This document shows positions 1 through 51,336 of a DNA stretch of 51,336 nt, piece after piece. Position numbers and translations under genes: made by a program. Each line of letters begins with the position of its first letter. Position 1 is the stretch's first letter. Under the pieces are notes generated by a model. The model was not told where the DNA came from and did no database searches. It worked only from the letters and a program-made list of their open reading frames with translations. Origin of the DNA: an uncultured Spartobacteria bacterium (GTDB taxonomy: Bacteria; Verrucomicrobiota; Verrucomicrobiia; Chthoniobacterales; Chthoniobacteraceae). Location of the stretch: positions 1-51,336 of the forward strand of contig CAIZLD010000058.1 of the NCBI GenBank assembly GCA_903933715.1, read 5' to 3'.

Positions 1-128
1 GCCTCCAGAGCGTAAAGGTTTTGCAGGTGCTTGAGGATCCAGCCCGCCACCCGTGGCGACTGTTCCCTGGCTTCATGGAACTTGCGCCGCACATGGGCCA
101 TGCAGCCCGCCAGCACGATCTGACCGCG
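1..128 (-). pseudogene. IS66-family transposase fragment
   Basis: Read on the minus strand, this stretch is open and gives a peptide with the core LAGCMAHVRRKFHEA, followed by WILKHLQNLYALE. That matches the conserved central region of IS66-type DDE transposases, where an AGCWAHARRKF-like motif precedes a long helical segment. The reading frame runs off the left edge of the window. Its N-terminal side stops abruptly at about 128-142, where sequence of an oppositely oriented serine recombinase begins. Both genes are therefore broken at the same junction, through insertion plus deletion, recombination or a misassembly. The fragment cannot be functional as seen here. The family call rests on motif recognition only. 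Confidence 0.75.
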
Positions 129-141
129 CCTCTTTGCAAAG

Positions 142-1431
142 TACGACGTCCGCGAAAGAAAGCTCGTCATCAACCCAGCGGAAGCTGAAGTAGTGAAAAT
201 CTGTTTCCAGACCTATCTTGAGCAGTCAGGCCTCATCGAAACCGTGCTCGAACTCAATCGGAGAGGTTTGAAAACAAAGGCCTTTGTCAGCCGTAAGGGT
301 CGTATTCAGGAACCCCACTCCTGGGTAGCCAATGCCCTCCACAAAGTCCTCTCCAATCCCCTCTACCACGGTGCCATTCGGCACAAGAGCAGCGAATATC
401 CCGGCGAGCACGAGGCGATTATCGATGATGACCTCTGGAATGCGGTGCAAACCAAATTGCGAGAACACCAGCCGGAATTCCGCAAAACATCCGGCCACCT
501 TAATGAAATTGCGACCGCAAAAACCCGCCTCATTCATCCCCTCAAAGGGTTCATCTTTGGCATCGACGGACAGGCACTCACCCCGACCTATACCAACAAA
601 AGCCAAAAAGCCGCCAACGGCACCAAAACCCGCAAACGCTACCGCTACTACGTTTCACAGCAGGCGATCCGCCAAGGTTACGGTTCATCGCCGCTCAAGA
701 CTCTCAGTGCCTCACTCATAGAGGATGCTGTGCGCCGGATGCTGATCCATGCCTTGCCTGCTCTTTCTGAATACATTCCATCAGGAGAACTCTCCTCTTC
801 CGAAATCCGCCATCGGTTAGGCATGCATGCCACCTACCTCGCCCAGCTCGATACGCCGGTAGAGTTCGCCAAGTGGCTAAAAGCAACTTCCCCGCGGATT
901 GTGGTGGGATCCGACACTCTTGCTATCCATATCCTGAAGGAAAATCTTCCCAAACTGGCCTTATCCACACCTGATGAATCTGCGGAGACACAAACTCTTC
1001 CGCCTTCCATCCCGACTATCATGACGGAGGAGGGAGACCGGATAATCCTATCAGCAAACATCTCCTTCAAACCTCGCCGTGGCCGATCCCAAATCATCGA
1101 CAGAAAGACCGGCAAAGCCATCACAGCTCGCAGCACCGCTCCCAACCCCGCCTTGATCCAGACCATTGCACAAGCCGAATTCTGGAGATCGGAGCTACTC
1201 CTTCAGCCGGAAAAGTCCCTCGAAAAGATCACCGCGGAATACGGAGTAAAGCCCAGATACATCAGAAGGCTTCTCAACGCCGCCTATCTTGCCCCTGCCA
1301 TCAAGCGGGCGATATTCCAGGGTATCCATCCTGCCCATCTACAAGTGCAGGATCTCATCGCCGAGCACTCGCTCGACTGGCAATCGCAGCTGCAGGAACT
1401 CGGGTTCGACGATTCCACCGCTGTCGCCTGA
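142..1431 (+). pseudogene. Serine site-specific recombinase, N-terminal catalytic domain missing
   Basis: Large serine recombinases cut and rejoin DNA at att or res sites using an N-terminal resolvase domain. What remains here starts in the middle of the protein, at YDVRERKLVINPAEAEVV, the start of the recombinase (PF07508-like) domain, which continues through YLEQSGLIETVLELNRRG. A zinc-ribbon-like region follows (LKGFIFGIDGQALTPTYTNK, then RYRYYVSQQ) in which the usual cysteines are absent, as in some related recombinases. The C-terminal part contains ITAEYGVKPRYIRRLL, a helix-turn-helix-like tail typical of this family. The catalytic serine domain, normally about 150 residues, is absent and is replaced upstream by the IS66 fragment. 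A GTG at 193 could in principle restart translation, but the product would have no active site. I call it a 5'-truncated pseudogene. The downstream folded region could be related to its former element. Confidence 0.8.
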
Positions 1432-1505
1432 CCGGGCTCCCCCTTCCAAGGGACACCATCGGTTCCGACTTTACTTCTCCCTCTGGAACAAGGAAATTTG
1501 CCGAA

Positions 1506-1700
1506 GCTGGCGAGAGCCAGCCGGGACTTGATAACCCCGTCATAAACGGCTGGCAATAGCCGAAATCCTATTGCCGTTTCCGGGCTATATTTATATGGCC
1601 GGGAGGCGGCGGTGCATGTCCAGACCTCACGGTTAAAGACCGTCGCGGCTGTTTTATGACGGCTTATCAACTCCCGGCCTCCTTCGGAAGCATCCGAAGG
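1506..1700. other. Multibranched inverted-repeat element (possible structured RNA or recombination site)
   Basis: This non-coding gap of about 300 bases is dense in complementary arms. A 6-bp hairpin with a GAGA tetraloop lies at 1506-1521. A long imperfect stem of about 27 pairs joins 1522-1550 to 1648-1676, with one bulge at 1655, a small C-rich internal loop and one C.C mismatch. Inside it are a perfect 8-bp hairpin (1552-1559 with 1568-1575), a weaker one near 1584-1599 and a 5-bp hairpin (1629-1633 with 1639-1643). A 7-bp hairpin (1681-1687 with 1694-1700) follows. No T-run follows, so it is not an ordinary terminator. It lies between a broken recombinase and a small membrane-protein gene. 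It could be a folded RNA, a single-strand recombination site or a non-autonomous element; I do not recognise a known family. Confidence 0.6.
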
Positions 1701-1735
1701 GGGCTGAGTTGAAACCAAAAAACAGCCAAGGACAT

Positions 1736-2272
1736 ATGACAACCACCCCTCCTTCCGAAAACACGCTTGCCCGTTGGTATTATGCGGATGCCAATAATCA
1801 GCCGGTCGGCCCTGTGACCGTCGAAACCCTCCATTCCCTTCTCCTGAGCGGGACCATTACTTTTGACACGCTCGTGCTGCCAAAAGATGGAGGGAGCCAA
1901 TGGCAACCCTGCCATACCGTTTTCACCGGACAGAAGCCGCTTGTTCCGATTCCTCCACGCACGATGATAAAAACGGAAGCGACTCAAAAGTGCCCCTTTT
2001 GCGCGGAGTTGATCTCCATCGAAGCCAAGAAGTGCAAGCACTGCGGAGAGACGCTCGACGTCACTTTGCGGGCTGCCGAGGAAGCCAAACGGAACGCTCA
2101 AAATCCAATGGTCTTCATGAACGCGGCAGGAGGAGGAACCGCCGTCATTTCCTCCGATAAAAAGAGATTTCCTCATCTCATACATCTTCTCGTTACCCTG
2201 TGCACTTGGGGATTATGGGGAATCATCTGGCTGCTCCATTACCTCTTCAGGGACCGGAACTACTACCGGTAA
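1736..2272 (+). CDS. GYF-domain, zinc-ribbon membrane protein
   Basis: The predicted protein has 178 residues. The N-terminal part (WYYADANNQPVGPVTVETLH) is a GYF_2/DUF4339-type domain, in which a WYY-GPV pattern precedes a surface-binding fold. A zinc ribbon with two CxxC pairs follows (CPFCAELISIEAKKCKHCGE). The C-terminus holds a hydrophobic segment, LLVTLCTWGLWGIIWLLHYL, ending in a basic tail, so the protein is probably a tail-anchored inner-membrane protein. I chose the ATG at 1736 because AAGGA lies just upstream; a TTG at 1709 is in frame but lacks such a site. The function is unknown. A second GYF-domain protein sits at the right edge of the window, also in accessory DNA. Nothing suggests an enzymatic role. 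Confidence 0.7.
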   Translation: MTTTPPSENTLARWYYADANNQPVGPVTVETLHSLLLSGTITFDTLVLPKDGGSQWQPCHTVFTGQKPLVPIPPRTMIKTEATQKCPFCAELISIEAKKCKHCGETLDVTLRAAEEAKRNAQNPMVFMNAAGGGTAVISSDKKRFPHLIHLLVTLCTWGLWGIIWLLHYLFRDRNYYR

Positions 2273-2477
2273 GCGGTTGAAACCTCGAACCTCCTCTCAG
2301 AATTCCGAAAACCGGAAAAGTGAACCACGACCTGGATCAGTTTGAGAGAGGCGTCCCGAAATTGGGCATGCTGGAAGAAAATCCAGGACTCCCGGCAAAC
2401 AGAGAGAGCCGCGAACCCGCGGAAACAAGGGGCTGGAGGGGCCTGAAAGTGAACCAGCCAGTTTTTCTCTCAAAAAC

Positions 2478-2568
<91 letters not shown>

Positions 2569-2778
2569 ATTGCGTTCATTTGAGCGATTTACCACCCGCA
2601 TGCCGGGCTCCATATCGGTAACGCTCTCTTCCGAAAACGTGACGCATCTATTTCGCTTGGTTTGCCCGGTTCGGCAAGCAAATAAATATTCGCACGGTCC
2701 CGCAGGCGCAATGTTTTGAGACGGTCTCTTTTTCCTCGCTTCCGGCCCGCTTTTGGACCGATTCTTCGGGCTGGCATT

Positions 2779-3474
2779 ATGGCTCTTACGATTCATGAAC
2801 TCCCGCCCGAGGATCGCCCCCGGGAAAAACTGGCTTTGCGCGGGCCCGATGCGCTCAACGATTGCGAATTAATCGCAATTTTGCTCCGCACCGGGATGCA
2901 GGGGGCCAATGCCATTGAGGTGGCCCGCCAGTTGCTCGCGCGGTTTGGTTCGCTGGGAGCTTTGGCTCGCTGTTCGGTCAAAGAGCTGGGCGAAATTAAG
3001 GGGATCGGTCCGGCCAAGGCGGTGCAACTCGCCGCCGCGTTCGGATTGGGCGCGCGGCTGGCCAGGGAATCGGTTTCCCGCCTGAAAATGGATGAGCCCC
3101 GCTTGATTTGCGAATTGCTTGGCCCGGATTTGCGCGCGCTGCATCAGGAATCGTTGCGCGTGGTGTTGCTCGATACGCGCCTGCAATTACTGCGGGTTGA
3201 GGAAGTATCGCTCGGCTCGATGGATCAGAGCGTGGCCCATCCGCGTGAGATTTTCCGTCCGGCGCTCATTTATTCGGCTTATGCAATGATCGTGGCCCAC
3301 AATCACCCCTCGGGCGATCCAACCCCGAGCGAGGCCGACCAGCGTTTGACCCGGCGGTTAAAGGAAGCGGCCACGCTGCTTCAAATTTCCCTGTTCGATC
3401 ACGTCATCATCGGCGCGCCCGGTTCCAACGGGGGGCGCGGCTACGTCAGTTTCAAGGAGCTCGGGCTGCTTTAG
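2779..3474 (+). CDS. radC: RadC family JAB-domain protein
   Basis: This 231-residue protein belongs to the RadC (UPF0758) family. It has an N-terminal UPF0758 region beginning HELPPEDRPREKL, then a helix-hairpin-helix segment (LGEIKGIGPAKAVQLAAAF, about residues 72-90), then a JAB1/MPN metal-binding domain with the HNHPSGDPTPSEAD signature near residue 175. The motif suggests a zinc-dependent protease or isopeptidase fold, but the biochemical role of RadC proteins is not settled, and the old link to recombination repair is doubtful. The ATG at 2779 gives the usual family start; the longer in-frame extension to 2716 is Arg/Phe-rich and does not look like RadC. The gene stands alone between tRNA-Ser and a palindromic repeat. 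Confidence 0.92.
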   Translation: MALTIHELPPEDRPREKLALRGPDALNDCELIAILLRTGMQGANAIEVARQLLARFGSLGALARCSVKELGEIKGIGPAKAVQLAAAFGLGARLARESVSRLKMDEPRLICELLGPDLRALHQESLRVVLLDTRLQLLRVEEVSLGSMDQSVAHPREIFRPALIYSAYAMIVAHNHPSGDPTPSEADQRLTRRLKEAATLLQISLFDHVIIGAPGSNGGRGYVSFKELGLL

Positions 3475-3503
3475 AATAGCGACGGTGTCTGCATTTTTTA
3501 ATC

Positions 3504-3580
3504 TCTCGCAAAGACGCCAAGCCGCAAAGGAAAAGACAACAAGGCACACCTCTTCTTTGCGCCTTTGCGTTTTTGCGAGA
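3504..3580. repeat. Palindromic repeat, CTCGCAAAGACGC family, copy 1
   Basis: TCTCGCAAAGACGCC on the left is mirrored by GCCTTTGCGTTTTTGCGAGA on the right, so the unit can form a long imperfect hairpin. A second copy of the same design lies at 33125-33199. A GAATCCGTGAAC sequence just downstream (about 3600-3611) resembles the end of the other intergenic repeat family in this window. Confidence 0.75.
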
Positions 3581-3618
3581 AACAAATTCCTCTTCAGGCT
3601 GGAATCCGTGAACAGTTC

Positions 3619-5247
3619 TTAATCCACAAACCGTTGGGCGATCGGCATGCGCCGCCCGATGCCGAACGCGCGGCTGGTGACTTTGATGCCCGGCGCAGCC
3701 TGGTTGCGTTTGTATTCGTTCAGGTCGACTTTGCGGGCGATCCAGCGCACGGTGGCTTCGTCGTAGCCTTGAGCGATGATGTCCCGCGCGGTGAGATTTT
3801 CCTCGATGTAAAGCGCGAGCACCCGGTCGAGCAGATCGTACGGGGGCAGCGTGTCCTGGTCTTTTTGATCCGGCTTAAGCTCGGCGCTGGGCGGTTTTTC
3901 GATGCTGGAGCGGGGAATCCATTCCCGGTCCCGGTTGATGTAGCGGGCCAGTTCGTAAACCTGCGTTTTGGGAACGTCGCTCAAAATCGCCAGCCCCCCC
4001 GCCATGTCGCCGTACAGCGTGCAGTAGCCGACGGCCAGCTCGCTTTTATTTCCGGTGCTTAGCAGGAGATGTCCGAGTTTGTTGGAGAGCGCCATCAGCA
4101 CCATGCATCGCAGCCGGGGTTGCATGTTTTCTTCGGTCGTATCCTGGGGGAGCCCCTCAAATTCCGGGGCGAGCAGCGACTGGAAGGTCTCAAATGGATT
4201 TTGAATCGAAATGATCGGGCAGCGGATGCCGAAATTGCGGGCCAGGGCCAGCGCATCGTCGATGCTCCCTTGCGAGGAATATTGCGTCGGCATGGCAACC
4301 CCGTGGACGTTTTCGGCCCCGAGCGCGTGGACGGCAATCGCGGCGGTGACAGCGGAATCGATCCCGCCGCTCAACCCTAATACCACTCCTTTGAAGCCGC
4401 ACTTGCGCAGGTAATCGCGCAGGCCCAGCGAGAGCGCCTCGAACAGTTCCTTGGCCTCCTCTTTGGGCGGGCAGCCGGGGAGCGGCGCGCTTTCGGTATC
4501 GACGATTTGGATCGATTCCGCAAACGCCGGGAGTTGCGCGAGCAGTTGGCCGCCTGCGGCGACCGCCAGGGAGTTGCCGTCGAAAACCAACTGGTCGTTG
4601 CCGCCGACCGCGTTGCAGTAAAAAATCGGGACGTTATGCTGGGCGGCCAGGGCCGAGAGCATTTCGCAGCGGCGCGACGGTTTGCCGAGGCAAAACGGGG
4701 AGGCGCTCAAATTGAGAATCATTTCCGCTCCCGCGCTGATGAGGGCGCACAACGGATCAAACTCATACAAACGCCGGGGCAGGTATTTCTCGGTCCAGAT
4801 ATCTTCGCAAAGGGTGATCCCGATGCGCCGTCCGTTGATGACGACCGGGGCGAGCGTTTCCGCCGGTTGGAAATAGCGGTCCTCGTCAAAAACATCGTAG
4901 GTGGGGAGCAGCGATTTGAAGACGCGCTGGATCGGCTCGCCGCGTTGGAGCACGGCGGCGGCGTTGTGGAAAGGCCGCCCCGAACCGGGGTTGTAATCGA
5001 TATAGCCGACCAGCAGCGGCACTTCGCCCACTTGCGCGTGCAATGCCTCGAGCGCTTCCAGATTGAGCGGCACAAACCGCGATTTAAACACAAGATCCTG
5101 GGGCGGGTAGCCGGTGATGGCCAACTCGGGCGTGAGGACCAGTTCGGCTCCCTGGGCGACGAGTTGACGGTAGGCGGAAACGATTTTGTCCCGGTTCCCG
5201 GAGATATCGCCGACGGTGGGATTAATCTGGGCAAAGCCGATCTTCAT
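3619..5247 (-). CDS. nadE: Glutamine-dependent NAD+ synthetase
   Basis: NadE performs the last step of NAD synthesis, amidating nicotinate adenine dinucleotide with ammonia from glutamine and using ATP. The 542-residue length fits the two-domain form. The N-terminal nitrilase-like glutaminase domain shows the Glu (TPELAITGYPPQDL), Lys (FKSLLPTYDVFDEDRYF) and Cys (GITLCEDIW) of the catalytic triad. The C-terminal synthetase domain has the ATP pyrophosphatase P-loop LGLSGGIDSAVTAA and the family motif STGNKSELAVGYCTLYGD. The start ATG lies 6 bp after the stop of a 58-residue membrane protein, so the two are probably co-transcribed. Confidence 0.96.
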   Translation of the reverse strand: MKIGFAQINPTVGDISGNRDKIVSAYRQLVAQGAELVLTPELAITGYPPQDLVFKSRFVPLNLEALEALHAQVGEVPLLVGYIDYNPGSGRPFHNAAAVLQRGEPIQRVFKSLLPTYDVFDEDRYFQPAETLAPVVINGRRIGITLCEDIWTEKYLPRRLYEFDPLCALISAGAEMILNLSASPFCLGKPSRRCEMLSALAAQHNVPIFYCNAVGGNDQLVFDGNSLAVAAGGQLLAQLPAFAESIQIVDTESAPLPGCPPKEEAKELFEALSLGLRDYLRKCGFKGVVLGLSGGIDSAVTAAIAVHALGAENVHGVAMPTQYSSQGSIDDALALARNFGIRCPIISIQNPFETFQSLLAPEFEGLPQDTTEENMQPRLRCMVLMALSNKLGHLLLSTGNKSELAVGYCTLYGDMAGGLAILSDVPKTQVYELARYINRDREWIPRSSIEKPPSAELKPDQKDQDTLPPYDLLDRVLALYIEENLTARDIIAQGYDEATVRWIARKVDLNEYKRNQAAPGIKVTSRAFGIGRRMPIAQRFVD

Positions 5248-5253
5248 GGCGTG

Positions 5254-5430
5254 CTAAAACCGGCGCGGGGTGGGGCGTGGAGTGGCGTGGATGCCGGAGT
5301 TGCTGTAGCCGCCGTTGACCGCTTCATCGGCTCCCACGATGATCCCCTTGTAAACGTAGACGTAGCCGACTGCTACGAAGGCTCCGGCCAGCATCACAAG
5401 GATCAGTTTTTGAAGAAAAGTGTGTTGCAT
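5254..5430 (-). CDS. Small single-pass membrane protein
   Basis: A 58-codon ORF begins MQHTFLQKLILVMLAGAFVA and continues VGYVYVYKGIIVGADEAVNG, ending in an Arg/Pro-rich tail (TPRPTPRRF). One hydrophobic helix spans about residues 8-27; the rest is short and polar. It lies immediately upstream of nadE on the same strand, with 6 bp between stop and start, and downstream of a CPBP protease gene. I do not recognise a family. The tight spacing, intact ATG and clean membrane helix argue that it is a real small gene and not chance, but the ribosome-binding site is weak. Confidence 0.5.
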   Translation of the reverse strand: MQHTFLQKLILVMLAGAFVAVGYVYVYKGIIVGADEAVNGGYSNSGIHATPRPTPRRF

Positions 5431-5465
5431 CGGTTGCGCCTAAAATAGCGAACCTCTTGCCGTTG

Positions 5466-6140
5466 TCACCAGAAACCCCACTGCCGGGTCGCCATAATGT
5501 AGAAGCCCAGCAAAAGATTGGTGATCGCATGGGCCAAAACACACGAGCTTAAGCTGCGGGTGCGCACGGCAACCCAATTAAAGAGAGCCCCGGTGAGCAG
5601 CGCGGGGACGAAATCCGGCCCCCAATGGGCCAGGGCAAAGAGCAGCGTGACTCCTCCGAACGAAAACCAGGAAAACGAGCCGATCGGAATGGAAAGAAAA
5701 TCTTCCTTAATCAGGTAGCGAAGCAAAAACCCGCGCCAGAAGATCTCTTCCAGAAACGGGACGACGACCGCCAGCCTCAAAAAGCGCATCCCAAGATTCC
5801 CCCAATAAAGCAGAGAACCGGGCGGGAAAAGGGTCGGGTCGAACCCATCGAGCCGGGGCGGAAATTTTAACAACTCCTGGGGGGCAAGCCACAACCCAAG
5901 GACAAGCAGCGCAATCGCGCTCGCAAAAAACCAGCCTTGGGGCGGCTTGAATTCGTAGCGCCGCCAGTAGAAAGCCACCAAGCCTCCGCAAACCACCGTC
6001 TGCAAAGGGAAGATCCAGTATTTCGGTTGGGCTAAAAAGTAGTTGCTCCAGCCCAAGGTTGCCATGACATCCCCCAAACAGAGGAGAAGCATGAAAACCA
6101 CAAACGGGGCAATATAAGCGTAAAACGTCGAATTTTTCAC
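5466..6140 (-). CDS. CPBP family intramembrane metalloprotease (CAAX protease-related)
   Basis: This 224-residue integral membrane protein has several hydrophobic helices. It carries the conserved CPBP/Abi motifs: EEIFWRGFL (metal-binding Glu pair, about residue 131), FALAHWGPD (first His motif) and HAITN (second His motif) near the C-terminus. Family members cleave membrane proteins or act as bacteriocin-immunity factors. The overall layout, with an early YWIFPLQT segment and a WRRY motif, resembles the pepcterm_CAAX subgroup found in exosortase-containing bacteria, but no exosortase gene is visible here, so that subgroup call is tentative. The start is a GTG without a clear Shine-Dalgarno sequence. 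It precedes the small membrane protein and nadE on the same strand. Confidence 0.85.
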   Translation of the reverse strand: MKNSTFYAYIAPFVVFMLLLCLGDVMATLGWSNYFLAQPKYWIFPLQTVVCGGLVAFYWRRYEFKPPQGWFFASAIALLVLGLWLAPQELLKFPPRLDGFDPTLFPPGSLLYWGNLGMRFLRLAVVVPFLEEIFWRGFLLRYLIKEDFLSIPIGSFSWFSFGGVTLLFALAHWGPDFVPALLTGALFNWVAVRTRSLSSCVLAHAITNLLLGFYIMATRQWGFW

Positions 6141-6389
6141 TGGGAGGTGCTTTATTGAATTTCAAATTAATAAAGATCAATCCAGATAAAATTTAAAATA
6201 AACGTCGTTGCCCCCCTTTTTTTGTAATGACCGGAAGGTTTTTGGCATTGAGGATGCTTCGATTCTTTTTAAAACCATGCTCTCTGCTCCAAAAAACAAG
6301 CGTGCGCTTCCTCGGACTCTGTATTAGAAAGGCCGTGATTTTACTTGCGAGAACTTTTGGTCGTCTCGATTGCGCACCCATAGAAATTC

Positions 6390-7496
6390 ATGTCCAAACC
6401 TCCTTCTTCCGCGATCGGTATTGATGTTGGCAGGCATTCAATCAAAGCCGTTGTGCTCGCCCGGCGAGGCTCCAACCGGGTGGCGCTCACCGATTTTGCC
6501 ATCTTGGAAACCGACGAAAAGCCGGTCACCAAAGAGCAGGAGACCGGGGATAAACCGTTTTCTGTGAACGACGATGCGTCCCAGGCGGGGTGGCTGGATC
6601 GCCTGGAGGGGAATTTGCGCAAACTGCTGCTTCAACTCGGAGGCCATGCCAAAGCCTGCGGGATCGCGGTCTCTCACGAAGAGGCGATGGTGCGCATCCT
6701 GGAGCAAAACACGATTCCGCCCGCGTTATTACGCGACGCTCTCCGCATCAATGGCCCGATGCTTTTAAGCCAGGATTGCCGCGACTGGGTGATCGACTGC
6801 GCCGCCATTACCTCCAGCGAGCCGACCCCCGCCGACCAAAAACCGGGCGATTCCAGCACGCATTACCTGGTGGGCGGGTTGCCTCGAAAGCATGTGGCCA
6901 AAGTCCACGAGGCTTGCGTCAAAAACAAACTCGCCGACACCCTTTTCCAGCTCCCTCCGATCGCCCTCTTTAATGCCTTTGAATTCAGCAACCCGGAGGC
7001 ATTCGGCACCCAGGCGTTTGTGCTGGTGGATATCGGCCACTTTTCCTCCACCGTCATTGTCGGGGTCAAAGGGGAGCTGGTTTTGGTGCGAACTCTCGAT
7101 TACGGAGGCTCCCAATTTGCCGACCAGCTGATCCTCCATGGGGCGGCCAGCCTGGAGGAAGTCATTGCCATGCTCGCCGAAGAGGAGGTCTTGACGATTG
7201 AAAACGCCCGGCTTTCCCTGACCGAACTGGTCCGGCTCATCAGCTCCTCGATCGGGTTTTTTGAAGCCCGGCGCGAAGAGACAATGCCCCGGGTTTACCT
7301 CTCGGGCGGGTTGGCCAAATTGCCGGCAATTTCCAAACTGCTCACCGAAGAGCTCCGGGTGCCGTGCGAAAAATGGGATCCATTTTACAAATGCGAATTG
7401 GGGCTCTCCAACGGTCGTAAAAGCGCGCTCGCCGAGCAGTTGCCGATCCTGGCAGTCGCTTGCGGTGCGGCGGCGGAAATTTTGAAAGGCCAATAA
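6390..7496 (+). CDS. pilM: PilM-like actin-fold ATPase of type IV pilus assembly
   Basis: PilM is a cytoplasmic actin/FtsA-like protein that binds the PilN N-terminus and links the inner-membrane alignment complex to the pilus motor. The 368-residue product shows the actin-fold nucleotide motifs: AIGIDVGRHSIKAVVL at the N-terminus (phosphate 1), FVLVDIGHFSSTVIVG (phosphate 2, about residue 207) and VYLSGGLAKLPAISKLL (adenosine motif, about residue 304). It is the first gene of an operon with PilN-, PilO- and PilP-like genes, separated from the next by only a few bases. The 250-bp gap upstream is AT-rich and probably holds the promoter, although I cannot fix one with confidence. Confidence 0.87.
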   Translation: MSKPPSSAIGIDVGRHSIKAVVLARRGSNRVALTDFAILETDEKPVTKEQETGDKPFSVNDDASQAGWLDRLEGNLRKLLLQLGGHAKACGIAVSHEEAMVRILEQNTIPPALLRDALRINGPMLLSQDCRDWVIDCAAITSSEPTPADQKPGDSSTHYLVGGLPRKHVAKVHEACVKNKLADTLFQLPPIALFNAFEFSNPEAFGTQAFVLVDIGHFSSTVIVGVKGELVLVRTLDYGGSQFADQLILHGAASLEEVIAMLAEEEVLTIENARLSLTELVRLISSSIGFFEARREETMPRVYLSGGLAKLPAISKLLTEELRVPCEKWDPFYKCELGLSNGRKSALAEQLPILAVACGAAAEILKGQ

Positions 7497-7500
7497 ACCG

Positions 7501-8145
7501 ATGGCACTCCACATCAACCTTTATCACGAAATCCACAGGCAGGCGGCCCGGGAACGGCGCGATCCGATCAAGCTGGCCAGCCTGGGTCTGCTGTTGATCC
7601 TCCTCACCCTGGTACTCTGGTATTTTTACCGGGCATCGGAAGTTCGGAAACTCGAAATCCGCCGCAACGAACTCAAAGATCAATGGGCGCGTCTGGAACC
7701 GCGCCTGAAAGAGGCGCTCGAGAAAGAACCCAAATTGCTTCTCCAGCAAAAGAGCAACGAGGAGTTGGTGGAGCGGTTGCATGGCCGGTTCTACTGGGCT
7801 CCCCTGCTCGCCAAATTGCAGGCGATCGTCCCGGAAAACGTGCAAATCACCGCAGTCATTGGCGATGTTGACGTCTCCAAAGAAGGGAAGAAGCTGCCGA
7901 TGAGCCTCCTGCTCCGGGGGGTCGCGGCCGGGACGCTGCCCCGGGCGGCGGCTGAAGAGTTCCGGCAATCAATGCAAGCCGGGCTTTCACAAAGTTACAG
8001 CGAGGTTTCGGCGGTTTTTGATGCCAATTCCCTTGAGGACGGGCTCGAAATGGTCCAACTCAATGGACAGACCCTCCCGACGGCGAATTTTGCAATCCGC
8101 ATTCTCTTCAAAAAACCAGCTCCCGAAGCGCCCCAACCGAAATGA
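7501..8145 (+). CDS. pilN: PilN-like bitopic pilus assembly protein
   Basis: The 214-residue product starts MALHINLYHEIHRQAARER, which resembles the short cytoplasmic PilN motif (INLLP-like) that docks into PilM. One transmembrane helix follows (LGLLLILLTLVLWYF, about residues 28-42), then a charged coiled-coil-like stretch and a periplasmic domain of alternating strands and helices beginning near LLAKLQAIVPENVQITAV. This is the PilN layout, although sequence divergence is high. It lies 4 bp after pilM, and its stop overlaps the start of the next gene in ATGA. Verrucomicrobial homologues are annotated variously, so the symbol reflects architecture and position. Confidence 0.72.
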   Translation: MALHINLYHEIHRQAARERRDPIKLASLGLLLILLTLVLWYFYRASEVRKLEIRRNELKDQWARLEPRLKEALEKEPKLLLQQKSNEELVERLHGRFYWAPLLAKLQAIVPENVQITAVIGDVDVSKEGKKLPMSLLLRGVAAGTLPRAAAEEFRQSMQAGLSQSYSEVSAVFDANSLEDGLEMVQLNGQTLPTANFAIRILFKKPAPEAPQPK

Positions 8146-8708
8146 AGCTCAACAAAGATCAGATCCAAAAAGCGGGATTGGTAGGGATGGCTGCTGCCGG
8201 CTTTTTTTACTATTACGCTGTGGAAATGCTGGGCCCCCTCTCTGTCAGCGCCGCCAGAGCCGTCAATGAAACCGCCGGGTTTCAGAAAAAAATCAATGAA
8301 GCCAAACCAAAGATCGCCCATGCGGCGGCGGTCGAAGTCGGGGATCCGAATTCCGCCGTTGCCCGGGAAGTTTACGAAATCCTGAAAAAGAGCATCCCGT
8401 CCGGGGAGCCGATCGCCTGGTTTCCGACGCGACTGACCGGATTCTTCAGAAAAGCCGGGATTCAAAAGCAGAATTTTCGCTGCAACCCAGACCCGGTGGA
8501 GCCCAGTTTTCCCGGATACAAGACCTCGTCCTGGGTGATCGAAATCCCCGGCGTGAATTTTGCCACCCTGGGCAAAGCGCTGGCGGCCCTGGAAAACCAG
8601 GAAGGATTAATCCAGATCACCAACCTCCAAATCGAAGCCAACCGGAAAGAACCGGACCGTCACCATGCCCAAATCTCCGTTTCCACTCTTGTCAAAAGCG
8701 ATAAATAA
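8142..8708 (+). CDS. pilO: PilO-like bitopic pilus assembly protein
   Basis: The 188-residue product has an N-terminal membrane helix (AGLVGMAAAGFFYYYAVEML) followed by a coiled-coil-prone stretch and a periplasmic domain. Position, length and layout match PilO, the partner of PilN in the inner-membrane alignment complex. Sequence identity to textbook PilO is not obvious by eye, so the assignment depends on context. It overlaps the stop of the pilN-like gene by 4 bp. It also overlaps the next gene by 44 bp, which points to a translationally coupled operon. Alternative: a Verrucomicrobiota-specific pilus accessory protein. Confidence 0.6.
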   Translation: MKLNKDQIQKAGLVGMAAAGFFYYYAVEMLGPLSVSAARAVNETAGFQKKINEAKPKIAHAAAVEVGDPNSAVAREVYEILKKSIPSGEPIAWFPTRLTGFFRKAGIQKQNFRCNPDPVEPSFPGYKTSSWVIEIPGVNFATLGKALAALENQEGLIQITNLQIEANRKEPDRHHAQISVSTLVKSDK

Positions 8709-9147
8709 AGTCGCAGTTTTGCTGTTGCTCGTAGCTGGGTTCGCGGGAGCGATCCAGGCGCAGACGGCAGAAGAGCTGCACATCACCCGGCGCTCCTCTT
8801 TTGAAACGCCCGGCGGTCTGCGCGACCCGTTGGCGCCCATCGGCTGGCAAAAAGCCGGGGATGTGATCGTTGACGGGAACGGCCCGGTCGTTCGCACCGT
8901 GGAATCTTACATTGTCCCCGCCGCTTTCGTCATTTCGAGCATCTCCCTGGACCGCATCCCGTTGGCTATCATCAATGGTAAGCCGTATGGGGAGGGGGAT
9001 ATGATGCCGTTCAATGCAGGGGGGGAAAAAATCCAGCTTCAGGTCGGGGCCATCCGGGACGGAGCGGTGACATTGCTCTATAAGGCCCACCAAGTAATCT
9101 GCCCGATCCGCACCGCCAAGCTCAAGCCGGTTTCGCCGGAGCGGTAA
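8665..9147 (+). CDS. PilP-like exported protein
   Basis: The 160-residue product has a signal peptide (VAVLLLLVAGFAGAIQA, probable cleavage before QT), so it is periplasmic. The mature part contains GGLRDPLAPIGW, reminiscent of the RDPF-type motif in PilP. A beta-rich segment follows (FVISSISLDRIPLAIINGK, then KIQLQVGAIRDGAVTLLYK), as expected for the HR domain that binds the secretin PilQ or GspD. It completes a pilM-N-O-P-like order, but no secretin follows; the next gene is ftsH. The start overlaps the pilO-like gene by 44 bp, giving a complete signal peptide. Assignment to PilP is by layout and motif, not proven homology. Confidence 0.6.
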   Translation: MPKSPFPLLSKAINKVAVLLLLVAGFAGAIQAQTAEELHITRRSSFETPGGLRDPLAPIGWQKAGDVIVDGNGPVVRTVESYIVPAAFVISSISLDRIPLAIINGKPYGEGDMMPFNAGGEKIQLQVGAIRDGAVTLLYKAHQVICPIRTAKLKPVSPER

Positions 9148-9201
9148 GCCACCCCGGCATGGATTTCACAGGCATTTTAGACCGCTTCTAAAAAGGGAAT
9201 C

Positions 9202-9229
9202 TTGACCATTGCAGGAGTTCGCCTAAGTT
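9202..9229 (+). promoter_or_regulatory. Candidate promoter upstream of ftsH
   Basis: TTGACC at 9202-9207 and TAAGTT at 9224-9229 are separated by 16 bp. A second TTGACC starts at 9228, with a poorer -10 downstream. The -10 boxes match the sigma-70 consensus only moderately. The 133-bp gap between the PilP-like gene and ftsH is otherwise free of genes, and an AGG lies shortly before the ftsH ATG. Confidence 0.3.
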
Positions 9230-9280
9230 GACCCTTCGCACCCTGTAGGCAATAGAGCCTCTGGTGACAGGCAATCCATC

Positions 9281-11314
9281 ATGGCTCAGTTTGATTCCAA
9301 CAACTCCAAAGAGCAGCCTCCTCGTAACCGCAATGGCGCAAACGGCGGCGACCCCAATTTTAACTGGCGCGGGATTCTGCTGATCGTGGCCGCCATCGCC
9401 ATCGTCGGAATCGCCATTTTAGGGCGCACCCCCTACGGCACTCCCGAAACCATCTCTTGGGACAAGTTTCAGGAGTTGATGGCGACCAAGCAAATCAAGA
9501 CCACCACGCCGCTCGAATTGATCGTGGAAGAAGGCAAGCCGACCCAGTGGATCCAGGGCGAGTATGCCGATCCCAACGCCCATAAAAACGTTCCGCAGTT
9601 CCGGACCGAGGTTTACGCCAACCTGCAACCGAACCTGACCGAGGAACTCAAGGAGGCCGGCTATCGTTTTACGATCAAATCGGGGGCGAATTTCCTGAGT
9701 TCACCGATCATGGCGTTTTTGCCGATCATTCTCGTGCTCGTGATGATCTACTTTTTCTTCCGCCAGCAGATCCGCATGGCGGGCAAAGGGGCGATGAGCT
9801 TTGGCAAGAGCAAGGCCAAGATGCTCGCCCGGGATAAAAACCGGATCACGTTCAAAGAGGTCGCCGGGGTCGAAGAGGCCAAGGACGAAGTGGAGGAGCT
9901 GGTCGAATTTCTGAAAGACCCGAAGCGGTTTCAGAAACTCGGCGGGCGCATCCCCAAAGGGGTGTTGCTGGTTGGCCCTCCCGGAACCGGCAAGACGCTG
10001 CTGGCCCGCGCCATTGCCGGGGAAGCCGATGTCCCGTTCTTCTCGATCAGCGGTTCCGATTTTGTCGAAATGTTCGTCGGTGTCGGCGCGAGCCGCGTTC
10101 GCGACATGTTCGAGCAGGGCAAAAAGAACGCCCCGTGCATCATTTTCATCGACGAAATTGACGCGGTGGGCCGCCACCGCGGTCAAGGCTTGGGCGGCGG
10201 ACACGACGAACGGGAGCAGACCCTGAACGCCCTTTTGGTTGAAATGGACGGGTTTGATACCCAGGAAGGGGTCATCATCATCGCCGCAACCAACCGGCCC
10301 GACGTGCTCGATCCGGCGTTGCTCCGGCCCGGCCGCTTCGACCGGCAGATCACTGTCAACCTGCCCGACGTCAATGGCCGGGAACAAATCCTCAAAGTCC
10401 ACGCCAAGCGGATCAAGGTGGCCGAAGGAGTTGACCTGGCCATCATCGCCCGGGGCACTCCCGGCTATTCGGGAGCCGAGCTGGCCAACGTTATCAACGA
10501 GGCCGCCCTCATGGCGGCCCGGCGCGGGTTCAAAGCCGTTACGATAAAGGAACTCGAAGAAGCCCGCGACAAAGTGCGCTGGGGCCGCGAACGCCGCAGC
10601 CTGGCAATGAGCGCCAAGGAAAAGGAAACCACCGCGTATCATGAATCGGGCCACGCTTTGCTTTGCGTTTTGCTCGAAAACACCGACCCGATCCACAAAG
10701 TCACCATCATTCCGCGCGGCCCCACTTTGGGGCTCATGATGTCGCTGCCCGAAGGCGACCAATACACCCGCCGCAAAAACGAGATGCTCGACGACATGGT
10801 CGTGGCGATGGGCGGACGCGTGGCCGAGGAACTGGTTTTTGGGGATGTGACCACGGGGGCCAGCGGCGATATTCGGGTGGCCACCCAAACCGCCCGCCGC
10901 ATGGTCTGCGAATGGGGAATGAGCGACAAGCTCGGCATGGTCGAATACGGCGCCCACGAAGAGCACGTCTTTTTGGGACGGGACATCGGCAAAGGGCGCG
11001 ACTACTCCGAGGCGACCGCGCAGGAGATCGACAAGGAAGTCCACCTTCTTTGCGATCGGGCCTACGGCCGGGCCAAACAACTCCTAAGCGAAAACCGCTC
11101 CAGCCTCGAAGCGATCGCCAAGGCGCTGCTGGAATTCGAGACACTGGACGGTTCGCAAGTGCGCGATTTGATCGAGTTTGGAGAAATGAAAAATCCGCCA
11201 CCCCATCCTGGCAGTGAAGAAAAGCCGCGGACGGAACCGCCCCCTCATCCCAATGAAGGGACCACCGTGGCTCCTGAATACCCACCGGGGCTTGCGGAGA
11301 CGATCACGCCTTAA
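9281..11314 (+). CDS. ftsH: ATP-dependent zinc metalloprotease FtsH
   Basis: FtsH is a membrane-anchored AAA+ hexamer that degrades misassembled membrane proteins and selected regulators. The 677-residue product has two N-terminal membrane helices ([17 protein letters not shown] and [18 protein letters not shown]) around a periplasmic domain. The AAA module has Walker A GPPGTGKT, Walker [13 protein letters not shown] and the second region of homology ending [10 protein letters not shown]. The peptidase domain has the HESGH zinc motif at about residues 454-458 and the downstream [11 protein letters not shown] segment carrying the third ligand. The C-terminal tail is Pro/Glu-rich and probably flexible. 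It stands between the pilus-like operon and a degenerate sensor kinase 17 bp downstream. Confidence 0.97.
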
Positions 11315-11331
11315 CCGCCGCCATCCAGCGC

Positions 11332-12417
11332 ATGGCCAAGGACCCTAAAAAAAAGATTGCGACAAAGCGCAATCTCGGGCGGATCAATTACTGCGAAAAA
11401 CGCTTTTGCGATATTCTCAGCCAGGCGAGCGACGCGCTGTTTGTATGCGACGCTTCCGGGACGCTCTTGCTGGCTAATTCCGCCTTTGAAAAGCTGCTGG
11501 AGACGCGAAATCCATTAGGGATTCCGCTCGAACAACTGCGGCCCGTGGAGATCGCCGCGCTCGTAGCGGAACAGAATGCCTCCGTTCTTGCCACTGGGAA
11601 AACCCGGAGTTTTGAGCTCGCGATCGAGAATGAGGCGGGGAATTTGCGAACCTTCCAAATCACCAAAGGGGTAAAGCGCGAAGGGCCGGGGGGAGTCAGC
11701 GGGATTTTTGCGCGGGTCCGCGAAATTTCCGAACGGCTCGCCGCGGAGCAGGAGATCATCGATACGAGCGATTACGAAAAGCAGCGGCTGGGCCGAGAAA
11801 TCCGCGAGAATCTTTGTCAACACCTCGTCGGCATTTCCCTTTTGGGTAACGCATTATATGAGGAATTGGCCCGGTTGGGGATAGAACAAGCCGAGGACGC
11901 CCGGCAAATCGCGCAATTCGTGAAGGAAGTCGTCACGGAAGTTCGCAATGTGGAGAAAGGGCTTTCCGTGACCCACCTCGAGCAGGGAGGCGGGCTGGTC
12001 GAGGCTTTGGAAGATTTGGCGGAACAGGTGCGCGCCGTCGGGGGGATCGACTGTTCCTTCCAAAAACCGACCCTCGTTCCGGTACTCGAGCCCAAGACCG
12101 CGATGTATCTCTTCCGGATTGCCCAGGAAGCGGTCGATGCGTTTGTGCAAAACAACGGCTCGCATTTGGAAATCCGGCTCCTCAACCAACGGGACAGCAT
12201 CGTCCTTTCAGTAAAAAACTACGGGATGGCCGACGGCCTGCCGATCACCTTTGGGAGGAACGGCGCTTCCTCCATGATGGGGCACCGGAGCCGGGCTATC
12301 GGAGCCAAACTGGAAATCAAACAGCCTCGCAATGGGGGAGTGGATGTGATCTGCACGCTGCGTAAGCGCAAGCGACACAAACCTCAAGCGGGAGCGCAAA
12401 AGGGCTCAGCAAAGTGA
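11332..12417 (+). CDS. PAS sensor with degenerate histidine-kinase region
   Basis: The 361-residue product has a PAS domain (about residues 22-130, with FVCDASGTLLLANSAFEKLL). A HisKA_3-like dimerisation helix follows (EKQRLGREIRENLCQHLVG), then a GHKL-type ATPase-like region starting YLFRIAQEAVDAFVQNN. In NarL/DesK-type kinases the dimerisation motif reads RELHD, and the His is phosphorylated; here that position is Arg (REIREN). The N-box is altered (EAVDAF, where EALNNA is usual), and the DDG.G box is replaced by NYGMADG. So autophosphorylation by the normal route looks impossible. No response regulator is adjacent. It lies 17 bp after ftsH and just before rsmD, with a GGCTCA/TGAGCC hairpin around its stop. 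It may act as a ligand-binding scaffold or kinase inhibitor; that is inference. Confidence 0.7.
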   Translation: MAKDPKKKIATKRNLGRINYCEKRFCDILSQASDALFVCDASGTLLLANSAFEKLLETRNPLGIPLEQLRPVEIAALVAEQNASVLATGKTRSFELAIENEAGNLRTFQITKGVKREGPGGVSGIFARVREISERLAAEQEIIDTSDYEKQRLGREIRENLCQHLVGISLLGNALYEELARLGIEQAEDARQIAQFVKEVVTEVRNVEKGLSVTHLEQGGGLVEALEDLAEQVRAVGGIDCSFQKPTLVPVLEPKTAMYLFRIAQEAVDAFVQNNGSHLEIRLLNQRDSIVLSVKNYGMADGLPITFGRNGASSMMGHRSRAIGAKLEIKQPRNGGVDVICTLRKRKRHKPQAGAQKGSAK

Positions 12418-12429
12418 GCCGGATTTAAT

Positions 12430-12990
12430 ATGCGTGTTGTCTCTGGAATTGCGGGAGGAATCCCGCTCGTTGCACCCAAAACCGACCTGCGGCCCACGAT
12501 GGACCGGGTTAAAGGAGCCATTTTCGACAGCTTGGGGGAGGAGCTTCTCGGAGCCCGCGTGCTCGATTTGTTTGCCGGGAGCGGCGGCCTCGGGATCGAA
12601 GCTCTGAGCCGGGGGGCGGCTTCCGCGACGCTGGTGGAAAAAGAGGCGCGCGCGGTGGAGGCGATCCATTTCAACCTCGCCAAGACCCGTTTGCAAGGGG
12701 CCGAGGTGCTCACGGTGGACATCTTTTCTTACCTGCACAAACTCGCCACACCCGGTATCTTTGACATCATCCTGGCCGATCCGCCGTATGCGAAGCGTCC
12801 GGGCGAACGCGATTTTGGGGTGGAGCTGTTGAGCGACCCGGCCTTGGCTCGCGCGTTGGCCCCGGGCGGATTGTTTATTTTGGAAAAGCTGCCCGGTTCG
12901 CCCTTGCCCAAGGGCACCGGCTGGGAACTGCTTCGCGAACGACGCTACGGGGCCACCGAAGTGGCCTATTTCCGGCTAGGACGTGTTTAA
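12430..12990 (+). CDS. rsmD: 16S rRNA (guanine966-N2)-methyltransferase RsmD
   Basis: RsmD methylates G966 of 16S rRNA in the 30S subunit using S-adenosylmethionine. The 186-residue product has the family's N-terminus MRVVSGIAGG, then RPTMDRVKGAIFDSL, the SAM-binding motif DLFAGSGGLGIEALSRGA and the catalytic DPPY motif (ILADPPYAKR). Length and motif spacing are typical of the family. It starts 12 bp after the upstream sensor gene. A small CGCC/GGCG hairpin followed by five T residues lies at 13024-13042, 34 bp past the stop, and could be a weak terminator. Confidence 0.93.
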   Translation: MRVVSGIAGGIPLVAPKTDLRPTMDRVKGAIFDSLGEELLGARVLDLFAGSGGLGIEALSRGAASATLVEKEARAVEAIHFNLAKTRLQGAEVLTVDIFSYLHKLATPGIFDIILADPPYAKRPGERDFGVELLSDPALARALAPGGLFILEKLPGSPLPKGTGWELLRERRYGATEVAYFRLGRV

Positions 12991-13048
12991 GAATTTTGAA
13001 TTACTTTTTTCAATTCGCAAACACGCCGCTATGGCGCTTTTTGGGCGG

Positions 13049-13720
13049 CTATTCTTTCCCCGCAAACCAGCAGGCCACCTGCTCCACGCTCAATTCGTTC
13101 ATGGTATGGATGGCGAGATCGGCGGCACCGAGTTCCTGGATCGGGTGAGTCGTGGCAAGGCCGATTGCTTTCATGCCACCGGCGTGGGCGGCTTCGATGC
13201 CGGGGAACGCGTCTTCAAAGACGACGCAACATTCGGGGCGGCGTCCGATGCGTTGGGCGGCTTTCAAGAACACTTCCGGGTTCGGTTTCCCGAGCGTTAC
13301 ATCTTCGGCGGAGATGACCGCATCGAAAAGCGGGGCCAAGCCGAGCCGTGCCATTGCGGCATCGAGATTTGCGCGTGGGGTGGAGGAACCGACGGCCCGG
13401 GGAACTCCGGCGGCGGCCAGTTTTTCGAGCCATTTTCGGACGCCGGGGAGCGGTTCCAAATCGCCCTTGGCCATCAATTCGCGGTAAATCTCTTCCTTGC
13501 GGTTGCCGAGGCGCTCGATTTCAACAGGATCGGTGCTCCACTTATAAATTTCGGGGATAATGATCTGGTTTTTGCGACCAAAGCCGAGCTTGAAGGAGTT
13601 GGGCGGGAGCGGCAGCCGTTCCTCTTGGGCGAGGAGTTCCCACGATTTCTCGTGATGGCGGGACGAGTCGATGATGACGCCGTCCCAGTCAAAAATGGCG
13701 CCCCAGATGGGAGAAATCAT
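13049..13720 (-). CDS. HAD-superfamily phosphatase, beta-phosphoglucomutase-like
   Basis: The 223-residue protein has all four HAD motifs: FDWDGVIID (nucleophile Asp and acid/base Asp) at the N-terminus, GSSTPRANLD (motif II Ser/Thr), the Lys in TLGKPNPEVF (motif III) and VFEDAFPGIEAA (motif IV). A helical cap lies between motifs I and II, as in beta-phosphoglucomutase, phosphoglycolate phosphatase and sugar-phosphate phosphatases. The substrate cannot be read from the sequence. It faces rsmD convergently, and a tRNA-Gln on the same strand lies just upstream. Its start ATG is the only good one in frame. Confidence 0.85.
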   Translation of the reverse strand: MISPIWGAIFDWDGVIIDSSRHHEKSWELLAQEERLPLPPNSFKLGFGRKNQIIIPEIYKWSTDPVEIERLGNRKEEIYRELMAKGDLEPLPGVRKWLEKLAAAGVPRAVGSSTPRANLDAAMARLGLAPLFDAVISAEDVTLGKPNPEVFLKAAQRIGRRPECCVVFEDAFPGIEAAHAGGMKAIGLATTHPIQELGAADLAIHTMNELSVEQVACWFAGKE

Positions 13721-13831
13721 AAGAGAGATGGTAGAGGATAGAGGGAGGAGATTATAGAAAGGAGTGCATAAGAGGCGCTTTCCGTTCTATCGTCTATAAT
13801 CTTTCCCCTCTATTCTCTTCTTCGAGAAGAA

Positions 13832-13905
13832 TGGCTGCCCGACATAGATTCGAACTATGACTAGGTGAGTCAAAGTCACCTGTGCTGCCATTACACCATC
13901 GGGCA
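13832..13905 (-). tRNA. tRNA-Gln (anticodon UUG)
   Basis: The minus strand gives a 74-nt cloverleaf with acceptor TGCCCGA paired with TCGGGCA and an encoded CCA. The anticodon arm is GGTGA-CTTTGAC-TCACC with anticodon TTG, and the T-arm contains AGTTCGAATCT. The anticodon reads CAA and CAG glutamine codons. Confidence 0.94.
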
Positions 13906-13954
13906 AAATCCGCGCAGGATCACTGCGCGGGAGGTTTTCAATAGCCGTTCGGCC

Positions 13955-15493
13955 TCAGGATTGCAAGCGGATGAGCAGATTTTTTCCAGTCATTTCCTCC
14001 GGCACGGGTAAACCGAGCATCCCCAGGAGAGTCGGGGCGACGTCGGCGAGGATGCCGTCCTGCACTTTATATTGGTTGCCGTCGGCTCCGACATAAATGA
14101 GATGGACCAGGTTGGTGGTGTGCGCCGTGTTCGGCGAACCGTCCGGGTTGCGCATCATTTCGCTGTTGCCGTGGTCGGCGGTGATGAGCAGTTTGCCGCC
14201 CAGCCGCAGCGTCTCGGCAACGACTTGGCCAACGCACCGATCCACGGTCTCGATCGCTTTGATGGCCGCATCGACAAACCCGGTGTGCCCCACCATGTCG
14301 GCGTTGGCGAAATTAAGAACCACCAGGTCAAATTGCGAGAGCAGCGGGAGCACTTTTTCGGTGACGGCGTCGGCGCTCATCTCCGGCGCGAGGTCATACG
14401 TGGCGACCTTGGGCGAGGGGACGATTTGGCGCTCTTCGCCGGGGAAAGGCTGCTCGATGCCGCCGTTGAAGAAGTAGGTGACGTGCGGGTATTTCTCGGT
14501 TTCGGCGATGCGGAGCTGCTTCAAACCGGCGTTGCTGACGACTTCTCCCAGAATATGATTCATCGACTGCGGCCCAAAGGCGCACGGGCAGCCGTAGGTT
14601 TCGTCGTATTGGGTGAGGGTGACGAAGTGGGTTTTCGGGGTGACTTCCCGGTCGAACCCGTCGAAGTCGGGTTTGAGGAAGGCGGTGGAGATCTGCCGGG
14701 CCCGGTCGGCGCGGAAGTTGAAGAAGAAAATGACGTCGCCGTCGTGGACGCGCTGTTCGTTATGCTGCGAGAAGATCAGCGCCGGCATGAATTCGTCGGT
14801 TTGCCCGCTGGCGTAGAGGTCGCTGACGGTTTCGCTGGGGCTCAAGGTGGAGAAGGTTCCCCGGCCCAGCACGATGGCGTCCCAGGCGAGCTTGTTGCGG
14901 TCCCACCGTTTGTCCCGGTCCATGGCGTAGTAGCGCCCGACGACGGTGGCGATCTTGGCGCCGCTTGGTTTCAGGGTTTCCTCGACGTGCTTGAGGTAGC
15001 CCGCGCCGCCAGTGGGCGAGCAGTCGCGGCCATCGGTAATGGCGTGGACCATGATCTCTTTCACCCCCGCTTCATGAGCGGCATCCGCGAGGGCGATCAG
15101 ATGTTCCATGTGGCTGTGGACGCCGCCGTCGGAAACGAGCCCCATGAAATGAAGCCGCGCCCCTTTGGCTTGGGCAAAAGCTTGCTGGAGAACCGGGTTT
15201 TCGCGCAGTTTGCCTTCCCTCACCGCTTTGTTGATGCGGGTGAGGTCTTGGTAGACGATCCGGCCCGCGCCGAGGTTGAGGTGTCCCACTTCGGAGTTGC
15301 CCATCTGCCCTTCGGGAAGGCCGACATCCATGCCGCAGGCGTTCAGAGTCGCGCCGGGATAGCGGGCATATAGGTCGTTATGGACGGGGGTTTTGGCCAG
15401 GAGAGCGGCATTGCCGTCGGCTTGGGCTGCGGCGGGGCCATGCGGATTGATCCCCCAACCGTCACGAATGAGCAGGACAACAGGTTTAGACAT
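13955..15493 (-). CDS. gpmI: 2,3-bisphosphoglycerate-independent phosphoglycerate mutase
   Basis: GpmI interconverts 3- and 2-phosphoglycerate in glycolysis with two metal ions, normally Mn2+. The 512-residue length is standard. The alkaline-phosphatase-like domain is marked by LLIRDGWGIN at the start, the phosphorylated Ser in QMGNSEVGHLNLGAGR, and the C-terminal metal ligands in NFANADMVGHTGF and TADHGNSEMM. The first motif reads IRDGWG, where ILDGWG is common, a minor change. I place the start at the ATG at 15493 (MSKPVVLL), because the in-frame extension to 15529 is not family-like. It stands alone, with a gap of about 240 bp upstream in which I see nothing. Confidence 0.96.
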   Translation of the reverse strand: MSKPVVLLIRDGWGINPHGPAAAQADGNAALLAKTPVHNDLYARYPGATLNACGMDVGLPEGQMGNSEVGHLNLGAGRIVYQDLTRINKAVREGKLRENPVLQQAFAQAKGARLHFMGLVSDGGVHSHMEHLIALADAAHEAGVKEIMVHAITDGRDCSPTGGAGYLKHVEETLKPSGAKIATVVGRYYAMDRDKRWDRNKLAWDAIVLGRGTFSTLSPSETVSDLYASGQTDEFMPALIFSQHNEQRVHDGDVIFFFNFRADRARQISTAFLKPDFDGFDREVTPKTHFVTLTQYDETYGCPCAFGPQSMNHILGEVVSNAGLKQLRIAETEKYPHVTYFFNGGIEQPFPGEERQIVPSPKVATYDLAPEMSADAVTEKVLPLLSQFDLVVLNFANADMVGHTGFVDAAIKAIETVDRCVGQVVAETLRLGGKLLITADHGNSEMMRNPDGSPNTAHTTNLVHLIYVGADGNQYKVQDGILADVAPTLLGMLGLPVPEEMTGKNLLIRLQS

Positions 15494-15732
15494 AAAGCGA
15501 ATCTTCCATAGCCCGGGGCGGTTTGGCAATCCGGAATGCCTCGTCGGGGGAACGCGGGGCCTTAGGTGGATCGACCGCTCCGCGGGCGATTTGGGACGGG
15601 GTGGGATGGAAAACTTGCGCGCGCACTCCCATTACCCCCGGACGTCGCGATTCACCTGTGGCGGATTTTCCGCTTTTTCTTCAAAGAAGGCGCTAGCGGC
15701 GCGCCGCTCACGCACGTATCTTTAAAAGCGTA

Positions 15733-16257
15733 ATGAAAAGCCAAGACGATTTCCAGTATGCGATCGAGAACACCCGGGTGCTTCTCGCGCCGGATCGCCG
15801 GATCGATACGTTCGGCAGCACCCGGTTCCGTTTTTACCTGGTGAGCGAATTGCTGGATTCAATCAACGTAGTGCGCGTCCGCGATGGCCGGATCGAAGCC
15901 GAGCAACCCCGGATTGTGGCTCCAGGCCAGTATTCCAAATTGATGCTGGAGGGATTTGGCGAGAAGGCGCGGGGGTTCGCCGACTGGCTCGAAGCCCACC
16001 CCCATAAGCTCGCTTTTCTCAAATACGGATTCGAGTTCCGCAAGATGGAGGTCGTGGAGGAGATCGTCCATAACCCGATGCCGGAGGTGGTGGAACGCAT
16101 TCGCGGCAGGATCAATCGGGCCGAGGAACCGCTCACCGCGATTATCGAAGGGGTCGATGATGCCTGGGAGGTCTGCTTGTTAAAATTCACCCTCGACCTG
16201 GTTCAGCAATCCGCCGGGGGCAATGTGAACGATTTCCGCCGGAGGGGGCTGCTGTAG
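15733..16257 (+). CDS. Uncharacterised soluble protein
   Basis: I do not recognise this 174-residue protein. It has no signal peptide or membrane helix and an even mix of charged residues. It begins MKSQDDFQYAIENTRVLLAP and contains DTFGSTRFRFYLVSELLDS, which suggests a compact alpha/beta fold, and ends in a helical region (PEVVERIRGRINRAEEPLTA). No cysteine cluster, Walker motif or HTH is visible. Codon use matches its neighbours, and the frame is open and well positioned, so I take it as a real gene, probably conserved in related bacteria. It lies between gpmI (divergent) and a repeat that precedes a LysM gene. Confidence 0.6.
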   Translation: MKSQDDFQYAIENTRVLLAPDRRIDTFGSTRFRFYLVSELLDSINVVRVRDGRIEAEQPRIVAPGQYSKLMLEGFGEKARGFADWLEAHPHKLAFLKYGFEFRKMEVVEEIVHNPMPEVVERIRGRINRAEEPLTAIIEGVDDAWEVCLLKFTLDLVQQSAGGNVNDFRRRGLL

Positions 16258-16302
16258 CCGATCGATTAGGATCATGAAGCTTTTCGCAGGCAAGACAGGG
16301 GA

Positions 16303-16404
16303 GTTATCCGCAGATTGCGCAGGTTTTCGCCGATTATTTGAGTATAAATCTGCGTTCATCTGCGCAGTCTGCGGATTCTCTTCTTCCGAAAAAAACCGAG
16401 ATTA
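16303..16404. repeat. Intergenic repeat, ATCCGCAGATTGCGCAG family, copy 1
   Basis: This stretch contains CCGCAGATTGCGCAG on the left and CTGCGTTCATCTGCGCAG, then CTGCGGATT, on the right, forming an imperfect inverted repeat. The right end, GGATTCTCTTCTTCCG followed by AAAAAAACCGAGAT, is identical to that of the copy at 23064-23137. It ends about 15 bp before the start of the LysM gene, so the ribosome-binding AAGGTGG of that gene lies just outside the repeat. Confidence 0.75.
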
Positions 16405-16419
16405 CAAGGTGGTAGGGCC

Positions 16420-17262
16420 ATGAGATATTCCTGGATTTTAAAAGGGCTGGTTCTGCTCTTCCTGGCGTGCGCGGTTTTCGGCGTGGCCGGATGGTTCGGG
16501 TATCAGCTCTTTGTCGCTCCGCATCAAATCCCGCCCGAAGAGCTCGTCGGGGGCAAGCTCGCCCCGCCGCCGGATTTGAGCCTGCCCGAATTTGAGAAGG
16601 CGATGAAAATCAAAGAAGCCCGGCAGCCGTTGGCCGCCCGGGAGGCGTTGCAGAAGTTCACCGAAAATTATCCTTTCTCGACAAAGCTCGCGGAAGCGCG
16701 CAAGGCGTTGGGCGAAGTGAACGCGGATATCTTTTTTTCCACGATCGAGGCTCCCGAGAAAATCCGGTACGAGGTGAAATCGGGCGATTCGCTCAACAAG
16801 ATCGAGCGCAAGTTCAAGACCACGGGGGAGATGCTCATGCGGTGCAACAATCTCGACGACCCCCGGCGATTGCGCGTCGGGCAGGTGTTGATGGTCAGCC
16901 AGCCGGAGTTTTCGCTGCTGATCGACCGAAAAACCCATGGGGTGACGTTATTAAACCGGGGCAAGTTCTTCAAAGATTACACCGCGACAAGCTGGACGGC
17001 TCCCGTTCCAAAAAAAGGAATGGAAAAGGTCGAAATTGCCGCAAAGATCAAAAACAAAATGGCGTGGTTCAACGGCGCGCCGGTGCATTTTGGGTCGAAG
17101 GAGTATACGGGCAGCTCACGCTGGCTGGAGCTGACGGCGCGCAATTTCACCCTTCATAGCGAGGGCGGACCAAAGCCGCCGGGTGGTATTGGGCTTGCGC
17201 CGGAGGATATGGAAGAGCTCTCGACGATGCTGGGCCGCGGGGTTCCCGTGACGATCCGGTAG
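16420..17262 (+). CDS. LysM protein with inactive L,D-transpeptidase-like domain
   Basis: The 280-residue product has an N-terminal membrane anchor (LVLLFLACAVFGVAGWFGY). A helical segment follows, then a LysM peptidoglycan-binding domain (YEVKSGDSLNKIERKFKT, about residues 118-135, ending LRVGQVLMV). The C-terminal domain (from FSLLIDRKTHGVTLLNRG) has the fold signature of YkuD L,D-transpeptidases. In active enzymes a Cys sits in an SHGCIRL-like motif. Here the matching place reads PPGGIGLAPEDMEEL, and the domain has no Cys at all; the upstream His is kept in FTLHSEGG. So cross-linking activity is unlikely, and a structural or wall-binding role fits better. AAGGTGG upstream supports the ATG. 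Confidence 0.75.
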   Translation: MRYSWILKGLVLLFLACAVFGVAGWFGYQLFVAPHQIPPEELVGGKLAPPPDLSLPEFEKAMKIKEARQPLAAREALQKFTENYPFSTKLAEARKALGEVNADIFFSTIEAPEKIRYEVKSGDSLNKIERKFKTTGEMLMRCNNLDDPRRLRVGQVLMVSQPEFSLLIDRKTHGVTLLNRGKFFKDYTATSWTAPVPKKGMEKVEIAAKIKNKMAWFNGAPVHFGSKEYTGSSRWLELTARNFTLHSEGGPKPPGGIGLAPEDMEELSTMLGRGVPVTIR

Positions 17263-17266
17263 GAGC

Positions 17267-17351
17267 GGTTCACGAATTCTGAAATACAAGAATCCGCAGA
17301 TTTTCCAGAACCAAGGTTATAAATTTGTGTGATAAAGCATCTCAATTCGTG
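17267..17351. repeat. MITE-like repeat with GTTCACGAATT ends, short copy
   Basis: The unit begins GGTTCACGAATT and ends AATTCGTGAACC, giving terminal inverted repeats of about 12 bp around a 60-bp centre that contains AATCCGCAGATTTT. The same ends occur on the element at 24067-24206. It lies between the LysM gene and the histone-like gene. Confidence 0.7.
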
Positions 17352-17428
17352 AACCCGGCCGGGGTGCCGCTTTATCAAAAACACCCAAAACGAAATAGGC
17401 AATTACGGTTGGGTGGCACTCCAAAGAA

Positions 17429-17459
17429 ATGGGAGGGAAGACTTGCGTCCCCCTCCCAT
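17429..17459 (-). terminator. Candidate terminator of the histone H1-like gene
   Basis: ATGGGAGGG and CCCTCCCAT form a perfect 9-bp stem with a 13-nt loop. Read on the minus strand it lies 20 bp past the histone-like stop codon and is followed by TTTCTTT. The T-run is interrupted, so strength is uncertain. Confidence 0.5.
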
Positions 17460-17479
17460 ACAGATTTGCTTACAAAGAT

Positions 17480-17731
17480 TTATTTCTTTGCCGCTTTTTT
17501 CGCAGGAGCTTTCTTCGCTACTACTTTTTTCGCAGGAGCTTTCGCTGCCGCTTTCTTTGCAGGAGCTTTAGCCGCAGCTTTTTTCGCAGGAGCTTTCTTT
17601 GCCACTACTTTTTTCGCAGGAGCTTTGACTGCTGCTTTTTTCGCAGGAGCTTTAGCCGCAGCTTTCTTCACCACTTTCTTCGCAGCAGGTTTTGCAGCTT
17701 TGGGTGCAGCTTTTTTTGCTTTAATCGCCAT
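17480..17731 (-). CDS. Histone H1-like Ala/Lys-rich DNA-binding protein
   Basis: The 83-residue protein is almost only Ala, Lys, Pro and Val. It consists of repeats of KKAAAKAPAKK and KKVVAKKAPAKK after a short start MAIKAKKAAPKAAKPAAKK. This is the composition of the C-terminal tail of eukaryotic histone H1 and of bacterial H1-like proteins (Hc1/Hc2 of chlamydiae, AlgP-like tails). Such proteins bind DNA or RNA without sequence specificity and help compact the nucleoid. The ATG at 17731 follows a GGGG-rich ribosome-binding site; an in-frame extension to 17845 is not basic and is unlikely. The internal DNA repeats make the gene prone to length change. A hairpin downstream may end transcription. 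Confidence 0.83.
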   Translation of the reverse strand: MAIKAKKAAPKAAKPAAKKVVKKAAAKAPAKKAAVKAPAKKVVAKKAPAKKAAAKAPAKKAAAKAPAKKVVAKKAPAKKAAKK

Positions 17732-17848
17732 TAGAGTTTCCCCCCTTTCAAACCGCAGGAGCGGGATGATAAATGAACTAAACTTCGTGTGAATCTTGAA
17801 TGGATCATCACTAGCTGGCCCCTGCGTAGCGGATAATAGGACCATCAG

Positions 17849-18490
17849 TCAACGTTTTTGTTTCATTTCACAAAGTATTTTTATGAGCTCTTTGGCGAGG
17901 CTTTGTTTTGTCGAACGAGGCAATATCCTACTGCTTTGGTCGGGATATAAAATTGTCAATGCGTTCTCGTTGCTTTCAAATCCTACTCCCGGCGCGCTTA
18001 CGTCATTTGCGATTACTGCGTCGCAATGTTTTTTTGCGAGTTTTTTGCGAGAGTTTTCCACGATGTCGTCGGTCTCGGCGGAAAACCCGGCGAGCAAAAA
18101 TTTCCTGCTGCTCAATGCGCCGAGCGACGCGAGAATGTCGCGCGTGGGGACCAGTTCAATGCGCGGGATGCCGTCGTGCTTTTTGATTTTGTGCGCGGCG
18201 AATTGCGCCGGTTTGAAATCCGCAACCGCGGCGCAGAGCACGGCGATGTCGATCCCCGCGAGATGGGCGTGGACGGCGTCATACATTTCGTCGGCAGTGG
18301 TGACTTGGATGGTTTGCGCGCGTGGCGGGGCGTTTAATGCAACGGGCCCGCTGATCAAGACGACTTCGTGACCCGCGTCGAGCGCGGCTTGCGCGATGGC
18401 GTATCCCATTCTGCCCGAGGAGCGGTTGCTCAAAAAACGAACCGGGTCGATCGGTTCGCGCGTGGGACCGGCGGTGATCAGGAATCTCAT
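17849..18490 (-). CDS. coaB: Phosphopantothenate-cysteine ligase (stand-alone CoaB)
   Basis: CoaB joins 4'-phosphopantothenate and cysteine, using a nucleotide triphosphate, in coenzyme A synthesis. The 213-residue product starts [20 protein letters not shown], the classic CoaB nucleotide-binding start, followed by [16 protein letters not shown]. It also has the [11 protein letters not shown] motif and the late region [18 protein letters not shown]. In most bacteria this is the second half of a fused CoaBC protein. Here it is separate from the CoaC gene upstream by 222 bp, and that gap holds an inserted hairpin repeat that also duplicates the start codon region. The coding region itself looks intact. 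Confidence 0.9.
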
Positions 18491-18692
18491 GGGGTTGCGG
18501 ATTTATCTTCTTGTTCCCAAACTCAGTTTGGGAATGCAGTTGTCTGCGAAACTCTGTTTCGTAAAACGTGGAGAGGAGACTTGGCCTGCGCAGGGAAACA
18601 GAGTTTCCAAAGCCGAGGGCGTTCCCAATCAGGAGATTGGGAACGAGGGGGCTGAACGAGGGGGCGGACGAATCTCATGGGGATTGCGGATT
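18482..18692. repeat. Four-hairpin repeat inserted between coaC and coaB, with flanking 22-bp duplication
   Basis: The insert contains, in order, a hairpin TTCCCAAA/TTTGGGAA (18514-18534), GCGAAAC/GTTTCGT (18546-18562), the palindrome CCTGCGCAGG (18585-18594), GGAAAC/GTTTCC (18594-18608) and GTTCCCAATC/GATTGGGAAC (18621-18644). The same order of hairpins occurs in the copies near 39 kb with different stem sequences. The insert is flanked by a near-perfect direct duplication: GAATCTCATGGGGTTGCGG at 18482-18500, and at 18670-18689 the same with one extra A. The duplicated piece includes the coaB start codon. Confidence 0.8.
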
Positions 18693-18712
18693 GGCGGTGG
18701 CGCGTGTTGCGG

Positions 18713-19246
18713 TTAGGCGAGCAGTTCTTCGGCCCGGGCCACGATGCCGTCAACGGGCCAGAGCCGCCCGATCCCTTCGTACCCGCATGCGAGGAGCCCT
18801 GCTTCGGGGCCGATGAACTGCACGCCGCGCGATTTCAATGTTTCAACGTTCTCCCGAGTGGCGGGATGTTCCCACATTTTGCCGTTCATGGCCGGGGCGA
18901 TGAGAATGGGGGCACGGGTGGCGAGCGCGATTTCGGTGAGGTAATTATTGGCGAACCCGTGGGCGAGCGCGGCGATGGTGTTGGCGCTGGCGGGCGCGAC
19001 GAGCAGCAGGTCGGCTTTGTCGGCGAGCGCAATATGGCCGGGTTCCCACGTCCCGGTGAGGGCAAACGGATCGGTGACGACGTTGTGGCGCGAGAGGGTC
19101 TGCAACGTGAGCGGCGTGATGAAAGCGCGCGCGGCGTCGGTCATCGTCACGTGAACCTCGTAGCCTTTCTTTGTGAGCTGGCTGACGAGATCGGCGGCTT
19201 TGTAGGCCGCAATGGAACCGGTGACTCCGACGAGAATCGTTTTCAT
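18713..19246 (-). CDS. coaC: Phosphopantothenoylcysteine decarboxylase (stand-alone CoaC)
   Basis: CoaC is an FMN-dependent enzyme that decarboxylates 4'-phosphopantothenoylcysteine to 4'-phosphopantetheine. The 177-residue product has the flavoprotein start [20 protein letters not shown], the active-site His region in [20 protein letters not shown], the [19 protein letters not shown] motif and the substrate-recognition stretch [15 protein letters not shown]. The catalytic Cys is present in [13 protein letters not shown]. It overlaps the stop of gmk by 4 bp, so it is in the yicC-gmk operon. Its normal fusion partner, CoaB, follows as a separate gene after a repeat insertion. Confidence 0.9.
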
Positions 19247-19860
19247 AGCATGGGATTAAATAGGAGACGGGAACTGCGGCTGCGCTCGGCTTGCATGATG
19301 GCGCGGAAATTGGAGAGATCGGTCTCGGGCGTGGTGGTGACGACCGCGTAACGGTATTTTTTCCACTCGCGCATCTCCGCCTCGGCGTTATGAAGGCGCA
19401 GGTCGATTTGTTCCGCCGTCTCGGTGCCGCGCTTGGCCAGGCGCTGCCGGAGCACGTCCAGGCTCTCAGGCATGAGGAAGATATCGACGAACGCGTTGCG
19501 GATTTCGGGATGCTCGTTTGCGCGGATCATCGCCGCGCCTTGCGTGTCGATGTCCATGAGGACGTCCCGCTTGTCTATTAGCGCTTCAAGCACGGTAGAT
19601 ATTAAAGTGCCGTAATAGTTGCCGTGGACCTGCGCGTATTCGAGAAATTCCCCAGCAGCGATTTTGCGCTCAAAATCGGCGTGCGTGAGAAAATAATAAT
19701 CTTCGCCTTGAACTTCGCCGGGCCGGGGGGCGCGGGTGGTGCAGGAGATCGAGTAGGCAAAATCCTGGTTCTGCTGGAGGCCGGCGCGGAGCGTCGATTT
19801 CCCGGCGCCCGATGGAGCGGAGAGGACAAACAGGATGCCGAGGCGGGGTAAGGTGCTCAT
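19243..19860 (-). CDS. gmk: Guanylate kinase
   Basis: Gmk phosphorylates GMP to GDP with ATP. The 205-residue length is typical. The P-loop is SAPSGAGKSTLRAGL near residue 14. The GMP-binding domain is shown by CTTRAPRPGEVQGEDYYFLT and FLEYAQVHGNYYGT, and the lid and core by VLMDIDTQGAAMIR. It overlaps yicC upstream in ATGA and coaC downstream by 4 bp, giving a tightly coupled operon as seen in many bacteria. The omega-subunit gene rpoZ, which often follows gmk, is not found here. Confidence 0.96.
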   Translation of the reverse strand: MSTLPRLGILFVLSAPSGAGKSTLRAGLQQNQDFAYSISCTTRAPRPGEVQGEDYYFLTHADFERKIAAGEFLEYAQVHGNYYGTLISTVLEALIDKRDVLMDIDTQGAAMIRANEHPEIRNAFVDIFLMPESLDVLRQRLAKRGTETAEQIDLRLHNAEAEMREWKKYRYAVVTTTPETDLSNFRAIMQAERSRSSRLLFNPML

Positions 19861-20729
19861 TCGATATTTTGGATTTGCTCGCGGATTTTTTCCATCTCGG
19901 CTTTGCAGGTGACGACGAGCTGGGAGATTTCCACGTCATTGGCTTTGGAGCCCAGGGTGTTGAACTCGCGGCCGATCTCCTGCGTCATGAACTCCAGGGT
20001 GCGCCCCACCGGCTCCGCCTTGCGCAGGTGATGGGCGAATTGGGTGAAGTGACTTTCGAGCCGGGTCATCTCCTCGGTGATGTCGCTTTTGTCGGCGAAG
20101 AAGATCACTTCCTTCACGATCCGTTCGTCGTCGATCGGGATTTCGAGGCCGACCTTGGCAATCCGTTCCTGGAGAGATTGGCGGAATTTTTTGAGGACAT
20201 TGGGATGAAGCTCCCGGATTTTGTGGAGGGCTTCGCGGACAATTTTGAGCCGGTGGATCAAATCCTTGGCCAGATTTTTGCCTTCCCGTTCCCGCATGGC
20301 GATCAAGTCGCGCAACGCCTCCTTGAGCGCCGTCTCGACGTGGGGCCAGGCTTCGTCCAGCGTGACCTGTTCCTCGGGAACGCGCACGACCCCCGGAGCC
20401 CGGAGCACCGTCTCGATGCTCACCTCGCCCGCCGCGCCCAGCTCGGCCTGGAGCTCGCACATGGCGTTGTAATAAGTCTGGGCCAGCGCGTTATCGAGGA
20501 CCACCTTCTGCGTGCTTGTCCCGGGGTGGCAGGCAATGACGACGTTGAGCCGTCCGCGCGAAATTTCGGTGTTAATCAGATCTCGTACGCGCGGTTCAAG
20601 CTCCGCAAGATCGCGCGGGAGCGTCACGGTGACGTCGCTCTGCTTGCGATTGACGGAGTTTAGTTCCACGCTAAATTGGGTGCCGTTGGTGCCGCTTTGG
20701 CCACGCCCGTACCCGGTCATGCTTCTCAT
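19857..20729 (-). CDS. yicC: YicC family endoribonuclease
   Basis: The 290-residue product starts MRSMTGYGRGQ, the hallmark of YicC N-terminal domains, and continues VELNSVNRKQSDVTVTLPRD. It ends with the DUF1732 domain, including EEMTRLESHFTQFAHHLR and FMTQEIGREFNTLGSKAND. YicC proteins are endoribonucleases acting on structured RNAs, as shown in Escherichia coli and Bacillus; that role is transferred by family. It is the first gene of the operon yicC-gmk-coaC-coaB, a common arrangement. The start ATG is unambiguous because the family begins there. Confidence 0.93.
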   Translation of the reverse strand: MRSMTGYGRGQSGTNGTQFSVELNSVNRKQSDVTVTLPRDLAELEPRVRDLINTEISRGRLNVVIACHPGTSTQKVVLDNALAQTYYNAMCELQAELGAAGEVSIETVLRAPGVVRVPEEQVTLDEAWPHVETALKEALRDLIAMREREGKNLAKDLIHRLKIVREALHKIRELHPNVLKKFRQSLQERIAKVGLEIPIDDERIVKEVIFFADKSDITEEMTRLESHFTQFAHHLRKAEPVGRTLEFMTQEIGREFNTLGSKANDVEISQLVVTCKAEMEKIREQIQNIE

Positions 20730-20832
20730 TGTAGAGAAAGATTCGAGAATCCCGGCAAAAATACAATGAGAAATGATTCGTCCCTTGTTGCTAATTAGCA
20801 GCCGGAATTGTTAATTTTCCCTCTTTCTCTCC

Positions 20833-23061
20833 ATGAACACGACCCGACTCAATCCCCCGTCCGCCGCCGTTCAATCCCAATCCGCTTCGTTCTGGGAGCC
20901 CGCCCGGCTGTTATTGGCGGCGCTTGGAGGGCTGCTGGGGTTGGCGATTTGCAGTTCCTTTTTGAACGAATACGACGGGGGCCGGTTTATCGAATTTTTG
21001 AAAGGGCAGGTCGGTTTTGACGGGATGCTCACCTCCGGCCTTTTTTGGAAGATGGCGATTGCGTTCCTGTTCGGGGCGGTAGCCGGTTATTTCATTTCGC
21101 TCGAAATCCCGGTGCCTCATTATAAAAAGCTCAACCCGCTCGCGCTGGGTGCGGCGCTGTTTTTGATTCCCGTGGTGGCTTATATCCCCGCGATGTCCGC
21201 CGGGTTCATTTGGGATGACGATCAGGAGATTTCCGGCAACCCGTCGCTTTTGCATGTGCCCAATCATCCGGCCCGGCCCACTGCGTATCAGACCAACTGG
21301 TATGGGCTCTGGGAAATCTGGACCGGCGGGCTCACCAACGACCGGGCCGAAACCGAGGCGCTCGAAAAAGGGGAGAAGCTCCAAGCTCCGTGGTGGGTGG
21401 CGATGTTGAGGCCGCCGCTGCGCGCCATTGAGCGGGAGGTCTGGGGCGGAAACGACAAGGAGCATTACCGGTTCCGGGCCAACCCCTCTGCCGACTATTT
21501 TCCGCTCAAGACAACGCTGCTTTGGTTGGAATACCAACTCTGGGGCTACACGATTGAGGCCGGGGGGCGGCCTATCCCCAGCGCTCCCCCCTTCCACGTC
21601 ATGAACATTCTGTTCCATGCGTTTGACGGGCTGTTGCTGTGGATGGTGTTGCGCCAATTGAAAGTGCCCGGCGCGTGGCTGGGAGCCCTGCTCTTTGCGG
21701 TGCATCCGGTCCATGCGGAGTCGGTGGCGTGGATCGCCGAACGCAAAAACACCCTTTCGCTGTTTTTCTGCCTCCTTTCGGTGAGCGCCTGGATCAAGTG
21801 GGAGGACCGCGGCAAACGGAGCCATTACTATTGGGCGCTGGGGCTCTTCGCGGCATCGCTCTTGTGCAAGACGCACGTCGTGGTGTTCCCCGCGGTGCTG
21901 ATGCTCCTGACGTGGTGGCGCACGGGCCGGGAAAGCCTGCGCGATCTCTGGGCCAGTTTTTTGAAAACCGCCCCGTTCTTTGGGATTGCGCTGTTGCTTG
22001 CGGCGGTCACGGTCTGGTTCCAGAACGATCGCGCCATTGGCGGAGAGGTGATCCCGATCGGCAATATGGCTTCCCGGATCGCCGGCGCCGGGGTGATGGT
22101 CTGGTGGTATCTCTCGACGGTGCTGCTGCCGATCAACCTCAACACGATCTACGCCAATTCCAACTTTTTCTGGTGGCCGCTTAAAGAACCGGCTGCCTGG
22201 ATGTTTCTCGCCGGGGCGGTGGCGCTGCTGCTCTTTGGGTTGCTTTGGGCCATCAAAGAGATTTATCCGACGCGCAACCCGAGGCTCGGCCGCACGCCAT
22301 TTTTCGTCTACGCCTTTTTTGTCGGGACGCTCACCCCGGTGATGGGGTTCTTCACAATGTCGTACATGCGGCTGACTCTTCCCGCCGATCACTTTCAATA
22401 CTTCAGCGACATCCCGGTGCTGGCGATGATCGGGGCCGGGCTTGCCCTTTGGCACGAGAAATCGGACGCCACTTGGCGTCCCATCGTGGTCAGCATTTGC
22501 GTGGCGCTGGTCGGTTCCTATTGTGCCTACACTTGGGAGCGGGCCGGGGTCCACCAAAGCGAAAAGACCCTCTGGACGGCATGCCTCGAAAAGAACGAGG
22601 CTTCCTGGCAGGCGCACAACCACATCGGCGCGGTGCTTTACCGGGAACCGAAAATCCCGGAGGCTGCCGCTCATTTTGCCCGCGCGGTGGAGCTCAAGCC
22701 GGAGAACCCGGAGGTGCACAACAACCTCGGGCTGGTGCTATGGCAATTTGGCCGCAAAGACGAAGCCATCGCGCAGTATCGCGAGGCGGTGCGCATCAAG
22801 GGAGACGTGATGGCGTTGCGGCAAAACCTCGCCAGCGCGCTGATGATGGCCAACCGGGCGAACGAAGCGATCGAGCAATTCCAAATCATGCTCAAAGAAA
22901 CCCCCAACGAGCCCAATTTGCATCTCAACCTGGGGATCGCCTACGCCCAAATCGGCCGTTTTCCGGAATCGAGGCAGGAGTTCGAAACCTGTTTGAAGAT
23001 CGTCCCGAGCCACCCCGGCGCGTTGCAGAACCTGGAGATTCTGCGGAAGATGGGGCATTAA
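20833..23061 (+). CDS. GT-C-like membrane protein with C-terminal TPR repeats
   Basis: The 742-residue product has about ten hydrophobic helices followed by about 160 residues of TPR repeats (HNHIGAVLYREPKIPEAAAH, VHNNLGLVLWQFGRKDEAIA, LHLNLGIAYAQIGRFPESRQ). After the second helix set, FIWDDDQEISGNPSLL matches the acidic first-loop motif of GT-C glycosyltransferases. HPVHAESVAWIAERKNTLS is the conserved TMTC/PMT-like motif found in similar bacterial TPR proteins. Eukaryotic TMTC proteins O-mannosylate client proteins; a lipid-linked-sugar transferase at the inner membrane is a reasonable inference, but the substrate is unknown. It is divergent from yicC, and a repeat follows its stop directly. 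Confidence 0.75.
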   Translation: MNTTRLNPPSAAVQSQSASFWEPARLLLAALGGLLGLAICSSFLNEYDGGRFIEFLKGQVGFDGMLTSGLFWKMAIAFLFGAVAGYFISLEIPVPHYKKLNPLALGAALFLIPVVAYIPAMSAGFIWDDDQEISGNPSLLHVPNHPARPTAYQTNWYGLWEIWTGGLTNDRAETEALEKGEKLQAPWWVAMLRPPLRAIEREVWGGNDKEHYRFRANPSADYFPLKTTLLWLEYQLWGYTIEAGGRPIPSAPPFHVMNILFHAFDGLLLWMVLRQLKVPGAWLGALLFAVHPVHAESVAWIAERKNTLSLFFCLLSVSAWIKWEDRGKRSHYYWALGLFAASLLCKTHVVVFPAVLMLLTWWRTGRESLRDLWASFLKTAPFFGIALLLAAVTVWFQNDRAIGGEVIPIGNMASRIAGAGVMVWWYLSTVLLPINLNTIYANSNFFWWPLKEPAAWMFLAGAVALLLFGLLWAIKEIYPTRNPRLGRTPFFVYAFFVGTLTPVMGFFTMSYMRLTLPADHFQYFSDIPVLAMIGAGLALWHEKSDATWRPIVVSICVALVGSYCAYTWERAGVHQSEKTLWTACLEKNEASWQAHNHIGAVLYREPKIPEAAAHFARAVELKPENPEVHNNLGLVLWQFGRKDEAIAQYREAVRIKGDVMALRQNLASALMMANRANEAIEQFQIMLKETPNEPNLHLNLGIAYAQIGRFPESRQEFETCLKIVPSHPGALQNLEILRKMGH

Positions 23062-23063
23062 GA

Positions 23064-23137
23064 GTTAACCGCAGATTATTTCCGTATAAATCTGCGTTCA
23101 TCTGCGGATTCTCTTCTTCCGAAAAAAACCGAGATAC
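23064..23137. repeat. Intergenic repeat, CCGCAGATT family, copy 2
   Basis: It begins GTTAACCGCAGATT, holds GTATAAATCTGCGTTCATCT and ends GGATTCTCTTCTTCCG followed by AAAAAAACCGAGAT, matching the right half of the copy at 16303-16404. It fills the convergent gap between the TPR gene and miaA. Confidence 0.75.
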
Positions 23138-24058
23138 CTAGCGACCGCTGCATTGGACCGCGGCGGCGCATTCCAGGATCGGCCCGAGATCAAAATCCGC
23201 CTCCAGCGAGACGCGCCGGAAGCCGGGCTCGCGCCCAAACCACGTCTGCTGCCGCTTGGCATAACGGCGGGTGGCTTGCTGGATCGCCGCGATGCATTGC
23301 GTTTGGCTGATTTCTCCGCGCAACAGCGCCGTGATTTCGCGCCACCCGATCACCTGTTCCGCAGTCGGGCCGATGCCGCCCCCGGCGAGCGTCTCCCGGA
23401 CTTCCTCGACAACCCCTTGCGCGAACATTTCATGAGTCCGCGCTTCGATGCGGGCGTAAAGCTGCTCGCGGGGACGCTCCAGCAGCACGCCGTGGAACGG
23501 CGGTTGCACAGCCCACTCCCGGCGAAAGCTTGAAAACGGCTGCCCGGTCACGAGACACACCTCCAATGCCCGCTGGACCCGGCGGGGATTTTTGAAATCA
23601 ATGTCGGCGTTGGGATCAAGCGCCGTGAGCCGTTCGATCAGTTCGGGCAGGGGAGTGGATGCCAGTTGCGCCCTCAGTTCGGGGCTGCCGGACGGAATTT
23701 CTGCAAGCCCGCGGGTGAGCGCACGCAGATACAGCCCGGTGCCTCCCGTGACGATCGGGAGACGGCCCCGGGTTCGGATTTCCGCAATCGCTTTGAGAGC
23801 GGCTTGCTGGTATCGCCCTACATTAAACGAGTCGCTCAACGGGACGGTTCCCACCAGATGATGCGGCACGCGGGCCAGCTCGGCGGGAGACGGTTTGGCC
23901 GTGAGCAGATCGAGCCCCTGGTAGAGTTGGAAAGCGTCCGCGCCGACGATTTCGCCGCCGCACGCCTCGGCAAGGGCCAGCGCAACCGAGGTCTTGCCCA
24001 CGGCGGTCGGACCGGCGAGGAAAAACGCGTCTTGAGCTGCGGGGCAGGAGGCAGGCAT
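23138..24058 (-). CDS. miaA: tRNA dimethylallyltransferase
   Basis: MiaA adds a dimethylallyl group to N6 of A37 in tRNAs that read codons starting with U. The 306-residue product has the P-loop LAGPTAVGKTSVALALAE, the family motifs GADAFQLYQGLDLLTAKPS and HHLVGTVPLSDSFNVGRYQ, the GGTGLYLRAL motif, and the C-terminal RYAKRQQTWFGRE segment. Motif order and length are standard. It lies between two intergenic repeats; the 3' repeat abuts its stop codon and a MITE-like element lies just upstream of its start. Confidence 0.95.
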   Translation of the reverse strand: MPASCPAAQDAFFLAGPTAVGKTSVALALAEACGGEIVGADAFQLYQGLDLLTAKPSPAELARVPHHLVGTVPLSDSFNVGRYQQAALKAIAEIRTRGRLPIVTGGTGLYLRALTRGLAEIPSGSPELRAQLASTPLPELIERLTALDPNADIDFKNPRRVQRALEVCLVTGQPFSSFRREWAVQPPFHGVLLERPREQLYARIEARTHEMFAQGVVEEVRETLAGGGIGPTAEQVIGWREITALLRGEISQTQCIAAIQQATRRYAKRQQTWFGREPGFRRVSLEADFDLGPILECAAAVQCSGR

Positions 24059-24066
24059 CAGATAGT

Positions 24067-24206
24067 GTTCACGAATTAAAAGTTTTATCCGCAGATTGCG
24101 CAGATGAACGCAGATTTTTTGAATACGAATGAACGGTAGTAATCTTCAAACCAATTTCTGGAAATCTGCATAATTTGCGGATTTCTGTATTTCAGAATTC
24201 GTGAAC
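24067..24206. repeat. MITE-like element with GTTCACGAATT terminal inverted repeats
   Basis: GTTCACGAATT at 24067-24077 and AATTCGTGAAC at 24196-24206 form perfect 11-bp terminal inverted repeats around about 118 bp. The left interior (TTTTATCCGCAGATTGCG, CAGATGAACGCAGATTTTTT) is nearly identical to 29428-29463, and the right end TATTTCAGAATTCGTGAAC also recurs there. It contains no gene. It lies between the divergent start of miaA and the end of a zinc-ribbon gene, whose TAG it touches. Confidence 0.78.
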
Positions 24207-24790
24207 TAAGTCAGGCATTCAAAGGTCGCGCCGCAGGCCGAACAGGTCACCCGGATGCGCCCCTTTCCGGCGGGAATCCGCAGTTTTTGGGGGCAGCGGG
24301 GGCACGCGACGATGTTGTGGACAGCGTGGGGAGTGGCCCGGGCGGCGGCCCGTTGCCGGGCTTTGGCAATCAGCGGCTCGGTTTTCTCGCTCATCCGGCG
24401 CAGGAGCGATTCGGCGGCAAACCGATAACCCTGGTTGGAGGTGACGTGACGAAATCCAAAAAACAGCAGCGCGCACACGCCGACAAATAGGGCGTTGTTC
24501 CTCCAGGCCGCCGCCGACTGATAGGCGGGGACCATCGACGACAGATTGCGGCAAAGTTGCAGCTCATGTTGGGAAAGCCCCACCGCCTTGCCATACGGAT
24601 CGGACATGTATTGGCGGGAAAAAGCGGCCACTCCATACGCTTGTCCATGAGTCAATTCCGCCAGCGCGGGGGCGATCTCCCGGTCGAGCGAATTCAACTC
24701 GCGGCTCTTTAGTAAAAAGAGGGCGAGGCACGCTCCCAAAAGAATCGCCACCGGCCGGATTTTACGGTCAAAAAAAATCATTCCCCCCAT
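24206..24790 (-). CDS. Membrane protein with C-terminal zinc ribbon
   Basis: The predicted 194-residue protein has an N-terminal membrane helix (RPVAILLGACLALFLL), a middle soluble stretch, a second hydrophobic helix (ALFVGVCALLFFGF) and a C-terminal zinc ribbon with CPRCPQKLRIPAGKGRIRVT and CSACGATFE, giving two CxxC pairs. Similar ribbons occur on many uncharacterised membrane proteins. The open frame continues upstream for a long way on the minus strand, but that part is antisense to the radical SAM gene and I reject it. The start is uncertain: ATG at 24790 or at 24781. Function unknown; codon use matches the neighbourhood. Confidence 0.62.
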   Translation of the reverse strand: MGGMIFFDRKIRPVAILLGACLALFLLKSRELNSLDREIAPALAELTHGQAYGVAAFSRQYMSDPYGKAVGLSQHELQLCRNLSSMVPAYQSAAAWRNNALFVGVCALLFFGFRHVTSNQGYRFAAESLLRRMSEKTEPLIAKARQRAAARATPHAVHNIVACPRCPQKLRIPAGKGRIRVTCSACGATFECLT

Positions 24791-24913
24791 CGGTAATCTT
24801 GAAACGCACAAAAGTCCAGCGATGGCCGTGGGTCGATTGCTCCCCCCGCCTGCGGAAAAGGCGGCCTCTTTGTGCCATTTCTGCTTTGTCTCCCCGCCGG
24901 TTTTGGGTGAGAG

Positions 24914-26440
24914 TTGCCCATTGTGATCCTCCTGAGCACCCTCAACGCCAAATACATTCATGCCTCCTTTGGGCTGAGATATCTGGCCGCCAACATGGGA
25001 GACCTCACCGAGCAGACGCGCATGCTGGAGTTTGACATCAACCAGCGGCCCCTGGAAATTGCCGAAAAAATGCTGGCGGCAGCTCCGGCCTTGATCGGGC
25101 TGGGGGTTTACGTCTGGAACGCCCGTCAAACGCTCGAACTGGTGCGCCTGCTCAAGCAGATTGCCCCCGCGATTCCGATCGTGCTGGGAGGACCGGAGGT
25201 CAGCTACGAAACCGGGTCGCAGGAAATTTGCGCGTTGGCGGACGCGGTCATCACCGGCGAGGCCGATTTGAAATTTGCCGAAATTTGCCGCCTCCTGTTG
25301 GCCGGAACGCCGCTCCCGCAGAAGGTGATTGCCGCCGATCTGCCGGAGCTTGCGGAGCTTCGATCGCCTTACCCGCTCTATGGAGCGGAAGATTTGGCGC
25401 ACCGCCTCGTTTATGTGGAGGCTTCGCGCGGCTGCCCCTTTCGCTGCGAGTTTTGCCTGTCGTCGCGGGAAATCCCGGTGCGGCAGTTTCCCATCGAGCC
25501 GTTTCTGGCGGAAATGGACTCCCTGTTTCAAAGAGGGGCGCGCCAGTTCAAGTTCGTTGATCGCACCTTTAATCTCCATTTGGAAACGACATTGCGAATC
25601 CTCGACTTTTTTTGGCAACGCTACGAGCCGGGGTTGTTCCTCCATTTCGAGATCGTTCCCGACCGGCTACCGGAGCCGTTGCGCAAGGCATTGGCAAAGT
25701 TTCCGCCCGGCGCGCTGCAACTGGAAGCCGGGGTGCAGACGTTCAATGCGGAGGCCGCCGCGCTCATCGAACGGCGTCAGAACTATGACCGTCTGGAAGA
25801 AAACCTGCGCCATTTGCGCGAGCACACCCATGCTCACCTGCACGCCGACTTGATTGCGGGGTTGCCCGGGGAAAGCTACGAAAGTTTTGCCGACGGTTTC
25901 GACCGGTTGCTGGCGTTGCGGCCTCATGAAATCCAGGTGGGCATCCTCAAACGGTTGCGCGGCACGTCGCTTTCGCGGCACACGGAGCGTTGGGGGATGG
26001 TCTATTCGCAGGAGCCGCCGTACGAGATATTGTGTAACGGCCTGATCGATTTTGCCACGATGCAGCGGGTGCGCCGGTTCGCGAAATATTGGGAACACGT
26101 CGCCAACAGCGGGAATTTCCGGCAAACCGTCGAGCGGCTCTGGGCTGCGCGGGGAAGTTCGCCTTTCCACGCCTTCATGGAGTTTACTGACTGGGCTTTT
26201 GAAAAGCTCCAGCGCACCGACAGCATTGGTCTTTCCACCTGGGCGCGTTTGCTTTTGGATTATCTTTCTCACCGTTGCGGAGAGGAACCGGAATCGGTGC
26301 GGGCCGGGTTGCAAAATGATTTTGAAAACGCGGGCCGCACGGAATTGCCGCCGTTTTTGCGCGGAGAAACCAGTCCCCGGACCAAAACCAGCCAACGGCT
26401 CTCCAAACGCCAACAGCGCCACCTGGCACCGGGCGAATAA
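24914..26440 (+). CDS. B12-binding domain radical SAM protein (DUF4080 type)
   Basis: The 508-residue product has an N-terminal cobalamin-binding Rossmann domain (LSTLNAKYIHASFGLRYLAA, with VLGGPEVSYE), then the radical SAM core with the iron-sulfur motif CPFRCEFC at about residue 175. The C-terminal part matches the DUF4080 extension (HEIQVGILKRLRGTSLSRH). Such enzymes use a [4Fe-4S] cluster, SAM and often B12 for methylation or rearrangement of unactivated carbons; the substrate is unknown. The start appears to be TTG at 24914 or GTG at 24923, since no ATG fits the family start. A cobalt/nickel importer is encoded elsewhere in the window. It is 83 bp upstream of the fucose-salvage gene, on the same strand. 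Confidence 0.85.
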   Translation: MPIVILLSTLNAKYIHASFGLRYLAANMGDLTEQTRMLEFDINQRPLEIAEKMLAAAPALIGLGVYVWNARQTLELVRLLKQIAPAIPIVLGGPEVSYETGSQEICALADAVITGEADLKFAEICRLLLAGTPLPQKVIAADLPELAELRSPYPLYGAEDLAHRLVYVEASRGCPFRCEFCLSSREIPVRQFPIEPFLAEMDSLFQRGARQFKFVDRTFNLHLETTLRILDFFWQRYEPGLFLHFEIVPDRLPEPLRKALAKFPPGALQLEAGVQTFNAEAAALIERRQNYDRLEENLRHLREHTHAHLHADLIAGLPGESYESFADGFDRLLALRPHEIQVGILKRLRGTSLSRHTERWGMVYSQEPPYEILCNGLIDFATMQRVRRFAKYWEHVANSGNFRQTVERLWAARGSSPFHAFMEFTDWAFEKLQRTDSIGLSTWARLLLDYLSHRCGEEPESVRAGLQNDFENAGRTELPPFLRGETSPRTKTSQRLSKRQQRHLAPGE

Positions 26441-26523
26441 ACCGCTTTCGCTCCGGAGTTGCCAAGCCGCCCGAAGCGAGGCACTCTAGGTCGCTTACCT
26501 TTAACCCCTGGTGACCCACTTTT

Positions 26524-29424
26524 ATGGCTTCGCGACCGATTCAATATTTGCTTTCGCTTCCTCCCGCAATGGCCGGGGAATTCTCCCGCCTCGAAGACAA
26601 ACCAGCCCCGCGCTATTTCCCCGGGTTCGATCCCGCCGGAACCAAGCTCGGCTCGGGCGGCGGCATCGCCCAGCTCATCGTGGAGGCCTGGCGGCAAACC
26701 GGTAACGGGCTCACGTTGGAAGAGTGGCTGCGCGATTCGGCCAAGCTCACGCTGCTGGCCGGGGGGCAAAGCCGCCGTCTGCCCGCTTACGCGGCGGTCA
26801 GCAAAATCCTCCTCCCTTTTAAAGTACTCCGGGGCTCCACCGGCCAGCGTCTGGACCAGACGCTCTTTGACCGGCAAGCGCCCGATTACGAGCGGGTGCT
26901 GGACCATGCCCCGGCCCAATCGGTCGCCTTGATCGCCAGCGGCGACGTTTTCCTCCGGTTCGGCGCGCATTTGCCTCCATTCCCCGAGGTCGATATTCTT
27001 GCCATGGGGATGTGGGTCAAACCGGAGGTCGCCCGCGATTTCGGGGTGTTTTTCACCCGTCGCGACCGGCCCGATGAACTGGCTTTCTTTTTGCAAAAAC
27101 CGAGCGCGGAGGAGATCCAGACCCTTTCGGCCACCCACCATTACCTAGTCGATACCGGGATGTGGCTTTTAAGCGAGCGGGCCATCATGACCCTGCTGCG
27201 CCGTTGCGGTTGGGACGGAACCCGATTTGCGAACGGCGTGCCCGATTTTTACGAACTTTACGCCGACCTCGGACTCGGGCTCGGATCTGAAGCCACCAAG
27301 GAAGATCCGGAGTTGCGCCGACTGACCTGCTCCGTCGTTTCATTGCCGGAAGCCGAATTCTATCACCTCGGCACCAACCGCCAGTTGATCGGAGCCATTT
27401 CCGCCCTGGAAACGCGCCTTCGGGAGCGGCTGCCCAATGCGACCGGCTTCATCGTTCACCCCGATCAGCACGTTCAAAACTCGGTGTTCGACGCCCCGTT
27501 GCGCCGCCGGGAAAACCACACCTTGTGGGTGGAAAACTCGACGATCCCCGCGACCTGGTATCTCGAACACGAGCACCTGCTTACCAACGTGCCCGATAAC
27601 GCCTGGACGTTGCGGCTTGAACCGGGGGTCTGTCTCGATTTCGCACCGATCGGAGAGACCGGGATTTGCGTGCGGCCTTATGGGATTGACGATTCATTCA
27701 AGGGAGCCCTGAATTCGCCGGACACGCTTTGGCTTGGGGCGCCGGTGGCGGAATGGTTTGCCGCGCGCGGGATCGATTTTGCCCAGGCGGGGCTCGATCC
27801 GCAGGCCGACATTCAGCAAAGCGCGATTTTTCCTTGCCTGCCTCCGGAGGCGATGAACGGCGAGCTGATGGAATGGCTTTTTGCCCGCCAGCCCAAGCTG
27901 GACGAATCCTGGAAAGCGCTTTGGCTTGCCAGCCCGCGTCTGTCTGCCCAGGCCATCTGCGAGCAGGTGAACCTGGAGCGCCTGTACGAGCAACGCCAAG
28001 GCAACCTGGCCCGCGGCTTGGGGCGTCTCGTGGCCAACCAGCAATGGAATTTCATTTTCGATCTCGATCTTCAGGCCACCGCAGACACATTCGCGAAAAC
28101 GAATATCGAGCTGCCGCCGCCGCTCTGTAAAAACGCGGTTCCCCTCGATCCGCTGCATCGAATCCACGACCGGATGCTGCGTTCGGCAATTGCGCGCAAC
28201 CGGGGACAGCAAGGTTGGGAACTGGAGGAAGAGCAGGCGTTTGCGCAGCTCCAGGAATTGATCATCCATGAAGCCCGGGTGGACGCCGTAACGCCCCGCC
28301 GCAATCTGCTCGACGACCAGATCATCTGGGGGCGCAGCCCGGTGCGGTTCGATCTCGCCGGAGGGTGGAGCGATACGCCACCCTACTGCATCGAACACGG
28401 CGGCAAGGTGTTGAACCTGGCCGTCAACCTCAACGGGCAACCCCCGATCCAGGTTTTCGCCAAATTGAGCCCGAGTCATCACATCGTCCTGCGCTCCATC
28501 GATCTGGGGATCGAGAAACGGCTGATGACCTACGAAGAAATTGCCGATTACCGGGAGCCGGGCGCGGATTTCTCGCTGGCCAAGGCGGCCCTTGCGCTTG
28601 CCGGGTTCCTGCCCAAATTCCAAACCTGCCCCCAATATCCGACGCTGCAAAGCCAGTTGGAAGCTTTTGGAGGCGGCATCGAAATTTCGCTCCTCTCGGC
28701 GGTGCCGAAAGGCTCCGGGCTGGGCACCAGCAGTATCCTTTCCGCCACGCTGCTGGGGGTTTTGAGTGAACTCTGCGGGCTCGGGTGGGATCGCCAGGTG
28801 CTCTTTAGCCGCACGCTGGCTCTCGAACAGATGCTCACCACCGGCGGCGGCTGGCAGGATCAGGCAGGAGCCCTTTACCGGGGCATCAAACTGATCGAAA
28901 CCTCCCCCGGCCTGGACCAAAAGCCGACGCTGCGCTGGCTGCCCGAACATCTTCTCACAGGGGAGGCGAGCCTCAACCGGGTTCTGCTTTATTATACCGG
29001 CATCACCCGGCTGGCCAAAAACATCCTCAAGGAGATTGTGCGGGGAATGTTCCTTAATTCCCGCCGCCATCTCGATATCGTGGACGAGATCAACGCCCAC
29101 GCCGAGACCGCGTTTCGAGCCATCCAGACCAGCGATTGGGATGCGTTGGCGGCTGCGATTCGCAATAGCTGGGAACTTAATCAGCGGCTCGATTCCGGGA
29201 CCAATCCCCCGGCAGTCCAGGCCATTTTGAGCGCGGTGGAGCCGCATGTCGCCGGGGCGAAACTGCTTGGCGCGGGCGGCGGCGGTTATCTCTTGATGTT
29301 TGCAAAAAGCGAGGAAGCGGCGCGGGAAATTCGGGCCACCCTTACCGGAACCCCTCCCAACCCGATGGCGCGGTTTGTCGATTTCTCGATCTCGGATACC
29401 GGGATGCAAATCACGCGCAGTTAG
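26524..29424 (+). CDS. fkp: Bifunctional L-fucokinase/GDP-L-fucose pyrophosphorylase
   Basis: Fkp converts L-fucose first to fucose-1-phosphate and then to GDP-fucose, the salvage route known from Bacteroides and from plant FKGP. The 966-residue length fits the fused enzyme. The N-terminal nucleotidyltransferase half has FPGFDPAGTKLGSGGG and LLAGGQSRRLPAYAAVSK, the signature of the fucokinase/pyrophosphorylase domain. The C-terminal GHMP kinase half has VRFDLAGGWSDTPPY, the ATP motif SAVPKGSGLGTSS near residue 730, and a closing GAKLLGAGGGGYLLMF. Both halves look complete. The product implies that free fucose is taken up and put into a fucosylated glycan. No fucosyltransferase or de novo gmd/fcl gene is adjacent. 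Confidence 0.93.
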   Translation: MASRPIQYLLSLPPAMAGEFSRLEDKPAPRYFPGFDPAGTKLGSGGGIAQLIVEAWRQTGNGLTLEEWLRDSAKLTLLAGGQSRRLPAYAAVSKILLPFKVLRGSTGQRLDQTLFDRQAPDYERVLDHAPAQSVALIASGDVFLRFGAHLPPFPEVDILAMGMWVKPEVARDFGVFFTRRDRPDELAFFLQKPSAEEIQTLSATHHYLVDTGMWLLSERAIMTLLRRCGWDGTRFANGVPDFYELYADLGLGLGSEATKEDPELRRLTCSVVSLPEAEFYHLGTNRQLIGAISALETRLRERLPNATGFIVHPDQHVQNSVFDAPLRRRENHTLWVENSTIPATWYLEHEHLLTNVPDNAWTLRLEPGVCLDFAPIGETGICVRPYGIDDSFKGALNSPDTLWLGAPVAEWFAARGIDFAQAGLDPQADIQQSAIFPCLPPEAMNGELMEWLFARQPKLDESWKALWLASPRLSAQAICEQVNLERLYEQRQGNLARGLGRLVANQQWNFIFDLDLQATADTFAKTNIELPPPLCKNAVPLDPLHRIHDRMLRSAIARNRGQQGWELEEEQAFAQLQELIIHEARVDAVTPRRNLLDDQIIWGRSPVRFDLAGGWSDTPPYCIEHGGKVLNLAVNLNGQPPIQVFAKLSPSHHIVLRSIDLGIEKRLMTYEEIADYREPGADFSLAKAALALAGFLPKFQTCPQYPTLQSQLEAFGGGIEISLLSAVPKGSGLGTSSILSATLLGVLSELCGLGWDRQVLFSRTLALEQMLTTGGGWQDQAGALYRGIKLIETSPGLDQKPTLRWLPEHLLTGEASLNRVLLYYTGITRLAKNILKEIVRGMFLNSRRHLDIVDEINAHAETAFRAIQTSDWDALAAAIRNSWELNQRLDSGTNPPAVQAILSAVEPHVAGAKLLGAGGGGYLLMFAKSEEAAREIRATLTGTPPNPMARFVDFSISDTGMQITRS

Positions 29425-29425
29425 G

Positions 29426-29563
29426 TTTTATCCGCAGATTGCGCAGATGAACGCAGATTTTTTTCGATCCTAATGAGCGGTGATACCCAAATTGGCGACC
29501 TCGAAACAATTCTGAAATCTTTGAAATCTGCGGACTCTTCTCTATTTCAGAATTCGTGAACAC
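29426..29563. repeat. MITE-like repeat, copy with right GTTCACGAATT end only
   Basis: It shares TTTTATCCGCAGATTGCG and CAGATGAACGCAGATTTTTT with the element at 24067-24206, and ends in ATTTCAGAATTCGTGAAC at 29547-29563. The left terminal repeat is missing, and the copy begins directly after the fkp stop codon. The rest of the gap to 29654 holds no gene that I can see. Confidence 0.72.
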
Positions 29564-29654
29564 TGCCTGATTCAAAAACCAGTTTGAAATCCCGGGTATC
29601 GTTCTCCACGATTCCATGAGATTAAGTTCCTCCGTTTTCCCCGGGCGGAGCGCA

Positions 29655-29683
29655 TTGACATGAAGGCAGGCCGCCCCTAGGCT
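29655..29683 (+). promoter_or_regulatory. Candidate sigma-70 promoter of the pilB-pilB-pilC operon
   Basis: A perfect TTGACA at 29655-29660 is followed after exactly 17 bp by TAGGCT at 29678-29683. The -10 matches the consensus at only three positions. Transcription would begin near 29690, giving a leader of about 20 nt before the GTG start at 29710. Confidence 0.5.
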
Positions 29684-29709
29684 AAACAGGTTTCGCACCC
29701 TTTTCCCCC

Positions 29710-31365
29710 GTGACAAACAACGACGATTACATCCTAGAGCTTCTCCTCGACACATGCCTGATCACTCCCGCCCAACTGGAGGAGGCCAAGGCGGAGGCAA
29801 CGACCGGTCAAAGCCCGGTCGAAACTTTGATTGCCCGCGAAATAGTCTCGCGTGACGACGTCCTGCGTTGCCTGGCCGCCCACTCCAGCATGGAGTATGT
29901 CGATCTCTCCCAGATGGCGATTTCCGCGGAGGTCATCAGCCTGGTCCCGTTGGATATCGCCCGCCGCTACAAAGTCGTCCCGATCGCCAACGTGGACATG
30001 GGGTTGATGATGGCGACCAGCGATCCGCTTAATTTCGACACCTTTGATACCGTCACCCATTTGATCGGCCGGGATGTGGAATGGGTGTGCGCCTCGCCCG
30101 ATCAGATCCAGGCGGCTCTGCAAAAATATTACGGGCTCGAAGAAGGCGGCGGAAGCGATATCAATTTCGGGCAGGAAGGCGTGGACGAATCCGACGCCCC
30201 GATCATCAAGATGGTGACGATGATCCTCCTGGAAGCCTACAAAATGCGGGCCAGCGACATCCATCTTGAACCGCTGGAAAAATCGTTCCGCGTCCGGTTC
30301 CGGGTGGACGGCGTGTTGCTCGAAGTCCAGAGCCCTCCCAAAAAATTGCAATCCGCCATCGTCAGCCGCATCAAGATCATGACCGGTTCGATGAGCATCG
30401 CCGAAAAACGGCTTCCCCAGGACGGCCGCATCCAGGTCAAGATCGGCAAGAGCCAGCTCGACTTGCGCGTTTCGACCATTCCCACCAACCACGGCGAAAG
30501 CGTCGTCATGCGGATTCTCGACAAAACGGGGCTCCAACTGGGCCTGCCGCAACTTGGATTCTTGAGCGACGACCAGGAAATCTTCGAGCGTCTCATCACG
30601 CTGCCCGACGGCATTCTCCTGGTCACCGGCCCCACCGGGTCGGGCAAAAGCACGACGCTTTACGCCTGCTTGAACCATATCAACCGCCCGGACCGCAAGA
30701 TCATCACGGTGGAAGACCCGGTCGAATACCAGATGAACGGGATCAACCAGGTGCAGGTCCACGCCGACGTCGGCATGACCTTCCCGGCGGCGCTGCGCTC
30801 CATGTTGCGCCAGGCTCCCAACATCATCATGATCGGCGAAATTCGAGACCTGGAGACCGCTTCCATCGCCATCAACGCCAGTCTCACCGGCCATTTGGTT
30901 TTTTCCACCCTCCATACCAACGATGCCCCGAGCGCCGTGGCACGTCTGGTTGATATCGGCGTCCAGCGGTTCCTCGTATCGAGCGCCGTGCGTGCCATTG
31001 TCGCCCAGCGGCTCGTGCGCAAGCTCTGCCCGAAATGCAAAAAGCCGCACGAACTGACCGATGCCGAATTGCGCGGCTTGCGTCTGGAACGTTCCCAGGT
31101 CGAGGGGGCCACCGTCATGAAAGCGGTCGGCTGCGACGCCTGCCGCAAACTCGGGTACAAGGGGCGGCTCGGCATCTTCGAGTTGTTCCTCATCGACGAC
31201 GAAGTGCGCTACATGGTCAACGAAGGAGCCTCCACCGTGGAATTGCGCAAACGGGCGCGCGAACTGGGGATGCGCACCCTGCGCGAGGATGGCGTGCGCA
31301 AAGTGCTCGCCGGGATCACCACCGCCGAAGAGGTGATTTCCGCCACGATGTCCGATTCCAACTAA
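29710..31365 (+). CDS. PilB/GspE-type assembly ATPase, first tandem copy
   Basis: This 551-residue protein is a hexameric cytoplasmic motor of type IV pili or type II secretion, powering extension of pilins or pseudopilins. The N-terminal GspE_N/MshEN region comes first. The core has Walker A TGPTGSGKSTTLYACL (about residue 300), the Asp-box TVEDPVEYQMNGINQVQV, Walker B IIMIGEIRD and the His-box GHLVFSTLHTNDAPSAVARL. A CxxC pair (CPKC) and a second (CDAC) form the zinc element of PilB/GspE, which PilT lacks. The start is GTG with a short leader. A second, clearly related ATPase gene follows 28 bp later. The two are divergent enough to have distinct roles. Confidence 0.9.
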   Translation: MTNNDDYILELLLDTCLITPAQLEEAKAEATTGQSPVETLIAREIVSRDDVLRCLAAHSSMEYVDLSQMAISAEVISLVPLDIARRYKVVPIANVDMGLMMATSDPLNFDTFDTVTHLIGRDVEWVCASPDQIQAALQKYYGLEEGGGSDINFGQEGVDESDAPIIKMVTMILLEAYKMRASDIHLEPLEKSFRVRFRVDGVLLEVQSPPKKLQSAIVSRIKIMTGSMSIAEKRLPQDGRIQVKIGKSQLDLRVSTIPTNHGESVVMRILDKTGLQLGLPQLGFLSDDQEIFERLITLPDGILLVTGPTGSGKSTTLYACLNHINRPDRKIITVEDPVEYQMNGINQVQVHADVGMTFPAALRSMLRQAPNIIMIGEIRDLETASIAINASLTGHLVFSTLHTNDAPSAVARLVDIGVQRFLVSSAVRAIVAQRLVRKLCPKCKKPHELTDAELRGLRLERSQVEGATVMKAVGCDACRKLGYKGRLGIFELFLIDDEVRYMVNEGASTVELRKRARELGMRTLREDGVRKVLAGITTAEEVISATMSDSN

Positions 31366-31393
31366 GGCTCCGCAAGCAAAGAAAACCGTCGCT

Positions 31394-33076
31394 ATGAACG
31401 CACACCAAGTCCTCGAAATCTTCGTGGATCAGAAGATCATCGAACGCAATCAGATCGATGACATCTCCGCTGAAATCCTGAGCGCGGGGAAAAGCGTCCT
31501 CGAAGTGCTGATCGATTTCGGAATCGTCACCGAAGACCAGTTTTACCAGGCTCTGGCCAGTTATCTCGGGACCGAATACGTGGACCTGAGCCAGTTCGAG
31601 CCGCCGGAGGAGGTTCTGGCGATGGTGCCGGGCAATCTCGCGCGCCAGCACGGAGCCTTGCCGATCGGGATGAACGGAAATGCCGTCACCCTTGCGCTCA
31701 TTGATCCGCTCAACAGCCAGACTCAGGAAGACCTCCGGTTTGCGCTCGGCATGGATATTTATGTCGTGATTGCCGGGATCAATTACGTCGAAGCCCTCAT
31801 CACCCAGTGCTACGGAGCGGACTCCAGCAGCCTTGACGATGTGCTCAGCGAATTGGGAAGCGGGGGCGTCCAGTTTGGCAGCGACGACAACGATCTCAAA
31901 GCGGTTGAAGCCGAAGCCAACTCCACGCCGATCATCCGATACGTCGATCTGGTCCTCGCCCAAGCCATTGCCGACCGGGCGAGCGATATTCATTTTGAAC
32001 CGTTCGAGGCCGAGTTCAAAATCCGCTACCGGGTTGACGGCGCGCTTTACGAAATGGCCCCGCCGCCGCTTCATCTGGCCCTGCCGGTGATCTCCCGCAT
32101 CAAGGTCATGGCCAACCTGAACATCGCCGAACGGCGCATTCCCCAGGACGGCCGCATTCAGATCAACACCGCCGGGCGTTCCGTCGATTTGCGCGTTTCG
32201 TCGTTGCCGACCCAGTTTGGCGAGAGCGTCGTGCTCCGCGTTCTCGACCGCTCCAGCGTCAACCTGAGCCTCAAGACGCTCGGGATGCCCGAGCCGATCT
32301 ACAATTACATCCTCGAAACCATCGAGAAGCCCAACGGCATTTTCATCGTCACCGGCCCCACCGGGTCGGGCAAAACGACCACCCTTTACGCCTGCATCAA
32401 CCAGATCAACACGATCGACTCGAAAATCCTCACCGCCGAGGACCCGGTTGAATACAACATCGACGGGATCATCCAGGTGCCGATCCAGGAAGGGATCGGG
32501 CTCGACTTCCCCCGCGTCTTGCGCGCCTTCCTGCGGCAAGACCCGGATCGCATCATGGTCGGGGAAACGCGCGACAAGGAAACCGCGCAGATTTCCATCC
32601 AGGCCTCGCTAACCGGGCACCTGGTTTTCACCACGCTCCACACCAACGACGCCCCCGGCGCCATTACCCGGTTGATCGACATGGGGGTGGAGCCGTTCAT
32701 GATCTCCGCCTCGCTCGAAGGGATTCTGGCCCAGCGGCTCATCCGTAAAATCTGTCCCAAGTGCCGGACTCCTTACGAGCCCAACGAAGCGGTCCTCTCG
32801 CAGCTCGGGCTTTCGCCCCACGACATCGGCGACAAGAATTTTTATTACGGCAAAGGGTGCGAAGCTTGCAACCACACCGGCTACAAAGGCCGCAAGGGCA
32901 TCTACGAACTCCTCCACATCAGCGATCCGATCCGGGAACTCATTAATGAGCGCTCTCCGAGCGTCGTTTTGCGGCAGAAAGCGATCGAGTTGGGGATGCA
33001 GACGTTGCGTCAGGACGGGTTGAGAAGCATCTACGACGGCGAGACCACGATTGAGGAGGTTCTCAAGTACACCTAA
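31394..33076 (+). CDS. PilB/GspE-type assembly ATPase, second tandem copy
   Basis: This 560-residue ATPase has the same layout as the gene before it. It has an N-terminal GspE_N domain, Walker A TGPTGSGKTTTLYACI, Asp-box TAEDPVEYNIDGIIQVPI, a Walker B region with RIMVGETRDKETAQIS (Thr where the first copy has Ile), His-box GHLVFTTLHTNDAPGAITRL, and zinc Cys pairs CPKC and CEAC. It is not a PilT retraction ATPase, because it keeps the long N-terminal domain and the zinc site. Two extension-type motors in tandem could drive different pseudopilins or form mixed systems. A 325-bp gap with a repeat separates it from pilC. Confidence 0.9.
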   Translation: MNAHQVLEIFVDQKIIERNQIDDISAEILSAGKSVLEVLIDFGIVTEDQFYQALASYLGTEYVDLSQFEPPEEVLAMVPGNLARQHGALPIGMNGNAVTLALIDPLNSQTQEDLRFALGMDIYVVIAGINYVEALITQCYGADSSSLDDVLSELGSGGVQFGSDDNDLKAVEAEANSTPIIRYVDLVLAQAIADRASDIHFEPFEAEFKIRYRVDGALYEMAPPPLHLALPVISRIKVMANLNIAERRIPQDGRIQINTAGRSVDLRVSSLPTQFGESVVLRVLDRSSVNLSLKTLGMPEPIYNYILETIEKPNGIFIVTGPTGSGKTTTLYACINQINTIDSKILTAEDPVEYNIDGIIQVPIQEGIGLDFPRVLRAFLRQDPDRIMVGETRDKETAQISIQASLTGHLVFTTLHTNDAPGAITRLIDMGVEPFMISASLEGILAQRLIRKICPKCRTPYEPNEAVLSQLGLSPHDIGDKNFYYGKGCEACNHTGYKGRKGIYELLHISDPIRELINERSPSVVLRQKAIELGMQTLRQDGLRSIYDGETTIEEVLKYT

Positions 33077-33079
33077 CGC

Positions 33080-33199
33080 GTGTTCACGAATTGTGGTTCA
33101 CGCCCAAGAACAAATAGGCATTTGTCTCTCGCAAAGACGCAAAGACGCAAAGAAGAGAGGGCTATCTTTCCCTTTTCGCCTTTTCGCCTTTGCGAGAGA
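33080..33199. repeat. Palindromic repeat, CTCGCAAAGACGC family, copy 2, next to a GTTCACGAATT end
   Basis: GTTCACGAATT at 33082-33092 is followed by the palindrome CTCTCGCAAAGACGCAAAGA at 33126 onward, mirrored by CGCCTTTGCGAGAGA ending at 33199. The palindrome matches copy 1 at 3504-3580. Here, as near copy 1, a terminal sequence of the MITE-like family is adjacent, so the two families may be parts of one element. The rest of the gap to 33401 is AT-richer and shows no gene; it may hold a promoter for pilC. Confidence 0.7.
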
Positions 33200-33401
33200 T
33201 TAAAAAACAGGGAGGTGAGTTCCAAGGAACCGCTAAAGCTGACAAAGTATTTACCTTGGCACGACGATTGTAAAAAAAGATCGGTTTTACCCCGGTTTAG
33301 CGCTGTTTGGAGCGACTTCTTGGTTGGATAAATACGACTTGGGTCTTAACCTTTTCCCCGAAATTTCAATTTAAAAGACGCCAGCCGTCCCCCCCAAAAA
33401 T

Positions 33402-34694
33402 ATGCCGAAATTTAATTACGTCGCCCTGGATGCCCGTGGAACCGAATCCGCAGGCGTGGTCGAGGCTGCCAGCTCAAACGAAGCGATCAGCCAATTGAGG
33501 CAAGCCGGTTATTTCCCGACCAGCGTTGTCGAGGAAGGCAAAGGAGGGGCGCGGAAAGCTCCGGCCAAAAAAGCAGCCAAAGCAATTCCTTCTGCTTCCG
33601 CTCCCTCAAAAAAATCGGGGGGAATAGTCCTTTTTGCCAAAAAGACCGTCAAAAGCAAAACCCTCATGGTCTTTACCCGGCAGCTCGCCACGTTGATCGA
33701 CGCGGGCCTGCCGCTCCTTCGCGGCCTCACCGTGCTGGCCAAACAGGAGAAAGACCCGATCCTCAAAACAACCATCAACCAGTTGGCGGACTCCGTCCAG
33801 GGGGGCAACACCTTTTCCGAATCGCTCGCCCAGCACCCCAAGATTTTCAACAAGCTCTATATTAACATGGTCAAGGCGGGCGAGCTGGGCGGTGTGCTTG
33901 AACTCGTCCTCAACCGTCTGGCCGAGTTCCAGGAGAAGGCGCAAAAGATCGCCAACAAAGTGAAATCGGCCATGGCCTACCCGGTGATCGTGCTGGTGAT
34001 CGCCGTGCTCATCATGTGGTTCCTGCTCGTTTTTATCGTTCCGAAATTCGAGCAAATCTTCAAAGACATGCTTGGCAACAAACCGCTGCCCGAACTGACT
34101 CAGATCGTCATCGGGATCAGTAAAACGGTTCAAGACAACTTCATGACCATCGCCGGCACGCTGGTCGCCGCGATCATCGTTTACAACCTGTTTGCAAGCA
34201 GCGCCGCCGGACGCGTCATCATGGACCGGGTCAAACTCCATGTCCCGATGCTCGGCGATCTGTTGCGCAAGTCGTCGATTTCGCGGTTCACCCGCACCCT
34301 CGGCACTTTGGTCGAAAGCGGCGTGCCGATTCTCCAGGCTCTCACGATCACCAAAGACACGGCGGGCAACGCCGTCATTTCCGATGCGATCAGCAAAGTC
34401 CACGATGCCGTCAAGGAGGGGGAATCGATCGTCGCCCCGTTGGAAGCCAGCGGAGTGTTTCCGCCTTTGGTCATCAGCATGATCGACGTCGGTGAGGAAA
34501 CCGGCCAGCTTCCCGCCATGTTGCTCAAAGTGGCGGACGTCTTTGACGACGAGGTGGACAACGCCGTCGCCAGCCTTACCTCCATGCTGGAGCCGCTCAT
34601 GATTGTCGTGCTGGCCCTCATCGTCGGCAGCATCGTCATCGCGCTCTTTATGCCGCTGATCTCCATTATTCAGGAGATGCAGAACCAGTCGTAG
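33402..34694 (+). CDS. pilC: PilC/GspF inner-membrane platform protein
   Basis: The 430-residue product is the polytopic platform that couples the ATPase to pilin assembly. It begins with the family motif FNYVALDARGTESAGVVEA. It has two T2SSF domains, the first starting FTRQLATLIDAGLPLLRGL and the second FTRTLGTLVESGVPILQAL, each followed by membrane helices (VIVLVIAVLIMWFLLVFIV and IVVLALIVGSIVIALFMPLI). Between the N-terminus and the first domain is a Lys/Ala-rich linker (KAPAKKAAKAIPSASAPSKK) that is longer than usual and resembles the histone-like protein at 17.5 kb. A pseudopilin gene follows after 5 bp. Confidence 0.93.
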   Translation: MPKFNYVALDARGTESAGVVEAASSNEAISQLRQAGYFPTSVVEEGKGGARKAPAKKAAKAIPSASAPSKKSGGIVLFAKKTVKSKTLMVFTRQLATLIDAGLPLLRGLTVLAKQEKDPILKTTINQLADSVQGGNTFSESLAQHPKIFNKLYINMVKAGELGGVLELVLNRLAEFQEKAQKIANKVKSAMAYPVIVLVIAVLIMWFLLVFIVPKFEQIFKDMLGNKPLPELTQIVIGISKTVQDNFMTIAGTLVAAIIVYNLFASSAAGRVIMDRVKLHVPMLGDLLRKSSISRFTRTLGTLVESGVPILQALTITKDTAGNAVISDAISKVHDAVKEGESIVAPLEASGVFPPLVISMIDVGEETGQLPAMLLKVADVFDDEVDNAVASLTSMLEPLMIVVLALIVGSIVIALFMPLISIIQEMQNQS

Positions 34695-34699
34695 CCCTT

Positions 34700-35335
34700 A
34701 TGCAGCGCCAACTTCTTCCCGCACGCGGGTTTACACTTATTGAGCTGCTGGTCGTGGTCACGATCATCATGATCCTGGCCGGCTTGATGCTATCGGTTTT
34801 TAGGTATGCGAACGTAAAAGCAGCCACTGACCGCGCCCGGGCGGAAATCTCGGCGCTCTCCCTGGCGCTCGAAGCGTATAAAATCGACAATGGCGATTAT
34901 CCGCGCGCGACCGACAGCACCGATACCCTCGACGCCTCAAAAAACGGAGACGCGCACGTTTCCCCAAGCGGTGATACCCCCTACATGCTTGCTTCGTTAG
35001 TGTTGTATAAGGCTTTGAGCGGCGACGCCAATCTGGACGGCAGACTGACCGCCGCGGGAGATTACAGTTCCGGCGAAAAGCCCCGGGTCTATTTCGAATT
35101 CAAATCGAGCCTGCTCAATCCAAGAATTCCCCAGGGGGGCACCCGTGCCGCCAATTCGATCAACGGCGTGTTGGACCCGTTCCGGAATGTGTATGGCTAT
35201 TCGACGCTTGGCACAGCCAGCTCGGGGACCGCTGGATACAACCCGACCTTCGATCTGTGGTCCACCGCCGACTACGAGTCCAATAAAACCGGGTGCGACA
35301 ATGTCACCCAGCAGACCTGGATCAAGAACTGGTAA
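34700..35335 (+). CDS. Type II secretion/pilus pseudopilin
   Basis: The 211-residue product carries a class III prepilin leader: the basic start MQRQLLPARG, then FTLIELLVVVTIIMILAGLM, with cleavage expected between Gly and Phe and the conserved Glu at mature position 5. A long N-terminal helix (about residues 11-60) follows, then a globular domain with several Asp/Gly loops (SGDANLDGRLTAAGDYSSG). This is GspG/PilA-like, although no family-specific calcium site is clear. It lies 5 bp after pilC and is the only pilin-like gene in the window; no prepilin peptidase gene is present here. Confidence 0.87.
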   Translation: MQRQLLPARGFTLIELLVVVTIIMILAGLMLSVFRYANVKAATDRARAEISALSLALEAYKIDNGDYPRATDSTDTLDASKNGDAHVSPSGDTPYMLASLVLYKALSGDANLDGRLTAAGDYSSGEKPRVYFEFKSSLLNPRIPQGGTRAANSINGVLDPFRNVYGYSTLGTASSGTAGYNPTFDLWSTADYESNKTGCDNVTQQTWIKNW

Positions 35336-35391
35336 AATGGGGGGCGAACTTTTCCTTGGCATTGCCCCCCTTCCGACTTCAGACTTCCGGC

Positions 35392-36372
35392 ATGGATTTT
35401 GTAGAACACGCCCGCCGAGTCTTTGAAATCGAGATCGCCGAGGTTCGCCGTGTCGCGGCCAACCTTGATGCCTCGTTTGGCCGCGCCGTGGAGACGATTC
35501 TCCAAAGCGTCGAGAACCGGGGAAAGATCGTCGTCGTCGGGGTGGGGAAATCGGGACACATCGGCGAAAAAATAGCCGCCACCCTCACCAGCACCGGTTC
35601 CCCTGCCGTTGTACTTAACTCGCTCAACGCGATGCATGGCGACCTGGGGGTGATTGCGGATGGCGATGTCATCCTTGCCTTGAGCTTTTCGGGCGAAACC
35701 GAGGAGCTCCTCAAAATTCTCCCCGCCCTGGCCCGGTTTGATGTCCAGATCGTCTCAATCACCGGCAACCCCACCTCCACGCTGGCCCGGCACTCCCACG
35801 TCCATCTCGATGCCTCGATCCAGGAGGAAGCGTGTCCCCTGGGGCTGGCCCCGACCTCCAGCACCACGGCATCGCTCGTGATGGGGGATGCCCTGGCCAT
35901 GGTGTTGCTGGAAGCGCGCGGATTCAAAAAAGAGGACTTCGCCCGCTACCATCCCGGCGGCAGCCTCGGGCGCTCGCTCCTGCTCCGCGTCACCGAAATT
36001 ATGCGCACCGGCGACCAGCTCGCCCTTTTGCCGCCCAGCGCCACGGTGCGGGAAGTGTTGGCGAAGATGGCCAAATGCCGCGCCGGGTCCGCCGTATTGG
36101 TTCATCCCGACGGCTCGCTGGCCGGGGTGTTTACCCATGGTGATTTCGGCCGGCATTTTGAAAACGTCCCCGACTTGATGGAACGCTCCGTCAGCGAATT
36201 CATGACGGCCTCGCCGATTACGGTTGCCGCCGACAAGCTGGCCGTCGAGGTGCTGCATATTTTGGAAAAACACGCCATCGACGATCTCGTTGCCGTCGAT
36301 TGCTCCAGCGGACGCCCCATTCCCGTCGGGCTGGTCGATACGCAGGACCTCGCCAAGTTCAGACTTGTTTAA
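35392..36372 (+). CDS. kdsD: Arabinose-5-phosphate isomerase (KdsD/KpsF/GutQ family)
   Basis: The enzyme converts ribulose-5-phosphate to arabinose-5-phosphate, the first step towards Kdo in lipopolysaccharide. The 326-residue product has a SIS domain (VGVGKSGHIGEKIAATLTST, NAMHGDLGVIADGDVILALS, then FSGETEELL) and two C-terminal CBS domains (from about residue 200, including ITVAADKLAVEVLHILEKHA). Residues seen in the SIS sugar-binding loops match the family. I chose the ATG at 35392 because the in-frame extension to 35293 overlaps the pseudopilin gene and is not SIS-like. It implies a Gram-negative type envelope; the other Kdo genes are not in the window. Confidence 0.93.
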   Translation: MDFVEHARRVFEIEIAEVRRVAANLDASFGRAVETILQSVENRGKIVVVGVGKSGHIGEKIAATLTSTGSPAVVLNSLNAMHGDLGVIADGDVILALSFSGETEELLKILPALARFDVQIVSITGNPTSTLARHSHVHLDASIQEEACPLGLAPTSSTTASLVMGDALAMVLLEARGFKKEDFARYHPGGSLGRSLLLRVTEIMRTGDQLALLPPSATVREVLAKMAKCRAGSAVLVHPDGSLAGVFTHGDFGRHFENVPDLMERSVSEFMTASPITVAADKLAVEVLHILEKHAIDDLVAVDCSSGRPIPVGLVDTQDLAKFRLV

Positions 36373-36387
36373 TGGCTCCGGCGCTGC

Positions 36388-36416
36388 TTGATTAAGAATC
36401 CTTTTAGCAATAGATA
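36388..36416 (+). promoter_or_regulatory. Candidate promoter of efp, possibly leaderless
   Basis: TTGATT at 36388-36393 and TAGATA at 36411-36416 are 17 bp apart. The efp ATG lies at 36423, only 6 bp past the -10 box, and no ribosome-binding sequence precedes it. If used, the transcript would start at or next to the initiation codon. Confidence 0.4.
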
Positions 36417-36422
36417 TATCCC

Positions 36423-36980
36423 ATGGCATTAGCAAACGATCTCCGCAAAGGCATGGCCATCCGTTACAACGGAAATGTCGCCATCGTCCTTGAACTCCAG
36501 CACCGCACCCCCGGCAATCTTCGCGCCTTCGTCCAGTTGATCATCCGCTACATCGGCACCGGCAAATCGGCCGACGTCCGCTTTGGCTCCACCGACAAAG
36601 TGGATCTGGTTGAAGTCAACCGCCAGAAGCTCGAATTCAGCTACAAAGACCAGACCGGGTACAACTTCATGGACCCGGAAACTTACGAGACCATCACCCT
36701 CGATGAACATCTGCTCGCCGACGCGAAAGATTACCTGGTGGAAAACCTCGAAGTCGAAGTTCTCTACGCCGAAGGCAAAGCGGTGCAGGTCGAAATCCCG
36801 TCCACCGTCAGCCTGAAGGTGGTCGAGTCCGCCGAAGGCGTTCGGGGCGATTCCGCCAACAACGTCCAGAAACCGGCCAAGCTCGAAACCGGCAAAATCA
36901 TCAACGTTCCGCTCTTTATCAAAGAAGGCGAAACGATCAAGGTCAATACCACCAACGGGACTTATCTCGGACGGGCCTAA
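36423..36980 (+). CDS. efp: Elongation factor P with non-canonical tip
   Basis: EF-P binds between the P and E sites and rescues ribosomes stalled at polyproline. The 185-residue protein has the three-domain EF-P length and family features, including KPAKLETGKIINVPLFIKEG and the closing TTNGTYLGRA. The tip loop reads HRTPGNLRAFVQ. Aligned to the E. coli loop KPGKGQAF, the modified Lys34 is replaced by Asn32, and neither Lys nor the Arg used for rhamnosylation is at that place (an Arg lies two residues on). So the usual lysylation or rhamnosylation cannot occur at the normal site. It may work unmodified or be a second EF-P paralogue. Confidence 0.93.
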   Translation: MALANDLRKGMAIRYNGNVAIVLELQHRTPGNLRAFVQLIIRYIGTGKSADVRFGSTDKVDLVEVNRQKLEFSYKDQTGYNFMDPETYETITLDEHLLADAKDYLVENLEVEVLYAEGKAVQVEIPSTVSLKVVESAEGVRGDSANNVQKPAKLETGKIINVPLFIKEGETIKVNTTNGTYLGRA

Positions 36981-36993
36981 AGCCCCTTGGGCC

Positions 36994-37809
36994 ATGCCGC
37001 GCCTCCCCAAGCGTCCAGCCACCGCGCGGCGTAAACCCACACGGCTTCAAACCGGCTCGGCTTCGTTGTTTGACGATGCCGGGCCGTTTCATTTGCCACA
37101 GGCGGAGCCGGAGGAGCGGCCGCCGCTGGTCGTCCCCACCCGGATGCTCAATGCGGTGATCGCGTTGTTTCTCCTGCCGTTAGCGGGGATCTGGACCAAA
37201 ACTTTCTTTGCGATTTTCTCGCGGGAGACGTTTCACCATCATTTCTGGGCCACCGAGGAATGCTGGTTCTTCTGTTTGGGGGCGCTGCTCTGGGTCATTA
37301 CCTTCTTTGGACTCCCGAGACCGCTCCTGCTTTACGTTTTCGGGCACGAGCTGACCCACGCCATCTGGGTCTGGCTGATGGGCGGGCGCGTGAGCGAATT
37401 CAAAGTGCGCGTCAACGGGGGGCACATCCTCACCAACAAGAGCAACGTTCTCATTGCGCTGGCCCCGTATTTTTATCCGATCTACAGCGTCCTCGTCGTC
37501 ATCCTCTACGCCATCGGCTGGCTTTTTTGCGATATGGCCCCTTACACGCGCTGGCTTTTCCTGGCCTTGGGGGTCACCTGGAGCTTTCACATCAGCTTCA
37601 CCTTCTGGATGATCCCCAAGGGCCAAAGCGACCTCGCCCATCACGGCACCTTCTTTTCCCTGGTGATCATCTATTTAATGAACCTGGGTGTCCTGACCTT
37701 CCTCATCCTGCTCATTGCGCCCCACGCCAGTCTGCACGGCTTTGCCCGCGAGTTCTTGCTAAATAGCTCGGAATTTGCCGGATGGGTTGCCGCCCTTCTG
37801 CGCCGCTGA
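36994..37809 (+). CDS. Multi-pass membrane protein with HELTH zinc-protease motif
   Basis: The 271-residue product has a basic, Pro-rich N-terminal tail of about 50 residues and then about six hydrophobic helices. Within a helix at residues 118-122 is HELTH, in the context LLLYVFGHELTHAIWVWLMG. This is the HExxH zinc motif in a membrane setting, as in site-2-protease-like M50 enzymes. The second M50 motif (NxxPxxxxDG) is not seen, though a polar GQSDLAHHG stretch could supply another ligand. A role in intramembrane proteolysis is inference only. It lies 13 bp after efp and about 80 bp before uxs. Confidence 0.7.
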   Translation: MPRLPKRPATARRKPTRLQTGSASLFDDAGPFHLPQAEPEERPPLVVPTRMLNAVIALFLLPLAGIWTKTFFAIFSRETFHHHFWATEECWFFCLGALLWVITFFGLPRPLLLYVFGHELTHAIWVWLMGGRVSEFKVRVNGGHILTNKSNVLIALAPYFYPIYSVLVVILYAIGWLFCDMAPYTRWLFLALGVTWSFHISFTFWMIPKGQSDLAHHGTFFSLVIIYLMNLGVLTFLILLIAPHASLHGFAREFLLNSSEFAGWVAALLRR

Positions 37810-37891
37810 TCACGGATTCCCCCATCACGTTTTCCTTCCTTTTTGTCCAGCAAACCTTTAGTCCTTTAAAGCAAATACTTCTCTGAAAACC

Positions 37892-38824
37892 ATGCGCATT
37901 CTCATCACCGGCGGTGCCGGATTCCTCGGTTCCCATCTTTGCGAACGCCAGATCGAAGCCGGGCACGAAGTTGTCTGTCTGGACAACTTCTTCACCGGCC
38001 GCAAAGCCAATATTGAGCACCTCATCGGCAACTCGCGTTTCGAGCTGCTCCGGCATGACGTGATTGATCCGTTCAAGCTCGAGGTGGATCAAATTTTTAA
38101 CCTCGCCTGCCCCGCCTCGCCGCCGCACTACCAATTCAACCCGATCAAGACGACCAAGACCTCCGTCATGGGCGCGATCAACTGTCTGGGCCTCGCCAAG
38201 CGCGTGCGTGCCCGGGTGTTCCAGGCGTCCACCTCCGAGGTCTATGGCGATCCGGAAGTGCATCCGCAGACGGAAGATTACTGGGGCCACGTCAATCCGA
38301 TTGGCCGCCGCTCCTGCTACGACGAAGGGAAGCGCTGCGCCGAGACCCTCTTTTTCGACTACCATCGCGAAAACGGGGTCGATATCCGCGTCGTCCGCAT
38401 CTTCAATACCTACGGGCCGCGCATGCTGCCCAATGACGGGCGCGTCGTTTCCAATTTCATCGTGCAGGCGCTCAAGGGCGAGGACATCACCGTTTACGGC
38501 GAAGGGTCGCAAACCCGCTCCTTTTGTTATGTGGACGACCTGGTCGAAGGGTTTATCCGGTTCATGAACCAGACCGAAATCGTCGGGCCGATGAACCTGG
38601 GCAACCCGGGCGAGTTCACCATGCTGGAACTGGCCGAAGTTGTGCTCAAGAAAATCGGGGGCCGATCGAAGATCACCCACAAGGAACTGCCCGCCGACGA
38701 TCCCAAACAACGCCGTCCCGACATCACCCTGGCCAAGAAACATCTCGGCTGGGAACCCAAAGTGCCGCTCGAAGAAGGGATTGAGCGCACCATCGCCTAC
38801 TTCCGCAAAGTCGTCGGAGCGTAG
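37892..38824 (+). CDS. uxs: UDP-glucuronate decarboxylase
   Basis: The enzyme oxidises and decarboxylates UDP-glucuronate to UDP-xylose with bound NAD+. The 310-residue protein is the soluble short-chain dehydrogenase form. It starts [20 protein letters not shown] with the NAD-binding GGAGFLGS motif, and has the YxxxK catalytic pair in [14 protein letters not shown] and the Ser/Thr of [34 protein letters not shown] and [20 protein letters not shown] are characteristic of UXS-type enzymes. UDP-xylose is used for cell-surface glycans. Upstream genes (kdsD, the HExxH membrane protein) may share an envelope theme. Confidence 0.95.
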
Positions 38825-38923
38825 GAAAGGCGATCGAGGAGAGAGATTATAGACGATAGATTTCGCGCCCAGGCTGGAAAGTTTGGGCGCGTTTCTGTTT
38901 AGAGACAGATTAGGCTGTTTTTC

Positions 38924-39076
38924 CCTCGTTCCCAAGTTTTACTTGGGAATGCCCCTCTGGCGAAGTTGCACTTCGCAAGCGAGCCACCAACGACAGACGC
39001 GTCTATTCAATTTCAGCGTGTGCGGCAGTAAAACTGCCGGGAGAATCGGCGTTCCCAAGTGCAACTTCGGAACGAG
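38924..39076. repeat. Four-hairpin repeat, tandem copy 1
   Basis: The unit starts CCTCGTTCCCAAG and ends GGAACGAGG. Hairpins in order: TTCCCAAGT/ACTTGGGAA, GCGAAGT/ACTTCGC, palindrome AGACGCGTCT, CGGCAGT/ACTGCCG, and GTTCCCAAGT paired with ACTTCGGAAC (one mismatch). The next copy starts 24 bp later. A related element with different stem sequences lies at 18.5 kb. Confidence 0.85.
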
Positions 39077-39099
39077 GAAACGATGAATGCGGCGTTTTG

Positions 39100-39253
39100 T
39101 CTCGTTCCCAAGTTTTACTTGGGAATGCCCCTCTGGCGAAGTTGCACTTCGCAAGCGAGCCATCAACGACAGACGCGTCTATTCAATTTCAGCGTGTGCG
39201 GCAGTAAAACTGCCGGGAGAATCGGCGTTCCCAAGTGCAACTTGGGAACGAGG
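39100..39253. repeat. Four-hairpin repeat, tandem copy 2
   Basis: This unit is almost identical to the one at 38924-39076, with only a few substitutions (for instance CCATCAACG for CCACCAACG). Its last hairpin, GTTCCCAAGT/ACTTGGGAAC, pairs perfectly where the first copy has a mismatch. The two copies point the same way. The whole gap 38825-39370 between uxs and the RluA-family gene is made of such repeats and holds no gene. Confidence 0.85.
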
Positions 39254-39255
39254 AA

Positions 39256-39330
39256 AGGGAAAAGCCCGGCTGAAGCCGGCTGGGGCGCCAGGTTGCATCA
39301 AAACCACCAGCTAAAGCTGGTGGCAAAGGA
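39256..39330. repeat. Short hairpin repeats downstream of the tandem elements
   Basis: AAAGCCCGGCTGAAGCCGGCT gives an imperfect hairpin, and CCACCAGC-TAAA-GCTGGTGG at 39304-39323 a perfect 8-bp stem with a 4-nt loop. Another AAAGCCCGGCTT follows at about 39344. They resemble extragenic palindromes and have no coding content. Confidence 0.55.
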
Positions 39331-39370
39331 AAACGCCGACAAAAGCCCGGCTTCCCCGAGCTTTTGCTTC

Positions 39371-40129
39371 CTACGCGGAATGCCTCGTCCACCGCGCCAA
39401 ATCCGGGGCCAGCGGTGCGTTCCACTCCAGTCGCCGCCCGTCTTCGGCATCCATCGCCAGCCGCGTGGAATGCAAGGCGTGTCGGGGCAGAAGGAGTTGC
39501 TTTTCCAGACCGGGAGTCCACCCCGTCTCGATAAAATCCAGATAACAGCGTTCATCCGGTCCGTAAATTTTGTCTCCTATAATCGGGTGCCCCGCATGGG
39601 CCAGATGCACCCGGATTTGATGCGTGCGCCCGGTCTCCGGAAACGCCCGCACCAGCGCAAAGTGGCGGCCCGCGCTTGTCGTCTTTTCAAAGCGTTGCTC
39701 CACCCGGAACCGCGTCACCGCGCGCGCTCCCTCGGGATGCACGCAGCGTTTCAAGTAAATCGCGGTGGGTCGCTGCTCCCCCTGTCGCAGCAAAGGCGCG
39801 TCCACGACGAATTCGTCCTGCTCCGGCCAGCCCCAGACCAGAGCGAGATATTCCTTTTCCACCCTCCGGCGTTTCATCGTTTCATGAAACCATCGGGCCG
39901 CTTCCGCCGTCTTGCACACCAGCACGAGCCCGCTCGTTTCCCGATCGAGCCGGTTGATGATCGAGACCTGTCCGCCGTTGGCCAGCTCAAAGGCTAGCAG
40001 CCCGCGCAGCCCGTCCCAAAGCGTCACCGGTCCGCCCGGCTTTTTGGGGTGAATGAGCAGGAACGGCGGCTTATCGACGACAATCCAGTCCCCGGTTTCC
40101 TCCACGACGGTGAACGGGGGCGGCTTCAT
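39371..40129 (-). CDS. RluA-family pseudouridine synthase
   Basis: The 252-residue protein isomerises uridine to pseudouridine in rRNA or tRNA; the site cannot be read from sequence. It has the catalytic motif INRLDRETSGLVLVCK, with the active Asp (the usual His of HRLD is Asn here), and the family motifs FALVRAFPETGRTHQIRVHL and HPIIGDKIYGPDE. There is no S4 domain. Its start overlaps the stop of the cobalt transporter ATPase gene in ATGA, so it is translated as the last gene of the cbiMQO operon, probably by chance of operon growth and not shared function. Confidence 0.88.
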   Translation of the reverse strand: MKPPPFTVVEETGDWIVVDKPPFLLIHPKKPGGPVTLWDGLRGLLAFELANGGQVSIINRLDRETSGLVLVCKTAEAARWFHETMKRRRVEKEYLALVWGWPEQDEFVVDAPLLRQGEQRPTAIYLKRCVHPEGARAVTRFRVEQRFEKTTSAGRHFALVRAFPETGRTHQIRVHLAHAGHPIIGDKIYGPDERCYLDFIETGWTPGLEKQLLLPRHALHSTRLAMDAEDGRRLEWNAPLAPDLARWTRHSA

Positions 40130-40875
40130 CCATGCGGGTGCAGATGGCGCAGGATATGGGGCCGCTCCAGGCCGTGAGCCAGCATCAGCGCTTCGTTGGA
40201 GAAAAGTTCCACCGTCGGACCGTCAGCCACGATGACCCCGCCGTCCAGCAGAATGGATCGGGGACAAAGTTCCACCACCAGTTCCAGATCGTGCGAAACA
40301 ATCAGTTTGGTGTGATCAAAGGAGCGCAGCAAATGGATGAGCCGACGCCGTCCGCATGGGTCGAGATTGGAAGACGGCTCGTCCATCACTAGCACCTCGG
40401 GGGACATCGCCAAAACCGTGGCAATGGCAACCGCCCGCTTCTCCCCCGCCGAGAGTTTGTGGGGCGGGCGCTCGCGCAAATGCAGCATTCCCACCCGCTC
40501 CAGAGCCGCCGTTGCGCGTTTTTCCACGGCTTCCGGTGAAAGCCCGAAATTGAGCGGCCCAAACGCCACGTCGTCGAACACCGATGCCATGAAAAGTTGG
40601 TCGTCGGGATCTTGAAACACCAGCCCCACGGCACGTCGCACCTGGGCTACCGTTTCGCGGGCAATCGGTTTCCCGCCGACCCGGACCTCGCCTTGCGTCG
40701 CCATGAGATATCCGTTGAGGTGTTGCACAAGGGTTGATTTTCCCGCGCCGTTGCCGCCGACAATGGCCACCGATTCCCCCTGCGCCACGCTCAACGAAAC
40801 ACCGCGCAAAGCCCGGGTTCCATCGGGATAGGCAAAGCATAGATCGCGGAGTTCAATGGAGGGGGGCGTGGTCAC
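40126..40875 (-). CDS. cbiO: Energy-coupling factor ABC ATPase for cobalt/nickel uptake
   Basis: CbiO is the cytoplasmic ATPase of the CbiMNQO-type importer. The 249-residue product has Walker A VGGNGAGKSTLVQHLNGYL, the Q-loop in GLVFQDPDDQLFM, signature LSAGEKRAVAIATVL, Walker B EVLVMDEPSSNLD and the H-loop in LIVSHDLELVVE. QDPDDQLF is typical of ECF ATPases. It starts with GTG, overlapping the stop of cbiQ in GTGA, and its own stop overlaps the start of the pseudouridine synthase gene. One ATPase gene is present, so it may act as a homodimer. Confidence 0.92.
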   Translation of the reverse strand: MTTPPSIELRDLCFAYPDGTRALRGVSLSVAQGESVAIVGGNGAGKSTLVQHLNGYLMATQGEVRVGGKPIARETVAQVRRAVGLVFQDPDDQLFMASVFDDVAFGPLNFGLSPEAVEKRATAALERVGMLHLRERPPHKLSAGEKRAVAIATVLAMSPEVLVMDEPSSNLDPCGRRRLIHLLRSFDHTKLIVSHDLELVVELCPRSILLDGGVIVADGPTVELFSNEALMLAHGLERPHILRHLHPHG

Positions 40876-41675
40876 AAGATATTAAATACCACGTTGCCGA
40901 CGAGTTCGGAAAGATTGCAAACGCGGGCCGCGATGAAAAAGGCGCTCCAGCCTGCCACAAAAGCGGCATCCTTCCAGCCCGGTGCGTCCGCCCGCAACAC
41001 CCGCACCTCGCCGTCAAATCCCCGGCTGATCATCGCCCGGTAGATCCGTTGCGCCCGGTCAATGGAGCGCAGGAGCAGGTGACCAATCAAGCTCCCATAC
41101 GTTCGCAATCCGAGCGAGCGCGACCCGCGCATTTCCACGCTGCGCACCATTCGCAAACCTTCCTCGCCGATCACAAAAAAATAACGGTAAAGAAAAAGCA
41201 GTTGCACCACAAAAACGCGGGGCAGCCCGAGTTGAGCCGCTCCCGCGCAAAGCCGGTGGATGCCGGTGCAGGCCAGCAGGATCAGCCCCGCGCTGACCGT
41301 CAGCGCAAACCGCAGCAGGATGGAAGCAAATGACAACCAGCCGCCGGAAACCGGATGCGAGCCGATCCAAGAGAGCGTTTCGCGATCCAGAAACGGATTG
41401 AAAATTCCGACAAACAAGGCGAACGGGGCCGCCAGAGCGACCTTCCGCAACAGAAATCCGGCGGGGAGATTTCCCCAAGCCGTCAATGCGAACGGATAGA
41501 CAAAAAGCGGCATCAACGCCGAGACTTCGTACCGGCCAAAAGACATTACCGCAATCAGAAAAATGAGCGTGGTTAATCCCTTGGCCCGGGCGTCAAGCCG
41601 GTGCAGGGGCGAATCCATCCGGCTCAACTCGTCCATCCTGCCGACCTCAATGTAGTTTCCAGGACCCATGCTCAT
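40872..41675 (-). CDS. cbiQ: Energy-coupling factor transmembrane protein CbiQ
   Basis: CbiQ is the T component that links the metal-binding CbiM to the CbiO ATPase in the inner membrane. The 267-residue product has about five hydrophobic helices and the coupling motif in LRSIDRAQRIYRAMISRGFDG, which contains the characteristic R-A-ISRGFDG sequence. The N-terminal region (DSPLHRLDARAKGLTTLIFL) is also typical of CbiQ. Its start overlaps the cbiM stop (ATGA) and its stop overlaps the cbiO start, giving a coupled operon. Confidence 0.9.
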   Translation of the reverse strand: MSMGPGNYIEVGRMDELSRMDSPLHRLDARAKGLTTLIFLIAVMSFGRYEVSALMPLFVYPFALTAWGNLPAGFLLRKVALAAPFALFVGIFNPFLDRETLSWIGSHPVSGGWLSFASILLRFALTVSAGLILLACTGIHRLCAGAAQLGLPRVFVVQLLFLYRYFFVIGEEGLRMVRSVEMRGSRSLGLRTYGSLIGHLLLRSIDRAQRIYRAMISRGFDGEVRVLRADAPGWKDAAFVAGWSAFFIAARVCNLSELVGNVVFNIL

Positions 41676-42655
41676 TTTGCCCCGTTGCGCCGCGCGCGTC
41701 GGAGGCCGACCCCGATCAATGTCGCCGCTGAAAAAGTAAACAGCCCGCCCGCGATTCCCGAGACCGAGGCGCCAGCATTTGCCCCGCTCCGCGAAGCTTC
41801 GGTGGTTTGAAACGCGTAGCCGGGCAGGAATGCGGTCTTTTGCTGCAATCGGGCGGCTTCGCGGTGCATGCCATCGGATGGAGTTTGTGATTGCCCGCTG
41901 ACTTTAGCCAATGCCCACTCCAGGCCATCGGGACGTTCCGAAGCGAACCATGAAAATAAACCGCCCATCAAGAGAGCCGCCACGAGCCAATACCAGCGGC
42001 TCCGGCGTTCGTGACTCGTCGAAACCGGCGCGAGCGCTTCGGGTCGGGCTTCGGAAACAAAGCCGACCAATGCGGCCGTTGCGATGCCTTCCACCAGTCC
42101 AATCGCCAGATGGATCGGCTGCATCAGCAGCACAAACGGCCCAAACGGGAGCGCGGAAATGCCGGAAGCCTTTGTCTCCAGCACCACGGCAAATGCCCCC
42201 AGTTGCAGCCCCGCGACCGCCGCGAGCATCGATGCCATCCAGGCACGCGAACCGTCGCCCCGCGCCAACGGTCGGTAAATCCAGGGATAAGCGATGAATG
42301 CAGGGAAAAAACCGAGATTAAAAACATTGCATCCGAGCGCCAGCAAACCGCCATCGGCAAAGAAAAGAGCCTGGATCGTCAACACCGATGCCATCACGAG
42401 AAACGCCGCGTGCGGTCCCAGCAAAATCGCCAAAAGGAGACCGCCGCCCAGGTGGCCGCTCGACCCGGTCCCGGGGATCGAGAAATTGATCATCATCGCC
42501 GTGAAGACAAACGCCCCGAGCACCCCCATCATCGGGACCATGCGATCGTCTCCAGACTGCCTGATCTTGCGAGCGCAGCACGCGGCAATCCCGGCGCTCG
42601 CGGCCCAGAGGGTCGCGCCAACGGCGGGAGAGATGAGAGCATCGGCCATGTGCAT
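41672..42655 (-). CDS. cbiM: Cobalt/nickel transport protein CbiM fused to a CbiN-like (PDGLE) domain
   Basis: CbiM is the S component that binds Co2+ or Ni2+; the N-terminal Met-His supplies ligands. The 327-residue product begins MHMADALISPAVGATLW when the ATG at 42655 is used, placing His at residue 2, which I take to decide the start. MINFSIPGTGSSGHLGGGLL and GCNVFNLGFFPAFIAYPWIY are CbiM motifs. After a linker, SERPDGLEWALAKVSG marks a PDGLE (CbiN-like) domain with a final membrane helix. This N-to-M fusion replaces a separate cbiN gene. Metal preference is open. I see no cobalamin riboswitch in the upstream gap (42656-42811). Confidence 0.9.
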   Translation of the reverse strand: MHMADALISPAVGATLWAASAGIAACCARKIRQSGDDRMVPMMGVLGAFVFTAMMINFSIPGTGSSGHLGGGLLLAILLGPHAAFLVMASVLTIQALFFADGGLLALGCNVFNLGFFPAFIAYPWIYRPLARGDGSRAWMASMLAAVAGLQLGAFAVVLETKASGISALPFGPFVLLMQPIHLAIGLVEGIATAALVGFVSEARPEALAPVSTSHERRSRWYWLVAALLMGGLFSWFASERPDGLEWALAKVSGQSQTPSDGMHREAARLQQKTAFLPGYAFQTTEASRSGANAGASVSGIAGGLFTFSAATLIGVGLRRARRNGAK

Positions 42656-42811
42656 GGCGCCAATTCTCCACGATTTCGAGCCCCGCACAAACCGATATTG
42701 CTGTAAATCCGGGGTGCCTCTTTAGTATGGAGAGGAGGCCTGTTCGAAACCCATCCACCTGCAGCGGATCAGCCAATCTTTTGCCTTGGATTGGAACGGT
42801 TTTCGGCAAAG

Positions 42812-43561
42812 ATGACGCTTATGAAACCTGACGCTCGCGAACCCGGCCAGCGCGACTCGTATCTTCCCAAGTGGGAGCCGGAACGGTTCATTGTGCCTTT
42901 GCTGGCGAAGCGGATTGCGGAAGTTTTCGGGCAATATGGGAACCCGCCGTGCCCCGGGGCTCAGGCGCTTGATGCCGGTTGCGGCATGCAGCCGTTTCGC
43001 GAAATGTTAATGGACGCGGGCTATCGGTATGTGTCGCTGGATGCGATCCAAAACCGGGCGGGCACCGTTGATATCGTGACTCCGCTCGACGAGCCTCTCC
43101 CGGCCGGGGCCGCGGAGCGCGGGCCGTTTGATTTCATCCTATGCACGGAGGTGCTGGAACATGTGGCGGACTGGAACACAGCCTTCGCAAACTTCTCCCG
43201 GCTTCTTGCGCCCAACGGCCGCATTCTCATCACGTGCCCCCATTTTTATCCGTTGCATGAAACCCCTTATGACTTTTGGCGGCCCACGCCGTATGCCGTC
43301 GGGAACTTTGCCAAAAAGCATGGATTGACGGTGGTTGCCGTGGAACAGACCGGCGGTCCTTGGGAAGTCCTTGGGACGCTTCTTGCCGAATCGCATGCCT
43401 ATCCGGCGGGTCCGCGGTTTAAGGATCGGCTTCTGGCCAAGATTTTCCGGATGTGGAGAGATTTCGGATACCGGGTTTTGAAAAGCCCGGCATGGCGCTC
43501 GCGGGTGGATCTCAAAGGGCCGTATTTTTTATCGGTGATCGCAGTCCTTGGAAAAGAATAG
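42812..43561 (+). CDS. SAM-dependent class I methyltransferase
   Basis: The product (about 249 residues) has a Methyltransf_11-like core: the SAM motif ALDAGCGMQPFREML (about residue 50), the acidic residue in YVSLDAIQNRAG, the post-I motif FDFILCTEVLEHVADW and RLLAPNGRILITCPHFYP. The C-terminal half with YDFWRPTPYAV resembles enzymes acting on lipids or cell-surface sugars, but the substrate is unknown. Starts at 42812 and 42821 are both possible, with no clear ribosome-binding site. It is divergent from cbiM and is the last core gene before the tmRNA-like repeat, which begins right at its stop codon. Confidence 0.85.
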   Translation: MTLMKPDAREPGQRDSYLPKWEPERFIVPLLAKRIAEVFGQYGNPPCPGAQALDAGCGMQPFREMLMDAGYRYVSLDAIQNRAGTVDIVTPLDEPLPAGAAERGPFDFILCTEVLEHVADWNTAFANFSRLLAPNGRILITCPHFYPLHETPYDFWRPTPYAVGNFAKKHGLTVVAVEQTGGPWEVLGTLLAESHAYPAGPRFKDRLLAKIFRMWRDFGYRVLKSPAWRSRVDLKGPYFLSVIAVLGKE

Positions 43562-43595
43562 CCCTGAAAAAAGTGGAGGCGAGGCGAGTTGAACC
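43561..43595 (-). other. tmRNA (ssrA) 3'-end fragment, candidate attachment site, left
   Basis: GCCCTGAAAA is followed, two bases on, by GTGGAGGCGAGGCGAGTTGAA, which read on the minus strand is TTCAACTCGCCTCGCCTCCAC, the end of a tmRNA T-arm and acceptor stem. A matching copy stands at 50097-50136. No other part of ssrA is present, so this is a fragment and not a gene. It begins at the methyltransferase stop codon. A 9-bp inverted repeat (CCCTTTCGA/TCGAAAGGG) follows at 43619-43678. Confidence 0.55.
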
Positions 43596-43784
43596 CTCTA
43601 CTGAATGCTGCATTTATCCCCTTTCGAAGCTAGCCCAGCGATCAAAAGGTAGGCTTTCAGAATATTAAATCGAAAGGGCCAACGACGGTGATCGCCTGCG
43701 CATGGCACCCGGCTTATCTGCGATGGCTTCGGTTTTAAGGATTTCCACTTGCCACGAGGCGACTCTTCACGCATTTTTTCGCCG

Positions 43785-44054
43785 ATGCGTTCCCTCCGAC
43801 ACCAACTCACGGCACTGCTTTTGGCGGTGGCCTTTGTATTTGGTTTGGTGCATTGCACGCTTGATTCGGGGTGCTCGGACGAGGCGTCCGCCCCCTCACT
43901 TTGTCAGGCATGCTGGTGCCATACACCGGCGGTTTCTGAAACAAAGGCGTTAGTAATGAAGCCGAGCGAGCGCCCTCTTGAGCGCATCATGGAAACTTTC
44001 GAGTCCAACGGGCGGTTGGCGGCGGTCTCCATTTTTAATCCTCCCAAAGTTTAG
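43785..44054 (+). CDS. Small exported Cys/His-containing protein of the metal efflux operon
   Basis: The 89-residue product begins MRSLRHQLTALLLAVAFVFG, a signal-peptide-like or membrane-anchor segment. A cysteine-rich stretch follows, with HCTLDSGCSD and SLCQACWCHTP (five cysteines and two histidines within about 35 residues). Such small metal-binding or sensor-like proteins often precede CzcCBA/CusCBA operons. I do not recognise a named family. A TTG at 43749, 12 codons upstream, has a better ribosome-binding sequence (AAGGA), so the start is uncertain. The next gene begins 77 bp later on the same strand. Confidence 0.5.
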   Translation: MRSLRHQLTALLLAVAFVFGLVHCTLDSGCSDEASAPSLCQACWCHTPAVSETKALVMKPSERPLERIMETFESNGRLAAVSIFNPPKV

Positions 44055-44131
44055 CCGTTTTCGCTGGCTATCTATCTTCTGCTGTTCGGCGGGAGATTGC
44101 ATTTCTGAAGTCTTCACACGGAGGAGGATCT

Positions 44132-45388
44132 GTGTCTCATCATTCTATTTTTGGTATCACATCATTTCGTTTTCTTGCTTTCATCACCCGCAATGCGCTG
44201 GCGTTGTCGATCTTAACCGCCGGATGCGCACAGGCGGCAGCGCTGACCTTGCCTGACGCCATTCGCCTGGCTTTGGAGAAAAATCCCGAATTGCGCGCCA
44301 CCCGTGGCAGGTCGGAAGCGGCTTCGGGACAGGCTGACCAGGCCGGTCGCTGGTCCAATCCCGAGCTGCAACTGAGCGTGGAAGACTGGCCGCTGCGAGG
44401 GGCGGGATGGTCTGCTTCAAAACGCCTCGCAGGAGTCTCGCAAACCGTTCCCTTTCCCGGAAAGAAAAGGCTGGAACGGGACATGGGCGCCACGGGGGTG
44501 AAGCTTTCCCAAGCGGAGCTGGACCTGCGCCGTCTGGAAACCGTGCGCGATGTGAAGGCTGCCTTCTATCAAGTGCTGGCAGCTGAGGGGCTGGTAAAAG
44601 TGGGGGGCGATCTCGTCAAAACGGCGGAGAACCTCGCTGCTGCGGTGGACAAGCGCGTGGATGCCGGAGCTGCCCCCGAACAGGAGAAGCTGCGGATGGC
44701 GGTGCCGCTTGAAAAAGCCCGGATGGACCTGGCCGATTTCCAACGCGATCTATTCACGGCCCGCAGGACGCTTGCCACATTGCTGGGACGTTCGGATTTG
44801 GGAGATGCGACGGTGACAGGTTCCCTGGCGGAGACCGGCGACTTGGCACGCGCCGCCAAACTTCCAGAGGACCACCCAAGCCGGATGGCGGGACAGGTGC
44901 GCGTCACCCAAGCTGAACTGGCGTTGCGCCGGGCGCGGTTGGATATCTACCCGGACGTGACGGTCGGCATGGGCGCGGGCCGCGAGGCGATTACTAACAA
45001 CTCGATAGGCGAGATTCGCTTTGGCGTGCCATTGCCGCTGTTCGACACATCGAGCGGGAAACGACGGGAAGCGCGCGCCAATCTGGCAGTGGCCCAAGCA
45101 GAGTCGGCGGCGGTGGACCTGCGCCTAAACCGCGAATGGAATATTGCCGTGGAGCGGTTGCGCGTCGCATCCGAGCAGGTGCGCGGTTACCGCGAGCGGA
45201 TTTTACCCAAGGCGAACGAAGCGTTCGGCCGGGTGCAGATAGGGTATGACGAGGGGAAATTCCCCCTCTTGGATGTGCTCGAAACCCGGCGAACCGCCGC
45301 CGAAGCGCGGCTTGCCTATCAACAAAAACTTTTGGAACTCAACATTGCCCAAGCGGAACTCGAAGCGCTGGCGGGCCAACTCAAATAA
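44132..45388 (+). CDS. TolC/CzcC-type outer-membrane efflux protein
   Basis: The 418-residue protein is the outer-membrane channel of a tripartite RND efflux pump. It has a signal peptide (NALALSILTAGCAQAAA) and two OEP repeats: the first from LTLPDAIRLALEKNPELRAT and the second around MAGQVRVTQAELALRRARLD. It has long amphipathic helices and a late FPLLDVLETRRTAAEARLAY, the typical second-repeat helix. The region SVEDWPLRGAGWSASKRLAG resembles CzcC/CusC relatives. Translation starts at GTG 44132 behind a strong GAGGAGG. It is separated by 9 bp from the adaptor gene, in the usual C-B-A order of metal pumps. Confidence 0.9.
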   Translation: MSHHSIFGITSFRFLAFITRNALALSILTAGCAQAAALTLPDAIRLALEKNPELRATRGRSEAASGQADQAGRWSNPELQLSVEDWPLRGAGWSASKRLAGVSQTVPFPGKKRLERDMGATGVKLSQAELDLRRLETVRDVKAAFYQVLAAEGLVKVGGDLVKTAENLAAAVDKRVDAGAAPEQEKLRMAVPLEKARMDLADFQRDLFTARRTLATLLGRSDLGDATVTGSLAETGDLARAAKLPEDHPSRMAGQVRVTQAELALRRARLDIYPDVTVGMGAGREAITNNSIGEIRFGVPLPLFDTSSGKRREARANLAVAQAESAAVDLRLNREWNIAVERLRVASEQVRGYRERILPKANEAFGRVQIGYDEGKFPLLDVLETRRTAAEARLAYQQKLLELNIAQAELEALAGQLK

Positions 45389-45397
45389 CGACGATCT

Positions 45398-46657
45398 ATG
45401 AAAATCACACATTTTAACAAACTGGCTGCCCTTCCTCTGGCGGCGGCTCTGGCGCTTCTGCCAGCTTGCTCCCGCGAAAGCGGCCACGAGGCAGAAGGGC
45501 ACGCGGACCACGATTGCGCCGGGGAAGCGAAGCCGGGCGAGAAGAAGATATGCAAAGAACACGATGTGCCGCTCGACGAGTGCGGCATTTGCAAACCGGA
45601 AGGGCTTGCGAAGCTCAAACCGGGCGAGTCCTCAAAGCTGCGCCTCGCCTCGCCGGAATCCGCGACACTCGCAGGGGTGCAGGTTGCGCAGTCCGAAAGC
45701 GGCACGGCTAAGGATGCCATCGAGTGTTATGCCGAAATCGCGTTTGACCAGAACAAGCTGGCCCGCATCGTGGCTCCCGTGAGCGGTATTCTGGAAAGCG
45801 TGGAAGCGGATCTCGGCGGCAAAGTTGAGGAAAAACAAAGCGTGGCGCGGCTTTGGTCTGCGAACATCGCCGAGGCGGCGTCAAAAGCTGTCCTGACCCG
45901 GCAAACGGTGGAGCGCGAGCGCAAACTGCGAGCCCAGAAAGTGAGTTCGGAGAAGGATTTGCAGGAAGCCGAGGCCGCGTCTCAAGCCGCTAATCAGCAA
46001 CTACAAACGCTCGGATTCAGCCCAGAGCAGATTGCCGCGATGGACAATCGGACGCGCGAGTCGGTCTTGCTCCCATTGCGAGCGCCATTTGCTGGGGAAA
46101 TCGTCGAGCGTTCAGCCGTTCGAGGTGCGATGGTCGAAGCGGGCAAGCCGCTCTTTACCGTGGCGGATTGCTCGACGATGTGGGCCTTCGCATCGGTTCC
46201 GGAATCGGCATTGTTGAGAGTGCGCATAGGGCAGGTGGTGGAATTGCGCTTGGAAGCACTTCCCGAACACGTCTTCACGGGCAAAGTGACGTGGATCGCG
46301 GCGGAGGTCGATGACCGGACTCGCATGGCTCGGGTTCGGGTGGAAGTGCTCAATCCCGACCGGTTGCTCAAAGCCAACCTGTTTGCAAAAGCGCGCATTC
46401 TGTTGCCCGGCAACCCGAACGCGGTGCTGGTGCCGGACTCGGCCATTCAACGGGTGGAAGGAAAATTGCTGGTGTTCGTCCAAAAAGGGGCGGACCTGTT
46501 TGACGCTCGGGCCGTGCGGCTCGGAGCCCGCTTCGACGGCAAAGTGGAATTGGTCGAAGGACTAAAAGCCGGTGAGTCGGTGGTGACCGCTCACGGCTAT
46601 CCTCTCAAATCGCAACTTCTTATTTCCCATCTCGGCGCAGGCTGCGCGGATGACTAG
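45398..46657 (+). CDS. RND efflux periplasmic adaptor lipoprotein (CzcB/CusB type)
   Basis: The 419-residue protein bridges the inner-membrane pump and the outer-membrane channel. The N-terminus MKITHFNKLAALPLAAALAL is followed by a LPAC lipobox, so Cys24 is probably lipidated. Next comes a His/Cys-rich segment (HEAEGHADHDCAGEAKPGEK) and CKEHDVPLDECGICKPEG, a putative metal-binding motif seen in metal-RND adaptors. The hairpin and lipoyl parts include IVAPVSGILESVEADLGGKV and VLLPLRAPFAGEIVERSAVR, followed by beta-barrel and membrane-proximal domains ending VTAHGYPLKSQLL. The next gene, the pump, begins 5 bp after the stop. Confidence 0.92.
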   Translation: MKITHFNKLAALPLAAALALLPACSRESGHEAEGHADHDCAGEAKPGEKKICKEHDVPLDECGICKPEGLAKLKPGESSKLRLASPESATLAGVQVAQSESGTAKDAIECYAEIAFDQNKLARIVAPVSGILESVEADLGGKVEEKQSVARLWSANIAEAASKAVLTRQTVERERKLRAQKVSSEKDLQEAEAASQAANQQLQTLGFSPEQIAAMDNRTRESVLLPLRAPFAGEIVERSAVRGAMVEAGKPLFTVADCSTMWAFASVPESALLRVRIGQVVELRLEALPEHVFTGKVTWIAAEVDDRTRMARVRVEVLNPDRLLKANLFAKARILLPGNPNAVLVPDSAIQRVEGKLLVFVQKGADLFDARAVRLGARFDGKVELVEGLKAGESVVTAHGYPLKSQLLISHLGAGCADD

Positions 46658-46662
46658 AGATC

Positions 46663-49600
46663 ATGTTAAACTGGCTCATTCGAATTTCTCTCAAAAATCG
46701 CCTGCTCATTTGTGTGCTGGCGGTGGCGCTCGTTGCGATAGGCGGGCGCTCGCTCATGAACCTGCCCGTCGATGCGTTCCCGGACACGACGCCCGTGCAG
46801 GTGCAAATCAACACGGCGGTTCCCGCGCTCAACCCGGAAGAAGCGGAACGGCAAATTACGATCCCGATTGAACTCGCCATCAGCGGGTTGCCGGGATTGC
46901 AGAATGTGCGTTCGGTTTCCAAGTTCGGCCTCTCGCAAGTGGTGGCGACGTTTGAAGACCGCACCAGCATTTACCTGGCTCGCCAGCTCATCACGGAACG
47001 GTTGCAGAGCGTGGAGCTGCCGGAAGGCATCGCGCGCCCGGAACTGGGGCCGATCTCCACGGGATTGGGCGAGGTGTTTCACTATATCGTGCGCACTAGC
47101 GATCCCCAACGCTCGTTAGCTAGTCTGCGCGAGATCAATGACTGGGTGGTGAAACCGCAATTGCGCAAGGTGCCCGGCGTGGCGGAGGTCAATAGCTGGG
47201 GCGGATTGGAGAAGCAGTTTCACGTCGTCGTCGATCCCCAACGCTTGGTCAAACACGGTCTTACACTGGACCGACTCTGCACGGCGTTGCAGGACAATAA
47301 CCGAAACGTGGGCGGCGGCCAGGTGGTTCGCAACGGTGAGTCGCTGCTGGTGCATGGCATCGGTTTGACGACCGGCGTGGAGCAGATCGGCGCTATTGTG
47401 ATCGATGCGCGCGACGGCGTGCCCGTCAAGGTGCGGGATGTGGCGGCGGTGCAGGTGGGCCACGAAATCCGTCGCGGAGCGGTGACAGCCGCAGGCAAAG
47501 GCGAAGCGGTGCTCGGGCTCGGCTTCATGCTGATGGGCGAGAACAGCGCGGTGGTCACAAAAGGGCTTAAAAAAAAGCTCGCCGAAGTGCGACCGCTATT
47601 GCCCAAGGATATGATAGTCGAAGTGCTCTATGACCGCACGGAGCTGATCGATAAGGTGATTCAAACCGTGGAGCACAACCTGCTGGCGGGAGCTTTGCTC
47701 GTCATCGCCGTGCTCTTTGCGTTTTTGGGAAATCTGCGCGCAGGAATTGTGGTGGCATCCTCCATTCCGCTCTCGATGCTTGCCGCCGGAGATATGATGC
47801 TTCAAACCGGCATCGCAGCGAGTTTGTTGAGCCTTGGTGCGGTTGATTTCGGACTCATCGTGGACGGCTCAGTGGTGATGGTGGAGAACACCATGCGCCG
47901 ATTGGCCGAGCGCCAACACAAGCTGGGCCGACTGCTCAGACCGGAAGAGCGCGCCGAGACGTTGACGGACGCCTCGCTCGAAGTGGCGCGCCCCGTGGCG
48001 TTCGGCGTCGGCATCATTCTGGTCGTATTCCTGCCCATCCTCGCATTGGAAGGCGTGGAAGGGAAAATGTTCAAGCCGATGGCGCTGACGATGATTTACG
48101 CCTTGGCCGGTTCGCTGCTGCTCGCATTGACGCTCACCCCGGTGCTGGCCAGCCTCTTGTTGCCCAAGCAGGTGAGCGAAACCGAGCCGTGGCTGGTGAG
48201 GTGGGCTCACCGGGTTTACGCGCCAGTGCTGGCGTTCGCATTACGGTTCCGCAAGGCCACATTGCTGTCGGCTGTTGTGATGCTGGCAGCCGTAGCGATA
48301 CTGGCATCCCGCATGGGCGGCGAGTTTCTGCCGAAGCTCGGCGAACAAGCAATCGTCGGGACGACCGTCCGGCTGGCAGGCATCTCCGCGGACGAAGCGG
48401 TGGCCTATAACGACCGAATTGAAAAGACCTTGCTTGCGGAATTCCCGGACGAGATTGCCAATATCTGGACACGCCTCGGAACCGCCGAGGTGGCAACCGA
48501 CCCGATGGGCATTGAGCTGTCGGATTTTTTCCTGGCGCTCAAGCCACGCGAGGAATGGAAGAAGGCGCAAACCCAACTCGAACTGGTGGAAAAAATGCGC
48601 GAGGTGTTTGCGAAGCTCCCCGGAATGACGGTGGCATTCAGTCAGCCCATCGAGATGCGCATGAATGAGCTGATTGCGGGGATTCGGTCCGACATCGGCA
48701 TCAAAATCTCCGGTGAAAACCTGGCAACTTTGAAGCAGCTCTCCGATTCCGTGCAGGCGGTGCTTGGAAAGATTCGGGGTGCGGGCGAAATCTCCGGCGA
48801 ACAACTCACCGGCCAATTGGTGTTGCAGGTGAAGGTGGACGCCGAGAAGACCGCGCGCTTTGGCATTTCCACCCGCACGGTACTTGATACCGTGGAAGCC
48901 GTCGGCTCAAAGAAGGTTGGCGAGATTCGCGAAGGCGAACGCCGCTTCCCGCTCGTGGTGCGCCTACCCGACCAGCAGCGCACCGACCCCGAAGCACTAG
49001 CGAACATGCTCATCCCAACGGAATCTGGTGCGGTGCTGCCGCTCAGCCGCCTTGCGGATATCGTGGAAACCGAAGGCCCATCCACCATCAACCGGGAATG
49101 GGGGCAACGGCGGATTACCGTCCAATGCAATGTGCGGGACCGCGACGTGGCGAGTTTCGTGGCCGAGGCGCAGAAGAAAATCGCCGCCGAGGTGAAACTG
49201 CCCGAGGGGTACAGCATCGAATGGGGCGGACAGTTTGAGAACATGGAACGCGCCAACGCCAAACTCGCGTTTGTGGTGCCGATGGCACTTGGGCTTATCT
49301 TTATCCTTCTTTACTTCAGCCTAGGAGCGTTCCGGGACGTGCTTATCGTCGCAAGCGGTATCCCGCTGGGAGCGGTGGGCGGCGTGCTTGCGCTGTGGCT
49401 GCGCGGCCTGCCCTTCACGGTGAGTGCCGCCGTCGGTTTTGTGGCGCTCAGCGGTGTGGCGATCCTCAACGGCCTGGTGCTCGTGACGTTCATCAAACAA
49501 CGCATCGATGCAGGTGCATCCGTTGAAGATGCCGTGCGCGAAGGCTGTCTGGTGCGGTTGCGTCCCGTCCTGATGACGGCCCTGGTTGCGGCGGCGGGCT

Positions 49601-49794
49601 TCATCCCGATGGCCATCAACGTTGGCGTGGGCGGCGAAGTCCAGCGCCCCTTGGCCACGGTTGTCATCGGGGGGATTTTGACGAACACCCTGCTCACATT
49701 GGTCGTCCTGCCGACGCTCTACACCACCTTTCGCCGCAGAAAGCTGCCGCACGATGCGCTCGCCGAGCTTCAAACATCCGCAACGAAAATCTAA
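46663..49794 (+). CDS. Heavy-metal efflux RND pump (CzcA/CusA family)
   Basis: The 1043-residue protein is an inner-membrane proton-driven pump with 12 helices. It starts LNWLIRISLKNRLLICVLAV and has the family's early PVDAFPDTTPVQVQINTAVP. The helix-IV motif VDFGLIVDGSVVMVEN (about residues 393-408) is of the DFGxIVDGxVVMVEN type linked to divalent-cation pumps; the usual Ala after Gly is Ser here. Other parts include NREWGQRRITVQCNVRDRDV and the late SAAVGFVALSGVAILNGLVL. The motif suggests Zn, Co, Cd or Ni and not Cu/Ag, but that is a prediction. It completes the outer-membrane factor, adaptor and pump set. Confidence 0.94.
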   Translation: MLNWLIRISLKNRLLICVLAVALVAIGGRSLMNLPVDAFPDTTPVQVQINTAVPALNPEEAERQITIPIELAISGLPGLQNVRSVSKFGLSQVVATFEDRTSIYLARQLITERLQSVELPEGIARPELGPISTGLGEVFHYIVRTSDPQRSLASLREINDWVVKPQLRKVPGVAEVNSWGGLEKQFHVVVDPQRLVKHGLTLDRLCTALQDNNRNVGGGQVVRNGESLLVHGIGLTTGVEQIGAIVIDARDGVPVKVRDVAAVQVGHEIRRGAVTAAGKGEAVLGLGFMLMGENSAVVTKGLKKKLAEVRPLLPKDMIVEVLYDRTELIDKVIQTVEHNLLAGALLVIAVLFAFLGNLRAGIVVASSIPLSMLAAGDMMLQTGIAASLLSLGAVDFGLIVDGSVVMVENTMRRLAERQHKLGRLLRPEERAETLTDASLEVARPVAFGVGIILVVFLPILALEGVEGKMFKPMALTMIYALAGSLLLALTLTPVLASLLLPKQVSETEPWLVRWAHRVYAPVLAFALRFRKATLLSAVVMLAAVAILASRMGGEFLPKLGEQAIVGTTVRLAGISADEAVAYNDRIEKTLLAEFPDEIANIWTRLGTAEVATDPMGIELSDFFLALKPREEWKKAQTQLELVEKMREVFAKLPGMTVAFSQPIEMRMNELIAGIRSDIGIKISGENLATLKQLSDSVQAVLGKIRGAGEISGEQLTGQLVLQVKVDAEKTARFGISTRTVLDTVEAVGSKKVGEIREGERRFPLVVRLPDQQRTDPEALANMLIPTESGAVLPLSRLADIVETEGPSTINREWGQRRITVQCNVRDRDVASFVAEAQKKIAAEVKLPEGYSIEWGGQFENMERANAKLAFVVPMALGLIFILLYFSLGAFRDVLIVASGIPLGAVGGVLALWLRGLPFTVSAAVGFVALSGVAILNGLVLVTFIKQRIDAGASVEDAVREGCLVRLRPVLMTALVAAAGFIPMAINVGVGGEVQRPLATVVIGGILTNTLLTLVVLPTLYTTFRRRKLPHDALAELQTSATKI

Positions 49795-49806
49795 AAACGC
49801 ACACCT

Positions 49807-49887
49807 ATGTTCAAAGAAACCATCTGTTTTATCAGCATGCTTTTCGGCCACCACACCTGCCCGGAGCATCTCGACGAAAAATGGTAA
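49807..49887 (+). CDS. Possible 26-residue protein or gene remnant after the RND pump
   Basis: A short frame just 12 bp past the pump stop codon begins MFKETICFISMLFGHHTCPE and ends HLDEKW. The HHTCPEH stretch could bind metal, fitting the operon, but length and lack of a strong ribosome-binding site make this weak. The sequence to 50096 has a different open frame containing STIPASRQGTCGRSTIAVNL, so a frameshifted longer gene is another reading. I treat it as doubtful. Confidence 0.28.
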   Translation: MFKETICFISMLFGHHTCPEHLDEKW

Positions 49888-50096
49888 AATCATTCGCAAG
49901 GTCGCCACAGGCTTCTCCCCGAGCACCATTCCCGCCAGTCGGCAAGGAACCTGCGGACGTTCGACTATCGCAGTCAACCTGAGCCAACTCCCGCCCGATG
50001 CGGAAATGACTCGATGCATTCCTCCGCCGAATGGGCTTGAGCTTCAGGTTACCATGGTTCACCAGGTAACAAATCCACCGTGTCGTGTAGGATCCT
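49888..50096. other. Non-coding or decayed region after the metal efflux operon
   Basis: No convincing gene is present. One plus-strand frame stays open through this part but has no start of its own and no recognisable motif. It ends at the tmRNA-like repeat. It may be the remnant of an island gene. Confidence 0.4.
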
Positions 50097-50136
50097 GCCC
50101 TGAAAATCAGAATGGTGGAGGCGAGGGGAGTTGAAC
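50097..50136 (-). other. tmRNA (ssrA) 3'-end fragment, candidate attachment site, right
   Basis: GCCCTGAAAATCAGAATGGTG leads into GGAGGCGAGGGGAGTTGAAC. On the minus strand this reads GTTCAACTCCCCTCGCCTCC followed by ACCA, as at the 3' end of tmRNA, including the CCA at 50113-50115. The matching half of the T-stem is not complementary here, so only the acceptor and half the T-arm survive. From 50137 to 50298 I see no gene. Confidence 0.6.
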
Positions 50137-50298
50137 GCCTTGCCCATACTGAGTAACAACCCTGAAGAATGTCAGAATATACAATCCATATACATAGTAT
50201 TAGCGAGCATTCGGCTCACGGCTTCGAACGTTATCCCCATTTTTCAGTCCCGTTCTTGACCTGATTCTCTTTACCTTTCCCGCGAAAGAAAAGTCACA

Positions 50299-50547
50299 CT
50301 ACCGCCCCTCAAGGAGCCAACAAACGCTCACCTTCAGAACCTTCGCCAAAGCTACCACTTCGTAATCAAGGACGGCTCTCTTCCCACTTTCCAGCTTTGA
50401 AACGCCAGTTTGGGTAATTTGGATTCCTCGCCGCGCCAATCTGCCGGAAAGGTCATCTTGGGAAACTGCCGGGGTCATCTTTAGTCGAGCTAATCGCACG
50501 CGCTCCCCGATGATATTTTTGATTTCAGACTGACGAGTTTTCTTCAC
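50299..50547 (-). CDS. XRE-family transcriptional regulator
   Basis: The small protein (82 residues from the GTG at 50547, or 89 from a TTG at 50568) is mostly a Cro/C1-type helix-turn-helix: IIGERVRLARLKMTPAVSQD, then DLSGRLARRGIQITQTGVSK and LESGKRAVLDYEVVALAKVL. The GTG start is preferred because AGAAGG lies just upstream. Single-domain XRE proteins often control restriction systems, toxin-antitoxin pairs or island transfer. It is divergent from the GYF/Sel1 gene, and a palindrome in the shared gap may be its operator. No restriction or toxin gene is next to it in the window. Confidence 0.85.
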   Translation of the reverse strand: MKKTRQSEIKNIIGERVRLARLKMTPAVSQDDLSGRLARRGIQITQTGVSKLESGKRAVLDYEVVALAKVLKVSVCWLLEGR

Positions 50548-50583
50548 CCCTGCCTTCTGTAGGGACAAAAACGCCGGGGAGTA

Positions 50584-50615
50584 TTCTCATGAAGAATAAT
50601 TTACTCGCATGAGAA
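50584..50615. promoter_or_regulatory. Palindromic operator candidate between XRE regulator and GYF/Sel1 gene
   Basis: TTCTCATG at 50584-50591 and CATGAGAA at 50608-50615 are perfect inverted repeats with 16 bp between them, so their centres lie about 24 bp apart. It is in the 66-87 bp divergent gap, where an autoregulating XRE protein would bind. The spacer is AT-rich (AAGAATAATTTACTCG) and could include a -10 element. Confidence 0.55.
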
Positions 50616-50634
50616 ATATTTTCGATGTTACATA

Positions 50635-51213
50635 ATGCTACTACACAGCGTCAATGACATGAAAACCGCACGAATTCCCAATCAAGAGAATCCCCTGCAA
50701 CAAAACCAAGCCTCCGAAGCATCTCAGAATTATTTTCTTTGGCGGGACGGCATAGAATATGGCCCCTACGACGAAGCAAGCGTCAAGGAATCAATAAAGG
50801 ATGGAGGCATCCCACCCAAAACACTTGGAAGACGAGAATCGGAAACCGATTGGAAACCTATTGAGAAATTGCTTCCTCCAGACAAGCCAATCAAGTCTGA
50901 TGCAGTATCCATCAAAAAACATCGCGTTCAACGCCTCAGTTACAAAAAATTAGGACTTTTTTTTAGCACAATACTCTTATTTGGCGTTTTTGTATTAGGG
51001 TATGTATATTTCAGCAACGCTCCCGCACGCGCATATAATTGCGGGATTATATGTTTAGAAGGAAAGGGAGTCCCCAAAAATGCGACTAAGGCAATAAAAT
51101 ATTTTTTGACAGCAGCTAAAAAAGGGCATGCAAAAGCACAATATCAGCTTGCCAGCATGTATTATACTGGAAATGAGATTGCAGAGAACAAGGAACCGTG
51201 CTTATCCGCTTGA
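50635..51213 (+). CDS. GYF-domain membrane protein with truncated Sel1 repeats
   Basis: The 192-residue product has an N-terminal GYF_2/DUF4339 domain (YFLWRDGIEYGPYDEASVKE), a membrane helix (GLFFSTILLFGVFVLGYVYF) and then Sel1-type repeats, one of them AKAQYQLASMYYTGNEI. The first repeat is complete, but the second ends abruptly in AENKEPCLSA and a stop, whereas Sel1 repeats normally continue for more units. A foreign sequence probably joins near 51190 and cut the gene. The region is AT-rich compared with the core. Starts at 50635 and 50659 are possible. It resembles the GYF protein at the left edge only in its first domain. Confidence 0.7.
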   Translation: MLLHSVNDMKTARIPNQENPLQQNQASEASQNYFLWRDGIEYGPYDEASVKESIKDGGIPPKTLGRRESETDWKPIEKLLPPDKPIKSDAVSIKKHRVQRLSYKKLGLFFSTILLFGVFVLGYVYFSNAPARAYNCGIICLEGKGVPKNATKAIKYFLTAAKKGHAKAQYQLASMYYTGNEIAENKEPCLSA

Positions 51214-51243
51214 CGAACACAACCACAACATATTGTGGTCTCC

Positions 51244-51336
51244 CTAAAATGGTGCGTCCACCTTATCGGGCACCCAGTCTCCTGAGTAAAGTTCGGCATA
51301 CGTGGGTGCTCTGACCGAACTCGCAATGCCAAGCAA
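51244..51336 (-). CDS. 3' end of an unidentified minus-strand gene
   Basis: Thirty codons before a TAG give LLGIASSVRAPTYAELYSGD followed by WVPDKVDAPF; the rest lies beyond the right edge. The frame abuts the truncated GYF/Sel1 gene. An APTYxEL-like ending recalls the C-termini of some transposases (for example IS1595-type), and its position would fit an insertion that cut the Sel1 gene. This is too short to name with confidence. Confidence 0.3.
   Translation of the reverse strand: MLGIASSVRAPTYAELYSGDWVPDKVDAPF

Follow-up and report, generated by a model that had tools for sequence, protein, structure and literature searches.

The locus and its structured element

The window, by which we mean the whole 51,336-nt stretch of contig CAIZLD010000058.1 that was analysed, begins with an IS66 transposase remnant on the minus strand (1-212) which abuts a serine recombinase ORF (193-1431). 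The latter had been described as broken in a first-pass annotation and is truncated, with a Recombinase domain and a sub-threshold zinc-ribbon match; the Resolvase domain is missing because of the abutting IS66 remnant. Further along the plus strand is an intact ORF (1736-2272) for a 178-aa protein with a GYF_2 domain (Pfam E 2e-9), a zinc ribbon (Zn_ribbon_3, 6e-6) and a C-terminal membrane segment. A second GYF_2-domain gene in the window (50731-50865) is not preceded by an RNA element.

Between the recombinase ORF and the first GYF_2 gene lies a highly structured element. The minimum free energy (MFE) of the RNA from 1450-1735 is -128.7 kcal/mol compared to -91.2 +/- 5.2 kcal/mol for 200 dinucleotide shuffles (z -7.19, with 0/200 shuffles as low), which bears out the strong structure noticed earlier at about 1506-1700, although those bounds have to be redrawn as the conserved unit begins at about 1470 and reaches the ATG at 1736. 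At the gathering threshold, Rfam recovers two tRNAs from the window and nothing on the element, in agreement with the tRNA part of the earlier claim that this was neither a tRNA nor a usual terminator.

The left edge of conservation is marked by a promoter-like TTTACT-N17-GAAATT (1470-1498, plus strand, as are all the parts that follow) with a weak match to the -10 box. TTTAC[A/T] is found in 13/13 left ends at a constant spacing to the first hairpin, and this conservation suggests that the site may act as a promoter. The leader itself starts with the GAGA-tetraloop hairpin reported previously (GCTGGC-GAGA-GCCAGC, 1506-1521), which is kept in 12/12 left ends with C-G to U-A changes. It is followed by an address segment, seqA (1522-1546), which pairs with an antisense segment, seqB (1647-1673), in all complete copies and shows compensatory changes. 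The address proper (1526-1546) is made up of seqA1 (1526-1534), which sits in the loop of a CGGG/CCCG hairpin, and seqA2 (1537-1546). A further hairpin, GGCAATAG/CTATTGCC (1547-1576), has two-sided changes in copies L002 and L010 and no T-run; it occupies the place of the terminator found in the phage relatives described below, and its position suggests a corresponding role.

The central part of the leader is an sRNA-Xcc1-like core (1597-1687) closed by GGCCGGGAG (1597-1605) and CTCCCGGCC (1671-1679), and this contains seqB, divided into seqB2 (1647-1662) and seqB1 (1663-1673) and assessed by complementarity tests of own versus swapped partners. The hairpin after the core (1677-1704; 88.8% paired, two-sided changes in 2/10 pairs) includes the 7-bp CCTTCGG/CCGAAGG pairing (1681-1687/1694-1700) that had been placed after the long stem. 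A second address complementary to seqB, seqC (1706-1727), consists of seqC1 (GAGTTG, 1706-1711) and seqC2 (AAAACAGCC, 1719-1727), and is abutted by a Shine-Dalgarno site read from the sequence and conserved in the copies (AAGGA, 1728-1732).

The long stem of the first-pass annotation is present in the MFE structure, where 1522-1526, 1528-1534 and 1537-1546 pair with 1672-1676, 1664-1670 and 1653-1662, respectively, giving 22 pairs rather than the 27 or so that had been counted. Given the complementarity between seqA and seqB, this stem is the address paired with its own antisense. It should be noted that the MFE is one among several mutually exclusive pairings, the alternatives being the closing stem of the core, GAGTTG (1706-1711) with CAACTC (1668-1673), and AAAACAGCC (1719-1727) with GGCTGTTTT (1647-1655). 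We rejected the inner hairpin of the MFE (1569-1614) as it lacks the covariation support seen for the long stem.

Copies of the element and their surroundings

A second copy in the same genome (C75:9548-9780) shares 76% identity with the window element and is also strongly folded (z -5.8). Our BLASTN search of 57 genomes found matches in the window's genus alone, with one in genome G002 and 13 partial or complete in genome G004, to which a covariance model added two divergent places in G004 (L040 and L050). No copies were found in other genera of the family and order by this search, the first step of which can miss divergent ones, and the element had no BLASTN match among plasmids and phages. 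The exact pattern AGCCGGGAC..AACCCCG produced six matches in genome contigs, none of which were confirmed by the covariance model, and none in viral contigs.

Counted by left ends, G004 has at least 10 dispersed elements, many of them truncated at contig ends or interrupted by an IS110-family insertion (Transposase_20). Several are split at one and the same point, CCGGGAG|CAACTCTCCTAAGG (L012:1-346, L011:1610-1671 and L009:1-10), and copy L010 at a different one; the IS110-family element seems to target this type of structured element. We also note that a terminator-like hairpin occurs as two identical 31-bp direct repeats (L021:4143-4173 and 4652-4682) which enclose the L007 copy and its GYF_2 ORF in a 478-bp unit, as might be left after insertion or duplication; when we sought an empty site for comparison, the right flank of L007 had no match in relatives.

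In the window's own genome, both copies are followed directly by a Shine-Dalgarno-like site and then by the ATG of a GYF_2-domain protein. At least six related 3' halves in G004 precede short GYF_2 ORFs, the ORF downstream of the divergent L040 is of another type and begins like a signal peptide, and the G002 copy is followed by a different small ORF; most copies with a readable 3' flank are directly before a start codon. The second own-genome copy lies 3' of a tyrosine integrase near a tRNA, and this island (L004:124-9922), with its tRNA, integrase, resolvase, N6/N4 DNA methylase and AAA_21 ATPase, is possibly a defence or restriction island.

These surroundings bear on the suggestion that the element is a DNA site, folded as a single strand for recombination or transposition by the recombinase, or a non-autonomous element that the recombinase mobilises. 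Recombinases adjoin the element in two loci, G004 has many dispersed copies, and one copy with its GYF ORF is flanked by the 31-bp direct repeat, all of which speak for such a site. However, the two recombinases are of different types (serine and tyrosine) and most copies have none beside them, while complete copies run up to a ribosome-binding site and start codon, and the covariation described below follows the logic of an antisense whose target sites lie next to the core. It is the start codon that is the common partner of the element and not the recombinase, and we regard the DNA-site explanation as extremely improbable. What does survive of the earlier proposal is a weaker form of mobility, as indicated by patchy presence, at least 10 copies in one genome, and integrase and tRNA positions. 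Two other known types of element were also considered and set aside: an attC or integron cassette site, judging by position, as the element is 5' of its ORF and the copies are dispersed, and an IscB/TnpB guide RNA, as the element has no match to the HEARO or IS605 RNA families.

Covariation and matched address segments

A 16-row alignment from the genus keeps the structure 94.6% paired, and two-sided changes are seen in 13 pairs (0/500 shuffles). We extended the long-stem alignment to include the divergent L040 and a relative from IMG/VR, L062, and in this, the 17 long-stem pairs are 89.2% paired with two-sided changes in 11/17, and the covariation score is 0.561 compared to 0.188 when shuffled (0/500 shuffles) and no more than 0.129 when slid. 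Homologues therefore exist and keep their pairs through compensatory change, and the earlier view of the element as a novel structured RNA is upheld.

The match between seqA and seqB is well supported, with 9.67 nt of complementarity between own segments compared to 5.03 nt between swapped ones (p 0.0015, six elements) and a duplex z of -7.0 in the window. The weakest link within the window's genus is seqC: the window duplex with seqB has a z of -3.8, but values in other copies range from -0.2 to -2.4, with L040 and L062 not significant, and the difference across the genus is a small effect which comes partly from constant sequence (7.6 versus 6.7 nt, p 0.007).

As seqB cannot pair with seqA and seqC at once within a single molecule, and the MFE structure is the one with the seqA-seqB stem, the leader could also be read as a cis-only switch of the riboswitch or attenuator kind, in which seqB pairs with one or the other segment of its own transcript, a signal shifts the balance and no separate RNA is made. 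We consider this unlikely, as a stable 88-nt RNA is known from relatives of the core (PMC2996969), and addresses that vary and reassort yet stay matched fit private addresses better than a conserved ligand pocket. A ligand riboswitch with such a pocket was dropped from consideration, given that the address parts vary freely, as was a type III toxin-antitoxin system, for which no tandem repeats were seen.

Relationship to sRNA-Xcc1

The core was recognised in a permissive Rfam search by the sRNA-Xcc1 model RF02221 (1597-1687, 34 bits), and across five genomes of the genus the matches to this model at E<=1 are exactly the five complete copies. Neither the window element nor the other copies (31-38 bits) reach the gathering score of 53 bits, and the RF02221 core motif AUACAAUACCC...GGGGAA is absent, with AUGUCCAGACC...GGUUAAAG at the corresponding place. 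As C4 RF01695 gave no match over 1300-1900 at E<=10 either, the window RNA is filed in neither family. Nonetheless, it shares the overall arrangement and the closing stem GGCCGGGAG/CTCCCGGCC with sRNA-Xcc1; these approximately nine pairs around the core are paired in 96.3% of alignment cells, and the stem is matched in the phage members (own 9.78 versus swapped 7.50, 0/10,000, using wide windows and allowing G-U). In contrast, the Rfam model does not include seqA and seqC. In the wider phylum, RF02221 matched 5/388 genomes at E<=0.001, with one above the cut-off, and a BLASTN search of plasmids with an Xcc1 consensus fragment found none.

sRNA-Xcc1 itself has been mapped as an RNA of 88 nt and is described as acting in trans, with numerous targets predicted for it (PMC2996969), and in Xanthomonas cassettes it is found upstream of symE (PMC12444791). 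The window RNA might accordingly be a trans-acting sRNA for chromosomal mRNAs, as was proposed for sRNA-Xcc1, with its position before a GYF_2 gene incidental. Against this, the matched partners flank the core within one and the same locus, and a start codon follows immediately in most copies whose 3' flank can be read; we find this explanation very unlikely.

We scanned IMG/VR with a pattern for the Xcc1 core motif, which identified 86 contigs; 78 places had enough flank, including four loci found earlier, and 37 of these were non-redundant, among them loci from a Stenotrophomonas phage and a Nitratidesulfovibrio plasmid. (The plasmid locus, L108:2502-4464, has an sRNA-Xcc1 of 69.7 bits directly before a 203-aa ORF and a TnpB-like (OrfB_IS605) gene.) The layout of these loci consists of an address placed partly in a hairpin loop, usually a T-run, the core with its antisense, and the address again before or over the ribosome-binding site. 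The longest complementary runs are longer for own than for swapped segments, both for seqA-seqB (8.08 versus 5.83) and for seqB-seqC (7.24 versus 5.57), with 0/10,000 permutations in each case. In 16/37 loci seqA1 is displayed in a hairpin loop, compared to 2.8 expected, and in 30/37 there is a terminator-like T-run between seqA and the core, which the window lacks. In L110, for example, GGAG[ACTCAAAA]CTCC ... GATACAG is followed by a core containing CTGTATC ... TTTTGAG, and 3' of this by ACTCAAAA ... GATACAGGAG and then ATG.

One closed genome, G326, has five near-identical Xcc1-like leaders (L100 and L104-L107), paralogues which differ mainly in two address segments that are reassorted between copies and matched within each. 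All of them have almost one and the same sequence where seqC would be expected, so that in this genome seqC does not vary with the address. Each of these leaders precedes the same short ORF start (MSFLKS...), with differing sequence beyond.

The Xcc1 module of phage contigs is often followed by an antirepressor gene (Rha, Bro-N or KilA-N/P22_AR_N), and in one viral contig (L191:1793-2642) isrK/c4-a1b1, C4 and sRNA-Xcc1 are found in series before a KilA-N/P22_AR_N antirepressor gene. Together with the matched addresses, this suggests that sRNA-Xcc1 is a C4-type device. In the open-access papers searched we did not find sRNA-Xcc1 named together with an antirepressor, and it was named with C4 only in one annotation table.

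Proposed mechanism

We think it probable that the element is the leader of the 1736-2272 gene and encodes an antisense RNA similar to C4 and P4 CI that represses this gene. The transcript would begin just before 1506 and bear seqA, partly in a hairpin loop, the sRNA-Xcc1-like core with seqB, and seqC by the ribosome-binding site. The core (approximately 1597-1687) may then be cut out, or accumulate, as a short RNA able to pair with seqA and seqC of further leaders, both its own and those of an incoming sister element that shares its address. Such pairing would lead to an early transcript stop and/or a block of ribosome binding, and in our proposal the GYF_2 protein stays off as a result. The data show the structure and its covariation, the matched seqA-seqB segments in homologues, the seqA-seqB-seqC pattern in the phage relatives, and the placement of copies before start codons; from these we infer repression as the direction of regulation, and likewise the transcription start, processing and trans action of the window leader.

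If this is correct, then sRNA-Xcc1, which has been taken for a virulence-linked trans sRNA, would be a self-addressed antisense switch of the C4/P4 CI kind, and its target could be read from its own locus by the matching seqA and seqC. It would also extend the mechanism from proteobacterial phages to the chromosomes of another bacterial group, add GYF_2 proteins as a new class of target, and provide natural sets of interchangeable two-part RNA addresses on which specificity could be tested, with five available in a single genome. More tentatively, and with rather less confidence than in the leader itself, we suggest that sRNA-Xcc1 and the window RNA could form a separate and widespread branch of the C4/CI type with modular two-part addresses, in which the copies in the window's genus would have multiplied across chromosomes, each privately addressed to its own GYF_2 or other gene, as mutually orthogonal immunity or toxin-antitoxin-like sets.

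Comparison with C4 and P4 CI

C4 RNA, represented in Rfam by C4 (RF01695), c4-a1b1 (RF03163) and isrK (RF01394), is released by RNase P from a longer precursor, and of its antisense loops one partly covers the ribosome-binding site while the other provides specificity (PMC5320573). The window RNA resembles C4 of P1 and P7 in that its antisense core is carried in a leader and has two antisense segments, with a matching site upstream, a candidate one at the ribosome-binding site, and a GG start at the closing stem, and its phage relatives precede antirepressor genes as C4 does. It differs in the sequence of the core, in being chromosomal and multi-copy in the genus, and in its target, as the window gene encodes a GYF_2 protein and not an antirepressor.

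P4 CI RNA pairs with seqA upstream and seqC downstream of itself to bring about termination (PMC4825925). The window leader likewise has seqA upstream and a candidate seqC downstream of the antisense core, and in the phage relatives there is a terminator-like T-run between seqA and the core, whereas the window element has no T-run there; the likeness to P4 is one of layout. Of the pairings common to C4 and P4 CI, the match of the antisense to an upstream site in the same leader is present here (p 0.0015 for own versus swapped segments, 0/500 shuffles for covariation), while that to a downstream site at the ribosome-binding site is seen in the window, is a small effect in the genus, and is clear in the phage relatives. 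The window RNA is best described as a distant relative of sRNA-Xcc1 that probably works by the same logic as it and C4, and what we have found looks like a variant of a known antisense-leader design that has not been described before in this bacterial group.
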